From Granulicella paludicola (lineage in GTDB: Bacteria > Acidobacteriota > Terriglobia > Terriglobales > Acidobacteriaceae), in contig NZ_JAGSYC010000025.1 of assembly GCF_025685545.1 (NCBI RefSeq), positions 744,001 to 808,000 on the forward strand: a DNA stretch of 64,000 nt. Direction: 5' to 3'. Made by a program: the position numbers and the translations under genes. The notes below the pieces were generated by a model. The model was not told the origin of the DNA. It ran no database searches and worked only from the letters and a program-made list of their open reading frames with translations. This document shows positions 1 to 64,000 of this stretch, piece after piece. The first letter of the stretch is position 1. Each line of letters opens with the position of its first letter.

Positions 1-213
1 GGTGAAGTCGCCGTGGCTATCTGAGATCACGGAGAGTGACAGGCCGGTGAGAGCGTTGGTCACCGTGATGGTCGCGCCGGGAATCTGCGCATGCGTGGTG
101 TCCTGCACCACGCCGGTCAAGGTTACGGTATCGGGCGTCTGGGCGTGCAGCGAACCGCTTATCGTCATGGCTGCAAACAGCGCGAGAAAACGTCTCCTGA
201 AATTGCTTGTCAC
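1..213 (-). CDS. Receptor-type exported protein, N-terminal fragment (carboxypeptidase-regulatory-like domain)
   Basis: A reading frame starts with GTG at 213-211 and stays open to the window edge (71 codons), so the gene is cut by the boundary. An AAGAGG ribosome-binding site at 226-221 sits 7 bases before the GTG. The protein begins with a basic then hydrophobic signal peptide ending near SLHAQ. It continues into a beta-rich stretch (VTLTGVVQD, IPGATITVTN, SDSHGDF) with the pattern of the carboxypeptidase-regulatory-like domain that opens Oar-like TonB-dependent receptors. The receptor identity is inferred by analogy with the full-length receptor at 12.8-16.3 kb; the barrel itself is outside the window. 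Confidence 0.6.
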   Translation of the reverse strand, partial: MTSNFRRRFLALFAAMTISGSLHAQTPDTVTLTGVVQDTTHAQIPGATITVTNALTGLSLSVISDSHGDFT

Positions 214-370
214 TTGATGTCCTCTTGTAATCGTCTTGCAGATGAATGCGCTGTCATCTATGAAGGTGCAACGCTCCCTTGTCGCGGAACAATGCACCAC
301 GCTCTTGTTTGTAAGTTTGTACTGTGAAACTGACGGGCAGGGAAGGCTGTGCCCTCCCTACCTCGTTGCG

Positions 371-3300
371 CTATGGCTCGTCTTCGTCGCCCAACTCAAT
401 TTGATCTTCGACATCGTGATCGATGATGTGTGTATCGAGTGAGAGCAGCGGCAGGCTCTTCTGGCGGAGTGACTCGTTCAGAGACTTCAGGTCCGTCTTC
501 TTTAGATCGTCCCACTTCTGCAGAAGGTCCTCAAGCGGTTTGCCTGTTTCTTCCGCGGCCTGTACTTGTGTCGTCGTAGGAGCAGCGTCTGCGTTCTGTA
601 TCTCGTGCTCCAGACGGGCGAGTGCGGTGCGGGCAGAGCCCAGCGTCGGTGGAGGTGCAGGGCCACCACCGCGACGGCCACCGCCACCACGCTCTTCTCC
701 GCGCTCCACGCCGACGATCGTCTCCAGCTTGCTCTCCAGATTAGAGGAGGCGCCACTCGGACCCTTGTAGCCGTCGGCCTCCATCTGGTGCCGCAGCACG
801 GTTGCTTCGTGAATCGCTGCTGTCGCGCGCATCATCTGGTCGTACATCTTCTTTGAAACTTCGAACTGCTTCTCTAGATCAGCAAATGTAGTTTTTACTC
901 GCGGATCCATCACGACTGTCATCTTTGTGCTGAACGTTTTGCCGCCCGCGACCATCTTGAGCGTGTACTCACCCGGCATCACAAAGGGAGACGAAGGAAC
1001 CGGAGGGGTATTGTGGGGCACAGCCTGTGAAGCATCAGGGCCGGTGGCCATGCCCGGAACTTCTGCGTAGCGCAGGTCCCACAGGAAGCGATGATGTCCG
1101 GCCGAAGTCTGCACGATGCGCGGCATCTGTGCCCAGACGGTAGGGTCGGGATAACGCGGGTCGAGCGGCGTCACGGGATCGGTGCTGCTGAACTTGTTGA
1201 CGACCTCACCCTTGCTGTCCGTAATTTCGAGTGAGACGGTACCGTTGAACTTGGAGCCCAGGTAATAATCGAGGATCGCCCCGTCGGGCGGATTTTCTCC
1301 CGTTGCCATGTCTGGCGGCCACGGCGTCGGCGGGTTCATATCTCCGCGGATACGGATGGCTACCTGCGGTGTGTACAGGTGAGCGCTCTCGGCTTCGAGC
1401 TTTTCGCTGAACTGCCGCAATGGTGTCACGTCGTCCAGGATCAGATAGCCACGGCCATGCGTCGCTGCGATGAGATCGTCCTCCTTCACCTCGAGATCGC
1501 GGATCGAAACCGCAGCCATATTCAGCCGCAGTGACTGCCAGTGATCGCCGTCGTCGAAGGAGACATATACCTGCGTCTCAGAACCTGCATAGAGCAGACC
1601 TTTACGCTTCGGATCTTCGCGGATTGCGCTCGTGGCTGCACCGTCAGGAATGCCGTTATTGATCTCCTTCCACGTCTTGCCGCCGTCGTGCGTGCGGAAG
1701 AGGTGAGGTCGCATATCGTCGAGCCGAAGCGTATTCACGGCGGCGTACGCCGTCAGCTTGTCGAAGTGGCCGGCGTCCATGTTGAACACCTTCCAGAACG
1801 GCTTCATGGCAGGCGGCGTTACGTTGGACCAGTTGGCTCCGCCATCCGCCGTCGTCCAGATCAGACCGTCGTCCGTGCCGGCCCAGAGGCGGTTCACATC
1901 GAGCGGCGAAAGGCCGAGAGAGTATATGACTCCGCGTCGGGTTGGCTTGGCCGCCGGGTTGTCCTTATACGTTCCAATGACGTCGGGAATGTCGTAAGTC
2001 TCGCGACTCAGGTCCGGGCTGATTTCCTTCCAGTCCTGCCCGCCATTCTCTGTAAGCCAAAGAGTATTGGCTCCAAAGTACAACTTGTGATGATCTATGG
2101 GTGAGAACTGGAGCGGCTCGGTGCGCACTGTGCGGATGCCGCGCGTTGCCTTCGGCTCCACGTTCTGTATCTGCCCGGTCTTGCGGTCGTACCTGGTGAC
2201 CTTGCCGCCATAGACGATGTCGGGATTATCCGGATCGGGAGCGGCGTAGCCGTACTCTTCGATGCCGACCGGGTGCCAGTCGTGGAAGGTGATGCGTCCG
2301 TCGTTGCTACGGCTACCGACGCAGGCGCTGCCAGAATCCTGCTGTCCGCCGCAGACGCGATACGGGAACGAATTGTCTGCCGTCGCGTGGTACATCTGCG
2401 CGGTGGGCTGGTTGTACCAGCTTGTCCAGGACTCTCCGCGGTTCATCGAGACGATGACGCCCTGATCGCTGGCAAGCGCGATGATGTCCGTGTTGTTGGG
2501 ATTGATGTAGACGTTCTGGTAGTCGTCGCCGCCGGGCGCTCCTCGCAGACCGAACCAGGTCTTACCTGCGTCGGTCGATCGCCAGGTTACGACACTTGCA
2601 ACGATGACGGTGTTCGGATCCTTGGGATCGACGCGGGGAACCGGCACGTCCCCGCCGCCGATGCGACCTTCGGGTCGAGAATCATTGACTGGGGCATGGA
2701 TCCATGTCTTGCCACCGTCATCGGAGCGCATGAGCAGCACGCCGCCGCGAAGCCGTGCAACTTCAGCGTAGATGCGGTTCGAATCGGAAGGGGCGATCGC
2801 GATATTCACCTGCAGCTGGTCGTCGGGCAGACCTCCGCCTGTCACTTTCGCGAACGTCTCGCCGCCGTCGGTCGAGCGGAACATACCGCCGCGATCGCCA
2901 ATGAAGGCGCCGTTTTCCCACGGACCTTCCTGCCGCTGCCACATGCCTGCGTAAACAATCTGCGGATTGTTTGGGTCGATCTCTACGTCGGACGCGCCTG
3001 TCTGCTCGTCGATGTAGAGGACGTTCTTCCAGGTCTTGCCACCGTCAAGCGTGCGATACAGTCCGCGCTCCTTATTCGGGCCATACGGGTGTCCCGTCAC
3101 CGCGACAAACACTTTGTCGGGATTCTTAGGGTCGATCGCAATCTGCCCGATCTGCTGTCCATCGCGGAGCTGTGGAAGATGCGTCCATGTCTTGCCCGCG
3201 TCCGTAGATTTGTACACACCGTCGCCAGTCGAAAGATCTGGCCTCTGCAGGCCTTCTCCGCTGCCTACCCAGACAATATCGGGGTTCGAGTCTGCCACGG

Positions 3301-3634
3301 CAATCGTGCCGATCGAGCCCGAAGGCTGCGCGTCCCAGAGGCTATGCCAGGTCGCACCGCCGTCGGTCGTCTTCCAGACGCCACCATTCACTCCGCCGAT
3401 ATAGAAGGTGGCAGGCTGGCTTGCGACACCCGCCAGCGCTCGGGTTCTACCTGCTCGCATCGGCCCAATCTGCCGCCACTTCATGTCGTTGAAGGTGGAC
3501 ACTGGCGCACTCTGGGCGTAAGCGGCCGCCACACTCATTCCAAGGAAGACCAGCAAAGATGACGCTGTTTTACTGGCAAAGCCGCGCTTGGCCGAAACAC
3601 GGCAGACGGAAAGAGATCGACCGAATCTTTTCAC
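371..3634 (-). CDS. BNR/VPS10-repeat exported protein (sortilin N-terminal-like), paralogue 1
   Basis: About 1,087 residues, exported. After a signal peptide (hydrophobic core SSLLVFLGMSVAAAYA) come about eleven Asp-box motifs of the type S-x-D-x-G-x-T-W, for example KSTDAGKTW and RTHDGGKTW. These mark a pair of beta-propellers of the VPS10/BNR type found in sortilin-like proteins and family 74 glycosidases. A C-terminal region with GEYTLKM and DPRV motifs follows. I chose GTG at 3634 because GAGGA lies 6 bases upstream; an ATG at 3703 in the same frame has only a weak site and would put 23 extra residues before the signal peptide. A paralogue lies at 4472-7876. The substrate is unknown; a glycan- or peptide-binding/hydrolysing role is family inference only. 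Confidence 0.85.
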   Translation of the reverse strand: MKRFGRSLSVCRVSAKRGFASKTASSLLVFLGMSVAAAYAQSAPVSTFNDMKWRQIGPMRAGRTRALAGVASQPATFYIGGVNGGVWKTTDGGATWHSLWDAQPSGSIGTIAVADSNPDIVWVGSGEGLQRPDLSTGDGVYKSTDAGKTWTHLPQLRDGQQIGQIAIDPKNPDKVFVAVTGHPYGPNKERGLYRTLDGGKTWKNVLYIDEQTGASDVEIDPNNPQIVYAGMWQRQEGPWENGAFIGDRGGMFRSTDGGETFAKVTGGGLPDDQLQVNIAIAPSDSNRIYAEVARLRGGVLLMRSDDGGKTWIHAPVNDSRPEGRIGGGDVPVPRVDPKDPNTVIVASVVTWRSTDAGKTWFGLRGAPGGDDYQNVYINPNNTDIIALASDQGVIVSMNRGESWTSWYNQPTAQMYHATADNSFPYRVCGGQQDSGSACVGSRSNDGRITFHDWHPVGIEEYGYAAPDPDNPDIVYGGKVTRYDRKTGQIQNVEPKATRGIRTVRTEPLQFSPIDHHKLYFGANTLWLTENGGQDWKEISPDLSRETYDIPDVIGTYKDNPAAKPTRRGVIYSLGLSPLDVNRLWAGTDDGLIWTTADGGANWSNVTPPAMKPFWKVFNMDAGHFDKLTAYAAVNTLRLDDMRPHLFRTHDGGKTWKEINNGIPDGAATSAIREDPKRKGLLYAGSETQVYVSFDDGDHWQSLRLNMAAVSIRDLEVKEDDLIAATHGRGYLILDDVTPLRQFSEKLEAESAHLYTPQVAIRIRGDMNPPTPWPPDMATGENPPDGAILDYYLGSKFNGTVSLEITDSKGEVVNKFSSTDPVTPLDPRYPDPTVWAQMPRIVQTSAGHHRFLWDLRYAEVPGMATGPDASQAVPHNTPPVPSSPFVMPGEYTLKMVAGGKTFSTKMTVVMDPRVKTTFADLEKQFEVSKKMYDQMMRATAAIHEATVLRHQMEADGYKGPSGASSNLESKLETIVGVERGEERGGGGRRGGGPAPPPTLGSARTALARLEHEIQNADAAPTTTQVQAAEETGKPLEDLLQKWDDLKKTDLKSLNESLRQKSLPLLSLDTHIIDHDVEDQIELGDEDEP

Positions 3635-3721
3635 AGTGGTTCCTCGAAACGTAGATTGTGGCGTGCGGGAGCTAATCACCAATTTACAGCTCCCTCTCAA
3701 CATTTTCTAACTGCAGTGTAA

Positions 3722-4327
3722 TCATTCAGACGACGTTGGCCCGTTGAAAGACTCCCACGTTGATTTTGTGACCGGTCGGAGTCCGCGACCGCGCCGCCAC
3801 AGGCGCGCGACGACCGCAGCGATGCTCACTACGCAAGCGATCTCGAGAAATATCTTCCCGCCATCCAGCAGGTCAGGATGCCCGTCCTTCAACTCCGGAT
3901 CGGTAAGGATGCTATGGATGAAGAGAAGCAACATCATTGGAAACGCAAGGTAGTGGAGACGTCTCCACACAGGTCGTCCGATTTGTGTCCGGAGGAGAGA
4001 AGAGCCCACAATCAACAGCACCAGGTACGCGGCCAGCGCGCCTACTGTGTTCAGTGTCGGCTGCAGTGGGGAGTGCAGCGGCCAGATCAGGTCGACGACG
4101 CGGAACACTCGTGTCGACTGAAACAGAAGCACCAGCGGATGCGTTACAGTCAGCGCCACCGTGAGGTACGCTGTCCACTGATGCAGCATGAACACGTTAA
4201 TACGACGGTGCGGCCACATTCGTACTGGGCTGTAACGCATCGACATCAGCAGGCCCAGCAGCAGATTCAACGTCGCCGCCCCCGCCGCGCCCAGCCCTAG
4301 GTACGAACACAGATCGAGTAAAGTCAT
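3722..4327 (-). CDS. Ferric-reductase-like transmembrane protein
   Basis: About 201 residues with five or six hydrophobic segments and conserved histidines in membrane helices (MLHQW, VTHPLVLL, RLHYLAF, FIHSIL). This fits the haem-binding ferric-reductase-like transmembrane domain, a cytochrome b-type electron carrier that also includes MsrQ. No FAD or NADPH domain follows, so the redox partner must be elsewhere. The ATG at 4327 follows GGAGAGGA and directly precedes the first helix; a longer frame from 4456 adds 43 polar residues and looks less likely. It is codirectional with the BNR/VPS10 genes on both sides (gaps of 87 and 144 bases), which suggests a shared locus but not a proven operon. 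Confidence 0.7.
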   Translation of the reverse strand: MTLLDLCSYLGLGAAGAATLNLLLGLLMSMRYSPVRMWPHRRINVFMLHQWTAYLTVALTVTHPLVLLFQSTRVFRVVDLIWPLHSPLQPTLNTVGALAAYLVLLIVGSSLLRTQIGRPVWRRLHYLAFPMMLLLFIHSILTDPELKDGHPDLLDGGKIFLEIACVVSIAAVVARLWRRGRGLRPVTKSTWESFNGPTSSE

Positions 4328-4471
4328 TCCTCTCCGAAGAGCTCTCCTGGTTGAAGTGATGAATAGCGGGACTGAGTATAGGTGCCTTTTGGTAGTTGCG
4401 AGTACGCAAAGAAGCCGCTGTGAGGGCGACCGCTCTGCCTGCGTTTTCTCCTGCACCTGGAATCGGGAGGA

Positions 4472-7400
4472 TTACTTCTTTGCCCTTACACTCGCTGCAG
4501 GGATGAAGCTGCACGTCGGCTCGGCCAGTTTGCTCGGTACTACGGTGAGCGGCTTCAGATTATTTTTGATCACCAGCGCGTTGAAGTCGGCGATCTGTTT
4601 CTGTGCTGCCTTCCAGGCCTCGACGGTCTGATCGAAGCTCTTGCAATCGCTCTCCCAGGTCGCAATCTGCGAAGGTGTGGGTGCCATATCCATACCCACC
4701 TGCATCATGCTGACCATGGTGTTGTAGGTGTTGTTCAGGTCCATGAACGATTGCATCGCTTTCGGGTCCACAGGACCGCGACGACCACCACCGCCACCGG
4801 TCGGCAGGGCACCACCGATCTTGAGGAGTGAGGCATCGAGTGCCTTGGCCTGAGTGGCGACATCCTCAGGCAGCTTGCTCTGCATCAAGGTCGCAGTCTG
4901 ATTTCTCACCGCATCCACTTCAGCGTTGCCGTCGAAGCTCTGCTGCATGCCCTGGACCGACAGCAGCGTCAGCTTGTTTTGATTATTCAGAGCGGTCATC
5001 AATTCCGGGCTTTGTCCGACGCGCGGATCATTGATCACGGTGACTTCGCGGGTATAGACCTGACCGTCGACGGTGAGCTTCAGTTTGTAGATCCCAGGGA
5101 TCACCTGCGGTCCATGCGGGCCGGGGGTAACGGAGCCTTCGGTCATGTTCATCTCGTTTTCGAGATCGTGACGCAGGGCTGGCGGGTCATCGTAGTAGAG
5201 GTTCCAATTGATGCGATTAAGGCCGATATGCGTGCTGAGTGCGCGCGACTCCGGCGAAGCGAGCCAGTAGTGCGGATACTCTTCGCCGGTGATCGGCGGG
5301 GGCGGCGTGCTGGTGATTGTGCGAACGAGGTTGTCGTGGCCATCGAAGATCTGTAACTGGATCGGGCCGGTCGGTACCTTGCTGAGGTAATAGTCCACGA
5401 TGGCGCCATACGGCGCATTTGCGACATGGGGTACTTCGATGGAGAAGGGCTGATCCCAGTTGCTGTTGTTGCGAGCGCGAATCGCCTGCTCGGGCTCGAA
5501 GAAATACACCGAGGAAGAGGCAATGGTCTGCGCGTGCGCGGCAAGCTGCCGCAGTGGCGTGATGTCGTCGAGAACCCAGAAGCCACGACCGTACGTACCG
5601 ATCACCAGATCATTCTGGTGATGATCGGTGTGCACCGTAAGATCGCGGATAGACGTGCTGGGAAGGTTCTGGCGCAACGGCTGCCAGTGATCGCCGTTGT
5701 CGAAGCTGACGTAGACGGTCGTTTCGCTGCCAGCAAAGAGCAGGCCCGGCTGCTGCGGATCAGCACGCATGCTGTTGATCCAGCTGCCGGTTCGCTCGTC
5801 GGCGGGTAGACCGTCGATAATCTTCAGCCAGGTCTTGCCGCCGTCGATCGTGCGCCACATCAGTGGAACGTCCACGTCTACTGGGGTAGCCGGGGTGTTC
5901 GCAGCGGAGGAAGCGTTCATCGCCGCCGCCGGTCCAAGGGCGATGCGGCCGACGACAAACGCTGTGTTCACGTTGTCTCCGGCTTCGATCGTGCTGAAGT
6001 TCGTGCGTGCAGGAGCGTCGGTAATGTTGCTGACATTGTTCCAGGTCTTACCGTGGTCCATCGTGTTGTAGATCTGGCCGTTGCTGCTGACGCTCCACAT
6101 CACACCGCGCTTGACTGTCGAGATGGAGAAGTCGTTGATGGAAGGCTCAGGCACAGCCACACGCTGCTCAAAGCTCGGCTCCGGCGTGAATGTACCGGCT
6201 ACGGAGGAGGGCGGCGTTCCCTTGGCGGGAGGCGTAACCGGAGCGGCGCCGCAGGACTTTTTCGGCGATCCCTTGGCTGTTGTGAGATCAGGGCTGGCGA
6301 TGGAGAAGCTGTGAGCGCCGTCTCGTGTGACCACCAAACATTGGTACGCGACATAGAGGGCGCTGGGATCAAAGGCGAGATCGAACTTCTTCTGGAAGTC
6401 GCGGCCTGCTGTGAACTTCGCTGCGTCGGTACCGAAGTTCGGCGCGACGTTCTGCCACTGCCCGGTCTTCATGTCGATCTTGATCAGGCCGCTGCCGCCA
6501 CCGCCGGGTCCGTAGCCAACGCCGTAAATAATCTGAGGATTCTTTGGATCGGGCGTGACAACGCCGAACTCTGAAGAAGGCAGCGGGCTCCAGTCGGTGA
6601 AGTTCACCTGGCCGAAGGTGCCGCGGCTGCTGATCATCACCGCGCCGGTATCCTGCTGTGCCGCCATGATCCAGTACGGATACTGATTATCGGTGGCGAT
6701 GTGGTAGACCTGCGAGATGGCTTCTGTATACCAGAGGCTCCAGGTGCGACCGTTATCGAGCGTCACGCTGGCACCTTGATCGGACCCAACCAGCATGCGG
6801 CCGCCGATAGTCGGATCGACCCAGAGCTTGTGATAGTCTTCGCCGCCGGGAGCGCCCTTGAAGGCTTCGAATGTTTCGCCACCGTCGGTCGAACGGTACA
6901 TGGCGGTGCTCATGGTGTAAAGAACGTCCGGGTTTTCCGAGTCCACAAAGACACCGCTGCTGTAAGCACCCTGACCGTTGGCGATGCGGGTGTCGTTGCC
7001 CGCCATGTGTTTCCAGGTATCACCGCCATCGTCGGAGCGATAGAGGCCAGATCCGTGCTCAATGACGTTGCCAACGATGTACATCCGCTTACCTTTGGTG
7101 TGCATGGCAACAGCCACCGCGATGCGGCCCTCGAACGGCGGAATCTTGATCTGCTTCCACGTCTTGCCTTCATCCGTGGACTTGAAGGTCAACGGCGGCT
7201 TGACCTTGCCTGTAGCGGGGCCACGTCCGCCGCCTGTGCCTTGTGTCGCCGCCAGCATCACCTTCGGCTCGTCGTAAGCGGCTTGCAAGTCCCGCACGCC
7301 ATCGTAGTCCGGAGTCTTCAGGACATTGGTCCAGGTATCGCCGCCATCAGTGGTGCGATAGATACCGCCTCCGGAATGCGTGCTGTCGCCAAGCGCAGAG

Positions 7401-7876
7401 ACAAGCACCACGTTAGGATCGGAGGGGTCGACCACCATGCTGCCGATCTTGACGGTGTCCTCAAGCCCGATGTGCTTCCACGTCATCCCGGCATCGGTGG
7501 ACTTCCACATGCCGTTGCCCAGGCTGCCGCTGATGGGATCGCCAGTACCGGCATAAATGATGTTCGGATTCGATGGCGCGACCTCAATTGCACCCACACT
7601 ATTAAAGCTCGTCTGCTGATCGGAGACAGGGAACCACGTCACGCCGCCGCTGGTGGTCTTCCAGATCCCGCCAAGAGGAGTGCCCACATAGAACGTGCCG
7701 CTCTGACCGATGACTCCGGTGACCGAAGAGATGCGGCCGCCGTGAAAGGGGCCCACGTTGCGCCATCTGAGACCGGCGTAGAGGCTTGGATCAACCTGCG
7801 CAGCGGCGGAGAAACAAGAAAACGTCAGGCTGGCGAAGGCCAGTCCACTCAGAACCACTCGCGAAATTCGCGTCAT
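4472..7876 (-). CDS. BNR/VPS10-repeat exported protein (sortilin N-terminal-like), paralogue 2
   Basis: 1,134 residues with a clear signal peptide (VVLSGLAFASLTFSCFSAAAQ). About eleven Asp-box repeats follow, such as KSTDAGMTW, RTTDGGDTW and RTIDGGKTW. The segment GTYGRGFWVLDDITPLRQ matches the paralogue's ATHGRGYLILDDVTPLRQ, so the two genes are duplicates of one ancestor. A glycine-rich patch (GGGGGRRG) lies near the C-terminus and ends before a helical tail. GAGG lies about 10 bases before the ATG. Likely location is periplasm or cell surface. No catalytic residues can be assigned with confidence. It is the first gene of a minus-strand run that continues through the ferric-reductase-like gene and paralogue 1. 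Confidence 0.85.
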   Translation of the reverse strand: MTRISRVVLSGLAFASLTFSCFSAAAQVDPSLYAGLRWRNVGPFHGGRISSVTGVIGQSGTFYVGTPLGGIWKTTSGGVTWFPVSDQQTSFNSVGAIEVAPSNPNIIYAGTGDPISGSLGNGMWKSTDAGMTWKHIGLEDTVKIGSMVVDPSDPNVVLVSALGDSTHSGGGIYRTTDGGDTWTNVLKTPDYDGVRDLQAAYDEPKVMLAATQGTGGGRGPATGKVKPPLTFKSTDEGKTWKQIKIPPFEGRIAVAVAMHTKGKRMYIVGNVIEHGSGLYRSDDGGDTWKHMAGNDTRIANGQGAYSSGVFVDSENPDVLYTMSTAMYRSTDGGETFEAFKGAPGGEDYHKLWVDPTIGGRMLVGSDQGASVTLDNGRTWSLWYTEAISQVYHIATDNQYPYWIMAAQQDTGAVMISSRGTFGQVNFTDWSPLPSSEFGVVTPDPKNPQIIYGVGYGPGGGGSGLIKIDMKTGQWQNVAPNFGTDAAKFTAGRDFQKKFDLAFDPSALYVAYQCLVVTRDGAHSFSIASPDLTTAKGSPKKSCGAAPVTPPAKGTPPSSVAGTFTPEPSFEQRVAVPEPSINDFSISTVKRGVMWSVSSNGQIYNTMDHGKTWNNVSNITDAPARTNFSTIEAGDNVNTAFVVGRIALGPAAAMNASSAANTPATPVDVDVPLMWRTIDGGKTWLKIIDGLPADERTGSWINSMRADPQQPGLLFAGSETTVYVSFDNGDHWQPLRQNLPSTSIRDLTVHTDHHQNDLVIGTYGRGFWVLDDITPLRQLAAHAQTIASSSVYFFEPEQAIRARNNSNWDQPFSIEVPHVANAPYGAIVDYYLSKVPTGPIQLQIFDGHDNLVRTITSTPPPPITGEEYPHYWLASPESRALSTHIGLNRINWNLYYDDPPALRHDLENEMNMTEGSVTPGPHGPQVIPGIYKLKLTVDGQVYTREVTVINDPRVGQSPELMTALNNQNKLTLLSVQGMQQSFDGNAEVDAVRNQTATLMQSKLPEDVATQAKALDASLLKIGGALPTGGGGGRRGPVDPKAMQSFMDLNNTYNTMVSMMQVGMDMAPTPSQIATWESDCKSFDQTVEAWKAAQKQIADFNALVIKNNLKPLTVVPSKLAEPTCSFIPAASVRAKK

Positions 7877-8098
7877 GATGTCAGAACCTCAAGATATTTG
7901 AACGAAAGCAGGTCGTATCGGGATAAGACTGTCGTCAGTTTATATCCACTGCGGTGGCGTATTCGAACGGCGAGAACTAGAAGTTCCGGCCAGCATCGGT
8001 TTAGCGGAACTTATGAACTAATCGCATGGGGTAAGGCCGATTTTGGCGGTGCGTTCATTTGTCCCGCAAGTCCCTATCTGGATGTGCATGTCGCGTTC

Positions 8099-9388
8099 TT
8101 AAGATATGTCCTGAGCTATCCGTGCCAGCCCCTGTGCAACGGATGTGAAGACGTCGCCAGATTTAAACTCAGCATTCGCAAAACGTTCTCGGAAAATTCG
8201 CTTCACTGCCGGCACCAGCGACGTGCCTCCAGTCAGGAAAACCTGATCTACCTCTGTCGCAGGAATACCCGCTTCCTCCAGGAGTGCGGTGATGCCACGG
8301 GTCATCTGTTCCAGCTCCGGAGCAATCCATGTCTCAAAGTCCGAGCGCGCAACCTGCTGCTGCAACCGCAGATTGCCTGTATCCAAGAGGAACGTCGCCT
8401 CTGTTGCCTCTGATAGCTCGGCCTTTACGCGCTGAACCGCGCGATGCAAAAGATATCCAAGATCGTCTTCCACTACCTCCCGCAAGGCGTGAATTTTTTC
8501 TGGTTCTGTCGAGCGTCTTTCCGCGACGCGAAGCATGTCTCGCACCTCTCTGGTCCGCAGGAAGGACAGCGTGTGCCAGTTCTCGAGGCGGCGATAAACC
8601 CATGCTGGAAGCGCGGATAATTCTTTGCCGAAAGAAAGTGAAAAAGAGTCCGAGCCGAGCGCGGGAGAGATGAGTCGCCTGACAATGCGCGCATCGAAGG
8701 CATCTCCTGCTAACGCGACACCTGTACTCGCCAAGACTCTGGACTTTCCTCGCGTGACATTCAGTAGAGAAAAGTCGGTAGTACCACCCCCGAAGTCCCC
8801 TATGAGGGTAATGCCTTGGATCGCGTGCGCTGCTTGATAGGCCCGCGCCGCCGCAATCGGTTCCATGGCGAACGTGATGTCGCTGAATCCGGCGTCGCTC
8901 AAGGCAGTTCGAAGTCGCTGCTCTGCAAACGCATTATCGCTTTCGTTTGCTGCATTAACAAACATCACCGGGCGGCCCACCACGGCCTTCGTCACTTCGA
9001 AGCCGAACACTTCACTAGACCGTCGCCTCAGATCCCGAAGGATGCGCGCAACAAGCTCTTCGAAACGATATTGTCGGCTAAATATCTCGGTGCCCGTGAG
9101 ATTACGAGCTGCCAAGTGACTCTTCAAGGACTGTATGAGTCGCTTTTGTACCTCCTCTTCATTGGCCTCAAGATACTGTTCAACCGCTTCGGCGCCAGTC
9201 CATGAGCGAATGGCAGAAGGTCCGTTTCTTTCACGGTCACGTTCAAGATAGAGAAGGGACCGCGAGGATCGGCTACTCTCAGCTCTGGATTCGAACGGAA
9301 CCTCTATGACCTTGCCCTGCCGTAGTAGAGCAACGGAGCTGTTCGTCGTTCCAAAGTCTATCCCCACAACCTGAGGTTCCTGTTCCAA
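8099..9388 (-). CDS. Hsp70-family protein (YegD/DnaK-like ATPase domain)
   Basis: About 429 residues containing the actin/Hsp70 nucleotide-binding signatures: phosphate-1 loop GIDFGTTNSSVA at the N-terminus, phosphate-2 GDFGGGTTDFS, and the adenosine motif LTGGTSLVPAV near the C-terminus. The substrate-binding and lid domains of DnaK are absent, as in the shorter YegD group. The frame is open upstream to 9469, but a TTG at 9388 has AGGAG five bases before it and places GIDFGTT 9-10 residues from the start, as usual for this family. It is transcribed alone, with 582 bases of non-coding DNA upstream. The physiological role of YegD proteins is not established. Confidence 0.85.
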   Translation of the reverse strand: MEQEPQVVGIDFGTTNSSVALLRQGKVIEVPFESRAESSRSSRSLLYLERDRERNGPSAIRSWTGAEAVEQYLEANEEEVQKRLIQSLKSHLAARNLTGTEIFSRQYRFEELVARILRDLRRRSSEVFGFEVTKAVVGRPVMFVNAANESDNAFAEQRLRTALSDAGFSDITFAMEPIAAARAYQAAHAIQGITLIGDFGGGTTDFSLLNVTRGKSRVLASTGVALAGDAFDARIVRRLISPALGSDSFSLSFGKELSALPAWVYRRLENWHTLSFLRTREVRDMLRVAERRSTEPEKIHALREVVEDDLGYLLHRAVQRVKAELSEATEATFLLDTGNLRLQQQVARSDFETWIAPELEQMTRGITALLEEAGIPATEVDQVFLTGGTSLVPAVKRIFRERFANAEFKSGDVFTSVAQGLARIAQDIS

Positions 9389-9970
9389 ACTTTCTCCTGC
9401 GTTTCGCGTAACCACTCGAGCGATTCGGTGGCACGTTCGCTCGATGTTTCCAGGTGTGGAGGCACCCACTTCAGATAAGCCAAACTGGGTAGCGTCTCAA
9501 CGCGGCGCCAATATCCGACAAGTCTGTACCAAGTTAGCGATTCCAGACGCGGTCACTGGAAAGGTCGATTGGACTATACGCCCTATTCGGTTATCCAAGT
9601 GTGCCGCTCTTACGGTCTTGAAGGCATAGTCGACTCAGAGCAATAAGCAATCGATAAGAGCCTTTTCCATTACCGCATCAACCCAGATTATCAAACCCTG
9701 GGGCGCATCGCGATCAGAGGCAGTGTCGAAGGCGAAACCTTCGCTTTCAATAAGCCCCGTGAGGACTCTTATGTGCAGAACGATGGCGCTTGGTGTGGTT
9801 TTTTGCTCTGATGGGCCTTTAGTAGACGCTTGGCAGTCCGATGTGGGTGTCGATTTTCTTCCACGTCGGTTTTCATGACAAGGTATTTACTGCGAAACTT
9901 GGGGCCGGTGATGTAGCAACGTACATCTGATGAGCGGTCCTAACCCGGCAAAAAAGTTTAGGCTGGTGGG
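9389..9970. other. Intergenic region, no gene recognised
   Basis: 582 bases between the divergent Hsp70 and carboxylesterase genes. Short open frames exist on both strands but none has a ribosome-binding site or recognisable sequence. The region should hold both divergent promoters; I could not pick convincing -35/-10 pairs. Confidence 0.5.
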
Positions 9971-11512
9971 ATGAAGAAGCAAGTTTGGTCACGTAGAGCT
10001 ATAGTGCAGCAGGGGTTCCTGGCGGCGGGAGTTGCTGTTCTGCCTCGCCGCATCTGGGCGCAGGATTCGACGGCGGTGGTGAAGACAGACCTCGGCATGC
10101 TCCGTGGGGAAACTATTGACGGTGTGCATATCTTTCGGGGCGTTCCATATGCAGAACCGCCCGTGGGCGAACTGCGCTTCCGTCCCGCCGGGAAGAAAAA
10201 GCCATGGATCGGGGTGAGGGATGCGCGCTCGTTCGCAGACTCGCCAGTTCAGACCGGCGAACCCGGTGTGAAACATAGCGAAGACTGCCTATACCTCAAT
10301 CTTTGGACGCCGACTCCGGGTGGTGTTCAAGGCAAAGGCCCGTGGCCGGTCTTCGTATGGATCCATGGCGGAGGCTTCACAAACGGTCATGCCTTTGAGG
10401 CTACTTACGACGGTTCACAGTTTGCGCATGAAGGTGTGGTGCTTGTGACGGTGGGGTATCGGCTTGGCGTCTTTGGTTTTCTGAACTGGGAGCCGCTGCT
10501 CGGTGCAGCATACGAGGGGACTGCTAATAATGCGTTGAGTGATCTGGTCGCGGCTTTGGAGTGGCTTCAGAGAAATATCAGTGTCTTCGGAGGTGATCCC
10601 GCACGTATTACGGTGGGTGGTGAGAGCGCTGGCGCAAAGCTGACAGATATACTGCTCGGCACGCCACGCGCTCAGCCTTTATTTTCGCAGGCAATCTCGG
10701 AAAGCGGTGGCGCGGAGCGCGTGTGGTCAAAGGAAGCATCAGCCGACGTGGCCGAGGGATTCGGCAAGTTATGGAAGGATGAAACCCAAACAGCTGTGGC
10801 TGCGATGCTCGATGCACCTGCTTCCGCGCTGCTGGATGTACAGACCAAGTTTCTGAAGAGCTGGCCGCAGCACTTCCCACTACGGCCTCAGATCGATGTA
10901 GATCTGTTACCGCGGTTACCCATCAAATCTATCGGCAAATCGGAAGGATCGAAACGGCTGCTGATTGGCACGAACCGCGATGAGAGCGCTCTTTTTATCG
11001 GGCCTCGTCCTGAACACGATCCGACGGCGCAGGATCTAGGCAATGTTCAATTACCGCGTTTTAACGAAGTATTTGCGAAGTACGCCTCGTTGTATCCGGA
11101 CATGAGTGATGAACTTCGCAGAATCCGCGCGGTTACGGCGGAGGAGTATTGGATACCAAGTGAACGTGTGGCAGAGGCGTTCGTCAACGGAGGTGGATCT
11201 GCATGGATGTACCGGCTGGATTACGCTCCAACCAAAGGCAGAATGAAGGGGCTGGCGTTCCATTCCGAAGACATAGACTTGGTTTGGGATCGGACCAAAG
11301 CTTCTCCCGAAGCTGGGGAGACTGCACTGGCAGAGCAGATGCATGCAGCGTGGCTCAATTTCCTAAAGGGTGAACCACCTGCTGCCGCAGGTCTTCCTGT
11401 GTGGCCCCAGTTCACGCAGGAAGTGCGCTCGACGATGTTGCTCAACATCCCAAGTAAGGTTGCGGAGCATCCCCAACAGGCCGAACTTCTGCTATGGGAT
11501 GGGCTTTTGTGA
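9971..11512 (+). CDS. Type-B carboxylesterase, Tat-type signal
   Basis: 513 residues, alpha/beta-hydrolase of the carboxylesterase/lipase (type B) family. A signal of Tat type (WSRRAIVQQGFLAAG) opens the protein. The family landmarks are present in order: EDCLYLN (about 104-110), oxyanion loop HGGGF (132-136), nucleophile motif GGESAG with Ser219, the acidic region NRDESALF, and the histidine in FHSEDIDLVW near the C-terminus. It probably hydrolyses ester bonds on an external substrate. The neighbours are polysaccharide-degrading and receptor genes, so de-esterification of plant or algal polymers is a reasonable guess but not shown. It is monocistronic, convergent with the downstream lyase gene. 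Confidence 0.88.
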   Translation: MKKQVWSRRAIVQQGFLAAGVAVLPRRIWAQDSTAVVKTDLGMLRGETIDGVHIFRGVPYAEPPVGELRFRPAGKKKPWIGVRDARSFADSPVQTGEPGVKHSEDCLYLNLWTPTPGGVQGKGPWPVFVWIHGGGFTNGHAFEATYDGSQFAHEGVVLVTVGYRLGVFGFLNWEPLLGAAYEGTANNALSDLVAALEWLQRNISVFGGDPARITVGGESAGAKLTDILLGTPRAQPLFSQAISESGGAERVWSKEASADVAEGFGKLWKDETQTAVAAMLDAPASALLDVQTKFLKSWPQHFPLRPQIDVDLLPRLPIKSIGKSEGSKRLLIGTNRDESALFIGPRPEHDPTAQDLGNVQLPRFNEVFAKYASLYPDMSDELRRIRAVTAEEYWIPSERVAEAFVNGGGSAWMYRLDYAPTKGRMKGLAFHSEDIDLVWDRTKASPEAGETALAEQMHAAWLNFLKGEPPAAAGLPVWPQFTQEVRSTMLLNIPSKVAEHPQQAELLLWDGLL

Positions 11513-11626
11513 AGTTGTGTAAAGGAGCCTTTCGTACTTGACGTTGAAAAGTATTGCGATCCAGGGGATGGGATGCGTCAGTGTAATGCGCATGAATGAG
11601 CTATGGCGCGTGAGTGGGTTTTGGCG

Positions 11627-12703
11627 TCACGCGGGTGGTAGGCCACCAAGGTAATAGACGCTCAGACTTGGGGCTTTCTGGATAAGCCGCGTCAAATCCG
11701 GATTTGGGAACCGGCGAACATAGGGAGGGGCCCAGCCGATCTGGTCTCCGCTAGGTACGTTGGGAACCTCCTGTTTGACCCCTGTGCCCTTGACGAAGAG
11801 TTGCGGGTCTTCGAGGCCTGCAACCGATATGTCCGCGAGTTTATGAATGGCGCCATGCGCGTGCGCATAGAGGTTGATGTTGTTGGCTTGGCCGAACTCT
11901 GCGATGAGGACGAGAGGCGCTAAGGCATAGAGGTGATAGTGAAGCGCTTTGCTGCCGCGAGCCATCTCAAGGGGTAACGTGCCGTCCGGTCGGATCTGGT
12001 TGACACCGTTGTCGTAGGTTGCGATTCCCCAGTCAAAGTCTTTACGATCATTCGCCGCTACTCCGATCGCTACCAGCTCGACACCTGCCCAATAGAGATG
12101 ATTGTTGCCCGCGTCCCCCGTCCCGGGTTTGCGGCGATCGTCGTAATAGCGTTTCGTTTGTGCTCCAACTGCTACGAGCCAGTTGCCGACCAGATCGTTC
12201 TGCTCTGGCGTGACGCGCACACCGTCTCTCACCTTGAGATACGCGATGGCAATGGCACCCACGACCCAACCTTGGACATAGTAAGCCTGACTTGAAGACA
12301 TATGACCCGACAGAGAGCGGTCTTTCGCCATGGTGAGAATTCCTTCCACGGCGCATTTCAGTGCTTGCTTCGATCCAGTGGTGCGGTACGCGTCGGCAGC
12401 TATGACGATGTTCATTCCGGCGGCCTTCACCGGGTTGCTGGACTCGTTGTAAGCCTTCTGGCGAACGGGGTCGATGATCGAGTGCGTCGGGTCATCGAGA
12501 CGATAAAATCCGTCGGTGGTCAGGTCAGGTGCAATGTGCGTGATTGGCGTGCAGGCATACGGCACGTCGGTCGCAGCGACGTGCTTACCATCCCATGGAG
12601 ATCGAAGTGTCTGGGATGCAGCCAGGCGAGGCAGGCCGCAGAGAGCGACGCCGACGAGGACAAAGCCAACGATGTGGGACGAATCATGTCTTAGAAAGGT
12701 CAT
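11627..12703 (-). CDS. PL5-type alginate lyase-like protein
   Basis: About 358 residues with a signal peptide (HIVGFVLVGVALCGLP). The order of motifs follows polysaccharide lyase family 5 (AlgL): CTPI near the mature N-terminus, HSIIDPVRQKAY, then the catalytic-region signature NNHLYWAG, then DWGIATYDNGVNQIRPDGTL and ALHYHLYAL, where AlgL carries its catalytic asparagine/histidine and tyrosine. This predicts a periplasmic lyase cutting mannuronate-type uronic acid polymers. ATG at 12703 is preferred over a GTG at 12763, which lies inside a hairpin and would put 20 residues before the signal peptide. It lies 86 bases downstream of a TonB-dependent receptor in the same direction, so uptake and cleavage may be coupled. 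Confidence 0.82.
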   Translation of the reverse strand: MTFLRHDSSHIVGFVLVGVALCGLPRLAASQTLRSPWDGKHVAATDVPYACTPITHIAPDLTTDGFYRLDDPTHSIIDPVRQKAYNESSNPVKAAGMNIVIAADAYRTTGSKQALKCAVEGILTMAKDRSLSGHMSSSQAYYVQGWVVGAIAIAYLKVRDGVRVTPEQNDLVGNWLVAVGAQTKRYYDDRRKPGTGDAGNNHLYWAGVELVAIGVAANDRKDFDWGIATYDNGVNQIRPDGTLPLEMARGSKALHYHLYALAPLVLIAEFGQANNINLYAHAHGAIHKLADISVAGLEDPQLFVKGTGVKQEVPNVPSGDQIGWAPPYVRRFPNPDLTRLIQKAPSLSVYYLGGLPPA

Positions 12704-12735
12704 AGTTTCTCGAGTGAGAGGTTTTGGATCTTTAG

Positions 12736-12767
12736 GCGAGTGACCACCTCCAGCGGCGGTCACTCGC
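12736..12767 (-). terminator. Stem-loop between receptor and PL5 gene
   Basis: A perfect 10-base inverted repeat (12736-12745 with 12758-12767) whose inner bases can extend the stem to about 13 pairs around a 6-base loop. It stands between the receptor stop codon and the PL5 start. There is no T-run, so it could attenuate or process the transcript rather than terminate it. Confidence 0.5.
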
Positions 12768-12789
12768 AGCGGGTCAGGTCAAAGCATTC

Positions 12790-15700
12790 TTAGAAGAAGA
12801 TGCGTGTGGATGCTTGCATGGTTCTTGCTGCTCCAGTTCCCGTGATCTTTCCGAACGCGGTAGATCCCTGGAAGTTGGCCACAGTAGGCGCGGTGCTTTG
12901 TTCGCCCACGCTGAGAGACCCGCTCGGCGCACTGAAGTTGGTGTGGTTGATGACGTTGAAGGCATCGAACCGGATCTGGAACTTGAAGCGGCCGTAGATG
13001 GGGAAGTCCTTCGCCACAGATGCGTCAAAGTCTACCTCGCCTGGCGCGCGATTGGAGTCGCGAGGAACGTTGCCGAAGCCTGTGTTCACAATGCGCGTTC
13101 GAACGCCTCCGATGGTGTTGTACACCGGCCCCGAGGGCGTGAGAGCGAAGCTGGTGGTGTCGGTCTGCGGCGAGTCCCAGTACTGAATGCTGCTGCCATT
13201 TACGTAGGGATGAGCCAGTTTGACCAGTTGCGGATTGCCGTTAGGGCGCTGCTGCGACACGTTTGAAATCTCGTTGGTCTGCGTGACGTTGACCGGGAGC
13301 CCTGTACGACCGACAAAGACCGGGGAAATATGCCAGTCGCGCAGCCACCAGGGACCTGGTGTGGTGTAGATCATCGCAATGTTTAGCGTGTGCTTCGCGT
13401 CTATATTACCGACAGTGAAATCCATAGACCGGTAAGCACCTGTTGCCGTGTACTGTGCGTTCGCCGTGCCGTTGGGTGCAGCGAAGTTGTAGATTGTGCT
13501 CCCGTCATCCTCTTCCTTAGCGTAGGTGTAGTTGGATAGCACCGCGAGGCTTCGGTTGAAGTCGCGTTTCAACGTGGCTTGCAGAGAGTTGTAGTTCGAG
13601 TTGCCGACGCCATCGACAACAGAGAACGACTTGATGGTGTGGAAGGGAACTGCATTCTGCGTGGCCGTAGTGTTGTTGGCCAGCGTGACTGCATCCACAG
13701 ACGTGAGTGGGACGATGTTCGCTGGAATAACGTAGGCAAGGTGCAGTGCATGGTTGCCGATGTAGTTCACCTCGAGTGTCATCGCAAGCGGCAGCTTGCG
13801 CTGGAACCCAAGATTCCACTGCTGGACGAGTGCCATCGGATTCAGCTCGTTGAAGGAGACACCGCTTGGCGAGTAGGGATTGGAGACCGTGGCATTGGCG
13901 ATCGCGAGGCCTGGATTGCTCAATGGCACGGGAGCGACGAGTGGTAGCCCCTGCGAAAGGCTGAAAGGTTGCGCGATACCAGTGCCCAGATTGTTGTACG
14001 AGGGTGAATTGTCATATCCGGGATAGGCAAGTTGGCCACCGAGGTTCTGGAAGATCGTTCCATAGAAGGTGCCAAACGCCGCGCGGATCACCGTCTTGTC
14101 GTTGACGCTGTAGGCGAGGCCGATGCGCGGAGAAAAATCAGCTTTGGGCTCGGTGACATTTAGGGAGCGGGACACGCCGTTCTGCCCGGCTACCAGCAGC
14201 GCGCCGGTGTTAGGGTCAAAGCGGCTATAGACATTCGTCGCAATGTAGAGCGATCCCTCGATCTCGTAACGCAGACCCAAATTCAGGGTCAGCTTTGGCG
14301 TGACGCGGTAGTCGTCCTGGAAGAATAGGCCGAGGTTGTAGTTGCGACGTCCCGTCTCGGGCATCGGCTGTTCATAGCTGGCAGTCTTGATCTCTCCCAG
14401 CATGAAATCGGCAACACCAGAGGTGGCCGTGCCGGATGCGCCGTGATTGGTGATGGAACCGTCGAATGCGATAGAGCCTTCAGGGCTTGCCGCGGGATTG
14501 TAGGAGTTGAACTGGTTCTTGCGCAGCGAGCCACCCATTTTGAAGGTATGTGGGCCAAAGGTCTTCGTGACCGTACCGAAGGGCGTGAATGTATTGGTGA
14601 TGTTGACCTGGTTGGTGTTGGTGTCTGAGCCGATATTGCTGAATCCCGGATCGGTGAGTTCGGGGAACTGGTTGATGGGTAACGACGCGATGCCGGTCGT
14701 CTGCGATACGTTGCCGACCTGGCCCGGAGGATTACGAAGGACGACGTTGCGGAAGAAGCCCATGTTCAAGTCGCTCACGAGGGAAGATGACCAGCTACGC
14801 GTCCAGTCGATCGAAGGGAGCCAGGCATTGTTGCAGGTGCAGTCCCAGGTGGTGTTGAGCAGTTGACTGTTGTAGGTAACAGCATTCGGAGTCGCCGTGG
14901 TGTAACGGTAGATGTTGATGCTGAAGCGATCCTTCAGCGTGGGCGTCAGGTCGACGCGACCCACGATGCGTTGATAGTGGCCGCTGAGATTCTGCAGGGA
15001 CTGCCAGTTGCTGGTGTAGCGATTGTTGACGGGGTCGTATGTGCCCGCTGCATTCGGTAGCGGAAGCAGGTTCATGATGGCTACGGATGCAGGATCGAGC
15101 AGAGCGCTGACATCATTGTTGGGAATGGCGACCGTCGTCGTGCCTCCTGCCGCTCCACGCGGGCCCGGATAGAAGAGCTGCTGGGGAGCGCGCGCCTTGC
15201 CCGTGGCATCCACCGGCGCAAGCGCATAGGAGAAATGCCCGGCGCGCATGTCGGCTGTCGGGACAGTCTCGGTGATTGTCGTGGAACTGGGCTGCAATGT
15301 GCGGTCGTAGTTGAAGAAGAAGAAGGCCTTGTCGTGCCCATTGAAGAGCCAGGGTACGCGGATAGGACCGCCGAGTGATCCTCCCATCTGGAAGAAACGG
15401 TCCTTGTTGCGCGGCAACACCGGGCTGGTCAGTTTATGGAAGTACGTGTTGGCGTCGAAGTCCTCGTTCTTCATAAGGAAATAGAGGCTGCCATGATAGG
15501 CGTTCGCACCTGAGCGGGTGTTGACTGAAATAACAGCGCCTGAGGTGCGGCCATACTCTGCAGGCGCGTTCGTCGTGAGGGCACGAAACGAATCAACCCC
15601 ATCGGGTGAGGGAAGCGTGAGGGGTGTACCGGTGGAGGCTACAATCGTGGAGACGCCGTTGAGCAGCACCTCGGTATTGAGCGTTCGACTGCCGTTGATG

Positions 15701-16308
15701 GAAAGTTGAGAGGTGCTCGGCGTGGTGCCGCCGCCACCGTGCGCGACGCCGGGAATGAATGCGAGAAGGTTCTCCGTCGTGCGGCCCTGGATGGGCAGAT
15801 TCTGAACGTCAGCGGGCGTGATCAGCGTGGACACGTCTGAGGTGCTGCTGTCGAGCTGCTCGCCTTTAGATTCAACAGTCACGACCTCCGTGCTCTCGCC
15901 GAGCTCAAGCTTGACCGTCACATCCGCGATCTGCGCTACGGTCGCCTGAAGGTTATCGGTGACGGACTGCTTAAGGTCCGGGGCGGTGACGGTCACCTTA
16001 TAGATGCCGGGAATAACCTGCGGTGCAACAAAGGTTCCGGCGGAATCGGTCTTACCGTTGAACACTGTAACTCCGGTCTCTTTGTTGACGATCAGGATGG
16101 AAGCGCTCGGAACGAGAGCGCCGGTCGGATCGAGTACCTGGCCGCGGATCGTAGCATTCGTGTTCTGCGCATGAGCAATCAAGTTGCTGGGGGTAAGCTC
16201 CGGAAAGAGAGCATAGGTGCCGGTCATAAGAATGGCGGCTGCAATCACAACTCTGGTTCTGCCGAATCCAATCCGTTGCATGCTGGTGAGTTGGTTTTGC
16301 GGGTTCAT
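12790..16308 (-). CDS. TonB-dependent receptor, Oar-like with carboxypeptidase-regulatory N-terminus
   Basis: 1,172 residues, outer-membrane receptor. After a signal peptide comes a carboxypeptidase-regulatory-like domain (TIRGQVLDPTGALVPSASI), then a plug with NLPIQGRTTENLLAFIPGV, LNGVSTIV and GRTSGAVISVNTRSGAN, then a long barrel ending in the aromatic terminus TRIFF expected for BAM-dependent insertion. ATG at 16308 is set by GGAGG 8 bases upstream; the 5 codons before it in the open frame include the ribosome-binding site. The receptor is followed by a PL5 lyase and faces a membrane-tethered regulator across 356 bases, a layout like glycan-uptake loci. The ligand is unknown. Confidence 0.9.
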   Translation of the reverse strand: MNPQNQLTSMQRIGFGRTRVVIAAAILMTGTYALFPELTPSNLIAHAQNTNATIRGQVLDPTGALVPSASILIVNKETGVTVFNGKTDSAGTFVAPQVIPGIYKVTVTAPDLKQSVTDNLQATVAQIADVTVKLELGESTEVVTVESKGEQLDSSTSDVSTLITPADVQNLPIQGRTTENLLAFIPGVAHGGGGTTPSTSQLSINGSRTLNTEVLLNGVSTIVASTGTPLTLPSPDGVDSFRALTTNAPAEYGRTSGAVISVNTRSGANAYHGSLYFLMKNEDFDANTYFHKLTSPVLPRNKDRFFQMGGSLGGPIRVPWLFNGHDKAFFFFNYDRTLQPSSTTITETVPTADMRAGHFSYALAPVDATGKARAPQQLFYPGPRGAAGGTTTVAIPNNDVSALLDPASVAIMNLLPLPNAAGTYDPVNNRYTSNWQSLQNLSGHYQRIVGRVDLTPTLKDRFSINIYRYTTATPNAVTYNSQLLNTTWDCTCNNAWLPSIDWTRSWSSSLVSDLNMGFFRNVVLRNPPGQVGNVSQTTGIASLPINQFPELTDPGFSNIGSDTNTNQVNITNTFTPFGTVTKTFGPHTFKMGGSLRKNQFNSYNPAASPEGSIAFDGSITNHGASGTATSGVADFMLGEIKTASYEQPMPETGRRNYNLGLFFQDDYRVTPKLTLNLGLRYEIEGSLYIATNVYSRFDPNTGALLVAGQNGVSRSLNVTEPKADFSPRIGLAYSVNDKTVIRAAFGTFYGTIFQNLGGQLAYPGYDNSPSYNNLGTGIAQPFSLSQGLPLVAPVPLSNPGLAIANATVSNPYSPSGVSFNELNPMALVQQWNLGFQRKLPLAMTLEVNYIGNHALHLAYVIPANIVPLTSVDAVTLANNTTATQNAVPFHTIKSFSVVDGVGNSNYNSLQATLKRDFNRSLAVLSNYTYAKEEDDGSTIYNFAAPNGTANAQYTATGAYRSMDFTVGNIDAKHTLNIAMIYTTPGPWWLRDWHISPVFVGRTGLPVNVTQTNEISNVSQQRPNGNPQLVKLAHPYVNGSSIQYWDSPQTDTTSFALTPSGPVYNTIGGVRTRIVNTGFGNVPRDSNRAPGEVDFDASVAKDFPIYGRFKFQIRFDAFNVINHTNFSAPSGSLSVGEQSTAPTVANFQGSTAFGKITGTGAARTMQASTRIFF

Positions 16309-16664
16309 CTGTACTGCCTCCAAAAGTTGTTAAGTTCTGTTATCTGTGGGTGGAACTCTCTCAAATTCGCTTCAGATTCTTGGAAGAATTGAGTCGCTTT
16401 AGACCGGGGTTGAAACTTAATACCCCGATGTTCGGCAGGATCAGGGCCATCCATGTCCCAGCGCATCTTGAGGTTCAGCGCGGAGACGGTTTCCTTTTTC
16501 AAGCAGCGCCACACTCCGCCTTAAGAAGTCACTCCGGCAAGTGACTCACCGTTTGGCTCAGGTGCCCGCGCCTATCCCTTTTAGAATGAATTGTCTCTGC
16601 CCTAGTTTGAACTTGTGACAAACGTGCCTTGCGGGGCCGAAGCAAGGGCGAGTAGGATTCGTGA
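16309..16664. other. Divergent intergenic region between receptor and regulator
   Basis: 356 bases that must hold the promoters of both the receptor and the membrane-tethered regulator. No gene-like frame has a ribosome-binding site here. No repeat that could be called an operator with confidence was seen. Confidence 0.5.
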
Positions 16665-17930
16665 TTGATCATGAGTCTCACCACCATCTCGAGGGACGCC
16701 TGGCATCCTCAGACGCGTCTCGACCGCGAAGCCATCCTGCGTGAGCTGCAGGAGATCCTTGCCAGCCCGCATTTTTGTAACAGCAAGCGTTACCCAGCCC
16801 TTCTTCAATACGTTGTAGAGAAGACCCTCGACGGGCAATCAGACTCATTGAAGGAGCGGACTCTTGGCGTTGAGGTCTTCGACCGGCCAGCCTCCTACGA
16901 CACCAATACCGACACCGTTGTCCGCTATACAGCCGGAGAGGTGCGCAAGCGACTTTCGCTCTACTATCACGAGCTCCATAAGAAACCAGCCATCCAAATT
17001 TCGCTTCCGGCTGGCTCTTACGTTCCCGAATTCGTCCATGTTCCGGAGGATGAGTTGGAGTTCCACCCGCAATCCCAGCTATTGGCACCGTCGAACGATC
17101 CTATTCCAGCCTCGCCGCAGCAGGTTTTGTTACCCGCGACGTTTCCTGTCGAATCGTCCGCGCTGCTCTCGCGTCGCAGTGTTGTCCTCAGCGTTGTTGC
17201 CTGTGTCGCCATCCTCGGAGCCTTTGCGGGCTGGAGCTGGGCCTCTCGCAGGAACGCTCTTCCTACGCCAGTTTCCAGCTTCTGGGCTCCCGTACTGCGT
17301 GATCAACCGTCCGTGCTCGTCTGCACCGGAGGATCCGTCTTTGGACAAAACGACTTCTCCGGCGTGGAAACAGCGGGAAAGGATATCGAATATCCCTTCG
17401 TTTCCATGCAGTCGGCCTCAGCCATCGCGCAGCTTAGTGGCCTGATCGAGGTTAGCGGCTCTGTCCCGCATCTCCAGGTGGCTGCCTCTACTCCACTCAA
17501 CGAACTTCGCGACCGATCGGTCATCCTTGTCGGCGGGTATAACAATCAGTGGACAACTCGGCTGGTGCAGCCACTCCGCTTTCACTTCTCGCCTGACAAC
17601 GATCCCTCGTCCGCTATCGTTGATGGCGCGCAACCAGGGGTTCTGTGGAGGCGCGATCATTCACTGCCGTACTCCAGCGCCGATGACTTCGCCCTGATTG
17701 CACGCTTCCGCAACACGGTGACAGATAGCTGGGTTGTTGTTCTGGCTGGTCTCGGCCGCAACGGCACAGAAGCGGCTGCGCAGTTCGCGACGAGCCCTCG
17801 GTATATGAAACTGCTTCAGGAGCGTCTGGGCAGCGACTTCGCGAACCGCAATGTGGAGGTCGTCCTCCGCGTCAATGTCATTGATGGTAAGACGGGTGCC
17901 CCGACGATTCTCGCCGCTCATGTGTGGTGA
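16665..17930 (+). CDS. Membrane-tethered regulator with cyclase-type N-terminal domain and periplasmic domain
   Basis: 421 residues in three parts. Residues 15-123 carry a conserved cytoplasmic domain (ILASPHFCNSKRYPALLQYV, LKERTLGVEVFDRP, DTVVRYTAGEVRKRL, LPAGSYVPEF). I recognise this domain from the N-termini of proteins annotated as adenylate cyclase-like or TPR proteins; it resembles a winged-helix DNA-binding fold. One membrane helix spans about 172-192. A periplasmic domain of about 230 residues matches no family I know. The topology is that of a CadC/ToxR-style one-component sensor. The start is TTG at 16665 (TAGGA 7 bases upstream) or ATG at 16671. It is divergent from a TonB receptor plus lyase, the likely regulatory target. 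DNA binding is inferred. Confidence 0.7.
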   Translation: MIMSLTTISRDAWHPQTRLDREAILRELQEILASPHFCNSKRYPALLQYVVEKTLDGQSDSLKERTLGVEVFDRPASYDTNTDTVVRYTAGEVRKRLSLYYHELHKKPAIQISLPAGSYVPEFVHVPEDELEFHPQSQLLAPSNDPIPASPQQVLLPATFPVESSALLSRRSVVLSVVACVAILGAFAGWSWASRRNALPTPVSSFWAPVLRDQPSVLVCTGGSVFGQNDFSGVETAGKDIEYPFVSMQSASAIAQLSGLIEVSGSVPHLQVAASTPLNELRDRSVILVGGYNNQWTTRLVQPLRFHFSPDNDPSSAIVDGAQPGVLWRRDHSLPYSSADDFALIARFRNTVTDSWVVVLAGLGRNGTEAAAQFATSPRYMKLLQERLGSDFANRNVEVVLRVNVIDGKTGAPTILAAHVW

Positions 17931-17999
17931 ACTTCAAGAATGGGAAGTTAAAGCTTCCAACCCGCATTTCACGAAACTTTAGCGGATTCAACAGCCTTT

Positions 18000-19178
18000 C
18001 TATTTCTTGTTGAGTTCGCTGCCTGCGAGCAGAAAGCCTCCGACTCCGAAGACATAGCTGGAGGATGCTGTGAAGGCGTCGGGTGCAGCTCCTACTGGCT
18101 GAATCGAACCGAGCCGACCACTCGCGTAGATGTGCGAGACCATGCCTGCCCAGCTTTTTGCTACGACAGGCTGAAAGAGCTTCGCGTCGAGTAGCTTGCG
18201 GTGGATGCCCCAGGCCAGGCCATAGGTGTAGAAGGCAGAACCCGATACCTCGGACATGGAGTAGTTTTCCGGGTCGAGCAGTCCGGTCTTCCATAAGCCA
18301 TCGGGTTGCTGCAGCGATGCGATTTTCGCGGACATCTCCTTGTACTCTGCAATGTACTTCGGACGCGTCGGGTAATCCCTTGGCATCAGCTCAAGCAACT
18401 GTGCGAGTCCGGCAAGCACCCATCCGTTCCCCCGTGCCCAGAAGAGAGGCTTGCCGTTCTTTTCTTTGCGCTGTAGAAAGCTCGCATCGCGGAAGTATAG
18501 CTGCTCGTTCTTGTCGTAGAGCAGGTTGTAGGTGATCCACCACTCACGGTCCATGTAGTCGATATACTTCCGGTCGCCGGTGACAGCGTACATCCGCATC
18601 AGCACAGGCGGAGCCATATAAAGAGCATCGCACCACCACCAGACGGGCTTGTTGGGGTCGTCGGGCCGAGCCACGAGGCGATCTAAAATCGTCTTGACGG
18701 AAGCGATCTTCTTCGGGTCGGGGTGCGCCTGATAAAGCTCGAGGTAGACGCGGCCGAGAGCTTCGTCGTCCGCGTGAGGGAAGCGATCGTCGACGAGCTG
18801 CCAGTCAAAGCCCTTCGCGGTCTTCTCGACGACGGACTCATAAGTGGGATCATGCATGGAACGAGAAGCCATGATGAGTCCTTCGTAGAGAGGAGCGTAC
18901 GTCCATTGCTGGTTGAACTTCGCACCGGCATAAGCGATCTGCCAGTCGGCAACTTTACGCATGGCCACCTGAATGTCTCGGGGGTAGAGCTTGCCGGAGA
19001 GACCGTCCGCAAGGGGGCCGGGATCGGTGGGCGCATCGCCGCTGGCCTCGCGGTCGACGGGTTTGGGTTGTGGTTTGACCACCGTTGAGGGCGACTGAGC
19101 CCACGCAGTGGTGGCAAGCATGAGCGAGCTGATGCAAAGGATGAAGCCCAGCTTTATGCCCGAATACAAACGATTCAT
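18000..19178 (-). CDS. Family GH105 unsaturated glucuronyl/galacturonyl hydrolase
   Basis: 392 residues with a signal peptide (GFILCISSLMLATTAWAQ), giving a periplasmic or secreted enzyme. The alpha/alpha-barrel hallmarks of GH88/GH105 (YteR/YesR type) are visible: QWTYAPLYEGL, DDEALGRVYLELY, PVWWWCDALYMAPP, FWARGNGWVLAGL and SGSAFYTYGLAWGI. These enzymes remove the unsaturated uronic acid left by pectate or rhamnogalacturonan lyases. AGGAG lies before ATG at 19178. It stands alone between the regulator and the nuclease gene. Together with GH28 and GH106 at 59-63 kb it gives the cell three steps of pectin/rhamnogalacturonan breakdown spread over two places. Confidence 0.88.
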   Translation of the reverse strand: MNRLYSGIKLGFILCISSLMLATTAWAQSPSTVVKPQPKPVDREASGDAPTDPGPLADGLSGKLYPRDIQVAMRKVADWQIAYAGAKFNQQWTYAPLYEGLIMASRSMHDPTYESVVEKTAKGFDWQLVDDRFPHADDEALGRVYLELYQAHPDPKKIASVKTILDRLVARPDDPNKPVWWWCDALYMAPPVLMRMYAVTGDRKYIDYMDREWWITYNLLYDKNEQLYFRDASFLQRKEKNGKPLFWARGNGWVLAGLAQLLELMPRDYPTRPKYIAEYKEMSAKIASLQQPDGLWKTGLLDPENYSMSEVSGSAFYTYGLAWGIHRKLLDAKLFQPVVAKSWAGMVSHIYASGRLGSIQPVGAAPDAFTASSSYVFGVGGFLLAGSELNKK

Positions 19179-19581
19179 CTCGCTCTCCTGATGTCTTCAC
19201 CTTGCGTGCAAAGATCTAGGCAGAAATTTCTGCGAGAGCGAATATAGCAGCTTTGACATATTAGTTGCATCGCCGAACAAATAGCCCAGCTGTCTTAGAG
19301 TCTGTGGATCGCAGCAGTAGATATTTACCCTCGTCACGACAGCTAAGTTTTTGTGACCCACCAGCTCTCCTCCTCGATCCCACGTCAACGAGTGTCTTTT
19401 GCGATGGAGTGGAGTCTGAGGACCTGCTGGCTCGTCGCGGCGACCGTGGTTACTTCCTGATCTTCGCGTGCTGGCCGGCTTTGGGTAGCAACTCGACCTC
19501 GACACCATGCGACCCTTAGCGCAGCCCGCGCAGTTCCGGGGGGAACCGGCGCGGGCCTGCGCCTTCACTTGTTCGCTACAA
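19179..19581. other. Intergenic region, no gene recognised
   Basis: 403 bases between the GH105 start and the stop of the nuclease gene. It holds the hairpin at 19524-19556 and presumably the GH105 promoter. Nothing else could be supported. Confidence 0.5.
19524..19556 (-). terminator. GC-rich hairpin downstream of the ExeM-type nuclease gene
   Basis: An 8-base outer stem (19524-19531 with 19549-19556) and a 5-base inner stem (19533-19537 with 19542-19546) around a GGGG loop, 25 bases after the nuclease stop codon on the minus strand. It has no T-run, so terminator function is likely but unproven. Confidence 0.5.
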
Positions 19582-22500
19582 CTACTGGACGTTAAGAGTG
19601 ACGCTCGCCGTGTGCGAGGTGTTCCCTCCCGTCGCTGTGACTACGACCGTGCTCGTACCTTTATTCGTGGTGGCACTACCGCAGCCGGTGATTGCCGAGA
19701 TCGTAAGCGCGAATAGGAGCGCCGCCAGAAAGCTGCCGCGACCACCCAGCTTTGTACGCAACGAACGACGCAGCAGCAAGGGAAGACCAAGCAGCATGGC
19801 GACCGCGATACCTTCGTTCCGCTCCATGGGGTTCACGCCTGCAGGAGCCAGCGCCGCTTTATCGATGACGACGGTCAGCACTGAACTCCCGCTGGTGGTC
19901 AGCGTCGCCGGGGCGAAGCTGCAGTGGCTGTTAGAAGGCAGTCCCGAGCAGCTGAAGGTGACTGATGAGCTGAAGCCATTCACCATCGCGACGTTCATTG
20001 TGGAGCTCCCGCTGGTTGTAGAGCCGCTTACATTGATGGCCGTGTTGGAGATCGAGAAGGTGAAGTCCGGAATAGGAGCAGGCGTGATCGTGACCGTCAC
20101 CGGAGCGGTGGTTGAGACTGTTGGGTAAACTGCGTCGCCGGTGTAGCTTGCGGTAATAGCGTCCGAACCAACGGGAAGTGACTTGGTCGTAAGCGATGCC
20201 ACACCCGAGGTGATCGCCGCTGTGCCGAGGACTGTTCCGTTGCTTGAGAAGTTCACGTTGCCCGAAGGCAGGTTCGTGCTGTTGCCAGAGAGTGTCGCCG
20301 TCAGCACAACGTTCGCTCCAGCAACTGCCGTCGGCGGCGCTACACTCAGCGAAATCGTGCTGTAGATGCCGGCACCGGTACCGCTCAGTGCGATCGTCTG
20401 CATCTTGTTCGCATCGCTGTCATTGAGCGTGAGAGTTCCGGTTTGCGGACTTGTCACAGTTGGCTGGAAGACTACGTTCACGATGCAGTTGGCTCCACCA
20501 GCAAGCGACGTGCCACAGTTGTTGGTTTGCGTGAAGCCGGTGCTGGTGACGATGCTGCTGATTGTGATGGCAGAGGTTCCGGTATTGGTGACCGTCACTG
20601 GCTGCGAGGCCGAAGGAGTATTCAGCGGCTGGCTGTTGGCGTAGGTCAACGACGACGGCGCAACCGTGATGACGGTGCCCGAGGGAACGGACAAGTAGCC
20701 GACGATACCGTCATGGTCCGAACTCGCCTCGGGCCGCGCGGCATCGTTGCGGTAGACCACGGGGAAGTCAGCATCGAAGTGCGCGGGAGCGGTATGGATG
20801 AGGCTTGCGATATCCGACGTGGCGAAGAAGTGATCGATGCTCTGCGCGTCGCCGACGTAGACGTAGGAGTATGTTCCGTTGGCAACGTTGGTAGGAGCCA
20901 AGTCCACCAGGGCCGGGGTGACGATGGGCGTCGCTGGGCCAGGCACAACATCCTGGTTCGCATTCGTCGCCACACCGCGGACGATATCCAGCGTGTCGAC
21001 GAGGCCGTCGTTGAACTCGAAGGCGTTGTAATCGCCGACCGAGATGACATGCTCGCCATTTGCCTGATAGCCCTGAATGAGGCTCGCGAGGAACTCGGCC
21101 TGCGCTTCGCGCTTCAATCTAACGCTTTGACCGGAGCTGGTGGCATCGGTCACGCCATTGAGGGAGCGCAGGTGGTTCACGATGATCGTCAACGGATAGT
21201 CGGCCACACCCGAGCGCTTGATACCTGCGTGCATCACCAGCGGCGGGCGATCATTCAGGACGGCCTGTGCGCCGGTGCTGTTGGTGTAGGTCGTGCCCTT
21301 ACCGAACTGCGTCACGTCGGTCACGTCGACCTTTGAGGGCTTTACAAGGAAAGCGACGTTGATGGCGCTGGAGTCGTTACCCTGGGTGAGATACGGCACA
21401 TAGAGCGGGTCGATCTGGCCGGCAGCAAGAGCATCCGCACTGATCTTGTTGCTCAGATCGGTCAGTGTGGCCAGGTTTTCCATCTCCTCCAGGCAGAGAA
21501 TATCGGGAGTTCCCAACACATTGCGAATGGCAAGCGAGGCCTTCGCCAGCCGGTGCTGGTAAGCCGCGGACGTCAGCACGACAGCACCGGCGGTATCGGC
21601 CGTTGCGTTGTAGAATCGCTCCATGTTCTGGTCGCCGATGGTGAGTTCGTTCGCTTTGGCTGCAGGAACCGAGACGACTGTCATGCCACCCGTGACCGTC
21701 GGGCGTGTAGCGGCGTCGAGCATGAAGACCGGGCCTGCTCCGAGCTGCGGTCCCGAACCGCTGTTCGCGTTGTACTCGATGCCGGAGAAGTCCATCACGC
21801 CGGTCATGTTCGTCAGCACAGAGCCTGTAGCGAGGTCGATCGCAGCGCCGCCGCTGTCGGTTGAATCTACCGCGATGACCTCGGGGTTGTCATCGAACTG
21901 TGGGATGTTCGGATAGCTTGGCGTGAGAGGGTCAAGGACTTCAAGACCGGGTCCGCGCACCGGTCGCGTGATACCCGTTACCGTTCCGTAGAACTGGCCG
22001 TTGGAAACATACGTTTCGTCCGATTCGGTGAGCGTGCCCTGGGTGCCTTCGGTCGCCGTAAAGCTCGGTACCGTCACACGCATCGACTGATAGCGCAGGA
22101 GCTGGTACGGGCCGCCGTTCGGACTAGGCATACTGGTGGTCAGCGTGATCGGCGCAGGCAGAGGATTGCCTGTGCTGAGCACGGAGTAGCCCGTGATGCC
22201 CTTGAGTTCAAGACCTGCAAGGGTCGCGCCGCTTGGGTACAAAGTCGCTGTGCCGGTGACCTGAACCTCGGATCCCAAGGCGGGAACGGGAGTGGTCGAG
22301 GTAGAAGCTGATCCCGTGTAGACGAAGAGGCCCTCTGGCGTAGTGGGATCCGAGTCCGTAGCATTATCGCGGGATTGAAGGTAGAAGCCGTTGTACAAGA
22401 CGCCGGTCACGATCCCGGAGGTCTGCACCACCTGCCCCACATAACTCGAAGCAGTCGGGGCCGTCATACCGTTGCCCATGCTGCCCTGAATGGTGTGGAT

Positions 22501-23556
22501 CGGGGTGTACGACACCGGTGCCGTAACCGTGAGATTTGCGCTTGTCGTGCTGCTACGAAGCTGGCTGTCGCTGACGGTGAAGGGCAACTTGTAGAGATTC
22601 GCGGCCTGACCGGAGGGGATGGTGAAGCTGTAGCTGTACGTTCCGTCGCCTGCGGTCACATCTCCGTTCGTACCTGCATCGTTCAGCGGCTGGGTTGCGC
22701 TGCCGCCAAGAGCGCTGAGATCGGCAGTGACCGCGAGGCCTGTCGACGCCGGGGAAGAACCTGGCGTGCCCGCACCAGTGAGAAGCACGGACAGACCCGA
22801 CGTCTGCGAGGCCGGTGTAACGGAAGCGGTCAGCGTCGGAGCCGTCGGGCTCGACGACGTTGAGCAGGGAGTGAACGTCGATGACATGTTGTGCGGCACC
22901 GGTGTTCCGTTGCTGAAGTCAGCCGCATTGTTGTCGGTATCGACGCAGGGATTCGTCCTGATGATGGCCTGCGTTGCTGTGGCATTTGGCGTGGTGTATT
23001 TGCCACCTTCTGCGCATGTAGCGGAGTTGCCAAACCCCACATAGTCCACCACAGAGGTCGGTCCGGTGCAAGATGAGGCACCGGAGGTGCCTGTCGGCGT
23101 CACCCCCGTCAGCAGAGTCGTCGTATTGACGAGAAAGACCTTGCCGATAGTGCCGGAAAGGTTGATCGCGCTGGTGCCATCGGCGGTAAAGGTAGGGCAG
23201 GCGGGTGTCGAAGAGGCGGTGCAAGTTGTGCCCGTGGCGCCTTTCATGATGAAGTGCTGGCCCGGTTGCAGCGTCACGTTGGGCAGCGAATATGCCGTGC
23301 CAGAAGTCGCCGCCGTACCACCAGAAGACACGTATTGAATAGACCAGCCATTCAAACTGACCGGCTGGGAGCTGAGATTGAAGAGCTCCACAAAATCCGA
23401 GTCGAGCACCGCGCCTGAGTTCCCACCTGCGCCGTAGATCTGACTGATGACGACGGTGGTTGACCCTGCCCAGGCCTGGGAGCCGAACATCAGCGTCAGA
23501 AAAAGAACAAAAAGAACACGACTACGGGCCGAAGAACACCGAAAAAAAGAAGACAT
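19582..23556 (-). CDS. ExeM/NucH-type extracellular endonuclease with lamin-tail, Ig-like and membrane-anchor segments
   Basis: About 1,324 residues. After a signal peptide (VLFVLFLTLMFGSQAWA) comes a lamin-tail domain (VVISQIYGAGGNSG, DFVELFNLSS, LNGWSIQY). A linker and OB-like domain follow, then an endonuclease/exonuclease/phosphatase domain with LCLEEMEN, IIVNHLRS, VGDYNAFEF and ASSDHDGIVG, the glutamate, histidine and aspartate/histidine motifs of ExeM/NucH nucleases. A transport/ASH-type Ig domain (FGKIxx-like SSIVTSTGFTQTNNCG), an Ig-like repeat, and a final Ig domain interrupted by two hydrophobic helices complete it. ATG at 23556 starts the signal peptide; an upstream TTG is less likely. 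Predicted role: degrading extracellular DNA at the cell surface. Codirectional with nothing nearby. Confidence 0.85.
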   Translation of the reverse strand: MSSFFRCSSARSRVLFVLFLTLMFGSQAWAGSTTVVISQIYGAGGNSGAVLDSDFVELFNLSSQPVSLNGWSIQYVSSGGTAATSGTAYSLPNVTLQPGQHFIMKGATGTTCTASSTPACPTFTADGTSAINLSGTIGKVFLVNTTTLLTGVTPTGTSGASSCTGPTSVVDYVGFGNSATCAEGGKYTTPNATATQAIIRTNPCVDTDNNAADFSNGTPVPHNMSSTFTPCSTSSSPTAPTLTASVTPASQTSGLSVLLTGAGTPGSSPASTGLAVTADLSALGGSATQPLNDAGTNGDVTAGDGTYSYSFTIPSGQAANLYKLPFTVSDSQLRSSTTSANLTVTAPVSYTPIHTIQGSMGNGMTAPTASSYVGQVVQTSGIVTGVLYNGFYLQSRDNATDSDPTTPEGLFVYTGSASTSTTPVPALGSEVQVTGTATLYPSGATLAGLELKGITGYSVLSTGNPLPAPITLTTSMPSPNGGPYQLLRYQSMRVTVPSFTATEGTQGTLTESDETYVSNGQFYGTVTGITRPVRGPGLEVLDPLTPSYPNIPQFDDNPEVIAVDSTDSGGAAIDLATGSVLTNMTGVMDFSGIEYNANSGSGPQLGAGPVFMLDAATRPTVTGGMTVVSVPAAKANELTIGDQNMERFYNATADTAGAVVLTSAAYQHRLAKASLAIRNVLGTPDILCLEEMENLATLTDLSNKISADALAAGQIDPLYVPYLTQGNDSSAINVAFLVKPSKVDVTDVTQFGKGTTYTNSTGAQAVLNDRPPLVMHAGIKRSGVADYPLTIIVNHLRSLNGVTDATSSGQSVRLKREAQAEFLASLIQGYQANGEHVISVGDYNAFEFNDGLVDTLDIVRGVATNANQDVVPGPATPIVTPALVDLAPTNVANGTYSYVYVGDAQSIDHFFATSDIASLIHTAPAHFDADFPVVYRNDAARPEASSDHDGIVGYLSVPSGTVITVAPSSLTYANSQPLNTPSASQPVTVTNTGTSAITISSIVTSTGFTQTNNCGTSLAGGANCIVNVVFQPTVTSPQTGTLTLNDSDANKMQTIALSGTGAGIYSTISLSVAPPTAVAGANVVLTATLSGNSTNLPSGNVNFSSNGTVLGTAAITSGVASLTTKSLPVGSDAITASYTGDAVYPTVSTTAPVTVTITPAPIPDFTFSISNTAINVSGSTTSGSSTMNVAMVNGFSSSVTFSCSGLPSNSHCSFAPATLTTSGSSVLTVVIDKAALAPAGVNPMERNEGIAVAMLLGLPLLLRRSLRTKLGGRGSFLAALLFALTISAITGCGSATTNKGTSTVVVTATGGNTSHTASVTLNVQ

Positions 23557-23994
23557 GAAGACAAGATAGCCAAAATAAATGTCATCCGTGTAACGATTTG
23601 TTGAAACGCACAAACTATTTCAATCGTCTAAAGACGTTCACCTAGGCAGTCATGCGTCGGCTCTCTAATAGGGAAGAGATGTGGAAGCTGGAAGCAGTGA
23701 GTCAACCGGCGCGGTGCGGAAGGCACGCCCACTTTTGAACGTGTGCGAGAAAATCATTAGCAACTCCCAGTTATGCGAGAGGCTTCAGGATGAAGTTTGT
23801 GTGTCCGTGTCACAGGTTTTCCGGACACACGCGGTCCATCTCTCGACGTCGGCAGGTGCGTTTTCAGGGTTCATCTGCTGGAAGAAATGGGAGCAAGTGA
23901 AGCGATCCTGCGACATGACAAACAACCAATCCGCGTGGAGCGGGCGAAGCACTACTTGACGTTCATCTGTACGGTATTGCATTTGAGGGAGAAG
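23557..23994. other. Intergenic region, no gene recognised
   Basis: 438 bases between the nuclease gene and tRNA-Lys. Overlapping short frames exist on both strands, none with a ribosome-binding site or family resemblance. The nuclease promoter should lie here. Confidence 0.45.
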
Positions 23995-24070
23995 TGGTGG
24001 ACGCGGTAGGGATCGAACCTACGACCAGTCGATTAAGAGTCGAATGCTCTACCAGCTGAGCTACGCGTCC
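23995..24070 (-). tRNA. tRNA-Lys (anticodon CUU)
   Basis: The minus strand folds as a standard tRNA: acceptor GGACGCG pairing with CGCGTCC, D-arm AGCTCAGCTGGTAGAGC, anticodon loop CTCTTAA giving CUU, and T-arm around GTTCGATCC. The 3' CCA is encoded (23997-23995). It is 76 bases including CCA. Confidence 0.93.
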
Positions 24071-24210
24071 ATTCCTTGAAACCTGTCTCGGGGAGAGTCA
24101 GGAGCGAAGCAATAAGTTTCGCTAAGGGAAGTGCAGGGGGCATTCACCGCACTTGAATAAATATAGCATGGTCCGGCGTGATTTTGCTACGCCGAACCAT
24201 GAGGAAAACT

Positions 24211-25065
24211 CTATCCAACGAAGTCCACATTGGACTTGATCGGAATGATGCCGCGCTCGTAGCCCATGTCAAGGAATTTGCGAATAGCCTCGCGGCCGTC
24301 GTCGCCGTAGTCCAGCGTGCGCTCGTTGACGTACATGCCGACGAAACGGTTGGCCAGGCTGGTATCGAGATCGCGAGCGAACTGCATGGCGTAGTCCAGC
24401 GCTGCCTCGCGGTTATCGAGGGCATGCTGAATGCTGTCGCGCAGGGCGTTGACAACGATCTCCTGGACCTCAGGCCCAAGCGATCGGCGAATGGCGTTGC
24501 CGCCCAAAGGCAAGGGAAGCCCAGTTTGATCGTGCCACCATACGCCGAGGTCGATGATCTTCTTCAGGCCATCGTGTGCGTAGGTCAGCTGGCCTTCGTG
24601 GATGATGAGGCCGGCATCGAACTCGCCAGCGACGACCGCCGGGATGATCTTGTCGAAGGGAACGGTGACGGTTTCGATCTCGGGAGCGAATAGCTTCAGC
24701 GCGAGGTAGGCGCTGGTCATCTCGCCGGGGACGGCGATGCGAAGCTTCTTGACCTCGTCGAGCGTGTACTTCTTCGGAGCGACGATCATGGGACCGTAGC
24801 TGTCGCCCATGGAGCCGCCGCAGGACATGATGGTGTAGTGCTCCTGCACGTAGGGGTAGGCGTGGAAGCTGATCGCAGTGACATCGTAGAACTGGTCGGT
24901 GCGTGCGCGATGGTTCAGTGCTTCGATGTCCGTAAGGGTGTGGGTGAACTTGTAGCCGGGGACCCGAACCTTGTTGGTGGCGAGGCCGTAAAACATGAAG
25001 GCGTCATCGGAGTCGGGGCTGTGGGCTATCTTGATCTCGCGTACGTCGGTTGCTGCAGTAGTCAT
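24211..25065 (-). CDS. mqnD: 1,4-dihydroxy-6-naphthoate synthase (futalosine pathway)
   Basis: 284 residues of the MqnA/MqnD periplasmic-binding-protein-like fold. Hallmarks are SPDSDDAFMFYGL at the N-terminus, YDVTAISFHAYPYV, SCGGSMGDSYGPMIVA, the clamp loop PGEMTSAYLAL, and DAGLIIHEGQLTY with the conserved HEGQ. MqnD converts cyclic dehypoxanthinyl futalosine to 1,4-dihydroxy-6-naphthoate in the alternative menaquinone pathway. AAGGA precedes ATG at 25065. It follows bioY by 51 bases in the same direction, so they probably share a transcript. The other futalosine genes are not in the window. Confidence 0.9.
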   Translation of the reverse strand: MTTAATDVREIKIAHSPDSDDAFMFYGLATNKVRVPGYKFTHTLTDIEALNHRARTDQFYDVTAISFHAYPYVQEHYTIMSCGGSMGDSYGPMIVAPKKYTLDEVKKLRIAVPGEMTSAYLALKLFAPEIETVTVPFDKIIPAVVAGEFDAGLIIHEGQLTYAHDGLKKIIDLGVWWHDQTGLPLPLGGNAIRRSLGPEVQEIVVNALRDSIQHALDNREAALDYAMQFARDLDTSLANRFVGMYVNERTLDYGDDGREAIRKFLDMGYERGIIPIKSNVDFVG

Positions 25066-25116
25066 TGGTTCCTTGTGCTGGTCGAGCGGAGTGCGCGTGC
25101 TGAGCTCCGCCCGAAG

Positions 25117-25725
25117 TTATGCGTTGTTGCGGGTACGGTTGGGCGTGTTGGTGAAGGCGCTGTACATACCAGCTGCGACGAAGACCTTGACGATCTCGCC
25201 GGGAAGGAACGGAGCGACAGCGCCGATCCAAGTGGCATAGAGAGAGTGGTGGGTGTAGTTCGCGAACCAGGCAGCCCCGAAGGTGAAGAGCACGGCGATT
25301 GCGCAGAATCCAGCGATAACAACAGAGGCGAAGCTGGATAGGCGCACGGAGAGAGTGCGTGCGACGCCGCCGATGACGGCGGCTACCAGCGGATAAGACA
25401 TGAGGAAGCCGCCTGAAGGGCCGAGGATCTGCGCGATACCACCGGGGCCTGCGGGGCTGAGTACGGGCAGTCCAATGGCGGCCTCTGCCAGATAGCCGAG
25501 CATGGTGAAGAAGCCCATCACGGGTCCGAGCGTGAGACCGACGGCGAGCACGGCCAGAGGCTGCAGCGTAAGCGGCACCGGCGTGAACGGCAGCGGGATC
25601 GCGATGTGCGCAGCGGCAGCAACGACAGCAGTCGCTGCGATGCCAATGGCGATCTTGCCCGGAAGGGTGTTAGCGGCGGTGGCGAGATTGGCATTGCGCG
25701 AAGAGAGGGCGGTGATGGTCGGCAT
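25117..25725 (-). CDS. bioY: Biotin transporter BioY (ECF S-component)
   Basis: 202 residues, integral membrane, about six helices. The BioY signature is clear: IPLPFTPVPLTLQPLAVLAVG followed by GPVMGFFTMLGYLAEAAIGLPV, AGPGGIAQILGPSGGFLMSYP and the C-terminal FLPGEIVKVFVAA. Start ATG at 25725 is preceded by GGGGA; the open frame extends far upstream but encodes polar, proline-rich sequence without family support. BioY binds biotin and may work alone or with EcfA/T, which are not nearby. It sits between a small membrane protein gene and mqnD. Confidence 0.9.
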   Translation of the reverse strand: MPTITALSSRNANLATAANTLPGKIAIGIAATAVVAAAAHIAIPLPFTPVPLTLQPLAVLAVGLTLGPVMGFFTMLGYLAEAAIGLPVLSPAGPGGIAQILGPSGGFLMSYPLVAAVIGGVARTLSVRLSSFASVVIAGFCAIAVLFTFGAAWFANYTHHSLYATWIGAVAPFLPGEIVKVFVAAGMYSAFTNTPNRTRNNA

Positions 25726-25757
25726 GTATGTCCCCGTTGTTGGGAGATGGGTGAAGC

Positions 25758-25907
25758 CTAAAGCGAGTTGGAAAGATTTCTTGGGGCTTCTGCAGGGACC
25801 GCAGGGGTGCGGCTCTTGCGAACGCGGGAGATGTGGCGGGCTATCACGAGACTTGTCACAAGCAGGGTGAGGAACGACAGAATCGAGATGGCAATCAGAA
25901 CAAGCAT
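25758..25907 (-). CDS. Small single-pass membrane protein, hypothetical
   Basis: 49 residues from ATG at 25907 (CAGG 5-6 bases upstream). One strong hydrophobic helix (LVLIAISILSFLTLLVTSLV) is followed by a basic, proline-rich tail, giving N-out/C-in topology by the positive-inside rule. It ends 32 bases before bioY and reads in the same direction. No family is recognised; the case rests on the helix, the start context and the position. Confidence 0.45.
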   Translation of the reverse strand: MLVLIAISILSFLTLLVTSLVIARHISRVRKSRTPAVPAEAPRNLSNSL

Positions 25908-26086
25908 GTGTACCTGTAAAGGATAGCAAAAGGCGAGGTGGAGGGGGCGACGCCTCGGTGCGATCCTGCATCGAAGCAATCAGCACGCTAAATAAGTTGT
26001 CTGCTGTCGACAAGTATGGTTCCACCCAACGAAAGCCCGCACAACACGCGGTTTTTGTGGGCGATACTTAAGTCAGGAAAAGTCTT

Positions 26087-26467
26087 GTGCCGTTAGGTCA
26101 GAAAAAGACGATGCCCAGCTCGCGGCTTCCGGCGCTCGCCGAAGCGGCGCGGGGTCACATCTATATCTGGCGTCGCCGCGGAGCGACGATCGCTGTCGGC
26201 GTGCTCGCGCTTGGGATGGGATATGGCGTAGTGTTCGGTCATAACGGCCTGACGGCTTTTGCGAAAAAGCGCGAAGAGGCCAAGGACCTGCAGCAGCAGA
26301 TGCAGGTGTTGAAGACCGAGAACGAGCGCCTGCGCGGTCACGTCGAGCGTCTGCAGAGCGATCCCAGCGCTATTGAGCACGAGGCTCGCGCGCAGCTCCA
26401 CTACACCCGCAATGGGGAAGTGATCTACACGCTACCCACCAATACCGACGCCTCTGCAAAGCACTAA
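26087..26467 (+). CDS. ftsB: FtsB/DivIC-like septum formation initiator
   Basis: 126 residues with the FtsB/DivIC layout: short cytoplasmic N-terminus, one membrane helix (about 33-52, ATIAVGVLALGMGYGVVFG), then a periplasmic coiled coil rich in Q, K, E and L (LQQQMQVLKTENERLRGHVE) and the family-like end IEHEARAQLHYTRNGEVIYT. In the divisome it would join FtsL and FtsQ. GTG at 26087 has CAGGA 8 bases upstream; ATG at 26111 is the alternative. It is divergent from the bioY group and followed by a hydrolase gene after 38 bases. Confidence 0.82.
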   Translation: MPLGQKKTMPSSRLPALAEAARGHIYIWRRRGATIAVGVLALGMGYGVVFGHNGLTAFAKKREEAKDLQQQMQVLKTENERLRGHVERLQSDPSAIEHEARAQLHYTRNGEVIYTLPTNTDASAKH

Positions 26468-26505
26468 CGCCGCATCTGATGGTCGCTTCGGTGCGTTAGT
26501 TCAGT

Positions 26506-27342
26506 ATGAGCGTTCTCGAACGAAATCCTCCAAAATGCGACCTGCGACTGCCGTATGGGTCACTGCCTTTGCAGTTTGGCGACCTCTGGCTACCAAAGAC
26601 TCTCGCAAGCAACAAACAGCGTTGGCCCTTGGTGGTCTTCATTCATGGCGGCTGGTGGAAGGCGCAGTACGATCTCGGCTATGCGGGCTTTCTTTGTGAC
26701 GCGATGCGCTCTCAGAGTGTCGCCGTGTGGTCGCTTGAGTACCGTCGCGTGGGCGAAGACGGCGGCGGCTGGCCGGGAACGATGCACGATGTAGCTGCGG
26801 GGTTCGACCATGTGGCGAAGCTGGCGCAGGCGTATCCGCTGGACCTGCAGCGAGTGATCGCAGCGGGGCACTCGGCGGGGGGACAGCTCGCGTTCTGGCT
26901 CGCGGGTCGACATCACGTTCCGCATACGAGCGAACTGGCTGAGCCGCAACCGAGGATAGCGCTAAAAGGGCTCGTGGGGTTGGCGGGCGCGGTCGATCTG
27001 CGGCTGACGATTGATCTCGGTGGTTTCTTCGCCTTCAGTAACGGCGGTTCTGCCGTTCGCAGCCTGATGGGCGGTGATCCGAAGCAGGTGCCAGCACGGT
27101 ACAGTGCCGCCGACCCCGGGTTGCTCTTACCGCTGGGCGTGCGGCAGATTCTGGTGCAGGGAAGTTACGACGATCAGATACCCGCGGAGCTGCCGCAACG
27201 CTGGGCAGAGAATGCAAGGCGCCAGGGCGATTCTGTGGAGGTGAAGATCGTGCCGGGGGCAGACCACTTCGACGTGGTCGACCCTGAAAGCCACGCGTGG
27301 CCGATTAGCCGCGATGCAATGCTTGCCTTGCTGCAGGGATAG
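26506..27342 (+). CDS. Alpha/beta-hydrolase (esterase/kynurenine-formamidase-like)
   Basis: 278 residues, cytoplasmic. It carries the oxyanion motif HGGWW (about 48-52), nucleophile elbow AGHSAGG, acidic residue in QGSYDDQIP and histidine in PGADHFDVVDPES, in the standard order of the fold. The HGGWW form is common in BD-FAE-like esterases and kynurenine formamidases, so the substrate cannot be fixed. It lies behind ftsB in the same direction; a hairpin follows immediately. Confidence 0.8.
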   Translation: MSVLERNPPKCDLRLPYGSLPLQFGDLWLPKTLASNKQRWPLVVFIHGGWWKAQYDLGYAGFLCDAMRSQSVAVWSLEYRRVGEDGGGWPGTMHDVAAGFDHVAKLAQAYPLDLQRVIAAGHSAGGQLAFWLAGRHHVPHTSELAEPQPRIALKGLVGLAGAVDLRLTIDLGGFFAFSNGGSAVRSLMGGDPKQVPARYSAADPGLLLPLGVRQILVQGSYDDQIPAELPQRWAENARRQGDSVEVKIVPGADHFDVVDPESHAWPISRDAMLALLQG

Positions 27343-27343
27343 T

Positions 27344-27360
27344 TTTCGCTTCGAGCGAAA
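27344..27360 (+). terminator. Short hairpin after the hydrolase gene
   Basis: A 7-base perfect stem (27344-27350 with 27354-27360) with a TCG loop, starting within 2 bases of the stop codon. There is no long T-run after it; a weak terminator or RNA-end protector. Confidence 0.4.
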
Positions 27361-27398
27361 TCCGCAAAAGGGCAGGTAGGATAAGGAGCGGAGGAATT

Positions 27399-28217
27399 TT
27401 GCTCGGCTCATCTTTATCTCACGAAGACCTGATCTCGCTGCTTGCCGTGGTGGGTGTTCAGCTGCTGGCTGCTGCTGCGGTCACGGGTCTTCATCGCTTC
27501 GATGCATGGCTTCGTCGCGCGTTGCCGTATGTCATTAGCGTAGCTGTCGGCGTATTGCTGACCACGGGAGCGGCGCACCTGCTGCCAGAGGCGATTGAGG
27601 CGTTGGGTAACCGCACCGCCTTATGGGTGGTGTTGGTGATGACCATGCTTACACTCTATACGTTTGAACGCGCATTCCATGTCCTGTCAGGGGTGAGTGC
27701 TGAACCTTCACCCGAGGTCGACTGCACCGAGGTGCATGAGCCCGGAGAGCATCATCACCACCACCATGGATCGCGGTCGACGACCCTCCTGCTCGGAGCC
27801 GTAACACATAGCCTCGTGGACGGCACCAGTGTAGCCGCGGCCTTTGCGCTGGACCGCCGTGTGGGGTGGGTGACAGCGCTGGCCGTTGGACTGCATGAGA
27901 TTCCTCATCGTATGGGAGACTTTGCTCTGCTGGTTCACATGGGCATCGAGCGCAACCGGGCTGCGTGGCTGGCTATCGGCGCAGGCGCTTCGAGTTTGCT
28001 TGGTTGGCTGCTGGTGGTAGCGCTGGGCGGAAGTGGTTCCGCCCGTGTAGCGTGGTTGTTGCCGGTAAGTGCAGGCAGCTTCCTATACATTTCTCTAGTA
28101 GACTTGCTCCCGGAGCTGCAGGCAGAAGACAAGCCTAAAGCGGTGTTCGGGCAGATTCTTTGTTTGATTGTCGGCGTACTGCTGGCCCTTGGGCTGACGC
28201 AGATGCGAGGAGCGTAG
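27399..28217 (+). CDS. ZIP-family metal transporter
   Basis: 272 residues with about eight hydrophobic segments. The ZIP signatures are the metal-site helices AVTHSLVDGTSVAAAF and VGLHEIPHRMGDFALL, plus a cytoplasmic loop with a six-histidine run (EHHHHHHG at about 116-123) typical of zinc-binding loops. It would import a divalent metal such as zinc or iron. TTG at 27399 is chosen because GGAGGA lies 5-6 bases upstream and no ATG is near. mak starts 7 bases after the stop, so the two are probably cotranscribed. Confidence 0.87.
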   Translation: MLGSSLSHEDLISLLAVVGVQLLAAAAVTGLHRFDAWLRRALPYVISVAVGVLLTTGAAHLLPEAIEALGNRTALWVVLVMTMLTLYTFERAFHVLSGVSAEPSPEVDCTEVHEPGEHHHHHHGSRSTTLLLGAVTHSLVDGTSVAAAFALDRRVGWVTALAVGLHEIPHRMGDFALLVHMGIERNRAAWLAIGAGASSLLGWLLVVALGGSGSARVAWLLPVSAGSFLYISLVDLLPELQAEDKPKAVFGQILCLIVGVLLALGLTQMRGA

Positions 28218-28224
28218 GAGAGCA

Positions 28225-29142
28225 ATGCGAATTGGAATTGACCTGGGTGGCACAAAGATTGAAGCGATCGCACTGGATGCAGCAGGCAAAGAGTTACGCC
28301 GCGTTCGTGTAGCAACACCGAAGGGCGAATACGAGGGCACAGTGAACGCGATCCGTGACCTCGCTCTCGACATGGAAGCGGAGTTGGGCGAGAGCGGTAC
28401 CGTCGGTGTGGGCATCCCGGGTACGGTGACCGCTGCGACCGGACTGGTCAAGAACGCCAACTCTATCTGGCTTAACGGTATGCCGTTCGAGCGGGACTTG
28501 AGTACCGCGCTCAACCGCGAGGTGCGCTGCGCGAACGATGCCAACTGCTTTACGGTGAGTGAGGCGACCGATGGAGCCGCAAAGGGTTATCACGCGGTGT
28601 TTGGCGTGATTATGGGCACTGGCTGTGGCGGTGGAATTTCGATCGACGGGCGCGTCCACGCCGGTCCGAATGGTCTGGCGGGCGAGTGGGGGCACACGCC
28701 GTTGCCCTGGATGACGGGCGAAGAGTTTCCCGGTCCAGCCTGCTATTGCGGTAAGCAGGGCTGCTTGGAGACATGGATCTCCGGCACTGGCCTGGAGTGG
28801 GACTATGCGCGCGCGACCAGCAGCAACCTGCGCGGGTCAGCGATTGTCGCGGCGGCGGCGGCAGGCGAGCCTGCAGCGCAGGCTTCACTGCAGCGGCTGA
28901 TTTCGCGCGTGGCCAGAGGACTGTCGACGATCGTGAATGTCTTCGATCCAGACATCATTGTGCTCGGCGGCGGACTTTCCAACCTGGATCGCCTGTACGA
29001 TGGAGAACTCTCGCGGCTCCTGAGCGATGCATCCTTTGGCGGTGGCGTGACGACTCCCATCGTAAAGAACGTTCACGGTGACTCCAGTGGTGTGCGTGGC
29101 GCGGCATGGTTGTGGCCGGAACCTGAAACCGCGAAGCACTAA
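28225..29142 (+). CDS. mak: ROK-family fructokinase
   Basis: 305 residues closely following the E. coli Mak pattern: N-terminal phosphate loop IDLGGTKIEAIAL, VGIPGTV, VKNANSIWLNG, ANDANCF, GTGCGGGI, the catalytic-region AGEWGHTPLPWM, the zinc site CYCGKQGCLETW and C-terminal GDSSGVRGAAWLW. It phosphorylates fructose (and probably other hexoses) with ATP in the cytoplasm. AGGAG precedes the ATG; it starts 7 bases after the ZIP gene and is followed 17 bases later by a DinB-family gene in the same direction. Confidence 0.9.
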   Translation: MRIGIDLGGTKIEAIALDAAGKELRRVRVATPKGEYEGTVNAIRDLALDMEAELGESGTVGVGIPGTVTAATGLVKNANSIWLNGMPFERDLSTALNREVRCANDANCFTVSEATDGAAKGYHAVFGVIMGTGCGGGISIDGRVHAGPNGLAGEWGHTPLPWMTGEEFPGPACYCGKQGCLETWISGTGLEWDYARATSSNLRGSAIVAAAAAGEPAAQASLQRLISRVARGLSTIVNVFDPDIIVLGGGLSNLDRLYDGELSRLLSDASFGGGVTTPIVKNVHGDSSGVRGAAWLWPEPETAKH

Positions 29143-29159
29143 GTAGCATCCAAGCAGCC

Positions 29160-29657
29160 ATGACGAAGAACGTATCGGCAACATCGGTAAAGAGTGAGCT
29201 GCTGAAGATGCTCGATGGCAGCCAGGCGCACGCTACCTTCGAGGACGCTGTAAAAGCGTTTCCGGAGAAGCTGCGTGGCACTGCGCCAGAAGGTCTGCCG
29301 TACTCGGCATGGCAGATTCTGGAGCACATTCGCATCGCGCAACGGGACATCCTGGAGTTCAGCGATAACCATGACGGCAAATACAAGCCGATGAAGTGGC
29401 CCGATGCCTATTGGCCAAAGGACGTTTCGCCGCCGAGCAGCGAAGCCTGGGACGCAGCGATTAAGTCTGTGCTCGAAGACCGCAAGAGCTTTGAAGCTTT
29501 GATTGAAGCCGCGACAGATGAACAGCTAGTAGCTCCGTTCGAGTGGGGCGAAGGACAAACGCTCTTCCGCGAGGCCCTGTTGATCATCGACCACGCTGGT
29601 TATCATGTGGGCGAACTGATCGTGTTGCGCCGCCTGCTGGGCGCCTGGAAGAAGTAA
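29160..29657 (+). CDS. DinB-family (DfsB-like) four-helix protein
   Basis: 165 residues. The DinB-like four-helix bundle is suggested by three spaced histidine positions: WQILEHIRIAQRDIL, then later LLIIDHAGYHVGELIVLRR, where histidines normally bind a divalent metal. Members of the family act as thiol-dependent transferases or have unknown function; a DNA-damage role should not be assumed. It ends exactly where the convergent gph gene ends: stop codons at 29655-29657 and 29658-29660 abut. Confidence 0.75.
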   Translation: MTKNVSATSVKSELLKMLDGSQAHATFEDAVKAFPEKLRGTAPEGLPYSAWQILEHIRIAQRDILEFSDNHDGKYKPMKWPDAYWPKDVSPPSSEAWDAAIKSVLEDRKSFEALIEAATDEQLVAPFEWGEGQTLFREALLIIDHAGYHVGELIVLRRLLGAWKK

Positions 29658-30353
29658 CTAGAGGCCGAGCGCGACGAGCCACTCAGATGGGTGAGAGACG
29701 ATCGCGTCCGGCCTCGCATCCGCAAGCGTATGCGGTGCGATGCCAAAGCTGCATCCCAGGGAACGCGTGCCAGCTCTCTTTGCTGTGTAGATGTCGACGC
29801 TCGAATCGCCAATCATCACGGTGTTCTCTGCAACGATCTCTTTGGAAAACTGTTGCGCCTCGGTGATCAGCGTCAGTAAACCGGTGGGGTCGGGCTTCTT
29901 GGTGGGGAAGGAGTTGCCACCGTAGTTCTGGAAAAAGAATTGTGCCATGCCGAGTTGCTCACAAATTTCTCGTGAGGGATGCACAGGCTTGTTTGTCAGC
30001 ACAGCCATCGGCAGATCGCGATGCCGCCTTCGTATCGCAGTCAGTGCATCGAGAACTCCCTCATAACAACGTGTGTTGTCGAGTTTGTGCAGGTGATAGT
30101 GCTCGATAAAGCTGCGATAGGTGCGCTGGACGAGTTCATCATCGGGTGCGAGGGAGTCAACATCTCCCTGATCACCCAGAGCGCGCCTCACCAGCATGGC
30201 CGCGCCATCGCCGATGTAACTGGCAATCAACTCATTCTGCAACGTGGGCTTGCCAACATCCTGCAGCGCCATGTTGACCGAGTTGCAGAGGTCGAGAGAA
30301 GAGTCGATGAGCGTTCCATCAAGGTCGAAGACAAGAAAACGCGGCACAGCCAT
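29658..30353 (-). CDS. gph: HAD hydrolase, phosphoglycolate phosphatase-like
   Basis: 231 residues of the HAD superfamily, Gph type. Motif I is FDLDGTLIDS (aspartate nucleophile), the cap follows, motif II is VLTNKP, motif III the lysine in KKPDPTG, and motif IV GDSSVDIYTAKRAG. It would dephosphorylate 2-phosphoglycolate or a related small phosphoester. The gene is convergent and abutting with the DinB gene and is the last of the minus-strand series. Confidence 0.82.
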   Translation of the reverse strand: MAVPRFLVFDLDGTLIDSSLDLCNSVNMALQDVGKPTLQNELIASYIGDGAAMLVRRALGDQGDVDSLAPDDELVQRTYRSFIEHYHLHKLDNTRCYEGVLDALTAIRRRHRDLPMAVLTNKPVHPSREICEQLGMAQFFFQNYGGNSFPTKKPDPTGLLTLITEAQQFSKEIVAENTVMIGDSSVDIYTAKRAGTRSLGCSFGIAPHTLADARPDAIVSHPSEWLVALGL

Positions 30354-30406
30354 GGGATTAAGAATACATGGCGGTGCCGCACTGCTTGTGTGTTGCCGAT
30401 GTCAGC

Positions 30407-31267
30407 CTAGCTGCTGATCTCTACGTTGCCGGAGCCGGTGCGAACCTGTAGCGGAGGTCCACCGCCATTGATTGGAGCCGTCATGTGATGGCGCGAGTGC
30501 TCGTCCTGCTCGGGCGCGTTTGGATAGCGAACGCGGATGTCGCCAGAGCCTGTGGAGGCCTCGAGATTGAAGTGCGCATCGTTGCCGAGGTGCAGCTTCA
30601 CATTCCCCGAGCCGCTGTCGAGTGTGGCGGTCCCAGTGAGATGACCTTCGGCGTCGATATCGCCGGAACCCGAGCGAGCCACGAGACTGCCATTGAAGCC
30701 GTGGATATGGACGTTGCCCGAACCCGTGCGTGCCTTGATGTCGCCACCGTTGCGCTGGTCGAGGGTGATGTCGCCGGATCCGGATTGAAGGTCGGCAGGT
30801 CCCGAAACACCTTGTGCGCGGATGTTCCCTGACCCGGTGCTTGCAGTGATAAATCGGCCAACATCCGCAGTTGTCACGTCGCCCGAACCACTATGCAGGT
30901 TGAGTGCGACGCCTGCAGGCGCGGTGATGTCGTAGTCGATCGAGACATGGTTGTACTCGCTGTGATTGGTGACGAAGCCCACGCGGACGCTGTTGCCTTC
31001 CTGCGCGATCGGCGGATGGTCTTCAATCTCGCGGATGGCGTTGCTCGAGTCTCCACCACCCCCGAACATGCCCCAGCTGGTACGAATGCGGGCAGAGATG
31101 TGAATCTCCGAGCCGGAGCCGGCGTGAATCTGAATGTTGCCAGAGCCATTGTTGACGTAGAGATCGGGAGTCGACGACACGTTGAGCGTGCGCTCGAAGT
31201 GTCCGTCGGCGAAGGCGGCTGTGCTGATGGCCAGTACGGCGGCAGCGGTGACGAGTTGGAGTTTCAT
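30407..31267 (-). CDS. DUF4097-type beta-repeat exported protein
   Basis: 286 residues with a short signal peptide (LVTAAAVLAISTAAFA). The rest is a beta-repeat rich in GSG turns: NNGSGNIQI, HSGSGDVT, STGSGNIRA, QSGSGDITL, RTGSGNVHI, RSGSGDIDA, DSGSGNVKL, STGSGDIRV and RTGSGNVEI. The motif recurs about every 18-22 residues, as expected for stacked rungs of a DUF4097 (putative adhesin/head-GIN-like) domain. GGAAGG precedes the ATG. It lies 67 bases downstream of the RND adaptor gene. Probable location is periplasm or surface; function unknown. Confidence 0.82.
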   Translation of the reverse strand: MKLQLVTAAAVLAISTAAFADGHFERTLNVSSTPDLYVNNGSGNIQIHAGSGSEIHISARIRTSWGMFGGGGDSSNAIREIEDHPPIAQEGNSVRVGFVTNHSEYNHVSIDYDITAPAGVALNLHSGSGDVTTADVGRFITASTGSGNIRAQGVSGPADLQSGSGDITLDQRNGGDIKARTGSGNVHIHGFNGSLVARSGSGDIDAEGHLTGTATLDSGSGNVKLHLGNDAHFNLEASTGSGDIRVRYPNAPEQDEHSRHHMTAPINGGGPPLQVRTGSGNVEISS

Positions 31268-31334
31268 GGGCGTTTACCTTCCAGGTATGACGTGATGGTT
31301 CATGGATGCTGCTACAAATGCTGTTTCAAAATCC

Positions 31335-32549
31335 TCAGGAAGTCTGCTGCAGGACGACCTTGTCGCCGCTGTGTAGACCCGCTGTCACTTCGATGCGGCT
31401 GCCGTTGGAGAGCCCGACCTTGACCGGTACAGCACGGTGGCCGTCTTTGCCATGCGCATCCGGAACCCATACGGTGGCGTTGCGATCCTTATCGTAGATC
31501 ACCGCCTGCTCCGGAATCGTGAGCACGTTCTTATGCTCCTCCAGAACGATCTCGCCGTTTGCAGTCATGTTGGCCTTCAGTTCGCCGCCGGGATTGTCGA
31601 TGGAGATCTGGACCTCGAACGTCGTGACATTATCCTTTTCGACGCCAAGAGGTGCAATCTTGGTGACACGTCCGGCGAAGGTCTTGTCGCGGAAGCTCTG
31701 CACCTTGATGCGTGCTGGCTGGCCAAGATACACCTTCGCGATATCGGACTCGTCTACCTTGCCCTTGACGTAGACCTCATGCGTATCGCCGAGCGTCATG
31801 ACCAACGTTGCAGTCGAACCCAGCACCAGGATCGAGCTGACGGCATCACCGACCTGCACGTCACGTGAGAGTACGACGCCGTCGATGGGAGAGGTGACCG
31901 TCGTGTAGCTCAGCTGCTCTTCGAGCTGCTTTAGAGAAGCCTGCGCCTGCTGCACCTGTGCGTTGGACTGCTTCAGCTTCGCCTGATCGACGATGATCTG
32001 TGCTGTGTAACGATCACGCGTGTTGGCTGCAGCGCGGTACTTCTGCTCGGCGTCATCGAGCGACTGCTTCGAGACGACGCCATCCTTCTGCATCTCAAGC
32101 TGGCGCTGATACGAGTGCTCCACCATGGGCAGGTCGGGAGACTCCGCGGCGACGCGATCATACTCGACGGCAGCCTTGGCAGAACTTGCATTCGCCTCGG
32201 CGGCGGCGAGCTGTGCTTTCTGGGCGGCGACCTGGTCCAGAATCTCCTGCTGATCCAACTGCGCGAGCACCTCACCCTTGCGGACGCTGTGATTGATGTC
32301 CGTGTCAAGCTTGGTGACAATGCCGCTGGCCTTGGACTTGACCTCAACCTGAGTGATCGGCCAGATCTTCCCGGTCGCGACGACCGAGCGTGCAATGTCG
32401 CCTGTCTCCGCTGTAGCGATCTGCGTGGGGTCGATGGCGGTCGATCCGCCTAACGTCTTCGCCGCAACGACGCCACCGGAGATGAGAGCCACAGCGACCA
32501 CCCCGAGGATGATCCATAGCCGCTTGCGGGACCGATTCAAAGTGCTCAC
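31335..32549 (-). CDS. Efflux periplasmic adaptor (MacA/HlyD-type membrane fusion protein)
   Basis: 404 residues. One N-terminal membrane helix (LWIILGVVAVALISGGVVA) is followed by a half-lipoyl motif (VEVKSKASGIVTKL), a long alpha-hairpin (QKAQLAAAEANASSAKAA), the second lipoyl half (TVTSPIDGVVLSRDVQVGDAV) and beta-barrel and proximal domains. This is the MacA-like adaptor architecture, linking an inner-membrane pump to an outer-membrane channel. GTG at 32549 has GGAGG 8-10 bases upstream. No pump or channel gene lies next to it, so its partner is unknown; the downstream neighbour is the DUF4097 gene. Confidence 0.87.
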   Translation of the reverse strand: MSTLNRSRKRLWIILGVVAVALISGGVVAAKTLGGSTAIDPTQIATAETGDIARSVVATGKIWPITQVEVKSKASGIVTKLDTDINHSVRKGEVLAQLDQQEILDQVAAQKAQLAAAEANASSAKAAVEYDRVAAESPDLPMVEHSYQRQLEMQKDGVVSKQSLDDAEQKYRAAANTRDRYTAQIIVDQAKLKQSNAQVQQAQASLKQLEEQLSYTTVTSPIDGVVLSRDVQVGDAVSSILVLGSTATLVMTLGDTHEVYVKGKVDESDIAKVYLGQPARIKVQSFRDKTFAGRVTKIAPLGVEKDNVTTFEVQISIDNPGGELKANMTANGEIVLEEHKNVLTIPEQAVIYDKDRNATVWVPDAHGKDGHRAVPVKVGLSNGSRIEVTAGLHSGDKVVLQQTS

Positions 32550-32702
32550 CGTTGTAGGACCTCCGAGGTCGAATTGCAAGAGTCAAGTGTTGCTTCGGAA
32601 GGAGATACGCAGGTGGTGTGAGGTTGGTTCCCGGAGATGTTGGATTGTTCGCTGACTCAAGGTAAGTGTCTTCTATTTCATTACATTAGATGGATCGAAC
32701 GC

Positions 32703-32741
32703 AAAAGCGCCCGGAGGCCAATACTTGGCTCCCGGGCGCTT
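32703..32741 (-). terminator. Rho-independent terminator after efp
   Basis: On the minus strand a 17-base inverted repeat (32725-32741 with 32705-32721, two mismatched positions, 3-base loop) is followed by TTTT, beginning about 20 bases after the efp stop. It separates efp from the RND adaptor gene. Confidence 0.75.
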
Positions 32742-32762
32742 CAGATCTTTCGCTAATAAGGA

Positions 32763-33338
32763 TCAGGCGCGGCTGGAGAACTCACCCGTTTCGGTGGTGA
32801 CCTTGATCTTTTCGCCTTCCTTGATGAAGAGCGGCACCTTGATGACGCGGCCCGTCTCGAGCTCGGCATCCTTGGTGACGCTGCCGCTGGAGGAATCTCC
32901 ACGAACGGCGGGCTCGGTGTACTTTACATCGAGCTCGACGAAGATCGGCAGCTGCAGGCCGATGGGGTTGCCGTTGTACTTGCGGATCTGCAGCATGGTG
33001 CCTTCAAGCAGCCAATCCAGCGCATCGCCAAGCATGTCGGGCGTCAGCGTATGCGTCTCGAAACTCTCCTGGTCGAGGAAGTGTGAACCCTCACCATCGC
33101 TATAGAGGTAGGAGGCAGGGACGAACACTACGTCCGGCTCTTTGAACCGATCCTGAGCCTTGAAGGTCTTATCGAACACCGCGTTGGTCAGCAGGTTACG
33201 CATCTTCAGACGCACGAGCGTCTGGCCGCCGCGTGCAGTCGGTGTGCTGATGTCGGAGTCCAGGCAGACATAGGGTTCGTTCTCGAACTCAAACAGCATC
33301 TTGCGTTTTACGTTGATAGCTTCGAGCAGTGTGGCCAT
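32763..33338 (-). CDS. efp: Elongation factor P, with EfpL/YeiP-like tip loop
   Basis: 191 residues with the three beta-barrel domains of EF-P, which relieves ribosome stalling at polyproline. The C-terminus is canonical (YTEPAVRGDSSSGSVTKDAELETG, then KVTTETGEFSSRA). The tip loop in domain I reads STPTARGGQTLVRLK (residues 31-45), where classical EF-P has PGKGxAxxRxK. It has one extra residue and no lysine at the modified position; Arg36 sits at the tip, as in the YeiP/EfpL subfamily (SPTARGA). It is transcribed after coaBC on the same strand, behind its own candidate promoter. Confidence 0.9.
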   Translation of the reverse strand: MATLLEAINVKRKMLFEFENEPYVCLDSDISTPTARGGQTLVRLKMRNLLTNAVFDKTFKAQDRFKEPDVVFVPASYLYSDGEGSHFLDQESFETHTLTPDMLGDALDWLLEGTMLQIRKYNGNPIGLQLPIFVELDVKYTEPAVRGDSSSGSVTKDAELETGRVIKVPLFIKEGEKIKVTTETGEFSSRA

Positions 33339-33403
33339 AAACTCTCTCTTTCGCTCCCTCGAGCTAATTAGCTGTGGGTATCTCGTGTGGCTTAGGTATT
33401 GAC

Positions 33404-33428
33404 GCCGTTTTCTCCCAGAGAAAACGGC
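33404..33428. other. Perfect hairpin in the coaBC-efp gap
   Basis: An 11-base perfect stem (33404-33414 with 33418-33428) and 3-base loop. On the minus strand it lies directly downstream of the candidate efp -10 box, so it would form at the very 5' end of the efp mRNA. It could be a leader hairpin or a terminator without T-run for coaBC. Confidence 0.5.
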
Positions 33429-33456
33429 TCTATACTATGTCTGCGCTTCGCAGCAA
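33429..33456 (-). promoter_or_regulatory. Candidate sigma-70 promoter for efp
   Basis: Minus strand -35 TTGCTG (33456-33451) and -10 TATAGA (33434-33429) separated by 16 bases, about 90 bases before the efp start. Both boxes match the consensus at four or more positions. Inferred from sequence alone. Confidence 0.4.
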
Positions 33457-33469
33457 CAGCTAATTAGCT

Positions 33470-34690
33470 CTAGTATACGAGGGCTGAGCGCGAGAGGCGA
33501 AGAGCGGTCAACTGATCGAGGATGCGACCGGCCATCGCCAGCTTGGAAGATGGTGGCAGAGCGATCTCCGAGTCATGTGTCAGGAACAATCCGGCGTTGC
33601 GGTCGACCTCGAAGCCGCTGTCGGCACCGGAGACATCGTTTGCCACGATGGCGTCGAGATTTTTCGCCAGCAGCTTGCGGCGAGCCTCTGCGCGCAGGTT
33701 TTCTGTCTCGGCGGCGAAACCGATGACGACGGTGCCTGGCCGGCGGTGGCTGATGATCTGCTTCAGGATGTCGTCGTTTTGAACCAGTTTCAGCGTCATG
33801 GCCGCAGCCTTCTTCAACTTCTGCAGCGAGGGCGACACTACCCGATAGTCCGAGACAGCGGCCGCCATGATAACGGTCGTTGCTCGTGGCAACGCTTCCA
33901 GCACGGCGGCCTGCATCTCAGCGGCAGTCGTGACAGAATGCATCTCGCAGTCGAGAGGTTCAGTTGCCTTCGCTGCTGTGACGAGCACGACTCGCGCCCC
34001 TCGGTTCGACGCCTGTTCTGCGAGCGCAAAGCCCATGCGTCCGCTGCTGCGATTACCGAGAAATCGCACAGGATCGATCGCCTCGCGTGTGCCGCCAGCC
34101 GTGATAAGAATCGTCTCCCCTTCGAGGTCGCGGATGGGTGTCGCGACTGCGAGGACAGCATCCGCTATCTCAACCGGATCAGCAAGGCGGCCTTCGCCGA
34201 CCATGCCGCAGGCGAGGGAACCGCTGCCCGGTTCGACGATATGCACGCCACGAGAACGCAGCGTCGCCAGGTTTTGCTGCGTCGCCGGGTGGTGCCACAT
34301 GTTTACATTCATGGCAGGCGCGATGACGATCGGTGCTATTGTTGCCAGCGCGATCGTTGTAAGCAGGTCGTCAGCGATGCCATGCGCGAGCTTAGCGAGC
34401 TTATTCGCTGTCGCAGGCGCAATCACCAGTGCGTCGATCTGCTGCGCCACCGAGATATGCTCGATGGCAAAAGGTGCTGGCTCTCCAGAGGTGGCCTCAG
34501 CGTGCGGCTGCCATAACGAGGTCAGCACCTGGCGACCACTGAGAGAGGCGAAGGTAAGCGGCGTGATGAACCGCTCGGCTCCCGCCGTCATGGCAACCTG
34601 CACCTCCGCGCCGCGCCGCTGCAACTCACGTGTAAGCTCGGCCGCTTTGTAGGCGGCAATGCCGCCGGTCACTCCCAAAAGGATCTTCAT
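33470..34690 (-). CDS. coaBC: Bifunctional phosphopantothenoylcysteine decarboxylase / phosphopantothenate-cysteine ligase
   Basis: 406 residues. The N-terminal CoaC flavoprotein half shows GVTGGIAAYKAAEL, the active-site region with the conserved histidine in FAIEHISVAQQID, APAMNVNMWHHPA and the substrate clamp GSGSLACGMVGEGRLAD. The CoaB half follows with ITAGGTREAIDPVRFLGNRS, AAAVSDYR, KLVQNDDIL and VIGFAAETEN. It makes 4'-phosphopantetheine from phosphopantothenate and cysteine in CoA synthesis. Its ATG overlaps the panC stop by 4 bases, which indicates translational coupling within panB-panC-coaBC. Confidence 0.95.
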   Translation of the reverse strand: MKILLGVTGGIAAYKAAELTRELQRRGAEVQVAMTAGAERFITPLTFASLSGRQVLTSLWQPHAEATSGEPAPFAIEHISVAQQIDALVIAPATANKLAKLAHGIADDLLTTIALATIAPIVIAPAMNVNMWHHPATQQNLATLRSRGVHIVEPGSGSLACGMVGEGRLADPVEIADAVLAVATPIRDLEGETILITAGGTREAIDPVRFLGNRSSGRMGFALAEQASNRGARVVLVTAAKATEPLDCEMHSVTTAAEMQAAVLEALPRATTVIMAAAVSDYRVVSPSLQKLKKAAAMTLKLVQNDDILKQIISHRRPGTVVIGFAAETENLRAEARRKLLAKNLDAIVANDVSGADSGFEVDRNAGLFLTHDSEIALPPSSKLAMAGRILDQLTALRLSRSALVY

Positions 34691-35553
34691 TCTGCTACCT
34701 CTTCGTCTATGGGAACCACGAAGTTGTCGATGAGACGGGTACTCCCGATGAAGGCGGCGATGGCGATAAGTGAACCGGCCCTGACTTCAGTGACGGGTTC
34801 GAGGCTCCTGGCATCCACAACGCACGTATAGTCCACGCGAACGCCAGCGGCATCAAGATCATGCCTTAGCGTAGCTCGTACGATCGCCGAGGAACTGTCG
34901 CCTTGGCCGATCGATTCCGCCGCATCACAGAGGGCTTGTGGAATCGCCAGGGCTTGTTCGCGCTCTGCTTCGGAGAGATAGCGATTGCGCGAACTGAGCG
35001 CGAGGCCATCCGCATCGCGCCGCGTCGGGCATACGACCAGTTCGATATCGAAATTGAGGTCGCGTACCATCGCCTGCAGCACGGCTACCTGCGCCGCATC
35101 CTTCTGCCCAAAATACGCACGATCTGGCTGCACGATGTGGAATAGCTTGCTGACAACTGTCGTGACGCCGCGAAAGTGACCCGGCCGGGAGGCGCCATCC
35201 AACCGCGATCCGATCTTGGGCACATCGACGAAGGTCTCTGCCGCAGGTGGGTACATCTCTTCAGTCGTCGGTGCAAAGAGGTAGTGAACCCCGGCCTGCT
35301 CCAGCAGAGCGCAATCCGCCTCAAACGTGCGTGGATACTTGGCAAAGTCTTCGCCTGGAGCGAACTGCGTTGGGTTGACGAAAATACTTGCAGCGACGCG
35401 ATCACAACCCTCAAGAGCCGCGCGCACGAGCGAGAGATGGCCTTCGTGGAGAGCGCCCATCGTCGGCACGAGCCCGAGTGTCTCCATCGAAGATCCCCGG
35501 CGTAGTGCACGGCGTAGTTCGTGCATGGCAGAGATGCTGCTGATGATCTGCAC
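34687..35553 (-). CDS. panC: Pantoate-beta-alanine ligase
   Basis: 288 residues. The PanC signatures are VPTMGALHEGHLSLVRAA (HIGH-type ATP site), SIFVNPTQFAPGEDFAKYPR, FGQKDAAQ with the conserved lysine, and LALSSRNRYLS. It joins pantoate and beta-alanine with ATP to form pantothenate. It starts 3 bases after panB ends and overlaps coaBC by 4 bases, so the three genes form one operon for pantothenate and CoA. Confidence 0.95.
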   Translation of the reverse strand: MQIISSISAMHELRRALRRGSSMETLGLVPTMGALHEGHLSLVRAALEGCDRVAASIFVNPTQFAPGEDFAKYPRTFEADCALLEQAGVHYLFAPTTEEMYPPAAETFVDVPKIGSRLDGASRPGHFRGVTTVVSKLFHIVQPDRAYFGQKDAAQVAVLQAMVRDLNFDIELVVCPTRRDADGLALSSRNRYLSEAEREQALAIPQALCDAAESIGQGDSSSAIVRATLRHDLDAAGVRVDYTCVVDARSLEPVTEVRAGSLIAIAAFIGSTRLIDNFVVPIDEEVAE

Positions 35554-35556
35554 TCG

Positions 35557-36423
35557 TTACCCCCGGCTAACAGCGACTTCGAGCGATACGCTAGTGGGCA
35601 GGTGATAGCTTTCGCTGTCATCAGGGAAGCTCCGCGACTCGACAGCATTACGGAATTCGTCGAGCCCCTGTCGCATCAACTCGCCCGCATCGCCGAAGGA
35701 CCGGACAAACTTCGCAGGCTGGCGAAAGGTGAGTCGAAAGAGATCGTGGAAGACGAGGATCTGTCCGTCGCAATCGGGACCGGCACCGATGCCGATCGTG
35801 GGTATCGCCAGCAGCGAAGTGATATGCGTCGCCAACTCGCGGGGAACCCCCTCGAGCACGATCGCGATCGCACCGGCATCCTGCAGCGCAACCGCGTCGT
35901 CTGCAAGCTGTAGTGCAGCGGCTTCGGTTCGCCCCTGAACGCGATAGCCGCCCATACGACGAAGCGATTGTGGAGTAAGTCCGATGTGGGCGACGACGGG
36001 AATCTGCGCTGCCGTCAGCGTGCGAACGTTCACAACCTGCTCTGCTCCGCCTTCGATTTTGATCGCTTCGGCCCCGGCTTCTTTCGTGACACGGATACCG
36101 TTGCGCAACGTCTCTTCGCGACTGACGTGATAGCTGCCGAAGGGCATATCGACGATCAGCAGGGCGCGCTGCGTAGCGCGGCGAACAGCCTTCGCGTGAT
36201 GGATCATCTCGTCCAAAGTCACGGACAGAGTGTCGGGATGTCCCAGGACGGCCATGGCAAGGGAATCGCCTACAAGAAGCAGGTCGATCCCAGCCTCGTC
36301 GGCAAGACGGGCGGTGGGGTAGTCGTAAGCTGTAATGGCGGTGATAGCGGCGCCGGCTTGTTTCTGTGCCAGCAGACTTTGCGGCGTGACTTTTGCCACG
36401 CTCGTGGGGGTAGTAAGGCTCAT
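35557..36423 (-). CDS. panB: 3-methyl-2-oxobutanoate hydroxymethyltransferase
   Basis: 288 residues. PanB motifs in order: ITAYDYPTARLADEAGIDLLLVGDS, VTLDEMIHHAKAV, DMPFGSYHVS, GAEAIKIEGG, VVAHIGLTPQS, ALQDAGAIAIVLEGVP and the C-terminal QILVFHDLF. It transfers a hydroxymethyl group from methylene-tetrahydrofolate to 2-oxoisovalerate, the first step to pantothenate. ATG at 36423 has GGAGAG upstream; the extra 20 residues of the open frame are not part of the family. First gene of the pan operon. Confidence 0.94.
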   Translation of the reverse strand: MSLTTPTSVAKVTPQSLLAQKQAGAAITAITAYDYPTARLADEAGIDLLLVGDSLAMAVLGHPDTLSVTLDEMIHHAKAVRRATQRALLIVDMPFGSYHVSREETLRNGIRVTKEAGAEAIKIEGGAEQVVNVRTLTAAQIPVVAHIGLTPQSLRRMGGYRVQGRTEAAALQLADDAVALQDAGAIAIVLEGVPRELATHITSLLAIPTIGIGAGPDCDGQILVFHDLFRLTFRQPAKFVRSFGDAGELMRQGLDEFRNAVESRSFPDDSESYHLPTSVSLEVAVSRG

Positions 36424-36547
36424 CGTCTCTCCAGTGCCACTTCGCATAGTGCGAATGCAGCCCGAACGAACTGAGTATAGCAAGGGAGCTGGACGACAGG
36501 GGAGAAGGGCCGTAGCCGTTCGCTCTATCCCTGCTGTCGATCCCTAT

Positions 36548-37153
36548 TTAAGCGTACTTGCGAAGGATGCCCAGTACCTTGCCTTGAATCGCTACATTCG
36601 CGGCAGGCGCGTAGATGGGGGCCATCTCGGTATTCGAAGGCTGAAGGCGGATCAGGTTGCCCTCGCGATAGAAGCGCTTCAGCGTGGCGTCCGCACCGTC
36701 GATCAGCGCGACAACGATCTCACCCTCGCGAGCTGTGCGGGTGCGTTCTACCAAAACGTAGTCGCCGGACATGATGTGCTCATCGCGCATCGAATCGCCG
36801 CGAACCTCCAGCGCATAGCATTCACGATTGCCCAGGATATCTCCCAGAGAGATTGTCTCGGCCTGCTCAATTGCCTCGACCGGTCGACCGGCGGCGATAC
36901 GCCCCATCAAAGGCAGTCGATCCATCGCCGAGCGCGCCTTACGCTGTGGCAGAACGTCTATGGAGCGGCTGCGGTTATGAGCGCGCTGCAAAAGCCCTTT
37001 GTTCTGCAGGTTTGTCACATGCTTGTGTACGGTCGCAAGCGAATTGAGGCCAAGCCCCGCTGCAATCTCCTCGTATGACGGAGAGTAGCCGTTGCGCTGC
37101 GTGAAACCCGAGAGGAAATCGATAACTTCTTTTTGCCGACGCGTAATCGCCAT
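36548..37153 (-). CDS. lexA: LexA repressor
   Basis: 201 residues. A winged helix-turn-helix (TRRQKEVIDFLSGF, SYEEIAAGLGLNSLATVHKHV) is followed by the self-cleavage domain: scissile Ala88-Gly89 in GRIAAGRPVEAI, catalytic Ser121 in RGDSMRDEHIMSGD and Lys159 in ADATLKRFY. It represses SOS genes and cleaves itself with RecA. ATG at 37153 or at 37162 could be the start; upstream codons are out of family. No LexA box was identified by eye near its promoter. It is divergent from the response-regulator gene. Confidence 0.93.
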   Translation of the reverse strand: MAITRRQKEVIDFLSGFTQRNGYSPSYEEIAAGLGLNSLATVHKHVTNLQNKGLLQRAHNRSRSIDVLPQRKARSAMDRLPLMGRIAAGRPVEAIEQAETISLGDILGNRECYALEVRGDSMRDEHIMSGDYVLVERTRTAREGEIVVALIDGADATLKRFYREGNLIRLQPSNTEMAPIYAPAANVAIQGKVLGILRKYA

Positions 37154-37198
37154 GCCGTCCATTCTAGCGAATAAAAAGCGAACTGCAACGCGAGGGAA

Positions 37199-37226
37199 TA
37201 AAAAAAGATACCTCAGGTGCCGATAG
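37199..37226 (+). promoter_or_regulatory. Candidate sigma-28 promoter before the response-regulator gene
   Basis: An A-rich -35 region (TAAAAAAAG, 37199-37207) and a -10 of GCCGATAG (37219-37226) at sigma-28 spacing (11 bases if the -35 octamer starts at 37200). The -10 matches GCCGATAA at 7 of 8. The transcript would start about 55 bases before the regulator gene. Supported by the fliA/flgM context, not by experiment. Confidence 0.45.
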
Positions 37227-37286
37227 CCTTCCCAAGAGCGTAAGAGGAATGTCAAACGGCAGCGCCGCCCCAGTGAGGACTTATAG

Positions 37287-38012
37287 ATGCATGTACTCGT
37301 GGTCGAAGACGATACCGCTCTCGCCCTGTTCCTGCAAAAGGGACTGAAGATTGAGGGCCACGAGGTCGACTGCGCTGGGGACGGGGACGCAGCGATTGAG
37401 TATGTGCAGGAGCGCTGCGTCGACCTGATGGTGCTCGATCTCAGCCTGCCGCGGCGCGATGGCCTGGAGGTATTGAAGGTCGTGCGAGAACGCTGTCCGG
37501 ACACCGCTGTCGTTGTGCTCACGGGGCGCGTCGAGCTTGAGCATCGAGTCTACTGCTTGAACGCCGGAGCGGATGACTATCTGCAGAAGCCGTTCAGCTT
37601 TCACGAACTCACCGCCCGTTGTCGCGCCATCCTGCGCCGTCGCTCACGCTTCGCCAGCCCACTCCTTGAGTTCAACGGCATCACCATGAACCTCATGGAG
37701 CGCTCTGTTCGCTATGGCGATACGGCAGTCGATCTCACGGCGAAGGAGTTCATGGTGCTCGAGGTCCTCGTCCGCCGTCGCGGCGAATGCATCACGCGTG
37801 CCGAGATGTTGGGTGAGGTATGGCCCGGCTCGTCCGAGAGCGGCCTCAACGTCGTCGATGTTTACATCACCTATCTGCGGCGTAAGTTCGCCGACGCGCA
37901 GCGCCTGCAAGGTGAGGTCGTCGCGGTGGCCCAGGTAATCGAGACCGTGCGCGGAGCAGGCTACCGGCTGCGCCGCGCCGCAGCTCCTGCCGAGGTGGCG
38001 TATGGCAGCTGA
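37287..38012 (+). CDS. OmpR/PhoB-type response regulator
   Basis: 241 residues. Receiver domain with acidic pocket VVEDD (7-9), phospho-acceptor Asp51 in LMVLDLSLP, threonine in VVVLTGR and lysine in YLQKPFS, followed by a winged helix (DLTAKEFMVLEVLVRRRG, VDVYITYLRRKF, VRGAGYRLR). It is a complete DNA-binding response regulator. GAGG lies 8 bases before the ATG. It overlaps the following dimerisation-domain gene by 11 bases, so they are translationally coupled, but no full histidine kinase is present. The context suggests motility control. Confidence 0.88.
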   Translation: MHVLVVEDDTALALFLQKGLKIEGHEVDCAGDGDAAIEYVQERCVDLMVLDLSLPRRDGLEVLKVVRERCPDTAVVVLTGRVELEHRVYCLNAGADDYLQKPFSFHELTARCRAILRRRSRFASPLLEFNGITMNLMERSVRYGDTAVDLTAKEFMVLEVLVRRRGECITRAEMLGEVWPGSSESGLNVVDVYITYLRRKFADAQRLQGEVVAVAQVIETVRGAGYRLRRAAAPAEVAYGS

Positions 38013-38250
38013 GAGAGTCTCCAATGAGTTTCACGAAGAGATGCGTTCGGCGCTCCATGATCTCTGCCAGCCGCTTACGACGCTGCGTTGCCGCCTGGAG
38101 CTGGCGATGATGCAGGTCGATCCAGCCGAAGCCGAGCCGGAGAGCCTGCGGGAGGCAGTGCGGGGGGGCCTTGACGATATCCGGCTCATCTTCGAGTGTG
38201 TTGAGTCGCTGCGGCAATCGCTGCTCGTTGAGATGAAGCTGAGGCCATAA
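38002..38250 (+). CDS. Histidine-kinase dimerisation (DHp) domain without ATPase domain
   Basis: 82 residues. Residues 16-26 read SALHDLCQPLT, the H-box of kinases with an H-E/D-L-x-Q-P-L motif (His19), followed by two amphipathic helices up to about residue 75. The protein stops where an ATP-binding domain would start, and none of the N, G1 or G2 boxes is found in any frame before the next gene. It could be a phosphotransfer protein, a decoy, or a fragment of a lost kinase. The 11-base overlap with the response-regulator gene and the clean gene spacing downstream argue for a functional unit. Confidence 0.65.
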   Translation: MAAERVSNEFHEEMRSALHDLCQPLTTLRCRLELAMMQVDPAEAEPESLREAVRGGLDDIRLIFECVESLRQSLLVEMKLRP

Positions 38251-38287
38251 GCAAACCCTTGTTCCTATGCAAGGACGGTGAGGGGAT

Positions 38288-39553
38288 ATGAACGCAATCG
38301 AACACCTCGATGCACGCAGCGCAGGAGAGGGCAGGCGAGTGGTCATCGCCAGCGCGGATGGTGTCCTGAGACAAAAACTGGTCTCCAGCCTCAACGCCAT
38401 GCGCTGGGTGGTACGCGAGGCCAGCGGAGGTGCTGAGGCCATCAGTGTGCTGGAAGAGCACACGCAGGATGCGCTGCTGCTCGATGAGTGGTTGCCCGAC
38501 TTGGAGGTCGGTGAGTTCGCCGGGAATCTCGCCATGCTCTATCCCGGCCTCGAGGTACTGCGCGTCGATGGGCAGCCCCTGGTGCAGACCTCCGGCGTGC
38601 AGGCATTGCGACAGGTGCGGAGCTCTCACCGTCAGGAGCTTCTGCACTCCCTGCGCGAGGCCCAGAGTCTGCCCTCCGTCCGACCGGGCGCGGCAAAGGC
38701 ACACGCCTCCGCCGTCGCTGCCGTCACACCCTCGCAGAGCACGCTGACGCCAGTCGTCCAGCCCCTTCCTGTCGACGCCGCCGGTCCGACCGCCGCGGTG
38801 GATGACATGATCGGCGAGAGCACACCTATCAAAGAGCTCGCCAGGCTGATTCGGCTCGTCGCTCCCCGTTCCACCACGGTATTGATCGAAGGAGAGACCG
38901 GCACCGGCAAGGAGCTCGTCGCGCAGGCCCTGCATCGGCTCAGTCCACGCGCAAAGAAACCTCTCGTTGTCCTGAACTGCGCCGCAATTCCTGAAGCTTT
39001 ACTTGAAGCCGAGCTCTTCGGTCATGCTCGCGGCGCGTTCACCGGAGCCGTCCAGTCGCGCACCGGCCGCATCGAAGCCGCCGATGGAGGCACGCTCTTT
39101 CTCGACGAGATCGGCGAGATGCCGCTTGGTCTGCAGGCCAAGATGCTCCGTTTCCTGCAGAGCGGCGAGCTGCAGCGCGTCGGCGAAAACGAGCTCATCC
39201 ATGTCAACGTCCGCATCATCGCAGCGACGCACCAGCATCTTGAAAAACGCGCCGCCGAGGGCGCATTCCGCCTCGATCTCTATCATCGGCTCGCCGTCTT
39301 TCCGCTGGAGGTCCCCGCTCTGCGCGATCGCTGCGACGACATCGCTCTGCTCGCCGAACACTTCCTGGAGCTGCTCGGCCGCGACGCTCCTCGCAAGCGC
39401 CTCTCGGCCTCGGCGCTTGAGGTCTTGAAGAGCCACAACTGGCCCGGCAACGTGCGCGAGCTTGCTCACGTGCTGGAACGAGGCACCATTCTCGCTGGAG
39501 ACAGCGCCGTGCTGCGCGTGGAGGAGATTCGCCTGCGCGGTGGCCGCCGTTGA
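38288..39553 (+). CDS. Sigma-54-dependent activator lacking a DNA-binding domain
   Basis: 421 residues. The N-terminal receiver-like domain (17-110) is degenerate: only one acidic residue near beta-1 (ASADG), Asp66 in LLLDEWLPD, and no clear switch Thr/Lys. A proline/alanine linker leads to the AAA+ domain: Walker A GETGTGKE (202-209), sigma-54 loop GAFTGA (249-254), Walker B GTLFLDE and WPGNVREL (385-392). The protein ends at residue 421 just after the AAA+ lid, without the Fis-type helix-turn-helix. It resembles FleQ/FlgR-class flagellar activators; FlgR of epsilonproteobacteria also lacks or dispenses with DNA binding. A sigma-54 promoter lies 97 bases beyond its stop, before fliA. Confidence 0.87.
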   Translation: MNAIEHLDARSAGEGRRVVIASADGVLRQKLVSSLNAMRWVVREASGGAEAISVLEEHTQDALLLDEWLPDLEVGEFAGNLAMLYPGLEVLRVDGQPLVQTSGVQALRQVRSSHRQELLHSLREAQSLPSVRPGAAKAHASAVAAVTPSQSTLTPVVQPLPVDAAGPTAAVDDMIGESTPIKELARLIRLVAPRSTTVLIEGETGTGKELVAQALHRLSPRAKKPLVVLNCAAIPEALLEAELFGHARGAFTGAVQSRTGRIEAADGGTLFLDEIGEMPLGLQAKMLRFLQSGELQRVGENELIHVNVRIIAATHQHLEKRAAEGAFRLDLYHRLAVFPLEVPALRDRCDDIALLAEHFLELLGRDAPRKRLSASALEVLKSHNWPGNVRELAHVLERGTILAGDSAVLRVEEIRLRGGRR

Positions 39554-39587
39554 CAAAACCTGCCTCTCCTCGGACCGGATCAATCTG

Positions 39588-39630
39588 AGAGAACTCTAAG
39601 AATCGGCCATCCCTATCTTGGAGAACTCTC
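39588..39630 (+). promoter_or_regulatory. Repeated AGAGAACTCT-type sites upstream of the fliA promoter
   Basis: AGAGAACTCT at 39588-39597 and GAGAACTCTC at 39621-39630. Each has an AGAG/CTCT inverted half-site around AA. Their centres are 32 bases apart, close to three helical turns, and they end 20 bases before the sigma-54 promoter. They could be activator sites. Confidence 0.45.
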
Positions 39631-39649
39631 ATATTCGAGCTCCCGGGTT

Positions 39650-39665
39650 TGGCACGCAGGTTGCA
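39650..39665 (+). promoter_or_regulatory. Sigma-54 promoter for fliA
   Basis: TGGCACG, four bases, TTGCA: an exact match to the sigma-54 consensus, with GG at 39651-39652 and GC at 39663-39664 separated by 10 bases. It lies 90 bases before the fliA ATG and directly downstream of a sigma-54 activator gene. Confidence 0.85.
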
Positions 39666-39754
39666 TTTACCTGTTGCAAGTGCAGAGCCACCGAGGCGCA
39701 ACGATCCCAGCCAGGGCACTTTGCACAATCCACATCTCTTGAGGAGTCCATCCG

Positions 39755-40612
39755 ATGACGAGCATGCAGAGCAACACGACGAAGACCCTGGGCCCCACTG
39801 ACATGAATGGATTGAACACCGACGCCTTGTTCTCCGTTGGTCTCTGCGGTATTCCGCCGCTCCCGCCGCTGGCCATGGATGAGCACGAGCGCGAGCGCCG
39901 CCTCATCGAACATCTGCCGATGGTCCGCTACATCGCTCGCCGTGTGCATGAACGGCTGCCGCAACACGTCGAGATCGAAGACCTGGTCTCCGCCGGCGTC
40001 TTCGGCCTGATGGACGCCTTCAACAAGTTCGATCAGAGCAAGATGGTGCAGTTCAAGAGTTACGCGCAGTTCCGCATCCGCGGTGCCATCCTCGATTCGC
40101 TGCGCGAACTGGACTGGAGCCCCCGCGAGCTGCGCCGCAAAGGTCGCGCCATCGAAGAGGCGATTCGAGCGCTTACACAGCGCTGCGGCCGCGCTCCGCA
40201 GGAGTCTGAAATCGCCCGCGAACTCGGCCTGCAGCTCGGCGACTTTCAGCACTTGCTCGGCGAGCTTAAAGGTCTCGAGATCGGTAGCCTGCACGCCGAG
40301 CGCAGTGAAGACTCAGGCGAAGAGGAGCTGTCGTTTCTTCCCACCTCGCCTGAGGAAGACCCCCTCTTCCAATGCCTCAAGAGCGAGCGTAAGCAATTGC
40401 TCATAGACGCGATCGAAAAGCTGCCGGAAAAAGAAAGACTCGTCCTCACCCTCTATTACTACGAGGAATTGACGATGAAGGAGATAGGTCTCACGCTCAG
40501 CGTCGTAGAGTCGCGCGTCTCGCAGATTCACACCTCGGCGGTCCTTCGCCTTCGCTCCGCGATGGGTGCGGGACGATCGGTAAAAAAGACGCGCATCCGC
40601 AATGCAGCTTGA
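39755..40612 (+). CDS. fliA: Flagellar/motility sigma factor sigma-28
   Basis: 285 residues. A 40-residue leader is followed by sigma region 2 (RLIEHLPMVRYIARRVHERL, EDLVSAGVFGLMDAFNKFD, FKSYAQFRIRGAILDSLRELDWSP), region 3 (RKGRAIEEAIRALT) and region 4 (AIEKLPEKERLVLTLYYYEEL, MKEIGLTLSVVESRVSQIH). The DWSPRELRR segment and the region 4 wording are typical of FliA/WhiG. It directs transcription from TAAA/GCCGATAA promoters; two such sites lie downstream (flgM) and at 57.2 kb (motA). GAGGAG precedes the ATG. The sigma-54 promoter places it as a middle-level gene under the adjacent activator. Confidence 0.92.
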   Translation: MTSMQSNTTKTLGPTDMNGLNTDALFSVGLCGIPPLPPLAMDEHERERRLIEHLPMVRYIARRVHERLPQHVEIEDLVSAGVFGLMDAFNKFDQSKMVQFKSYAQFRIRGAILDSLRELDWSPRELRRKGRAIEEAIRALTQRCGRAPQESEIARELGLQLGDFQHLLGELKGLEIGSLHAERSEDSGEEELSFLPTSPEEDPLFQCLKSERKQLLIDAIEKLPEKERLVLTLYYYEELTMKEIGLTLSVVESRVSQIHTSAVLRLRSAMGAGRSVKKTRIRNAA

Positions 40613-40656
40613 CCTCAACGCATCATCCAACCCGCACCACACCAGGGAGGCACCGC

Positions 40657-40800
40657 ATGATCGAATCGACCATCAACAGCGCCACAGCTCTGCATCCGCG
40701 TTACATCACCCGTCGCCGGAATGAGGTCCGCGCCTTGATGCAGCACACCCTGGGCACGCTCTTCGTACTGGCCGCCCTGATCCTCATCGTGAATGTTTAG
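40657..40800 (+). CDS. 47-residue membrane protein between fliA and flgM
   Basis: A short frame with a very strong ribosome-binding site (GGGAGG 6 bases before ATG). The polar, basic N-terminal half (HPRYITRRRNEVRALMQH) is followed by one C-terminal helix (TLGTLFVLAALILIVNV) that ends the protein. It is cotranscribed with fliA (44-base gap) and ends 24 bases before the sigma-28 promoter. No family recognised. The tail-anchored topology leaves the basic part in the cytoplasm. Confidence 0.6.
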   Translation: MIESTINSATALHPRYITRRRNEVRALMQHTLGTLFVLAALILIVNV

Positions 40801-40824
40801 GTTAGGAAGAAGTTAGATTTAAGC

Positions 40825-40851
40825 TAAAGTTTTCTCATCGGTTGCCGATGG
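40825..40851 (+). promoter_or_regulatory. Sigma-28 promoter for flgM
   Basis: TAAAGTTT (40825-40832), 11 bases, GCCGATGG (40844-40851). The -35 equals the enteric sigma-28 consensus and the -10 matches 6 of 8. It lies 34 bases before the flgM start codon. Confidence 0.8.
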
Positions 40852-40885
40852 CGCTTTCTGAGAGAGGACCTCAGAAAGCACGGTT

Positions 40886-41224
40886 GTGCCGCAGATCAGG
40901 AACACGTTGCCGCAGGGGCGCTGCCTCGCACTCCCAACCGAGGCGGGCCGCGCTACCGTGGCGTTGACGAAGGGGACGGACCGCTTGGCCCACGCAAAGG
41001 CTTCCAAGGACGATGAGACGCTGCACTCTGTTCTGCTGCAGACGACCGCAGCCGCTCCGGAGGAACTGCGGCGCGAGGAGACACTGCGCCGCGCGAAGAT
41101 CGAGCGCCTGCGCGCCGCTCTCGCCGATGGCTCCTACTCCGTCACGGCCGAGGCCCTTGCCGAAAAGATGATCGAGCACATCGCCGGGCCAGATTCTCTT
41201 CATCCGGACAAAGACAACTCCTGA
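40886..41224 (+). CDS. flgM: Anti-sigma-28 factor FlgM
   Basis: 112 residues, polar and low in hydrophobic content, as expected for a mostly disordered protein. The C-terminal part REETLRRAKIERLRAALADG followed by SYSVTAEALAEKMIEHI matches the FlgM sigma-binding helices (alternating R/K with the YxVxAExxAEKM pattern). It would hold FliA inactive until hook completion. GTG at 40886 is used; the start context is weak and internal starts are possible. A consensus sigma-28 promoter in front gives the usual negative feedback: FliA drives its own inhibitor. Confidence 0.82.
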   Translation: MPQIRNTLPQGRCLALPTEAGRATVALTKGTDRLAHAKASKDDETLHSVLLQTTAAAPEELRREETLRRAKIERLRAALADGSYSVTAEALAEKMIEHIAGPDSLHPDKDNS

Positions 41225-41328
41225 TCAGCACCCTCCTTCACACTTCCTGCATCTCTCTTAGGAGACAATCGTCCAGCGACCTTTTCGTCGCAGAGGCGTG
41301 TCACAACAGACATCAGGAGTGAAACAAC

Positions 41329-42012
41329 ATGGGTGAGTTTGTATCGGTAAAGGCAAGCGATGGTCACGGACTTTCGGCGTATGTAGCCAAACCCGAAGGC
41401 ACCGCCAAAGGCGCGGTCGTCATCGTGCAGGAGATCTTCGGCGTCAACCCGTCCATCCAGGGCGTGGCCGACCACTACGCGAAGCATGGCTACCTCGCCG
41501 CGGCCCCTGCTCTCTTCGACCGCTATGAGCGCGACCTGCAGCTCGGCTACGGCCCGGAAGACATGAAGAAGGCCTTCGAGTTGTACGGCAAGCTCAAGCC
41601 CGAGACCGCACTGCTCGACGTGGCGGCAGCTTTCAAGCACATCGAATCCGCTGGCAAGACCGCCGTCCTCGGCTTCTGCTATGGCGGCCTGATGTCCTGG
41701 CTGAGCGCCACCCGCGCCAAGTCCCTGGGCATCACCCCGGCCGCCACCGTCGGCTACTACGCTGGCGGTATCGGCAGCGTCGCGACCGAGACACCCGTCT
41801 GCCCCGTGCTGCTGCACTTCGGCGCGGACGACGACCACATCGGCAATGACCAGGTCGACGCCGTCCGCTCCGCCCATCCCGACGTGACGATCTATCTGTA
41901 TGAAGGTGCAGGCCATGCCTTCGCCAACCCTGCCCGTCCCAGCTTTGTTCCAGCTGCCGCAGAGACAGCCGATGAGCGCTCGCTGGCCTTCCTGCACAAG
42001 CACCTCGGGTAA
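41329..42012 (+). CDS. Dienelactone hydrolase family protein
   Basis: 227 residues, cytoplasmic alpha/beta-hydrolase. The nucleophile elbow is GFCYGG, with cysteine (about residue 118) in place of serine as in dienelactone hydrolase. The aspartate in HFGADDDHIGND and histidine in EGAGHAFANP complete the triad, and IVQEIFGVNPSIQGVADHYA is typical of the family. It may hydrolyse carboxymethylene-butenolide-like lactones, but most homologues have undefined substrates. AGGAG precedes the ATG; the gene stands alone. Confidence 0.87.
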   Translation: MGEFVSVKASDGHGLSAYVAKPEGTAKGAVVIVQEIFGVNPSIQGVADHYAKHGYLAAAPALFDRYERDLQLGYGPEDMKKAFELYGKLKPETALLDVAAAFKHIESAGKTAVLGFCYGGLMSWLSATRAKSLGITPAATVGYYAGGIGSVATETPVCPVLLHFGADDDHIGNDQVDAVRSAHPDVTIYLYEGAGHAFANPARPSFVPAAAETADERSLAFLHKHLG

Positions 42013-42048
42013 TCGCAGTCTTCGTTGTTTTCGTCTCTTTCTCCATAT

Positions 42049-42127
42049 GGCTGGGCTTCAGCCCAGCCAAGGCAAGTGGCCCCTGTCTACTCCGCACCTC
42101 GCTCGCCATCAGGCGAGCGAGGTGCGG
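42049..42127. repeat. Pair of strong palindromes (REP-like element)
   Basis: 42049-42068 is an 8-base stem around TTCA (GGCTGGGC/GCCCAGCC). 42092-42127 is a perfect 16-base stem around ATCA. Both lie between the dienelactone hydrolase and rpsO genes. The first belongs to the GGGCTTCAGCCC palindrome family seen again at 49.4 and 49.8-50 kb. They may also terminate transcription. Confidence 0.6.
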
Positions 42128-42259
42128 GCCGAAACGGTCCACTTGGACCCCATAAACCACACTGGCTGGGCAGTTTATGTCCGCCAGCGTGCTATCTTTA
42201 ACGAGGCCACTGGAAATTTGGTGGACTAGAGTACTAAGAATCAGGAGCAAGACAAACTC

Positions 42260-42526
42260 GTGTTAGCAACTGAAAAGAAAACAGACATCATCAGCAAATT
42301 CCGTACTCACGATACGGACACCGGTAGCCCCGAGGTGCAGATTGCCATCCTCTCGGAGCGCATTGGTGAGCTGACTGAGCACTTCAAGATGCACAAGAAG
42401 GACCATGGCTCGCGCCGCGGACTCTTGATGCTGGTATCCAAGCGCCGTAGCCTTCTCGATTACCTGAAGAAGACGGACTCGGATCGCTATCGCGAAGTGA
42501 TCGGCAAGCTGGGTATTCGCAAGTAA
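42260..42526 (+). CDS. rpsO: 30S ribosomal protein S15
   Basis: 88 residues, the full normal length. Family wording is plain: [61 protein letters not shown] and [13 protein letters not shown]. It binds 16S rRNA helices 20-22 in the small subunit. GTG at 42260 is used; AGGAG lies 12 bases upstream. As in many bacteria it is upstream of pnp, here separated by 427 bases. Confidence 0.95.
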
Positions 42527-42545
42527 CTGCGATCGAGCAGGCCTT

Positions 42546-42815
42546 ATGGCTGGCTGTTGCGGCTCTTGCGCCCAACGGACTGGCCGGGTTCACAAGACCC
42601 GGGCCTGGAAGACCAGAGTCAACAACCTCCATGGTTACGACGTCTGGGTTTACAAGTGCCAGGAGTGTAGGACGATTGACTTTGCATGGTGCCACCCGCG
42701 GGTTTGCGGCACAAGTACGGATGGAGGCTCACTTCGCAGCCTTCACCGCTTTTATGCCCCGTACGTACTCGCGAGTGCCCATGCTCTCCATCCACACTTC
42801 TTGCCAAAGGTATGA
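42546..42815 (+). CDS. Possible small zinc-ribbon protein in the rpsO-pnp gap
   Basis: 89-codon frame starting ATG GCT. The first 45 residues look like a treble-clef or zinc-ribbon: CCGSC near the N-terminus and YKCQECRTIDF after a basic middle (RVHKTRAWKTRVNNLHGYDV). The rest is unremarkable and may be non-coding read-through. AGG lies 4 bases before the ATG. The stop is 9 bases before a strong terminator. The gap is otherwise unexplained, but no family is recognised and the frame may be chance. Confidence 0.3.
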   Translation: MAGCCGSCAQRTGRVHKTRAWKTRVNNLHGYDVWVYKCQECRTIDFAWCHPRVCGTSTDGGSLRSLHRFYAPYVLASAHALHPHFLPKV

Positions 42816-42824
42816 AAGACACAT

Positions 42825-42860
42825 AGCCCCGACCGAAGCCAACTCTTCGGCGGGGCTTTT
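42825..42860 (+). terminator. Rho-independent terminator between rpsO and pnp
   Basis: A 13-pair stem (42825-42838 with 42845-42857, one bulged A at 42832), 6-base loop, then TTTT. It would end the rpsO transcript, so pnp probably also has its own promoter in the 93 bases that follow. Confidence 0.8.
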
Positions 42861-42953
42861 GTCGTAGAGCTGCGCAGACACCGAGCCTCCGCGCGCCGCG
42901 ACCCACAAGCTTAGAGACAAACTGACGACAGAGAAGAAGAGGAAGAAATACAT

Positions 42954-45446
42954 ATGAAGCAAGAAGTAACCGTAGAACTCGCAGGCGGCAAACACATCAA
43001 GTTTGAGACCGGCCGCATCGCCAAGCAGGCATCCGGCGCAGCCTTCACCACCAGCGGCGACAACGCGGTCCTCGCGACGGCTGTAGCCTCGCCCGACCCC
43101 AAGGAAGGCATAGACTTCTTCCCGCTGACCGTCGAGTACCGCGAGTTCACCTATGCCGGTGGCCGCATCCCCGGCGGCTTCATCAAGCGTGAAGGCCGCC
43201 CGTCGGAGAAGGAGATCCTGACCAGCCGTCAGATCGACCGCCCGATCCGCCCTCTGTTCCCTGAGGCCTTCCGCAACGAGACGCAGGTCGTCGCATTTGT
43301 GTATTCGGCTGACAAGGAAAACGATCCCGACGTCCTCGGCATCAACGGCGCAAGCTGCGCTCTCGCTCTCTCCGACATTCCGTTCCACGGCCCTGTCGGC
43401 GCTGTGCGCGTTGGCTATATCGGTGAGCCCGGTGCAGAGCAGTACATCGTGAACCCGACCTACACCGAGCGCCTCGCCTCGAAGCTGAACATCATGGTCG
43501 TCGGCACCGCTGACGGCATCGTGATGGTTGAGTCCGGCGCAAAGGAAGTCTCCGAAGAGGTCGTCGTCGGAGCCATCGAGTTCGCTCACGTCGAGATCAA
43601 GAAGATCGTTGCTGGTATCGACGAGCTGGTGAAGGTTGCAGGTAAGACCAAGCGCTCCGTCACTCCGCTGGAGAACGACACCGAGTACGCGGCTGCTCTC
43701 AAGGCGAAGATCGGCGATAAGCTCGCTGACGCGCTCAACACGCAGAAGTACCCCAAGTTCGAGAGCTACGCCAAGGTGAAGGAGATCAAGGACGAGCTCA
43801 AAAAGGAACTCCCGGCTGACGACCCGAACGCGGGTAAGAAGCTGAGCAAGTACTTCGAAGGTCTCCGCGAGACCATCTTCCGCGAGCAGGTGCTCAACGA
43901 CCGCATCCGTCCCGATCACCGCGCCTTCGACGAGATCCGCGCGATCGCTATCGAGACCGGCGTGCTACCCCGTGTGCACGGTTCGGCCCTGTTCCAGCGC
44001 GGCGAGACGCAGGCTCTGGTCTCCGCAACGCTCGGCACCACCGACGACGCGCAGCGCATGGAGAGCTATGAAGGCGAGATCAAGCGCAAGTTTATGCTGC
44101 ACTATAACTTCCCGCCGTTCTCGGTAGGTGAGGTTGGACGTATGTCCGGCGTGGGCCGTCGCGAGATCGGTCACGGCGCGCTCGCTTGGCGCGCAATTGA
44201 AGCTGTTCTGCCTGACGAGTCGGAGTCCCCGTACACGCTCCGCGTCGTCTCGGACATCCTCGAGTCGAACGGTTCCTCCTCGATGGCCACCGTCTGTGGC
44301 GCTTCGCTCTCGCTGATGGCTGCGGGTATCCCGATCAAGGGTGCAGTTGCCGGCGTCGCAATGGGCCTCGTCAAGGAAGGCGACAAGTACGCCATTCTGA
44401 CCGACATCGCAGGCGCAGAAGATCACTACGGTGACATGGACTTCAAGGTCGCTGGTACGCGCAACGGCATCACCGCCCTGCAGATGGACATCAAGATCAT
44501 GGGCATCACTCCGCAGATCATGCGTGAGGCGATGGCGCAGGCTCGCGAGGGCCGCATGTTCCTGCTCGACAAGATGGACGCGGTGATCTCGAAGGCGTCG
44601 GAAGAGAAGAGCGCATTTGCTCCTCGCATCCACACCATCCAGATCCCCACCGACAAGATCCGCGACCTCATCGGACCCGGCGGTAAGGTCATCCGCGGAA
44701 TCGTGGATGCAACCGGCGTCAAGATCGACGTCGACGATACGGGCCGTGTCAACGTGGCCAGCTCGGATGCAGAAGGTCTCGCCAAGGCGATCCAGATGAT
44801 CTCCGACATCACCGCCGTGCCTGAGGTCGGCAAGACCTACCTCGGCAAGGTCGTTCGCCTCGCAGAGTTCGGCGCTTTTGTCGAAATCTTCCAGGGCACC
44901 GACGGCCTGCTGCACGTCTCCGAGATCGCTGAGCACCGCGTGAAGGAAGTGAAGGACGAACTCCGCGAGGGCGATCAGATCCTCGTGAAGGTCCTGGCGA
45001 TCGAAGGCAACCGCATCAAGCTCAGCCGCAAGGCTGTGCTGCGTGAGCAGCGCGAGAAGCTTGGTCTGCCGCCGGTAGCCGAAGCGGCTGGTGGTGGCGA
45101 GCGTTCGGACCGCGGTGAGCGCGGCGGGCGTGAAGGCGGACGCGAGCGCGACCGTGATCGTGGTGAGCGTGGTGATCGTGGCCGTGGCGCCGATCGTCCC
45201 GTAGCTCCTCCGGTTCAGGAATCCAACCCGACGGACGATGACGAAGAGTTCGACGACGAGGAGTTCGACGGAGAGGATGAGGGTACCGACGAGGGAGCAG
45301 AGGGCGAAGAGAACTCTCAGCCCGCTGGCGATGCGCCTGCAGACGGCACGCCGCGTCCTGCTGGACAGCGCCGTGGCCGCCGTCGCCGTGGTCGTCGTCC
45401 GGGTGGCACACCGCAGGGTGGTGCTCCGGCTGGCGGAGCTCAGTAA
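42954..45446 (+). CDS. pnp: Polynucleotide phosphorylase with long charged C-terminal tail
   Basis: 830 residues against about 700 for typical PNPase. Domains in order: RNase PH 1 (GRIPGGFIKREGRPSEKEIL), helical domain, RNase PH 2 (RPDHRAFDEIRAI, FPPFSVGEVGRMSGVGRREI, SDILESNGSSSMA), KH (TDKIRDLIGPGGKVIRGI, about 563-615) and S1 (GKTYLGKVVRLAEFGAFVEI, about 625-695). Residues about 710-830 add an RG/RD-rich stretch, an acidic block (DDDEEFDDEEFDGEDE) and a basic RRGRRRRGRR end. The enzyme degrades RNA 3' to 5' using phosphate. GAGGAAG precedes the ATG. Confidence 0.95.
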   Translation: MKQEVTVELAGGKHIKFETGRIAKQASGAAFTTSGDNAVLATAVASPDPKEGIDFFPLTVEYREFTYAGGRIPGGFIKREGRPSEKEILTSRQIDRPIRPLFPEAFRNETQVVAFVYSADKENDPDVLGINGASCALALSDIPFHGPVGAVRVGYIGEPGAEQYIVNPTYTERLASKLNIMVVGTADGIVMVESGAKEVSEEVVVGAIEFAHVEIKKIVAGIDELVKVAGKTKRSVTPLENDTEYAAALKAKIGDKLADALNTQKYPKFESYAKVKEIKDELKKELPADDPNAGKKLSKYFEGLRETIFREQVLNDRIRPDHRAFDEIRAIAIETGVLPRVHGSALFQRGETQALVSATLGTTDDAQRMESYEGEIKRKFMLHYNFPPFSVGEVGRMSGVGRREIGHGALAWRAIEAVLPDESESPYTLRVVSDILESNGSSSMATVCGASLSLMAAGIPIKGAVAGVAMGLVKEGDKYAILTDIAGAEDHYGDMDFKVAGTRNGITALQMDIKIMGITPQIMREAMAQAREGRMFLLDKMDAVISKASEEKSAFAPRIHTIQIPTDKIRDLIGPGGKVIRGIVDATGVKIDVDDTGRVNVASSDAEGLAKAIQMISDITAVPEVGKTYLGKVVRLAEFGAFVEIFQGTDGLLHVSEIAEHRVKEVKDELREGDQILVKVLAIEGNRIKLSRKAVLREQREKLGLPPVAEAAGGGERSDRGERGGREGGRERDRDRGERGDRGRGADRPVAPPVQESNPTDDDEEFDDEEFDGEDEGTDEGAEGEENSQPAGDAPADGTPRPAGQRRGRRRRGRRPGGTPQGGAPAGGAQ

Positions 45447-45465
45447 CCCATTTCCACCCAGAAAC

Positions 45466-45506
45466 AGACACCGAAGGCCGCGCAAACAGCGCGGCCTTCG
45501 GTGTCT
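45466..45506 (+). terminator. Perfect long hairpin after pnp
   Basis: An 18-base perfect stem (45466-45483 with 45489-45506) with loop AAACA, 19 bases after the pnp stop. The T-run is poor, but position and stability indicate the pnp terminator. Confidence 0.75.
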
Positions 45507-45695
45507 AGGCCCATCCTTCTTGCTTGTGATCCTGAGCGCAGGCGAGGTCCCCGACGAATGTTTCTCGTTCGTTGGGGTGCAACCGAAGCATCTGCTTTTC
45601 GCTGGTAGCGTAGAGTCCGCATGGGTCTCGCAAGACCGCTTCAACACATTTTGAATCCGTAGGCCTGCAAGGGTGCGTCTACCAAGTGTGACCTG

Positions 45696-46604
45696 TTGCG
45701 CATCACGGAGGCTGGGCTGAAGAGCACGACTAGAGTTCGCTTAGCCCATTGGGCGCCGTTTGTGCTGCTTGTGTTGGCAGGCGCGAGCCGCTGGATCGTC
45801 ACGGAGGCGCATCCTGAAGCCGAGCCAACGCTGTCATCGCTGGCCGTGGGTTGCGGGTGGGCGACGCTGGTCAGCCTGAGCCTTCTGCGTCGCGGCCCTG
45901 CAAAAGTGACGCTGAGAGGCTCGTGGGTCGGCCTGCTCTCCGGCGCGCTACTCTTTGCCGGTCCCGCCGTAGGAGCCCTCTTGAACGCGCGCGGTCTCGA
46001 TGGCCCGGCACTGACGATGTCCTTGGCGCTCACCCCCGTGGCGGTTGGCATTGCCGCTGCTGCGATGGGAGCAGGCGGCTTGGATGGCGCTGCGGGTCGC
46101 ATCTGGCCGGGACTTGCTGCCGTCGGTGGCTTATTGCTGTTGCTGGTAGAACCAAACCTCGGCAACGTCCGTAGCAATGTAGCGCTGGTGCTTGCGCCAG
46201 TCATGACAGGTGTCGGCGCCGCACTCTTCTGCCTCCGCGGCAGCGCCACACGCTGGCGACCCACGACCGCTCTGCTGGGCGGAACCCTCATCTTCAGCCT
46301 CGCACTCACAGCGGAATCGCTGGCCACGCACACCCGGCCTACGGTCTCCCTGCTGGCTGTCTCCTGCGACGGTCTACTTGCGTTGCTAAGCGTCTATGCT
46401 CTACAGCGTGTCGGGGCCACACGGTGGTCCGCGCAGTTCACGTTGCTGCCGTTGTTGATCGCGCTGGAGGGAATCGTGCTCACGCGTCCGCCGATGACGC
46501 TACGTGGCGTCGTAGGGTTGGCGCTGCTGGTGCTCGCGGGCGTCTACCTGCTCCTGCCATCGTCTGAGGATGCCGAACGCAACTCCGGCGTGGTGCCAAG
46601 GTAG
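45696..46604 (+). CDS. EamA/DMT-type membrane transporter-like protein
   Basis: 302 residues with about ten hydrophobic helices in two similar halves, as in EamA/DMT transporters. Examples are GLLSGALLFAGPAVGALL and LAPVMTGVGAALFCLRG. The substrate is unknown. The start is unclear. The open frame begins with TTG at 45696 with no ribosome-binding site. A good GGAGG (45707-45711) lies 5 bases before an in-frame CTG at 45717, just before the first helix. The next gene is a hypothetical protein 47 bases downstream in the same direction. Confidence 0.7.
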   Translation: MRITEAGLKSTTRVRLAHWAPFVLLVLAGASRWIVTEAHPEAEPTLSSLAVGCGWATLVSLSLLRRGPAKVTLRGSWVGLLSGALLFAGPAVGALLNARGLDGPALTMSLALTPVAVGIAAAAMGAGGLDGAAGRIWPGLAAVGGLLLLLVEPNLGNVRSNVALVLAPVMTGVGAALFCLRGSATRWRPTTALLGGTLIFSLALTAESLATHTRPTVSLLAVSCDGLLALLSVYALQRVGATRWSAQFTLLPLLIALEGIVLTRPPMTLRGVVGLALLVLAGVYLLLPSSEDAERNSGVVPR

Positions 46605-46650
46605 TTTCGTGGTTGTTTTCATAGCCGCTTCTGGCGATACACTCTTCGAC

Positions 46651-47061
46651 ATGGCAGCCACGATGTACATCGTCGTTGAGGGCGAAGATCCTGGGTTCAA
46701 CATCTACGTGAATGGCCGGGAACTGGCCCGTCATGAGAGCGCCGTGGAGGAGCTGGCGCTGCGGCTCGGCGTACCTCCGCTGCTGACGTACTTCTCCGCT
46801 GATGAGAACTCAATGGCGTTGCTGATCGAAGAAGGCGCAGGCAATCCCGATCTGCTCCCTAGGCTGCCGCCTCCACAGTGGTTCGACGCGGCAGAGGGTC
46901 TGCATACCGTGAGCGCGCTGGTAGCTGCGCTGGAGACCGATCCGAAACGGCTGGGCGAACACAGCGCCGAGATACTGGCAGAACTCCACGAGTACGAGCA
47001 GGTCTTAAAGCGCACCGCCGAAAGTGGCCTGCGCTGGCATCTCGCCTTCAGCTGGCGGTAG
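46651..47061 (+). CDS. Hypothetical cytoplasmic protein
   Basis: 136 residues from ATG at 46651 (46663 is also possible); no clear ribosome-binding site. Soluble, acidic, with an N-terminal beta-rich part (MYIVVEGEDPGFNIYVNGRE), a proline-rich middle (PRLPPPQWFDAAEG) and a C-terminal helix (LAELHEYEQVLKRTAESG). The wording resembles conserved small bacterial proteins of unknown function, but I recognise no named domain. Its last 14 bases overlap the end of the convergent rmlD gene. Confidence 0.55.
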   Translation: MAATMYIVVEGEDPGFNIYVNGRELARHESAVEELALRLGVPPLLTYFSADENSMALLIEEGAGNPDLLPRLPPPQWFDAAEGLHTVSALVAALETDPKRLGEHSAEILAELHEYEQVLKRTAESGLRWHLAFSWR

Positions 47062-48031
47062 ACCCGGTCGCAATCGCCGCCATCACCTGCGCCACAGAGT
47101 CCTCCCACTTCGGCATCGTGAACCCCAGCTGTGCGCGAAGCCTCTCGCAACTCATCCGCGAGTTCAGCGGTCGCTTCGCCGGCGTCGGATAGTCACTCGT
47201 CGCGATCGGCAGCAGCCGCGCAAACCTCTGTTCCGGCTCCGCCACCTTCGCCAGCCTTACGAACTCCTCCGCAAACCCGAACCACGTCGTCTCCCCGGCA
47301 TCGCAAGCGTGATACACCCCGCCCACCTCGCGCACAGCCTCCGCCAGGGATCTGCTCGAATCCGGGTGCCCCATGTCCCGCCTTTGGGACGTGGTTTTGC
47401 AGGTCGCATCCTCCATCCTCGCCATCGTATGCACCACCAGCCGCGCTAGCGACTCCGACCACGTCGGCGCACCATGCTGATCGGCCACCACCTTCATCTC
47501 CTCACGCTCTCGCGCAAACCGCAGAATCGTCCGCAGAAAGTTATTTCCCGTCGCCCCATATACCCAGCTCGTCCGAAACACGAAGTATGCAGCCCCACTC
47601 TCCGCCAGCGCCCTCTCGCCCGCCAGCTTCGAAGCTCCATACACCCCGAGCGGTCCCGTCGCATCCGTCTCGACCCAAGGACGTTCGCCGTCGCCCGGAA
47701 ACACATAGTCCGTAGAAAACGAGATCACCGCCGCCCCCAGCGCCTTCGCCTCTTCGCCTAGCACCTTCACCGCCTCTGCATTGATCGCATACGCCAGCTC
47801 AGGCTCTTTCTCAGCCTTGTCCACTGCCGTATACGCCGCCGGATTCACAATCCACCGCGGTACCACCTCGCGTACATACCTTCGAACAGCGGCAGCATCG
47901 CTCAAATCCAGCTCACCCCGCACCGGAGCCACCACCTCAAGCCCGCGCTCCTCCGCAAACCTCTTCAATAGCGGAACCACCGCCCCACCCACCTGACCGC
48001 CTACACCCGTCAACAAAACTCGCCCTGCCAC
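47048..48031 (-). CDS. rfbD: dTDP-4-dehydrorhamnose reductase
   Basis: 327 residues of the extended short-chain dehydrogenase family. GRVLLTGVGGQVGGAV is the NADPH-binding Rossmann loop. DLSDAAAVRRYV, NPAAYTAVDKAE, STDYVFPGDGERPW and the catalytic YGASKLAGE (Y-x3-K) follow, then FRTSWVYGATGNNFLRTIL. This is RmlD/RfbD, the last step of dTDP-L-rhamnose synthesis for surface polysaccharide. GTG at 48031 has AGGAGG 4 bases upstream; the longer frame from 48094 contains that ribosome-binding site. The rmlABC genes are not in the window. A short insertion (CKTTSQRRDMGHP) sits after the substrate domain. Confidence 0.88.
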   Translation of the reverse strand: MAGRVLLTGVGGQVGGAVVPLLKRFAEERGLEVVAPVRGELDLSDAAAVRRYVREVVPRWIVNPAAYTAVDKAEKEPELAYAINAEAVKVLGEEAKALGAAVISFSTDYVFPGDGERPWVETDATGPLGVYGASKLAGERALAESGAAYFVFRTSWVYGATGNNFLRTILRFAREREEMKVVADQHGAPTWSESLARLVVHTMARMEDATCKTTSQRRDMGHPDSSRSLAEAVREVGGVYHACDAGETTWFGFAEEFVRLAKVAEPEQRFARLLPIATSDYPTPAKRPLNSRMSCERLRAQLGFTMPKWEDSVAQVMAAIATGSTAS

Positions 48032-48114
48032 ATCGCCTCCTGTCAGCATCCAAAGCGATGGTACCGTAACGCATTGGTCAAGACTGCGCCACACTCGCTA
48101 CACTCAAGCATCGA

Positions 48115-49146
48115 ATGATCGAGCGCATGAACATCTCTGCTGTGGCAAAACACGCTGGCGTCTCCAAGGCCACCGTCTCCCGCGTCATCAACGGCACCGC
48201 CCACGTCATCCCTGCCACCGCCGACCGCGTCCGTGCCTCCATCAAAGAACTCGATTTCTACCCCGACACCAGCGCCCGCACCCTCGGCTCCGGCCGCAGC
48301 CATCTCTACGGCCTCATCATCTCCGACATTACCAACCCGTATTTCCCCGAGCTCGTCAAAGCCTTCGAAGAGATCGCCGAATCCCACGGCCAGGACGTCC
48401 TCATCTCCAACACCGACTACGACCCCGCCCGCATGGAGCGCTGCGTCATCCGCATGCTCCAGCGCAAAGTCGACGGCGTCGCCATCATGACTTCCGAAAT
48501 GGAAGAGCGCCTCATCCACACCTTCAGCGAGCGCCGCATCCCCACCATCTTCATGGACACCTCCACCGCCGTCCCCGGAGCCAGCGTCGTCTCCGTCGAC
48601 TACGCCGCAGGCATCCACCAGGCCATCGCCCACCTCGTCACCCTCGGCCACACCCGCATCGGCTTTATCAGCGGCCCCGCAGCCCTCAGCTCCGCCCGCT
48701 CCCGCACCCAAGCCTTCATCGCCGCCCTCCACGCCCACGGCCTTTCCCTCGCCCCCGAGCACCTGATCGAAGCCAACCACCGCATCGAAGGCGGCCACCG
48801 GGCCATGGCCCACCTACTCGCCGCCGCAGCCCCACCCACCGCCATCCTCGGCTCCAACGACCTCACCGCCATCGGAGCCATGGGAGCCATCCACGAAGCC
48901 GGCCTCTCCATTCCCCACGACATCTCCATCATCGGCTTCGACGACATCCAGCTCAGCGCCTACACCCAGCCCGCCCTCACCACCATCCACGTCCCCCGAG
49001 CCGAGCTAGCCGCCACCGCCTTCCGCAGCCTCTTCCACCGCACCGACGCCACCACCCCCGACACCCCGCGCCCTCGCAGCCAGGCCCACCTCATCCAACC
49101 CACCCTCCTCATCCGCAACTCCACCGCCCGCCCTCGCCTACAATAG
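48115..49146 (+). CDS. LacI-family transcriptional regulator
   Basis: 343 residues. The N-terminal helix-turn-helix and hinge are standard (NISAVAKHAGVSKATVSRVING, DRVRASIKELDFYPDTSARTLGSG). A periplasmic-binding-protein-like effector domain follows (LYGLIISDITNPYFPELV, VDGVAIMTS, GHTRIGFISGP, TAILGSNDLTAIGAM, DISIIGFDDIQLSAYTQPALTTI). It should repress a sugar-related operon, but no obvious target is adjacent; rmlD is divergent, 83 bases away. The start may be ATG at 48115 or 48127. Codon choice is extremely biased to C over G. Confidence 0.9.
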   Translation: MIERMNISAVAKHAGVSKATVSRVINGTAHVIPATADRVRASIKELDFYPDTSARTLGSGRSHLYGLIISDITNPYFPELVKAFEEIAESHGQDVLISNTDYDPARMERCVIRMLQRKVDGVAIMTSEMEERLIHTFSERRIPTIFMDTSTAVPGASVVSVDYAAGIHQAIAHLVTLGHTRIGFISGPAALSSARSRTQAFIAALHAHGLSLAPEHLIEANHRIEGGHRAMAHLLAAAAPPTAILGSNDLTAIGAMGAIHEAGLSIPHDISIIGFDDIQLSAYTQPALTTIHVPRAELAATAFRSLFHRTDATTPDTPRPRSQAHLIQPTLLIRNSTARPRLQ

Positions 49147-49185
49147 ACAAGGAAGGCTATGCACCATCAGCCCGCAGGCAGGGAA

Positions 49186-49263
49186 GTCCCCGTCGTCTAG
49201 TGGCCCAGGACGACGTCGCACTCACGACGTAAACACGAGGTTCGAATCCCGTCGGGGACGCCA
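49186..49263 (+). tRNA. Aberrant tRNA-Glu (anticodon CUC by alignment)
   Basis: The acceptor (GTCCCCG/CGGGGAC), D-arm (GTCTAGTGGCCCAGGAC) and encoded CCA follow tRNA-Glu closely. Two anomalies exist. The anticodon stem ACGTC/GACGT encloses eight bases (GCACTCAC) instead of seven, and the base before CUC is A instead of the invariant U33. The T-stem pairs only if one A is bulged (ACG-A-GG with CCCGT). Length with CCA is 78 rather than 76. It may be a degraded or non-coding tRNA-like gene; identity as Glu is from overall similarity. Confidence 0.7.
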
Positions 49264-49388
49264 CAACCCTCCCGCCCCGCAGTCTCGTGAAGGGCATCGC
49301 TTCAGCTATGCCGTAACGTCCCTTCTGGGGCACGAATTCAGCCGCTGAGGGTACTCTCTCCAGCCCTGCCACAACTCAGGTAACCCCG

Positions 49389-49441
49389 AGGCTTCAGCCT
49401 TGGGTCTCACAGCCTGCAGAAGAAGTAAGGGCTTCAGCCCT
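49389..49441. repeat. Two GGCTTCAGCC-type palindromes
   Basis: 49389-49400 (AGGC TTCA GCCT) and 49428-49441 (AGGGC TTCA GCCCT). Both have a TTCA centre, like the element at 42049-42068. They lie between tRNA-Glu and the DUF2164 gene in otherwise empty sequence. Confidence 0.6.
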
Positions 49442-49490
49442 AAGGTTTGCCCTCCGCCACCCCGCCGAAATCTGTCCTCGCGACCCGCGT

Positions 49491-49757
49491 CTAACGCCGC
49501 CGCTTCTTCTCCTTCTTCGCCCAATACGTAAACGCGTCCTCAAACAGCTCTCCATTCAAATCCCCCACCCGCTGCATCACCCGCGACTGAGCATCCGCGA
49601 TCGCCTGGTTATAAATCACCGGTCCAATCTCCTCCAGAAAGTAATCCAGCAGCAACGTCGCAGGCAGAGTCCCCAGCGGTTCCGGCATCTCCATCTCAAA
49701 ATAACGCTGCAGCGACGCCACGGCCTCCGCCTTTTCTTCTTTCTTTATCGCGATCAT
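49491..49757 (-). CDS. DUF2164-family protein
   Basis: 88 residues, soluble. The wording (IAIKKEEKAEAVASLQRYF, LLDYFLEEIGPVIYNQAIAD, LFEDAFTYWAKKEK) matches the small DUF2164 family, whose function is unknown. ATG at 49757 is set by GGAGG 5 bases upstream. The C-terminus is strongly basic. It is isolated among palindromic repeats. Confidence 0.8.
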   Translation of the reverse strand: MIAIKKEEKAEAVASLQRYFEMEMPEPLGTLPATLLLDYFLEEIGPVIYNQAIADAQSRVMQRVGDLNGELFEDAFTYWAKKEKKRRR

Positions 49758-49801
49758 CCAACCCTCCACCCAAAGTGTACGAAATGCTCGGCGAAGAAAA
49801 T

Positions 49802-49950
49802 TTGGCCTTGAAGGGGATGTGCTTCAGCGGTTGCTGAAAGTTTTGCCTAGAAGGGTAGGTGCTTCAGCGGTTGCTGAAAATATGGCTTCGAAGGGTACGG
49901 GCTTTAGCCCGTACGTCGATTGCCCAATCAATCAGGGGGGCTTTAGCCCC
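49802..49950. repeat. Cluster of tandem ~40-base palindromic repeat units
   Basis: Three diverged units begin near 49802, 49842 and 49882. Each has the pattern GCCT(T/A)GAAGGGxAxGxGCTTCAGC followed by an inverted partner; the first two share an identical GTGCTTCAGC or GGTGCTTCAGC core with GGTTGCTGAA. The third is a full GTACGGGC TTTA GCCCGTAC palindrome, and a fourth (GGGGCTTTAGCCCC) ends at 49950. They fill the gap between DUF2164 and the aminotransferase terminator. Confidence 0.65.
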
Positions 49951-50007
49951 AGAGGTAGAGCTGGCCCGATCTCTCAGCTCTAGAAGTGGCCATCTATAAT
50001 CACACGC

Positions 50008-50037
50008 AAAAAGCCCCGGCTGTTTTGCCGGGGCTTT
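50008..50037 (-). terminator. Rho-independent terminator of the aminotransferase gene
   Basis: On the minus strand an 11-base perfect stem (50027-50037 with 50010-50020), 6-base loop, then five T. It starts 23 bases after the aminotransferase stop codon. Confidence 0.85.
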
Positions 50038-50060
50038 CGCAACGTGGTTGAGAGGTTCGT

Positions 50061-51356
50061 TTAGCCGTGGAACTCGCCGCGGAACAGCTCGCTCGGCGTG
50101 TAGTGGGTCGGCAGATACAGCGAAGCGCCATTGACCGGTCCCGGGGTCGGAGCCGTGTCCATGCACTTCACAAACGCCGTCTGGAACTTCGCCATCTCGT
50201 CCTTCGTGCCCACAGTGACGCGGACATAGGTCGGCATCGCAGCCCAGGTACGGCCGATAGCGACCTCTTCCTTCATCATCTGCTGCTGGAAGTCGTGACC
50301 CGGACGCTTTACGTCGACCATGAAGAAGTTCGCCTGCGATCCGGGCAGAACCGTGTAGCCCTTCTTCGAGAGGAACTCGAGCGTCTCCGAACGGTTGTCC
50401 GCATTGATCTTGCGGCGAGTCGCGATCAGGTCCTTGTCCTGCAGGGCAGCCTTCGCACCGGCAGCGCTGGTGATCGAGATGCTCGCAAGGCTGCGGGCCG
50501 GCTGGGCCACAGTCGCAAACTTCATCAGCAGGTCAGGACGACCAGCAGCAAAACCAGCACGCAGGCCGGCCATGCCGTAGATCTTCGAGAACGTCCGCAT
50601 CACGATCAGGTCCTGATCGGCAGCCACTTGGTCCAGCATCGAATCGTCGGTCGAGAAGTGGAAGTAAGCCTCATCCACAATCACCACCGAACCCTTGGGC
50701 TTGTTCTTCAGCAGCCACATAATGTCGGCCTTCGGGGTCATCGTGCCGGTCGGGTTGTTCGGGTTCACGATGTAGTACGCACCGGGCGAGGGATGAGCGG
50801 CGAGCATCGCCTTCACATCGTGCGCATAGGTCGGGGTCAGCTTCACGGCAAACAGGGGAGCCTTCATCGCCTGCGCAGCGCGCGTGCCCTGCTCATAGCT
50901 GGGGTCAGCCATCACGAGCGGCTTGTCGGGGCCGATGTTTGACATCAGCGCCAGGTCCAGCGGTCCACCCGATCCGGGGAACAGGGCAGAGTAGCCACGC
51001 TTCAGGCCGTAGATCTCGTTGAACGCAGCCACCGTCTGCGCGCTGATCTCCTGGTGATAACGTCCACCCAGCGAGGCCGTCTTCGAGATCGCTTCGAGCG
51101 AAGAAGACGCGGGTCCGAGAGGATTCTCGTTCGAGCTGATGATGACCGTGTTCGGGTTCATCACGCGGGTCTCGCCCATGTCCGATCCGAAGTCGCGACG
51201 ACGTGCCTGGCCTACAGCCGCCTGGGGCGCTGCCTGCTGCGCAAACGCAGCCGCTGCCGGAAGTGCTGCCGCAGCCGCGCTGGCTGCACCCAGAGTACGC
51301 AGGAAGTTGCGGCGCGATACTCCACTGACATTACAGTTGCTGTTCTCGGTCGTCAT
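50061..51356 (-). CDS. Tat-exported HisC-like PLP aminotransferase
   Basis: 431 residues. The N-terminus is a twin-arginine signal (SRRNFLRTLGAASAAAAALP ending near AFA). The remainder is a fold-type I aminotransferase like histidinol-phosphate aminotransferase: SSNENPLGPASS, GSGGPLDLAL, NPNNPTGTM, VDEAYFHFS, PLP lysine in MRTFSKIYGMAGLRAGF and the C-terminal RVTVGTKDEMAKF. Export suggests it does not make histidine but acts on an amino compound in the periplasm, possibly cofactor-loaded before Tat export. GAGGAG precedes ATG at 51356; the extra 29 upstream codons are not signal-like. Monocistronic with its own terminator. Confidence 0.87.
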   Translation of the reverse strand: MTTENSNCNVSGVSRRNFLRTLGAASAAAAALPAAAAFAQQAAPQAAVGQARRRDFGSDMGETRVMNPNTVIISSNENPLGPASSSLEAISKTASLGGRYHQEISAQTVAAFNEIYGLKRGYSALFPGSGGPLDLALMSNIGPDKPLVMADPSYEQGTRAAQAMKAPLFAVKLTPTYAHDVKAMLAAHPSPGAYYIVNPNNPTGTMTPKADIMWLLKNKPKGSVVIVDEAYFHFSTDDSMLDQVAADQDLIVMRTFSKIYGMAGLRAGFAAGRPDLLMKFATVAQPARSLASISITSAAGAKAALQDKDLIATRRKINADNRSETLEFLSKKGYTVLPGSQANFFMVDVKRPGHDFQQQMMKEEVAIGRTWAAMPTYVRVTVGTKDEMAKFQTAFVKCMDTAPTPGPVNGASLYLPTHYTPSELFRGEFHG

Positions 51357-52500
51357 AAGTCTTCTCCTCGTGCTGGTTGAAGTTGGATGTAGGAATGAAG
51401 TTGTTGGGGAAACTTGGAATGCACGACGGCAGACCGCAGGCAATGGTCACTGCAAGGCTCTGTCTTGGGAATCGTCGTGGCTGCCTGATCTTCGTCCTGG
51501 AAGAATCGAAAGCAGTAGCGGGGACCCTTGTTCGTAGTCCGGCCTGATAAGACCAGCTACGAACGCGATGAATCGTTCGGTGATTCCACGGTAACGCGAA
51601 ATTCATGGAAAAACACATCTCGAACGCGAAAAATCTCTTGTTTCCCACAGTTATTTTGTTGGCATCGACAGACTTGAATAGCCTGCATCCGAATTCCTTG
51701 ATGCAAACGCATTAGCATCAACGCCTTACGCCAAATTCGCTTCAGGATAGCTTTGGGCTTAAGCCAAGGCATCTGGAATCGTCCGGGAATCGGGCTTCAG
51801 TCCCTGGCACATCCCTTCTCCTCAGCCCGGCATTTCCAAATCAACGCCGATATCGACTCTTTGGACGCTGTCTGACCTCGGCTCGGCCCTCTGCCCCCAA
51901 AGCACCATCCCAACCTCCATCGGGGTATATCCGCACTCCGCCCCTTGGCAGCATCTTGGATACAGGAAACAAGCGGCGCCAAAACGAGCGCACATGTGGG
52001 GTCAACAAGCTTCTCCCGGTCTCCTGATCCAGACCGGATCACGGGGACCACTGCACAAAGATTCGTAGAAATCTCTCTCTGCCCTTATACCGTTCGAACT
52101 TGTACCAATTCTTCACTTGTTTGCAAGCGCAGGGCAGGTAAGCCTGTCCCGCCCTTCACTCTCTCTTGAACTCTCTTGCTGATACCAGACGCTGCCGCGA
52201 AGTCTCGCGGCAGCGTTTGGCGTTTCCTCTGCTCCTGTGAATTGGTGTCAAGCCCCCAGCGCCAGCCCTAGACAGGGAACTCGCTGACAAGAAACAGCTT
52301 AGGAGCTGAAAAATAAATGGATGTTTCCTGGGTCGGTTTGTTAAAATAGGAAGTAGAGGCAGACGAGATCCTGAAAGGTTTGAGAACATCCTCAGCTGTC
52401 TGTCCAGACCTAGTCCTGGACCCCAGACTTCAGGTGTCGAACTCTCACCGTAAGCCGCATTCTGTCAACACTTTAGCTGCAAAGTATGGGGGGAGGGCCT
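51357..52500. other. Long intergenic region, no gene recognised
   Basis: 1,144 bases between the aminotransferase start and the hybrid kinase stop. Open frames of up to 84 codons exist on both strands but lack start signals and family resemblance. It contains two imperfect GGGCTT-type palindromes near 51755-51772 and 51792-51804 and a 12-base perfect hairpin at 52189-52216 (loop AGTC) followed by TTTGGCGTTT. That hairpin could end an unannotated plus-strand transcript. Confidence 0.5.
52189..52216 (+). terminator. Orphan hairpin in the 51.4-52.5 kb gap
   Basis: A perfect 12-base stem (52189-52200 with 52205-52216), loop AGTC, followed on the plus strand by TTTGGCGTTT. No gene reads into it on the plus strand, so either a small RNA lies upstream or it serves another role. 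Confidence 0.45.
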
Positions 52501-55500
52501 TCATGCTTGCGCCGCACCATCCCCAACAAGATGGTTGTTGATCGCAAACAACGCCAGTTCCAACCGATTCCAGACACCAACCTTGTCGAAGATGTTCTTC
52601 AAATGACGCTTCACCGTCTCTTCGGCAATATCGCACTCGCGCGCAATGTCCTTGTTCGTCATTCCCTGCGCAATCAGTCGCACAATCTCCAGCTCGCGCA
52701 CAGTCAGACCAAACGTGTTCTTCGGAGGCTGTTTAATCTCCTCCATCAGATCGTTCAGAACCTGCACCAGGTTCTGAACTGGCTTTCGTCCCAGCCAATA
52801 ATGACCTTGCATCACAGTAGAAATGCACATCGCCAGATCGGTCGTCAGCGCATCCTTCAGCACAACGCCGCGAGCGCCGAGCTGCAAAGCCTCCAGAATC
52901 TCGCGCTGGCTGATCGCTGAAGTCAGCAGGATCGTCTTTGTCGGCACCTGAATCGTCGTGAGCTCGCGCAGCGTCTCCAACCCTGGAAGTTCCGGCATGT
53001 TCAGGTCGAGCAGTAGAATGTCAGGCTGCATCTCGCGCATCTCGCGAATCGCTTCCTTGCCATCTGAAGCCTCGCCAACGACAACATACTCAGCGTGACT
53101 TTGTAGCATCCTTCGCACGCCAAAACGCACAACTGGATGATCGTCCGCAATCAGAATGCGAACGTTCTTCGAAGCGTCATTCGCTCCATAAAGCGTCCGA
53201 GTTCGGATCACCTCGCGGTTCAGCCGCTCGACGATGAGCGCGATGCGGCGATCGTCTTTGTCCGCCGCCGCCGCTTCCAGCTCAGTGCAGATCGCAGTCA
53301 CAGTCGTAATGCCAACAGTCGTGCTTCCGCCCTTCAAGCGGTGTCCGAGCCGCTGTAGCTCTGCATAGTCGCAGGCTTTGGCAGCAACCACGATCTCGGC
53401 GAGGTCCGACTCGACCTGGAGCTGGAACTCATTCATCACCTCGGCGACGAGCTCATCGCCGCCGATGCTCTGCAGCTCTGCCAGCTGGCCGCTCAGCGCG
53501 GACTTCGCGGCGGTCTCGGCGGAGGTGACGACGGTGCGCTCCTGATCTGGATTCATCTCCGCCCAGCGATCCAGCGCAAGCTTGAGGTCGGCCATCCGGA
53601 TCGGCTTGGTGAGGTACTCATTCATGCCAGCGGCGAGACAGATCTCCTCATCTCCCTGCATAGCATTCGCGGTCATCGCGATGACATACGGGCCGTCTTC
53701 GGCGGGCGAGCGCTGCCGAATCCTGCGCGTCGCGTCGAGACCGTCCATCTCCGGCATCTGCACGTCCATCAGCACCACGTCATAAGGCTGTCGGTTGAGA
53801 GCATCGAGCACTTCCAGCCCATTCCCGGCGACATCGGCGCGATAGCCCAGGCTTTTAATCATCTTCATCGCAACCTTCTGGTTGATCGGGTTGTCTTCGG
53901 CGACGAGGATGCGGATGCTGCGCTTGACGGTCGGTCCACTCTGCGCGCTGGCGATGGGAGCGGAAACGGGGATGCCTCCGGCGAAGAGCTCGGACAACAT
54001 GGATTCGAGGCCCTGCGAGCGGATCGGTTTGCTGAGCCAGCCTGCGGGGACGATGCCTGCGTGGAGTTCCGTGTTGCGGGCCCCGAGCGAGGTGAGCATG
54101 ACGAGCGGTAACTTCTTCCGTCTACTAGACGCCAGCGCGGAGCGGACGGCTGCGCCCTCTTTGCTTGCCACGGTGTTGGCGAGCAGGACGGCGTCGACGT
54201 CGTTGTTTTCAAGTAACGTCTGGGCTTGGGCCGCAGTAGCGGCCTGGAGCAGCTTGAGACCAAGGCGTTTCGCCTGAGCCTCAATGGTACGTGCGCTCAG
54301 AGGGCTGGCATCGATCAGAACGACTGTCTTTCCTTTGAAAAGATGGTGCGTGGCCGCAGAGGGGCGTGATCGCGCCTGCATGGTGAAGAAGAAGGTTGCA
54401 CCTTCGCCGGGAACGCTTTCAACGCGCAGGGTTCCGCCCATGAGGATGGCGAGCCGCTGGCTGATGGCGAGGCCTAAGCCCGTGCCTCCGAAGTGGCGCG
54501 TGATGGAGCTGTCGGCCTGAGTAAAAGGCTGGAAAAGGCGATCGAGACGATCCTTCGCAATGCCGGTACCGGTATCCTTTACCGCGAAAAGTAGTCGAAG
54601 TTGGTTGCCGCGCTTATTGTCGGCCGAAACCGTGACGAGGACCTCACCGGCAGCAGTGAACTTGACGGCATTGGAAAGCAGGTTGACGAGGACCTGTCGC
54701 ACGCGGGTGATGTCGGCGACGACCAGCGAAGGCAGGTTTTCGTCGAGAAGGTATCCGATCTCGAGTCCTTTGGCTGCAGCGGCAGGAGCAACGAGGTCGA
54801 GCGCATCCTCGACACATTCGGCAAGATTGAACTCCAGTTCTTCGAGCTCAAGGCGAAGAGACTCGATTTTAGAGAAGTCGAGAATGTCGTTGATGATCTC
54901 AAGAAGATTTTCGCCGGAGGAGCGAACGGTCTCGGCATACTCGCGCTGCTCGCGAGTGAGAGGCGTTTCGAGGAGTAGACCTGTCATGCCGATGACAGCG
55001 TTCATCGGCGTGCGGATCTCATGGCTGACCGTGGCGACGAACTCGCCTTTCGCACGGTTGGCTGCTTCAGCGACGTCCCTTGCGTTCTTAAGCGCAAGTT
55101 CGACCTGATGGTGAGAGTCGTTCTGTGGCGGTGTGAAGCGGAGGCAGCAGATGTATCCGGGTGTGTCCTCGTTGACTGTGGAGCTCAGCGAGAGAGAAAG
55201 CGGAATAGAGCTGCCATTGCGTTTGCGTCCGTCGATGGGCGTGCTGATCTTTTCGGTGGAGTGCTCCTGTTCCTGCGCCCTATGGGTGAGGAATTCTTCG
55301 ACATTCTGATGCTCGGGAACGGTAAGGAGATCGACAACGCTCTTGCCGGGTAGTTGACCTGAGGCGTAGCCGAGGAGTGCTTCGGCGGCCGGATTGGCGA
55401 GCTCTACGCGTCCATCCGCATCCATGATGAGAATGCCATCGATAGAGCCGTTAAGTACGCTGCGTAGCAGAGACTCCGCGCGTTTCAGGTCGTCTATCTG

Positions 55501-55518
55501 TCTTGGTGCCGTTTGCAT
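52501..55518 (-). CDS. Hybrid histidine kinase with complete phosphorelay and fused LuxR-type output
   Basis: 1,005 residues, no membrane helix. Domains in order: coiled start and PAS (about 15-130), HisKA with His166 (ATVSHEIRTPMNAVIGMTG), HATPase (LLSNAVKFT, KDTGTGI, GGTGLGLAISQRL), a receiver without phospho-Asp (397-512, VLLANTV where D is expected), a canonical receiver (534-655, Asp585 in VVLMDVQMPEMDG), Hpt with His726 (LGHRLKGGSTTVG), a third receiver (785-905, Asp838 in ILLLDLNMPELPG), and a NarL/LuxR helix-turn-helix (936-1000, LTVRELEIVRLIAQGMTNKDI, AEETVKRHLKNIF). The protein therefore holds every step of a His-Asp-His-Asp relay plus the DNA-binding output. No neighbouring regulator exists. 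The PAS ligand is unknown. Confidence 0.9.
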   Translation of the reverse strand: MQTAPRQIDDLKRAESLLRSVLNGSIDGILIMDADGRVELANPAAEALLGYASGQLPGKSVVDLLTVPEHQNVEEFLTHRAQEQEHSTEKISTPIDGRKRNGSSIPLSLSLSSTVNEDTPGYICCLRFTPPQNDSHHQVELALKNARDVAEAANRAKGEFVATVSHEIRTPMNAVIGMTGLLLETPLTREQREYAETVRSSGENLLEIINDILDFSKIESLRLELEELEFNLAECVEDALDLVAPAAAAKGLEIGYLLDENLPSLVVADITRVRQVLVNLLSNAVKFTAAGEVLVTVSADNKRGNQLRLLFAVKDTGTGIAKDRLDRLFQPFTQADSSITRHFGGTGLGLAISQRLAILMGGTLRVESVPGEGATFFFTMQARSRPSAATHHLFKGKTVVLIDASPLSARTIEAQAKRLGLKLLQAATAAQAQTLLENNDVDAVLLANTVASKEGAAVRSALASSRRKKLPLVMLTSLGARNTELHAGIVPAGWLSKPIRSQGLESMLSELFAGGIPVSAPIASAQSGPTVKRSIRILVAEDNPINQKVAMKMIKSLGYRADVAGNGLEVLDALNRQPYDVVLMDVQMPEMDGLDATRRIRQRSPAEDGPYVIAMTANAMQGDEEICLAAGMNEYLTKPIRMADLKLALDRWAEMNPDQERTVVTSAETAAKSALSGQLAELQSIGGDELVAEVMNEFQLQVESDLAEIVVAAKACDYAELQRLGHRLKGGSTTVGITTVTAICTELEAAAADKDDRRIALIVERLNREVIRTRTLYGANDASKNVRILIADDHPVVRFGVRRMLQSHAEYVVVGEASDGKEAIREMREMQPDILLLDLNMPELPGLETLRELTTIQVPTKTILLTSAISQREILEALQLGARGVVLKDALTTDLAMCISTVMQGHYWLGRKPVQNLVQVLNDLMEEIKQPPKNTFGLTVRELEIVRLIAQGMTNKDIARECDIAEETVKRHLKNIFDKVGVWNRLELALFAINNHLVGDGAAQA

Positions 55519-56021
55519 CCACTACCTCATCGTTCCAGCGTTGGTGAAGTTCGAAGCCTGGCCAAGGCGCGGCAACAGACTTTCAGCACGCGTCTCGTTG
55601 TGTTTCGGTCGTACACCATAATCTATTGCAAGCGTGAAGGCGACTCCAGCGGAATCTGTCAATCGATGACTCGATTTAGTTGATCTTGATCGATGGGAGT
55701 GGCAGGAGGAGTAAGAATTTACAGTCACGTTACCGAGTTCTGGGGCTATCGAGGATTTCCACAGAAATATACGAATTTGTGCGTTTGGTGCCAGCGCGCG
55801 TGTCGTGACGTGTCCCGCTTCGGAACAGGTAAGTCGCAAACATGGGTGTGGAGGTAAGCTCTGCCCCTTTTGAGGAAGTGCTGAAAGGCACGGGCAAACC
55901 TATGCTTGTCACAGGTTGACTTGCAATGGGTTGAGTACTGTTGTCAAGCAAATTGCGGGCCTCTCTCTGGAGAATGTCTTCATTGGACAACTGCTCGTAC
56001 GACCCGTTTCGTCCTGTGAAG
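55519..56021. other. Intergenic region between divergent genes
   Basis: About 500 bases between the hybrid kinase and the phosphodiesterase-like gene. It must hold both promoters. If the phosphodiesterase starts upstream (ATG 55974 or TTG 55941) the gap is shorter. No gene or clear motif was seen. Confidence 0.45.
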
Positions 56022-57167
56022 ATGCCTAAAACCTCCATCACTATCGCGGTGTTCATCGATGCTCTGGGCTGGCGGCTGGCCCACGAGCACGGCTTCCTTC
56101 GCGAGGAGCTTCCATATCGTGGTCCGCTGGCAACGATCTTCGGGCCAGGAGCGACAGGCGATCCAACGATCCTGACGGGCCTGAAGCCACGCGATCACGG
56201 CCACTTTGCGTTATTTACGTACGACCCGAGCAACTCGCCGTTCCGCAAGGTCCTGTGGCCGCGGCTGCTGCCACAGTTTCTAACGCGGCGTGGCCGCGTG
56301 CGGCGCTGGTTCGGCAAGAAACTAAGCCGCTATGTGGGTGGCAACGGCGACTTCGAGGTACGTGACACGCCGTTCAACCTGCTGCGGCAACTGGGTTATA
56401 ACGACAACCGCGACCTCTATGAGCCGAACGGTGCACAGGCAACTCTGTTCGACGACCTGCGCAGGCAGAATGTGCCATTCCATGTATCGGACTGGCGGCT
56501 GGACGAGGAAGAGAACCTGGCAGCCGCGCGTAAAGAGATTGCCACCGGTAAGCTGCGTCTGGCATACATCTTTCTGCCGCAGCTAGATATTTTGCAGCAG
56601 TATGAAGGCACATCGTCACAGAAGATCATCTGCAAGCTGGGCTGGTATGAGCAGGAGATTCGCGACCTGATTGCGCTGGCCCGCGAGCACTACGACGAAG
56701 TGAAGGTGGCTGCGTTCTCCGACCACGGCATGACGGACATCCGCAAGGAGTGTGCGCTAATGCAGATCGTGAGCTCTCTGCCGCTGGAGTTTGGCGAAGA
56801 CTATTTCGCGGTCTACGATGCGACGATGGCCCGCTTCTGGTTTCACACCAAAGAGGCGGAGCGGCTGATCGGCGATGCTCTGCTGTATCTCTCCGATGGG
56901 CAGTGGCTCGACGACGAGACTCTCCGCTCATGGGGCTGCGACTTTCCGGACGGGCGTTATGGCGACCGCATCTATTTACTGAAGCCGGGGATTCTGCTGA
57001 ACCCCAGCTTCATGGGGCGCTATCGCTATGCGGGGATGCATGGGTTCGACCCTGCGCATGAGGATTCAATCGCGTTCTTCGCGACGAATGAGCAGACTTT
57101 GCCCCGACCGCAGGGACTCGAGGATTTGCGGCGCGTTCTGAGCCAGAGCATCGGCATCGCTGCCTGA
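56022..57167 (+). CDS. Alkaline-phosphatase-superfamily phosphodiesterase/pyrophosphatase-like protein
   Basis: About 381 residues. The metal-site landmarks of the type I phosphodiesterase/nucleotide pyrophosphatase group are visible: VFIDALGW (first aspartate), GDPTILTGLKPRDHGHF (nucleophile threonine region), AAFSDHGMTD (Asp-His pair) and AGMHGFDPAHED (last histidine). No signal peptide is present, so it should be cytoplasmic and act on a phosphodiester or phosphonate-type bond; the substrate is unknown. The start is uncertain: ATG at 56022 begins right before the first beta-strand, while ATG at 55974 would add 16 residues. It is followed by a candidate sigma-28 promoter for motA. Confidence 0.75.
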   Translation: MPKTSITIAVFIDALGWRLAHEHGFLREELPYRGPLATIFGPGATGDPTILTGLKPRDHGHFALFTYDPSNSPFRKVLWPRLLPQFLTRRGRVRRWFGKKLSRYVGGNGDFEVRDTPFNLLRQLGYNDNRDLYEPNGAQATLFDDLRRQNVPFHVSDWRLDEEENLAAARKEIATGKLRLAYIFLPQLDILQQYEGTSSQKIICKLGWYEQEIRDLIALAREHYDEVKVAAFSDHGMTDIRKECALMQIVSSLPLEFGEDYFAVYDATMARFWFHTKEAERLIGDALLYLSDGQWLDDETLRSWGCDFPDGRYGDRIYLLKPGILLNPSFMGRYRYAGMHGFDPAHEDSIAFFATNEQTLPRPQGLEDLRRVLSQSIGIAA

Positions 57168-57190
57168 GTGCGTGTCCGCGCTCCTTCGAT

Positions 57191-57217
57191 TTAAATAATT
57201 ACCCCGGTTGCCGATGA
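57191..57217 (+). promoter_or_regulatory. Candidate sigma-28 promoter before motA
   Basis: TTAAATAA (57191-57198), 11 bases, GCCGATGA (57210-57217); read as TAAATAAT the spacer is 10. The -10 matches 7 of 8 consensus positions, the -35 is weaker. It lies about 100 bases before the motA ATG. Confidence 0.5.
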
Positions 57218-57313
57218 TGACCATGCAGATACAGCACGGGCACCATCAGCCACTCTGCTTTGCCAGACGGCTTATCGCCGTCCCGGCTAAACACTACAAC
57301 GGGGTCACAACGA

Positions 57314-58034
57314 ATGTTTTCTATCGTGGGAATACTGGTCGTCTTTGGCTGCGTGATTACTGGGTTCTTGATGGAGAAGGGCAAGCTAGCCGTTCTGATC
57401 CAGCCATCAGAATTGGTGACCATCGGGGGAGCTGCGATTGGAACTGTTCTTACTGCAAACCCTATCCATATTTTGAAGAAAACAATCAGCAGCGTGCTTG
57501 GGGTGCTGAAAGGATCGCCGTATACGAAGAAACGCTATACGGAGACGCTGAAGATGATGTTCGACGTGCTGAGCAAGGCTCGCAAGGAAGGGTCGGTTGC
57601 AATCGAGGCTGATGTGGAGGATCCGGACAAGAGCCAGATCTTTGCGAAGTATCCGGGCTTCCTAAAAGACCATCACGCGCGGGACTTTGTGTGCGATACG
57701 CTGCGGATGGGCATCACCGGGGGTGTGAGTGGCATTCGATGTCGATCAGGTAATGCAGCAAATGGAAAATATCGCCGAAGTCGGCCGGGGGATCGCCGTC
57801 GCTTTTGTCGCAACCATTTACGGTGTGGGTGCGGCCAACCTCTTTTTATTGCCTTGCGCCGGTCGCATCCGTGTTCTCAATTCCCGGCGTCAGGCTCTGC
57901 GCGAGATGATCGTCGAAGGCACCGCAGGCATCGCCGAAAGTCTCAGCGCTGGCGCCGTCGAGCAGCGACTTAGACCGTTCGTTTATGTGGGGCCGGCGTC
58001 GGCGAAGCAGCGCCCTTCATTGGTGACCCGATGA
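57314..58034 (+). pseudogene. motA: motA, frameshifted and internally deleted
   Basis: The N-terminal part (MFSIVGILVVFGCVITGFL, PSELVTIGGAAIGTVLTANP, DFVCDTLRMGITGGVS) is a normal MotA start with two helices. Near 57730 the frame breaks: GGVS continues as AFDVDQVMQQ only in the +1-shifted frame, consistent with one extra G in AGTGGCATTC. In that frame MENIAEVGRGIAVAFVATIYGVGAANLFLL gives the last helix, but the segment expected between DQVMQQ and MENIAEVG (roughly 40-45 residues with helix 3 and the conserved proline) is missing. The shifted frame ends in an ATGA overlap with motB. A functional stator subunit is unlikely. Confidence 0.82.
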
Positions 58035-58753
58035 GCCTGCAGGAGCATGAGAGTGAATCCTCCACAGAGCGCTGGACGGTTTCCTACGCTGATTTCATGA
58101 CGCTTCTCTTTGCGCTCTTTGTCGTTCTTTTCGCATCCTCCCACCATGAGAAGCACGATATTCAGCAGGTATCCTCTGCCGTGAAGCAGGGCTTCCAGCA
58201 ACTCGGCGCTTTTCCCGCCGCCGGTGTAAACAGCGCAGCAAGGACTTCTGATGCAGGTCCTGTTTTAGTGAATCGAAGCGCGGGGGTCGATGTGATTGCA
58301 CTGCAGCGGGACTTGACCTCTGCACTCGGGAAAGAGATTGCGCGTAATGAGGTTGTGCTGAGGATGACTCCGGACGGCTTCGTCATCAGCCTGCATGAAC
58401 TCGGTTTCTTCAGGAGCGGAGAGGCGACGCTACTCGCGGACGCGACGGGAAAGATGCAGCGCATAGCTTCCGTCCTGATGAAGTACGGGCTCGATATGCG
58501 TGTGGAAGGTCACACTGACAACCTCCCGATCCACACGCTTGAGTTTAACTCCAATTGGGACCTTTCGATCGCGCGCGCAACTAACGTTGCGATGATGTTA
58601 ATAGATGACGGACACTTCAATCCAGCGCGTCTTTCCATTGCTGGCTACGGTCAATATCATCCCGTCACCACGAATGACACACCATTGGGGCGCCAATCGA
58701 ATCGCAGGGTCGATATCGTCATCGTCACAGCAACGAAGATGGACAACGAGTAG
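58031..58753 (+). CDS. motB: Flagellar stator protein MotB
   Basis: 240 residues. A short cytoplasmic start, one helix with the proton-accepting Asp21 (WTVSYADFMTLLFALFVVLF), a plug/linker, then an OmpA-type peptidoglycan-binding domain (DMRVEGHTDNLPIHTLEF, SNWDLSIARATNVAMMLID, LSIAGYGQYHPV, RQSNRRVDIVIV). It forms the stator with MotA and anchors it to the wall. Its ATG overlaps the motA stop by 4 bases. All conserved residues look intact although motA upstream is broken. Confidence 0.92.
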   Translation: MSLQEHESESSTERWTVSYADFMTLLFALFVVLFASSHHEKHDIQQVSSAVKQGFQQLGAFPAAGVNSAARTSDAGPVLVNRSAGVDVIALQRDLTSALGKEIARNEVVLRMTPDGFVISLHELGFFRSGEATLLADATGKMQRIASVLMKYGLDMRVEGHTDNLPIHTLEFNSNWDLSIARATNVAMMLIDDGHFNPARLSIAGYGQYHPVTTNDTPLGRQSNRRVDIVIVTATKMDNE

Positions 58754-58930
58754 GGAAGCGAACCGGGACGGCGGGGCGTGCGTTCGCGGAGGTGACTCGA
58801 TGCCTGCAGGAGCTTAAAGCGATAAAGCGTACAGGCCGAGCGTCTGGTTGCTCTCTCCGCAGTTGCTGCGAAGATTCCTATGGGGAATGATTTTCAAACG
58901 TACTAGAACTCTGCTAGCATCACCGGCGAC

Positions 58931-60679
58931 ATGGATCCCTTCGACTCCGCCCGCCGTAACCTCCTGAAGCTTGGTAGCTTGAGCTTCGCCGCCTCCGCTG
59001 CCGCTGTCGTCCCCACCCTTGCTGCGGGTGAGGCACGCAACAACGCCTCGAAGTCCGCAACTCCAATGATCTTCGATGTGCGCGCCTTTGGCGCAAAGGG
59101 CGATGGTCACGCCGTCGATTCGCCTGCGATCAACGCCGCGATTGATGCCGCCGCAGCCGCCGGAGGTGGGACGGTTTACTTTTCTGCAGGCGTGTATCTT
59201 AGTTTCTCTATCCACCTCAAGAGCAAGGTAGATCTCTATTTGTCGCAGGGCTGCACGGTCATCGCTGCCGACTCACCGAAACCCGGCGAAACGACCGGCT
59301 ACATGGGCGGAACCTACGACGCGGCCGAACCAAAGACGAGCTATGACGCCTACCAGGATTACGGGCACAATCACTGGCACAACTCGCTTTTCTGGGGCGA
59401 GGGCCTCTCCGATCTCTCCATCACCGGTCCCGGCCTCATCTGGGGCAGAGGACTGAGCTTCGGTGCGGGGCCGGGTCGTCCACCGGCTGCGGCTGGGTCC
59501 TCGGGCCGTGGCTTCGGCCCGGAGCACGTCGGAACCCCCGCACCTGCGCAGGCTGTAGAGCGCAACCGGCCGCCCCGCGGAGACTATCCAATGTTTCAAG
59601 CTGAACAGCCCGGTGTCGGCAACAAGGCTATCGCGCTGAAGAACTGCCGCAACGTCATCTTCCGCGATTTCTCCATACTCAAAGGTGGTCACTTCGGATT
59701 GCTACTCACCGGCGTGGACAATCTCACCATCGACAACCTCAAAATTGACACCGATCGCGACGGCATGGACATCGACTGTTGCAAAAATGTTCGTGTCTCC
59801 AACTGCACCGTCAACTCACCGTGGGACGACGGCATCTGTCCCAAATCTAGCTTCGCGCTTGGTTACAATCGCCCCACCGAAAACGTAAACATCACCAACT
59901 GCTACGTCACCGGCGCCTATCGCCTTGGTAGCGTACTCGATGGAACCTTCAAAAAGTTTGACGGTTCGCCAGCGGACTATGGCAAGGTCGGCGGCACCGG
60001 TCGCATCAAGTGCGGCACTGAATCGAACGGCGGCTTCATTAACATCACCATCTCGAACTGTGTTTTTGAGGGCTGCCAGGGGCTCGCGTTGGAGACCGTC
60101 GACGGTGCGCTGCTCGAAGATATCGCCGTTACGAACATCACCATGCGCGATGTGATCTCCTGCCCGATCTTCTTGCGGCTGGGTTCGCGCTTGCGCGGGC
60201 CGAAGGGAACTGGCGATCAGTCGACCGTCGTCGGCACGCTGCGGCGCGTTCTTATTTCAAACGTGACCAGCTACAACACCGCAGGCAAGTACGGATCGAA
60301 CATTACCGGCATCCCCGGCTATCCGATCGAAGACCTGAAGATCACCGATGTCTACGTCGAGCATGTGGGTGGCGGAACGGCGGAGCAGGCGAAGATTCAA
60401 GTACCTGAGAAGGAAGACGGTTATCCGGAGCCCGGGATGCTCGGCACGTTGCCGGCGCACGGTTTCTTTTTCCGGCACGTCAACCGACTCGAGATGAGCC
60501 ACGTTGAGATACAACCGAAGGTGCCCGATGCCCGCCCCGCTATCTACACAGACAACGTCCACCGCGCCGACTTCTACTTCATCACAGCCCCCAGCAATGT
60601 GCCTGCGTTCTCGTTGAATAGCTCCACAGACACGCGCATCCTACTATCACGCGCGGCGCCGGACTCCATCGTGCCTTAG
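58931..60679 (+). CDS. Family GH28 polygalacturonase-like enzyme, Tat signal
   Basis: 582 residues. A Tat-type leader (SARRNLLKLGSLSFAASAAA) is followed by the usual GH28 opening FDVRAFGAKGDGHAVDSPAINAAID and a right-handed beta-helix. Catalytic-region motifs are DTDRDGMDID (about 272-281) and SPWDDGICPKS (about 295-305), with the asparagine/aspartate trio of the family; a glycine-rich insertion (about 175-215) is unusual. It should hydrolyse galacturonan or rhamnogalacturonan outside the cytoplasm. It is convergent with the GH106-like gene, and a GH105 gene lies at 18 kb. Confidence 0.85.
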   Translation: MDPFDSARRNLLKLGSLSFAASAAAVVPTLAAGEARNNASKSATPMIFDVRAFGAKGDGHAVDSPAINAAIDAAAAAGGGTVYFSAGVYLSFSIHLKSKVDLYLSQGCTVIAADSPKPGETTGYMGGTYDAAEPKTSYDAYQDYGHNHWHNSLFWGEGLSDLSITGPGLIWGRGLSFGAGPGRPPAAAGSSGRGFGPEHVGTPAPAQAVERNRPPRGDYPMFQAEQPGVGNKAIALKNCRNVIFRDFSILKGGHFGLLLTGVDNLTIDNLKIDTDRDGMDIDCCKNVRVSNCTVNSPWDDGICPKSSFALGYNRPTENVNITNCYVTGAYRLGSVLDGTFKKFDGSPADYGKVGGTGRIKCGTESNGGFINITISNCVFEGCQGLALETVDGALLEDIAVTNITMRDVISCPIFLRLGSRLRGPKGTGDQSTVVGTLRRVLISNVTSYNTAGKYGSNITGIPGYPIEDLKITDVYVEHVGGGTAEQAKIQVPEKEDGYPEPGMLGTLPAHGFFFRHVNRLEMSHVEIQPKVPDARPAIYTDNVHRADFYFITAPSNVPAFSLNSSTDTRILLSRAAPDSIVP

Positions 60680-60710
60680 CAGGCAGGTAAATGCAGGCCG
60701 CAGATTCAGC

Positions 60711-63014
60711 CTAGCGAATCACGATCAGCTCGGTCTCATATGGCTTCAGGTTGAGCTTGATCGTGACCGCTCCACTGCTGTGAGTCGACGGCAGTGGGCT
60801 CACGGTGCCATCCTGCGGCGACCAAAGTTCGGCCCTCGTTCCTTTCGAGTGAAAGGTTGCGGAAGGGGCCTTCGCTTCTGCGCCTTCATTGAAGATCAGA
60901 TACACGTCGGCATCCGCTAGCCTTCTCGCCATCACCTTCAGCGCCGTATCGGGACTATCAAGCGCTACGGTGTGGGCGCGGATGACACCCGTCACGGCAG
61001 CCTCAATAGCTGTGGGCACAATCTGAGGCTTCAAGGGCTCTACTGGTGGCTGCGCTGGCGGTGTTGGTGTCGCCGGTAGTTGCGCCGATGTCTCAATCGT
61101 CGCGAACGCAAACTCCCGCGACGCAGCTGCGCGAGCATCGAGGATCGTTCTGTTGTAGATCATCGAAGGTGCGCGACCGAGAAAGAGAACCTTACCGCCA
61201 CCCTTTGCGAACCCTCTTAGGCGTTCGAGTTCGGTCTCGCTTATCACCAGTGGAGAGGGAACGATCACCGTACGATAGCGGTTACCGCTAAGCGTTTCGA
61301 AGCCTCCTTTGCCGGACTTTAGGTCGCTCGCGAGCGCGTCGTTATTGATGATGTCGAAGTCGATCTGCCGCTCCGAAAGCATCTGCTCCGTCGCCACAAA
61401 GGCCGTATCGCTGGCCGCGTCGCCAAGCCACATCGAACTTGAAGGAAGATAGAGCGCTACCTCCGCTGCGGGTCGCCCCATGCTCATCACATAGCTAAGT
61501 CGCTGCACATACTGCATCAGAGCGGGCCAGCCGGGATCACGCATTACCTCCGGCGGTCCTCCCTGGCGCTCTTGTCGGGCAGAGATATTCTCGGCTTTCT
61601 GGGGCGGTGTTGCAGGATAGTACATCGTCTCCACAAGGTTCACGCCGCGAACGATTTGCTCATTCAGAATGTAGCGCGCCATCGTGATGTCGGGCGCAGG
61701 GCGATATGCGGCAAAGCTCTCGGTGAAGGCCCTCGGATGTCCGTACACATGCGCTGCGCTTGCCGCCAATCTGGGGAAGTCGGAGATCGTGTCCGTCCAA
61801 ATCTGATGCCAGATTGAATCGATCCCTGGCACCTGAACGTATTTCATGTCGCGCATGAACTCGCCTTCTGATTTCACAAGTGCCAGTTCCATCTCTTCAT
61901 GATTCAGATGGACCTGATATTCGACGCGATGCGCGGCACACCACTCAGCCTGTGGTTTGAAGAAGCCGTCGCGAAACATCTGCGAGAAGACGTCGTAGTA
62001 ATCGCCTTTGGCCCGCACCTCCTCTGCCGTCAACGTTGCGGGCACCTGCCCGCGGCTGGTCTGCGCAGCGATCAAAGCGGCTACATAGGGCCGGACATCA
62101 TAGCCTTTCAACCGCTTAAATCGTTCGAAGAACGCAGGCGTCCAAGGCAGGCCGGAGATGGAATAGTCCGGTTCATCGCCGCGAAAGCCAAGGATCGTCG
62201 TGCCGAACGCCTCCGACATTGCGTCGTAGTATTGCTGATGGACGAACTGGAGGTATGCCTGCGTGGCAGCCGGATTTAGATAATCCTCCAGCGATTGCGA
62301 CTGGTCCTTCTGGTGCGTCGGATTGGTGTCGCTCCTCGTCGGCGAGGTGCGAAAGACGTGCTCGACTACCAGCACTGTCCAGTCTTGCCCCGTCGGCGCG
62401 GTCCAGTGAAGTTGGCCGTCGCCAGGGATAGTGACGGCTATCCGTTCTCCCGAAGAACTTTGTGCAACGACAGCCACCGTCTCCGCCTTGATCGGCACGG
62501 TTAGCGTCTCGCCGCCATGCACTGGTAACCGCCTTTCGATCGACAGGGCCTGCATCCGCAGCGTAGGCTTCTCGCTTGAGAACCTGCCGCCTGCAAATCC
62601 GCTAGGATAGCCGATATCGTCGACGATCCACACGCGCAGATCACGCTTCTTTGCTTCCTGCACAAATTGCTTGAAGAAGGCGAAATACTCCGGAGACAGG
62701 TACGGCTGCACCATGCCACCGCCAGCCTGCACCGTGACCGCACGAAAACCAAGAGCCTTTATGACATCCAGGTCGCGCCGCGCGCTCTCGAGAGTCACCG
62801 GTCCGTTGAGTCCATAATAAGGTTCTGGCCCATACTCCGAAGGGGGCGCGAGCCACGCCTTCGCCATCGCTGCAGCTGTGGGCATTTGCAGCTTTTGCCA
62901 CGGCTGTTGCGCACTTATGGCCAGTGACTCTATCAGGTTCAAGGCACAGAATAGAATCGCGGCAGTGTTGCGAGCGTATGGCTTCAATCGTAAATCTCCC
63001 AGAGTTTTATACAT
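60711..63014 (-). CDS. GH106-like alpha-L-rhamnosidase family protein
   Basis: About 767 residues with a signal peptide (TAAILFCALNLIESLAISAQ). The barrel part shows PWQKLQMP..., LDVIKALGFRAVTVQAGGGM, LRVWIVDDIGYPSGFAGG, FRGDEPDYSISGLPWTPAFFERF with the acidic pair typical of GH106/GH2-related catalytic sites, and YQVHLNHEEM. The C-terminal third is a jelly-roll-like region ending in LKPYETELIVIR. GH106 enzymes cut terminal alpha-L-rhamnose from rhamnogalacturonan side chains; the assignment to that exact family is by wording and context. ATG at 63014 is chosen over an upstream frame to 63146 because it begins the signal peptide. Confidence 0.75.
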   Translation of the reverse strand: MYKTLGDLRLKPYARNTAAILFCALNLIESLAISAQQPWQKLQMPTAAAMAKAWLAPPSEYGPEPYYGLNGPVTLESARRDLDVIKALGFRAVTVQAGGGMVQPYLSPEYFAFFKQFVQEAKKRDLRVWIVDDIGYPSGFAGGRFSSEKPTLRMQALSIERRLPVHGGETLTVPIKAETVAVVAQSSSGERIAVTIPGDGQLHWTAPTGQDWTVLVVEHVFRTSPTRSDTNPTHQKDQSQSLEDYLNPAATQAYLQFVHQQYYDAMSEAFGTTILGFRGDEPDYSISGLPWTPAFFERFKRLKGYDVRPYVAALIAAQTSRGQVPATLTAEEVRAKGDYYDVFSQMFRDGFFKPQAEWCAAHRVEYQVHLNHEEMELALVKSEGEFMRDMKYVQVPGIDSIWHQIWTDTISDFPRLAASAAHVYGHPRAFTESFAAYRPAPDITMARYILNEQIVRGVNLVETMYYPATPPQKAENISARQERQGGPPEVMRDPGWPALMQYVQRLSYVMSMGRPAAEVALYLPSSSMWLGDAASDTAFVATEQMLSERQIDFDIINNDALASDLKSGKGGFETLSGNRYRTVIVPSPLVISETELERLRGFAKGGGKVLFLGRAPSMIYNRTILDARAAASREFAFATIETSAQLPATPTPPAQPPVEPLKPQIVPTAIEAAVTGVIRAHTVALDSPDTALKVMARRLADADVYLIFNEGAEAKAPSATFHSKGTRAELWSPQDGTVSPLPSTHSSGAVTIKLNLKPYETELIVIR

Positions 63015-63342
63015 TGTCGAACCCGTAAGTGAGAAATACTTTCTCCATTGAAAACCAGAGATTTGCAGCAATGCTTCTGGCAGATTAAAAAACTTAAAAA
63101 CTTGATTCGCACCAAGTTCAAGAGTTGTTGTGCGACTGCCTGGCATCTGCGCAAATCTTGCCCAAACGAATCACATGACAGCAGCCAAACCCATCTTCAT
63201 TTCCCACAACGGGAAGTTTCAGAGGCTAGAAAAAACTTAGAAGGTTTTTACCAATCCTTCCTGCGATCTACCTCGTAAGCGAGACACAGATAGTTTGTTA
63301 TCCGCGAAGCGAGCAAAGAGTCGAGATTAACCTAACCTGGAG
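63015..63342. other. Divergent intergenic region
   Basis: 328 bases between the GH106-like gene and the Crp/Fnr gene. It holds both promoters; a short A/T-rich hairpin around 63228-63246 (AAAAAC/GTTTTT) is the only structure noted. No gene seen. Confidence 0.45.
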
Positions 63343-64000
63343 ATGTGCCCTGTGAAATGGACTGATGCCTATCCCTTTACAGAGTCGGGCCAATATACGA
63401 ACGATGTCGAAGGATCGACCTTCCCCGCGTTTGCCCCCATTCTGTCCGATGCGTTCGAAAATCTGAAGGACTTACCTGAGCCCGTAGAGGTTCCCCCGGG
63501 GACACTAATGTTGGAGCAGGGAGAGATTTGTAAGACGGTTTGGCTGATTCGTGACGGGCTAGTTCGACTCAGTTACGTTAGCCCAGAGGGACGCGAGACG
63601 ACACTGGGCCTGCGCGCGGCGGGCTGGTTCGGCGGAGCGGCCTGCCTTGTGATGCACACCCCAAGCGTCTGCTCCGTGAAGGCTGTCACACCCTGCGTAG
63701 TCTCACGCATCAGCGCGCTGGATTTCAATCAGCGGCTTACGCAAAACGCCCGTCTGATGCGCTACTTCGTCTCTTCCCTCTGCCTCGAACTTATCGCGCA
63801 GACCTCCGCCCAGGTGCGCTTGATGAGCGATAGCGCCGAGCAGCGATTGGACAGCTTCATGCGCGAACGCAGTGTCAAACATCCGCAGATCAGAACCTTG
63901 GACGCCTTGCCTATGCTCAAACAGATGGAGCTCGCACAGCTGCTCAGCATCACGCCGGAGCATCTGAGCCGTCTCCTCCGCCGCTCTCACAAGAGCGCAG
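63343..64000 (+). CDS. Crp/Fnr-family regulator, C-terminus cut by window edge
   Basis: An open frame from ATG at 63343 (or GTG at 63352, better spaced from GGAG) runs past the window end, 219 codons. Residues about 40-150 form a cyclic-nucleotide-binding-type beta-roll (VPPGTLMLEQGE, VWLIRDGLVRLSYVSPEGRE, LGLRAAGWFGGAAC, VKAVTPCVVSRISALDF). A dimerisation helix (CLELIAQTSAQVRLMSDSAEQRL) and the start of a Crp-type winged helix (MELAQLLSITPEHLSRLLRR) follow. The glycine/arginine pattern of cAMP binding is not present, so the signal may be different. Divergent from the rhamnosidase-like gene. Confidence 0.85.
   Translation, partial: MCPVKWTDAYPFTESGQYTNDVEGSTFPAFAPILSDAFENLKDLPEPVEVPPGTLMLEQGEICKTVWLIRDGLVRLSYVSPEGRETTLGLRAAGWFGGAACLVMHTPSVCSVKAVTPCVVSRISALDFNQRLTQNARLMRYFVSSLCLELIAQTSAQVRLMSDSAEQRLDSFMRERSVKHPQIRTLDALPMLKQMELAQLLSITPEHLSRLLRRSHKSA

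Follow-up and report, generated by a model that had tools for sequence, protein, structure and literature searches.

A predicted one-chain phosphorelay with a NarL-type DNA-binding output in Granulicella paludicola and its fused and two-gene relatives

The window analyzed here, a 64,000-nucleotide stretch of Granulicella paludicola DNA (contig NZ_JAGSYC010000025.1), carries on its reverse strand a gene that starts with ATG and whose frame is unbroken through all 1,005 codons (ORF list). Sequence inspection revealed an in-frame TAG two codons upstream of this ATG, which is, thus, the earliest possible start. A first-pass annotation had claimed the domain order PAS-HisKA-HATPase-REC-REC-Hpt-REC-LuxR within one 1,005-residue frame, which was borne out by the ORF list, Pfam, and alignment; H166, D585, H726, and D838 were likewise found at the positions assigned to them (motif inspection and alignment). 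By its domains and phospho-residues in one open frame, the gene qualifies as a predicted single-gene phosphorelay with the following features:

52501..55518, minus strand: whole gene, predicted one-chain His-Asp-His-Asp phosphorelay with LuxR/NarL-type output (open frame of 1,005 aa)
55141..55467, minus strand: PAS, residues 18-126, the sole recognized sensor domain (Pfam PF00989, E 4.6e-16)
54859..55053, minus strand: HisKA, residues 156-220, with the predicted phospho-acceptor H166 at 55021-55023 (Pfam and alignment)
54373..54714, minus strand: HATPase_c, residues 269-382 (Pfam, E 2.4e-28)
53998..54324, minus strand: pseudo-receiver, residues about 399-507, A447 in place of the phospho-Asp (Response_reg match and alignment)
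53572..53910, minus strand: receiver 2, residues 537-649, D585 at 53764-53766 (Pfam and alignment)
53236..53439, minus strand: Hpt, residues 694-761, H726 at 53341-53343 (Pfam, E 1.9e-09)
53164..53223, minus strand: fusion junction, the linker between Hpt and receiver 3, residues about 766-785 (stop and start codons lie here in sister two-gene pairs)
52819..53166, minus strand: receiver 3, the output receiver, residues about 785-900, D838 at 53005-53007 (HMM and alignment)
52543..52707, minus strand: LuxR/GerE-type HTH, residues 938-992 (Pfam, E 6.2e-18)

Three Response_reg stretches were recognized in the protein by Pfam. Its C-terminal part is a NarL/FixJ response regulator (PF00072 and PF00196) containing the phospho-Asp, T/S, and K, and in a structure-database comparison, residues 786-992 matched the NarL structure 1a04 (E 7.6e-33). 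No membrane-type segment was found in the protein (maximum 19-residue hydropathy of 1.29). The linker behind the Hpt, previously given as 10-12 residues, has this length only when, by our reading, the last Hpt helix is taken to extend to about residue 775, whereas the Pfam/HMM edges give about 19-23. No target site was recognized upstream of the gene, where a divergent gene lies at 55941: in 55500-55960, no inverted repeat of at least 10 bases was detected; promoter-like matches amounted to 1 versus 1.2 in shuffles, and neither promoter nor terminator scans performed better than shuffles.

The proposal that the first receiver lacks the phospho-Asp held: the position is occupied by A447, and none of the 26 rows of the family alignment has Asp there (A in 10, S in 10, G in 4, P in 1, and E in 1). 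Cut out alone, this domain reached 27.9 bits with Response_reg, which is below the threshold of 30.2 (E 2.9e-06), and it matched receiver structures only weakly (best E 7.4e-06). In ShkA, a pseudo-receiver has been shown to act in regulation, and the same has been suggested for GacS/BarA and RcsC (PMC7010744, excerpt); it is plausible that the pseudo-receiver serves as a regulatory platform here. Gating by c-di-GMP as in ShkA was rejected on the absence of the ShkA DDR linker motif between the two receivers from all 26 family rows.

Homologues always split between Hpt and receiver would have refuted the first-pass annotation, but one frame from the Hpt through the HTH is kept in 26 protein clusters (P0001-P0026, the window's own included); the 25 others are 47-88% identical to the window protein. 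The representative of the window's own cluster, P0001, departs from the window protein near the C-terminus. An additional fused cluster, P0106, exists beyond the 26. At thresholds of 1e-100 and 1e-150, and with some of the genomes being incomplete, the fused gene was found in 4 of the 398 genomes sampled from the family, in 1 of 28 from the genus, and in 2 of 80 in genus g10. It is, thus, rare and patchy in its distribution; these counts rule out a universal lineage trait, and its presence in only 4 genomes of the family indicates that the fused protein does not serve a core function.

Conservation differs markedly along the chain. Median identity to the window protein (21-25 rows per domain) is 82% for receiver 3, 77% for the HTH, 69% for the kinase, and 67% for receiver 2, and at the lower end 49% for the Hpt, 34% for the pseudo-receiver, and 31% for PAS; across the fused family, the output half is, therefore, the most and the input half the least conserved. 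In the 26-row alignment, D585 and D838 are present in every row, and H166 is present in all 24 rows reaching its column (two rows are gapped). The equivalent of H726 is His in 25 rows and R in P0026. Receiver 3 contains K888 in 26 and T866 in 24 of the 26 rows. Other changes concern K729 (I in P0022, R in P0025), E167 (Q in P0009 and P0010, which also have an altered ATP lid), and the G box (altered in P0011). Three further proteins (P0030, P0107, and P0108) are placed inside the fused clade in the kinase tree, but their frames stop before the HTH. These early-ending members, together with the changed residues in P0026, P0022, P0025, P0009, and P0010, demonstrate that the full relay is not kept throughout the family.

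A new point concerns the input side. An HNOBA domain is present in 12 of the 26 fused clusters, and the longer relatives possess HNOBA and two PAS domains with a predicted H-NOX partner, whereas the window copy has one PAS. In all three long-form loci with readable upstream DNA (G213, G645, and G503), the H-NOX gene is located directly upstream, and its product has YxSxR as well as a His at position 104. The window copy is placed in a sub-clade free of HNOBA and H-NOX (support for the HNOBA-free clade 100/86). In tblastn searches of the 64-kb window, neither a linked H-NOX (best E 0.72 with the G645 H-NOX as the query) nor an HNOBA remnant (best E 0.19) was found, and at E <0.01, the query for a second PAS gave no match other than the PAS of the protein itself. 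The window genome's own H-NOX, encoded on a different contig, shares 25-26% identity with the linked proteins and 56% with that of G656; being of another subtype, it is an unlikely partner of the window protein. An H-NOX is also present in G543, a genome of the two-gene type. Whether the fused family began as a two-gene circuit leading from nitric oxide to a promoter, or turned into one early on, we consider about evenly balanced; in this circuit, the stop codon of an H-NOX heme sensor would overlap the start of a chain containing HNOBA, two PAS domains, the full relay, and the DNA-binding domain. The window protein would then be a later branch, which lost the NO input and reads another cytosolic cue via its single PAS with the same output; the sensor would have turned over while the output chain stayed locked. 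No phosphorelay connecting NO to a promoter in a more compact way than these H-NOX-linked long forms would do is known to us.

Regarding the origin of the fusion, three sister loci (G450, G476, and G492) carry a separate gene for the same regulator directly 3′ of one for a hybrid kinase whose last domain is Hpt; these two-gene pairs are collinear with the fused protein. In G450, a kinase of 958 aa and a regulator of 224 aa (67% identity with that of the window protein) are encoded 31 bp apart; in G476, the called frames (647 aa and 232 aa) overlap by 4 bp; in G492, the regulator gene directly follows that of a 645-aa kinase. L024 (G417) was rejected as a simple two-gene pair: the match extends to residue 832 with a TGA, but a further kinase-like frame lies behind. 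The 29 fused rows of the regulator tree group together in a single clade (100/98), which adjoins the G450 regulator, that placement being supported at only 81/41. A first version of this tree contained very long outgroup rows (fused clade 43/99) and was rebuilt minus 7 outgroup and 2 duplicate rows. Because of the three two-gene sister loci and the one clade of fused rows, a common origin of the fused set by a single fusion event fits best. The fusion anticipated in the first-pass annotation is, thus, supported, and the fused protein most likely derives from a hybrid histidine kinase and a NarL-type response regulator, with the operon neighbor as the partner; that this regulator was the cognate one is suggested by gene adjacency.

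A rather unlikely other route would be that an HNOBA-type hybrid kinase with receiver 2 as its last domain acquired an independent unit of Hpt and regulator, e.g., the receiver-Hpt gene ahead of the common paralogue, instead of its own operon partner. This would concern ancestry only and is compatible with the working mechanism proposed below. It is suggested by the kinase tree, in which the fused rows join not the G450 kinase but P0126 and P0132 (SH-aLRT 87), HNOBA hybrid kinases without Hpt that end at the second receiver and are the nearest unfused kinases. (P0008, missing its kinase half, was omitted from the kinase trees, L098 and L024_1 also from a later one, to which 14 proteins were added, picked by the author among 120 matches listed of 7,037 passing the threshold.) Furthermore, a receiver-containing ORF directly precedes the stand-alone regulator (46-58% identical) in 9 of 13 loci examined, one of the nine being weak; that of L013 comprises receiver and Hpt by Pfam, BLAST also matched an Hpt in L170 and L173, and in G488, an Hpt-only ORF lies ahead of a 61% identical regulator. 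On the other hand, among the regulators closest to the fused ones, three (G450, G476, and G492) are preceded by kinases carrying their own Hpt. The Hpt identities to the BLAST-matched candidates, fused loci aside (26-37%), favor neither origin.

Fusion of a hybrid kinase with its neighboring NarL-type regulator, yielding a cytosolic one-chain phosphorelay, is in our opinion a probable account of the window gene. It builds on what was observed, namely the domain layout and how well it is conserved, relatives with two separate genes, and a shared ancestry of the fused members, with phosphotransfer being read from motifs. PAS would set autophosphorylation of H166, a task that HNOBA, two PAS domains, and the H-NOX partner may fulfil in the longer relatives. 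Phosphate would then travel from H166 via D585 and H726 to D838, and phosphorylated receiver 3 would free the HTH for promoter binding, while the pseudo-receiver may tune the kinase. Without a signal, reverse phosphate flow and receiver-HTH contact would hold the output off. The insulated pathway from sensor to promoter proposed in the first-pass annotation may result from this arrangement. That the protein is instead a decaying or kinase-independent regulator, its kinase half being a mere scaffold and DNA binding occurring without the relay or with phosphate from outside, appears improbable. The changed catalytic residues (Hpt His to Arg in P0026, K729I in P0022, E167Q and the ATP lid in P0009 and P0010, and the G box in P0011) and an output half far better conserved than the sensor would agree with it, but the window copy has all expected residues, and D585, D838, and, with one exception, H726 are invariant. 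A sequencing or assembly artefact (a lost stop codon or a frameshift) merging two genes can practically be dismissed and is ruled out for the family: the same frame is open in the genomes G213, G645, and G503 as well as in the 26 clusters, which stem from several sources and share as little as 47% identity. No point supporting it was found, the early ends of P0030, P0107, and P0108 being the opposite case.

Fusions of kinase and regulator are the obvious place to examine why the partners of two-component systems mostly remain apart. Among the relatives described here, some still have two genes, others have the fused gene, and others again are fused but differ in their sensors or relay residues; such natural pairs allow cost and benefit of tethering to be tested, i.e., insulation, speed, loss of amplification, and permanent dimerization of the DNA-binding domain.

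Phosphorelays within one protein have been described before, and so have fusions of kinase and regulator; the window protein is a new variant of these. No description of such an architecture was found in the titles and abstract openings among the matches listed from the open-licence PMC literature, which is no proof of absence; the scope also included pseudo-receivers, H-NOX, and links to Acidobacteria. Single-gene TRPR phosphorelays make up 85 of 307 TRPR foci, and 81 of 105 five-domain TRRRP foci are two-gene TRRP-R, i.e., the two-gene form of the window protein (PMC3018481, excerpt). A "one protein phosphorelay" has been drawn and 982 HKRR1HPtRR2 proteins counted, although such type names may not give the domain order (PMC4558063, excerpt). 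The single-gene phosphorelays of these censuses have all four phospho-domains in one gene; the window protein adds a pseudo-receiver and a DNA-binding domain. Other fusions of kinase and NarL regulator, with HATPase, receiver, and GerE in one protein (precomputed Pfam), are P0028, P0031, P0039, and P0044, but these are 29-51% identical over the regulator part and have no Hpt listed; the first three carry HisKA_3 (PF07730), and P0044 has the order kinase fragment, receiver, HTH.

HTCS of Bacteroides are two-step relays. In them, too, a single polypeptide contains a kinase, a receiver, and a DNA-binding domain, and the tethered DNA-binding domains likewise have to be kept inactive, but the sensor is a membrane sensor and the output is of the AraC type (PMC11253607, excerpt), in contrast to the cytosolic PAS, pseudo-receiver, second receiver, Hpt, and GerE/LuxR HTH of the window protein. 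The structure 6qrj ("Hybrid kinase"), which we take to be ShkA of Caulobacter, is collinear over residues 159-653 (E 1.6e-76); ShkA also has kinase, pseudo-receiver, and receiver in line, without Hpt, receiver 3, and HTH in the chain. In Vibrio parahaemolyticus, hnoX and the gene for HqsK form one operon, and the kinase is under H-NOX control (PMC6759604, excerpt). An adjacent H-NOX gene is also found with the longer relatives of the window protein, but HqsK passes phosphate to the separate LuxU and LuxO, whereas Hpt, receiver, and HTH of the window family reside in the same chain, and the window copy itself has neither a linked H-NOX nor HNOBA. BarA/GacS-UvrY/GacA shows the same order of HisKA, HATPase, pseudo-receiver (present in GacS/BarA; PMC7010744, excerpt), receiver, and Hpt, with a NarL/GacA-type regulator last. 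The earlier term "BarA-like", thus, applies to the domain order, but membership in the BarA/GacS equivalog (NCBIfam NF008318) was ruled out by a score of 469.9 bits versus the curated cut-off of 890, and the nearest unfused kinases in the kinase tree are of the HNOBA type. In BarA/GacS, the regulator is separate and the sensor membrane-anchored, whereas the window protein is one chain without a membrane segment.

The kinase–regulator gene is encoded by a single frame of 1,005 codons, with an in-frame TAG two codons upstream of its ATG. Pfam assigned PAS, HisKA, HATPase_c, three receiver stretches, Hpt and GerE to its product. All four phospho-residues named by the first-pass annotation (H166, D585, H726 and D838) are present, and its description of a first receiver lacking Asp was borne out: A447 aligns with D585 of the second receiver, Asp is found in 0 of 26 aligned rows, and this pseudo-receiver (REC1), when searched alone, gave a Response_reg match below threshold. 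The gene and the other window frames considered here are:

52501-55518 (−), the fused gene
48115-49146 (+) and 47048-48094 (−), adjoining frames whose third-position skews are extreme and of opposite sign (about −0.8 and +0.6)
57260-58034 (+), which on inspection of the sequence we take to be a MotA-like protein split over overlapping frames 57260-57973 and 57729-58034
58031-58753, behind the MotA-like pair, presumably a MotB/OmpA-like frame (likewise by inspection)

Within the fused gene, third-codon-position G/C skew changes from about −0.4 (PAS-kinase-REC1) to about +0.4 (receiver 3, or REC3, and HTH). A comparison with 24 other large frames showed smaller swings between quarters, and the swing is weaker in the homologues of G213 and G645, two further genomes with the fusion; the step lies near residue 536, away from the fusion point.

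A protein search with residues 660-1005 yielded 105 proteins. The Hpt–receiver–HTH junction, at which a stop, a frameshift or consistently split homologues would have spoken against the proposed fusion, is unbroken, in one frame, in the first 26 of these (clusters P0001-P0026, of which P0001 is the window's own). The other 25 share 47-88% identity with the window protein. HMMs built for this analysis detected the whole series (kinase, receiver, Hpt, receiver, HTH) in 25 clusters; P0008, the remaining one, has no kinase half. According to precomputed Pfam assignments and length, HNOBA plus PAS domains occur in 12/26 clusters (the long forms), two PAS without HNOBA in four, one PAS in six and no PAS in four (P0007, P0008, P0011 and P0018), some of which may have been shortened through gene calling. 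A profile search added one fused member, P0106, and revealed no GerE outside the fused set among the 120 matches listed of 7,037. Four proteins from the residue 660-1005 search (P0028, P0031, P0039 and P0044) combine HATPase, receiver and GerE with no Hpt listed; therefore, simpler kinase-NarL fusions exist elsewhere. The fusion was found in 1 of 28 genomes of the genus, in 4 of 398 genomes (3 of 79 genera) of the family sample and in 2 of 80 genomes of genus g10. Across a phylum-wide sample of 396 genomes (cut-off 1e-120), a match reached through the HTH only in the window's genome and G213.

The 29 fused rows group as a single clade (100/98) in the regulator tree, where the nearest two-gene row is the regulator of G450, a genome in which it is a separate gene (weak support, 81/41). 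The first-sample kinase tree likewise unites the fused rows in one clade (SH-aLRT 100). When the sample was enlarged, three frames that stop short of the HTH came to lie inside this clade: P0030 breaks off just within receiver 3, P0107 within Hpt and P0108 after receiver 2. The nearest outside rows, P0126 and P0132, are HNOBA kinases ending at receiver 2 (SH-aLRT 87). A single fusion event, followed by some breakage or miscalled frames, fits best.

Most family genomes encode a stand-alone regulator matching the window's regulator half at about 45-58% identity; at 1e-50, matches occur in 78 of 100 genomes, fused copies counted in. No second copy of this half was found in the window's own genome, the next best match being 33%. 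A closer set (57-67% identity) is encoded by separate genes in 13 further genomes. In three of these (G450, G476 and G492), the regulator gene directly follows a kinase gene with HisKA, HATPase, receiver and Hpt; where the window gene reads through, 31 bp separate kinase stop and regulator start in G450, and the frames as called overlap in G476 and G492. Other neighbours of the closer set are an Hpt-only ORF (G488), a receiver ORF (G543) and a different kinase (G562). A pairing frequent in the family was seen at 9 of the 13 loci inspected (L013, L014, L015, L017, L018, L019, L170, L173 and L174): a small receiver-containing gene directly precedes a NarL-type regulator; at L013, Pfam confirmed receiver plus Hpt. 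BLAST with the window's domains detected no kinase near these receiver–regulator pairs in the stretches read.

The full relay is not kept in every relative. Besides the three frames that stop short of the HTH, P0026 lacks H726 (H726R), P0022 carries I729 (K729I), P0009 and P0010 carry Q167 (E167Q) plus a changed ATP lid, and P0011 has a changed G box. Despite these altered catalytic residues, the output half is intact in all five, which are possibly kinase-dead or relay-free forms.

The long fused gene is immediately preceded by an H-NOX gene (PF07700) in G645 and G213. The fourth genome with the fusion, G503, has its H-NOX close to the end of contig C1, where it is followed without a break by a near-identical copy of the fused gene that covers 92 N-terminal residues; the full-length gene is on contig C368. 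In G213 and G503, the stop of H-NOX and the ATG of the kinase overlap, as do the two frames in G645. These linked H-NOX proteins share 49-84% identity among themselves, compared with 20-30% vs four other family H-NOX proteins, and contain His104 together with YxSxR, which we take to be marks of heme binding. H-NOX of any kind occurred in 18 of 300 family genomes: in 4/4 fused genomes vs 14/296 others (Fisher 9.3e-06, assuming no fused genome in the 300 beyond the four known), or 3/3 vs 14/296 (1.5e-04) on exclusion of the window's genome, which has an unlinked H-NOX belonging to a different subtype. None was found in the two-gene-type genomes G450, G476, G488 and G492; G543, also of this set, has an H-NOX of the window-genome subtype region type, unlinked to its regulator. 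The window genome's own H-NOX is a stand-alone gene (contig C22:186224-186700; L200:7222-7737) with His103 and YxSxR and 25-26% identity to the linked ones; the frame behind it is presumably a Y-family DNA polymerase. Since the HNOBA-free forms, including that of the window, group together within the long forms (regulator tree, 100/86), the lineage leading to the window probably lost HNOBA a single time. No HNOBA or H-NOX remnant was found in the 64-kb window.

From what is known of these domain families, PAS would set autophosphorylation of H166 within a kinase dimer, phosphate would then pass from H166 via D585 and H726 to D838 (a route of which we infer every transfer step), and receiver 3 would finally release the HTH. 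In Bacteroides HTCS, tethering to the kinase dimer needs receiver–HTH inhibition (PMC11253607), and the window protein must solve the same problem. Receiver 3 and HTH are the best conserved part (median identity 82% and 77%). Tuning of the kinase is the probable role of the pseudo-receiver, by comparison with ShkA (PMC7010744), whose DDR motif is, however, absent here. One-gene phosphorelays and kinase–regulator fusions are known kinds already (PMC3018481, PMC4558063 and PMC11253607). In the 2010 census (PMC3018481), two-gene TRRP-R, the form found here in sister lineages, made up 81 of 105 five-domain foci of the same make-up. The fused family departs from these in its LuxR-type output, which follows a complete relay, in its additional pseudo-receiver and, as regards the long forms, in the linkage to H-NOX.
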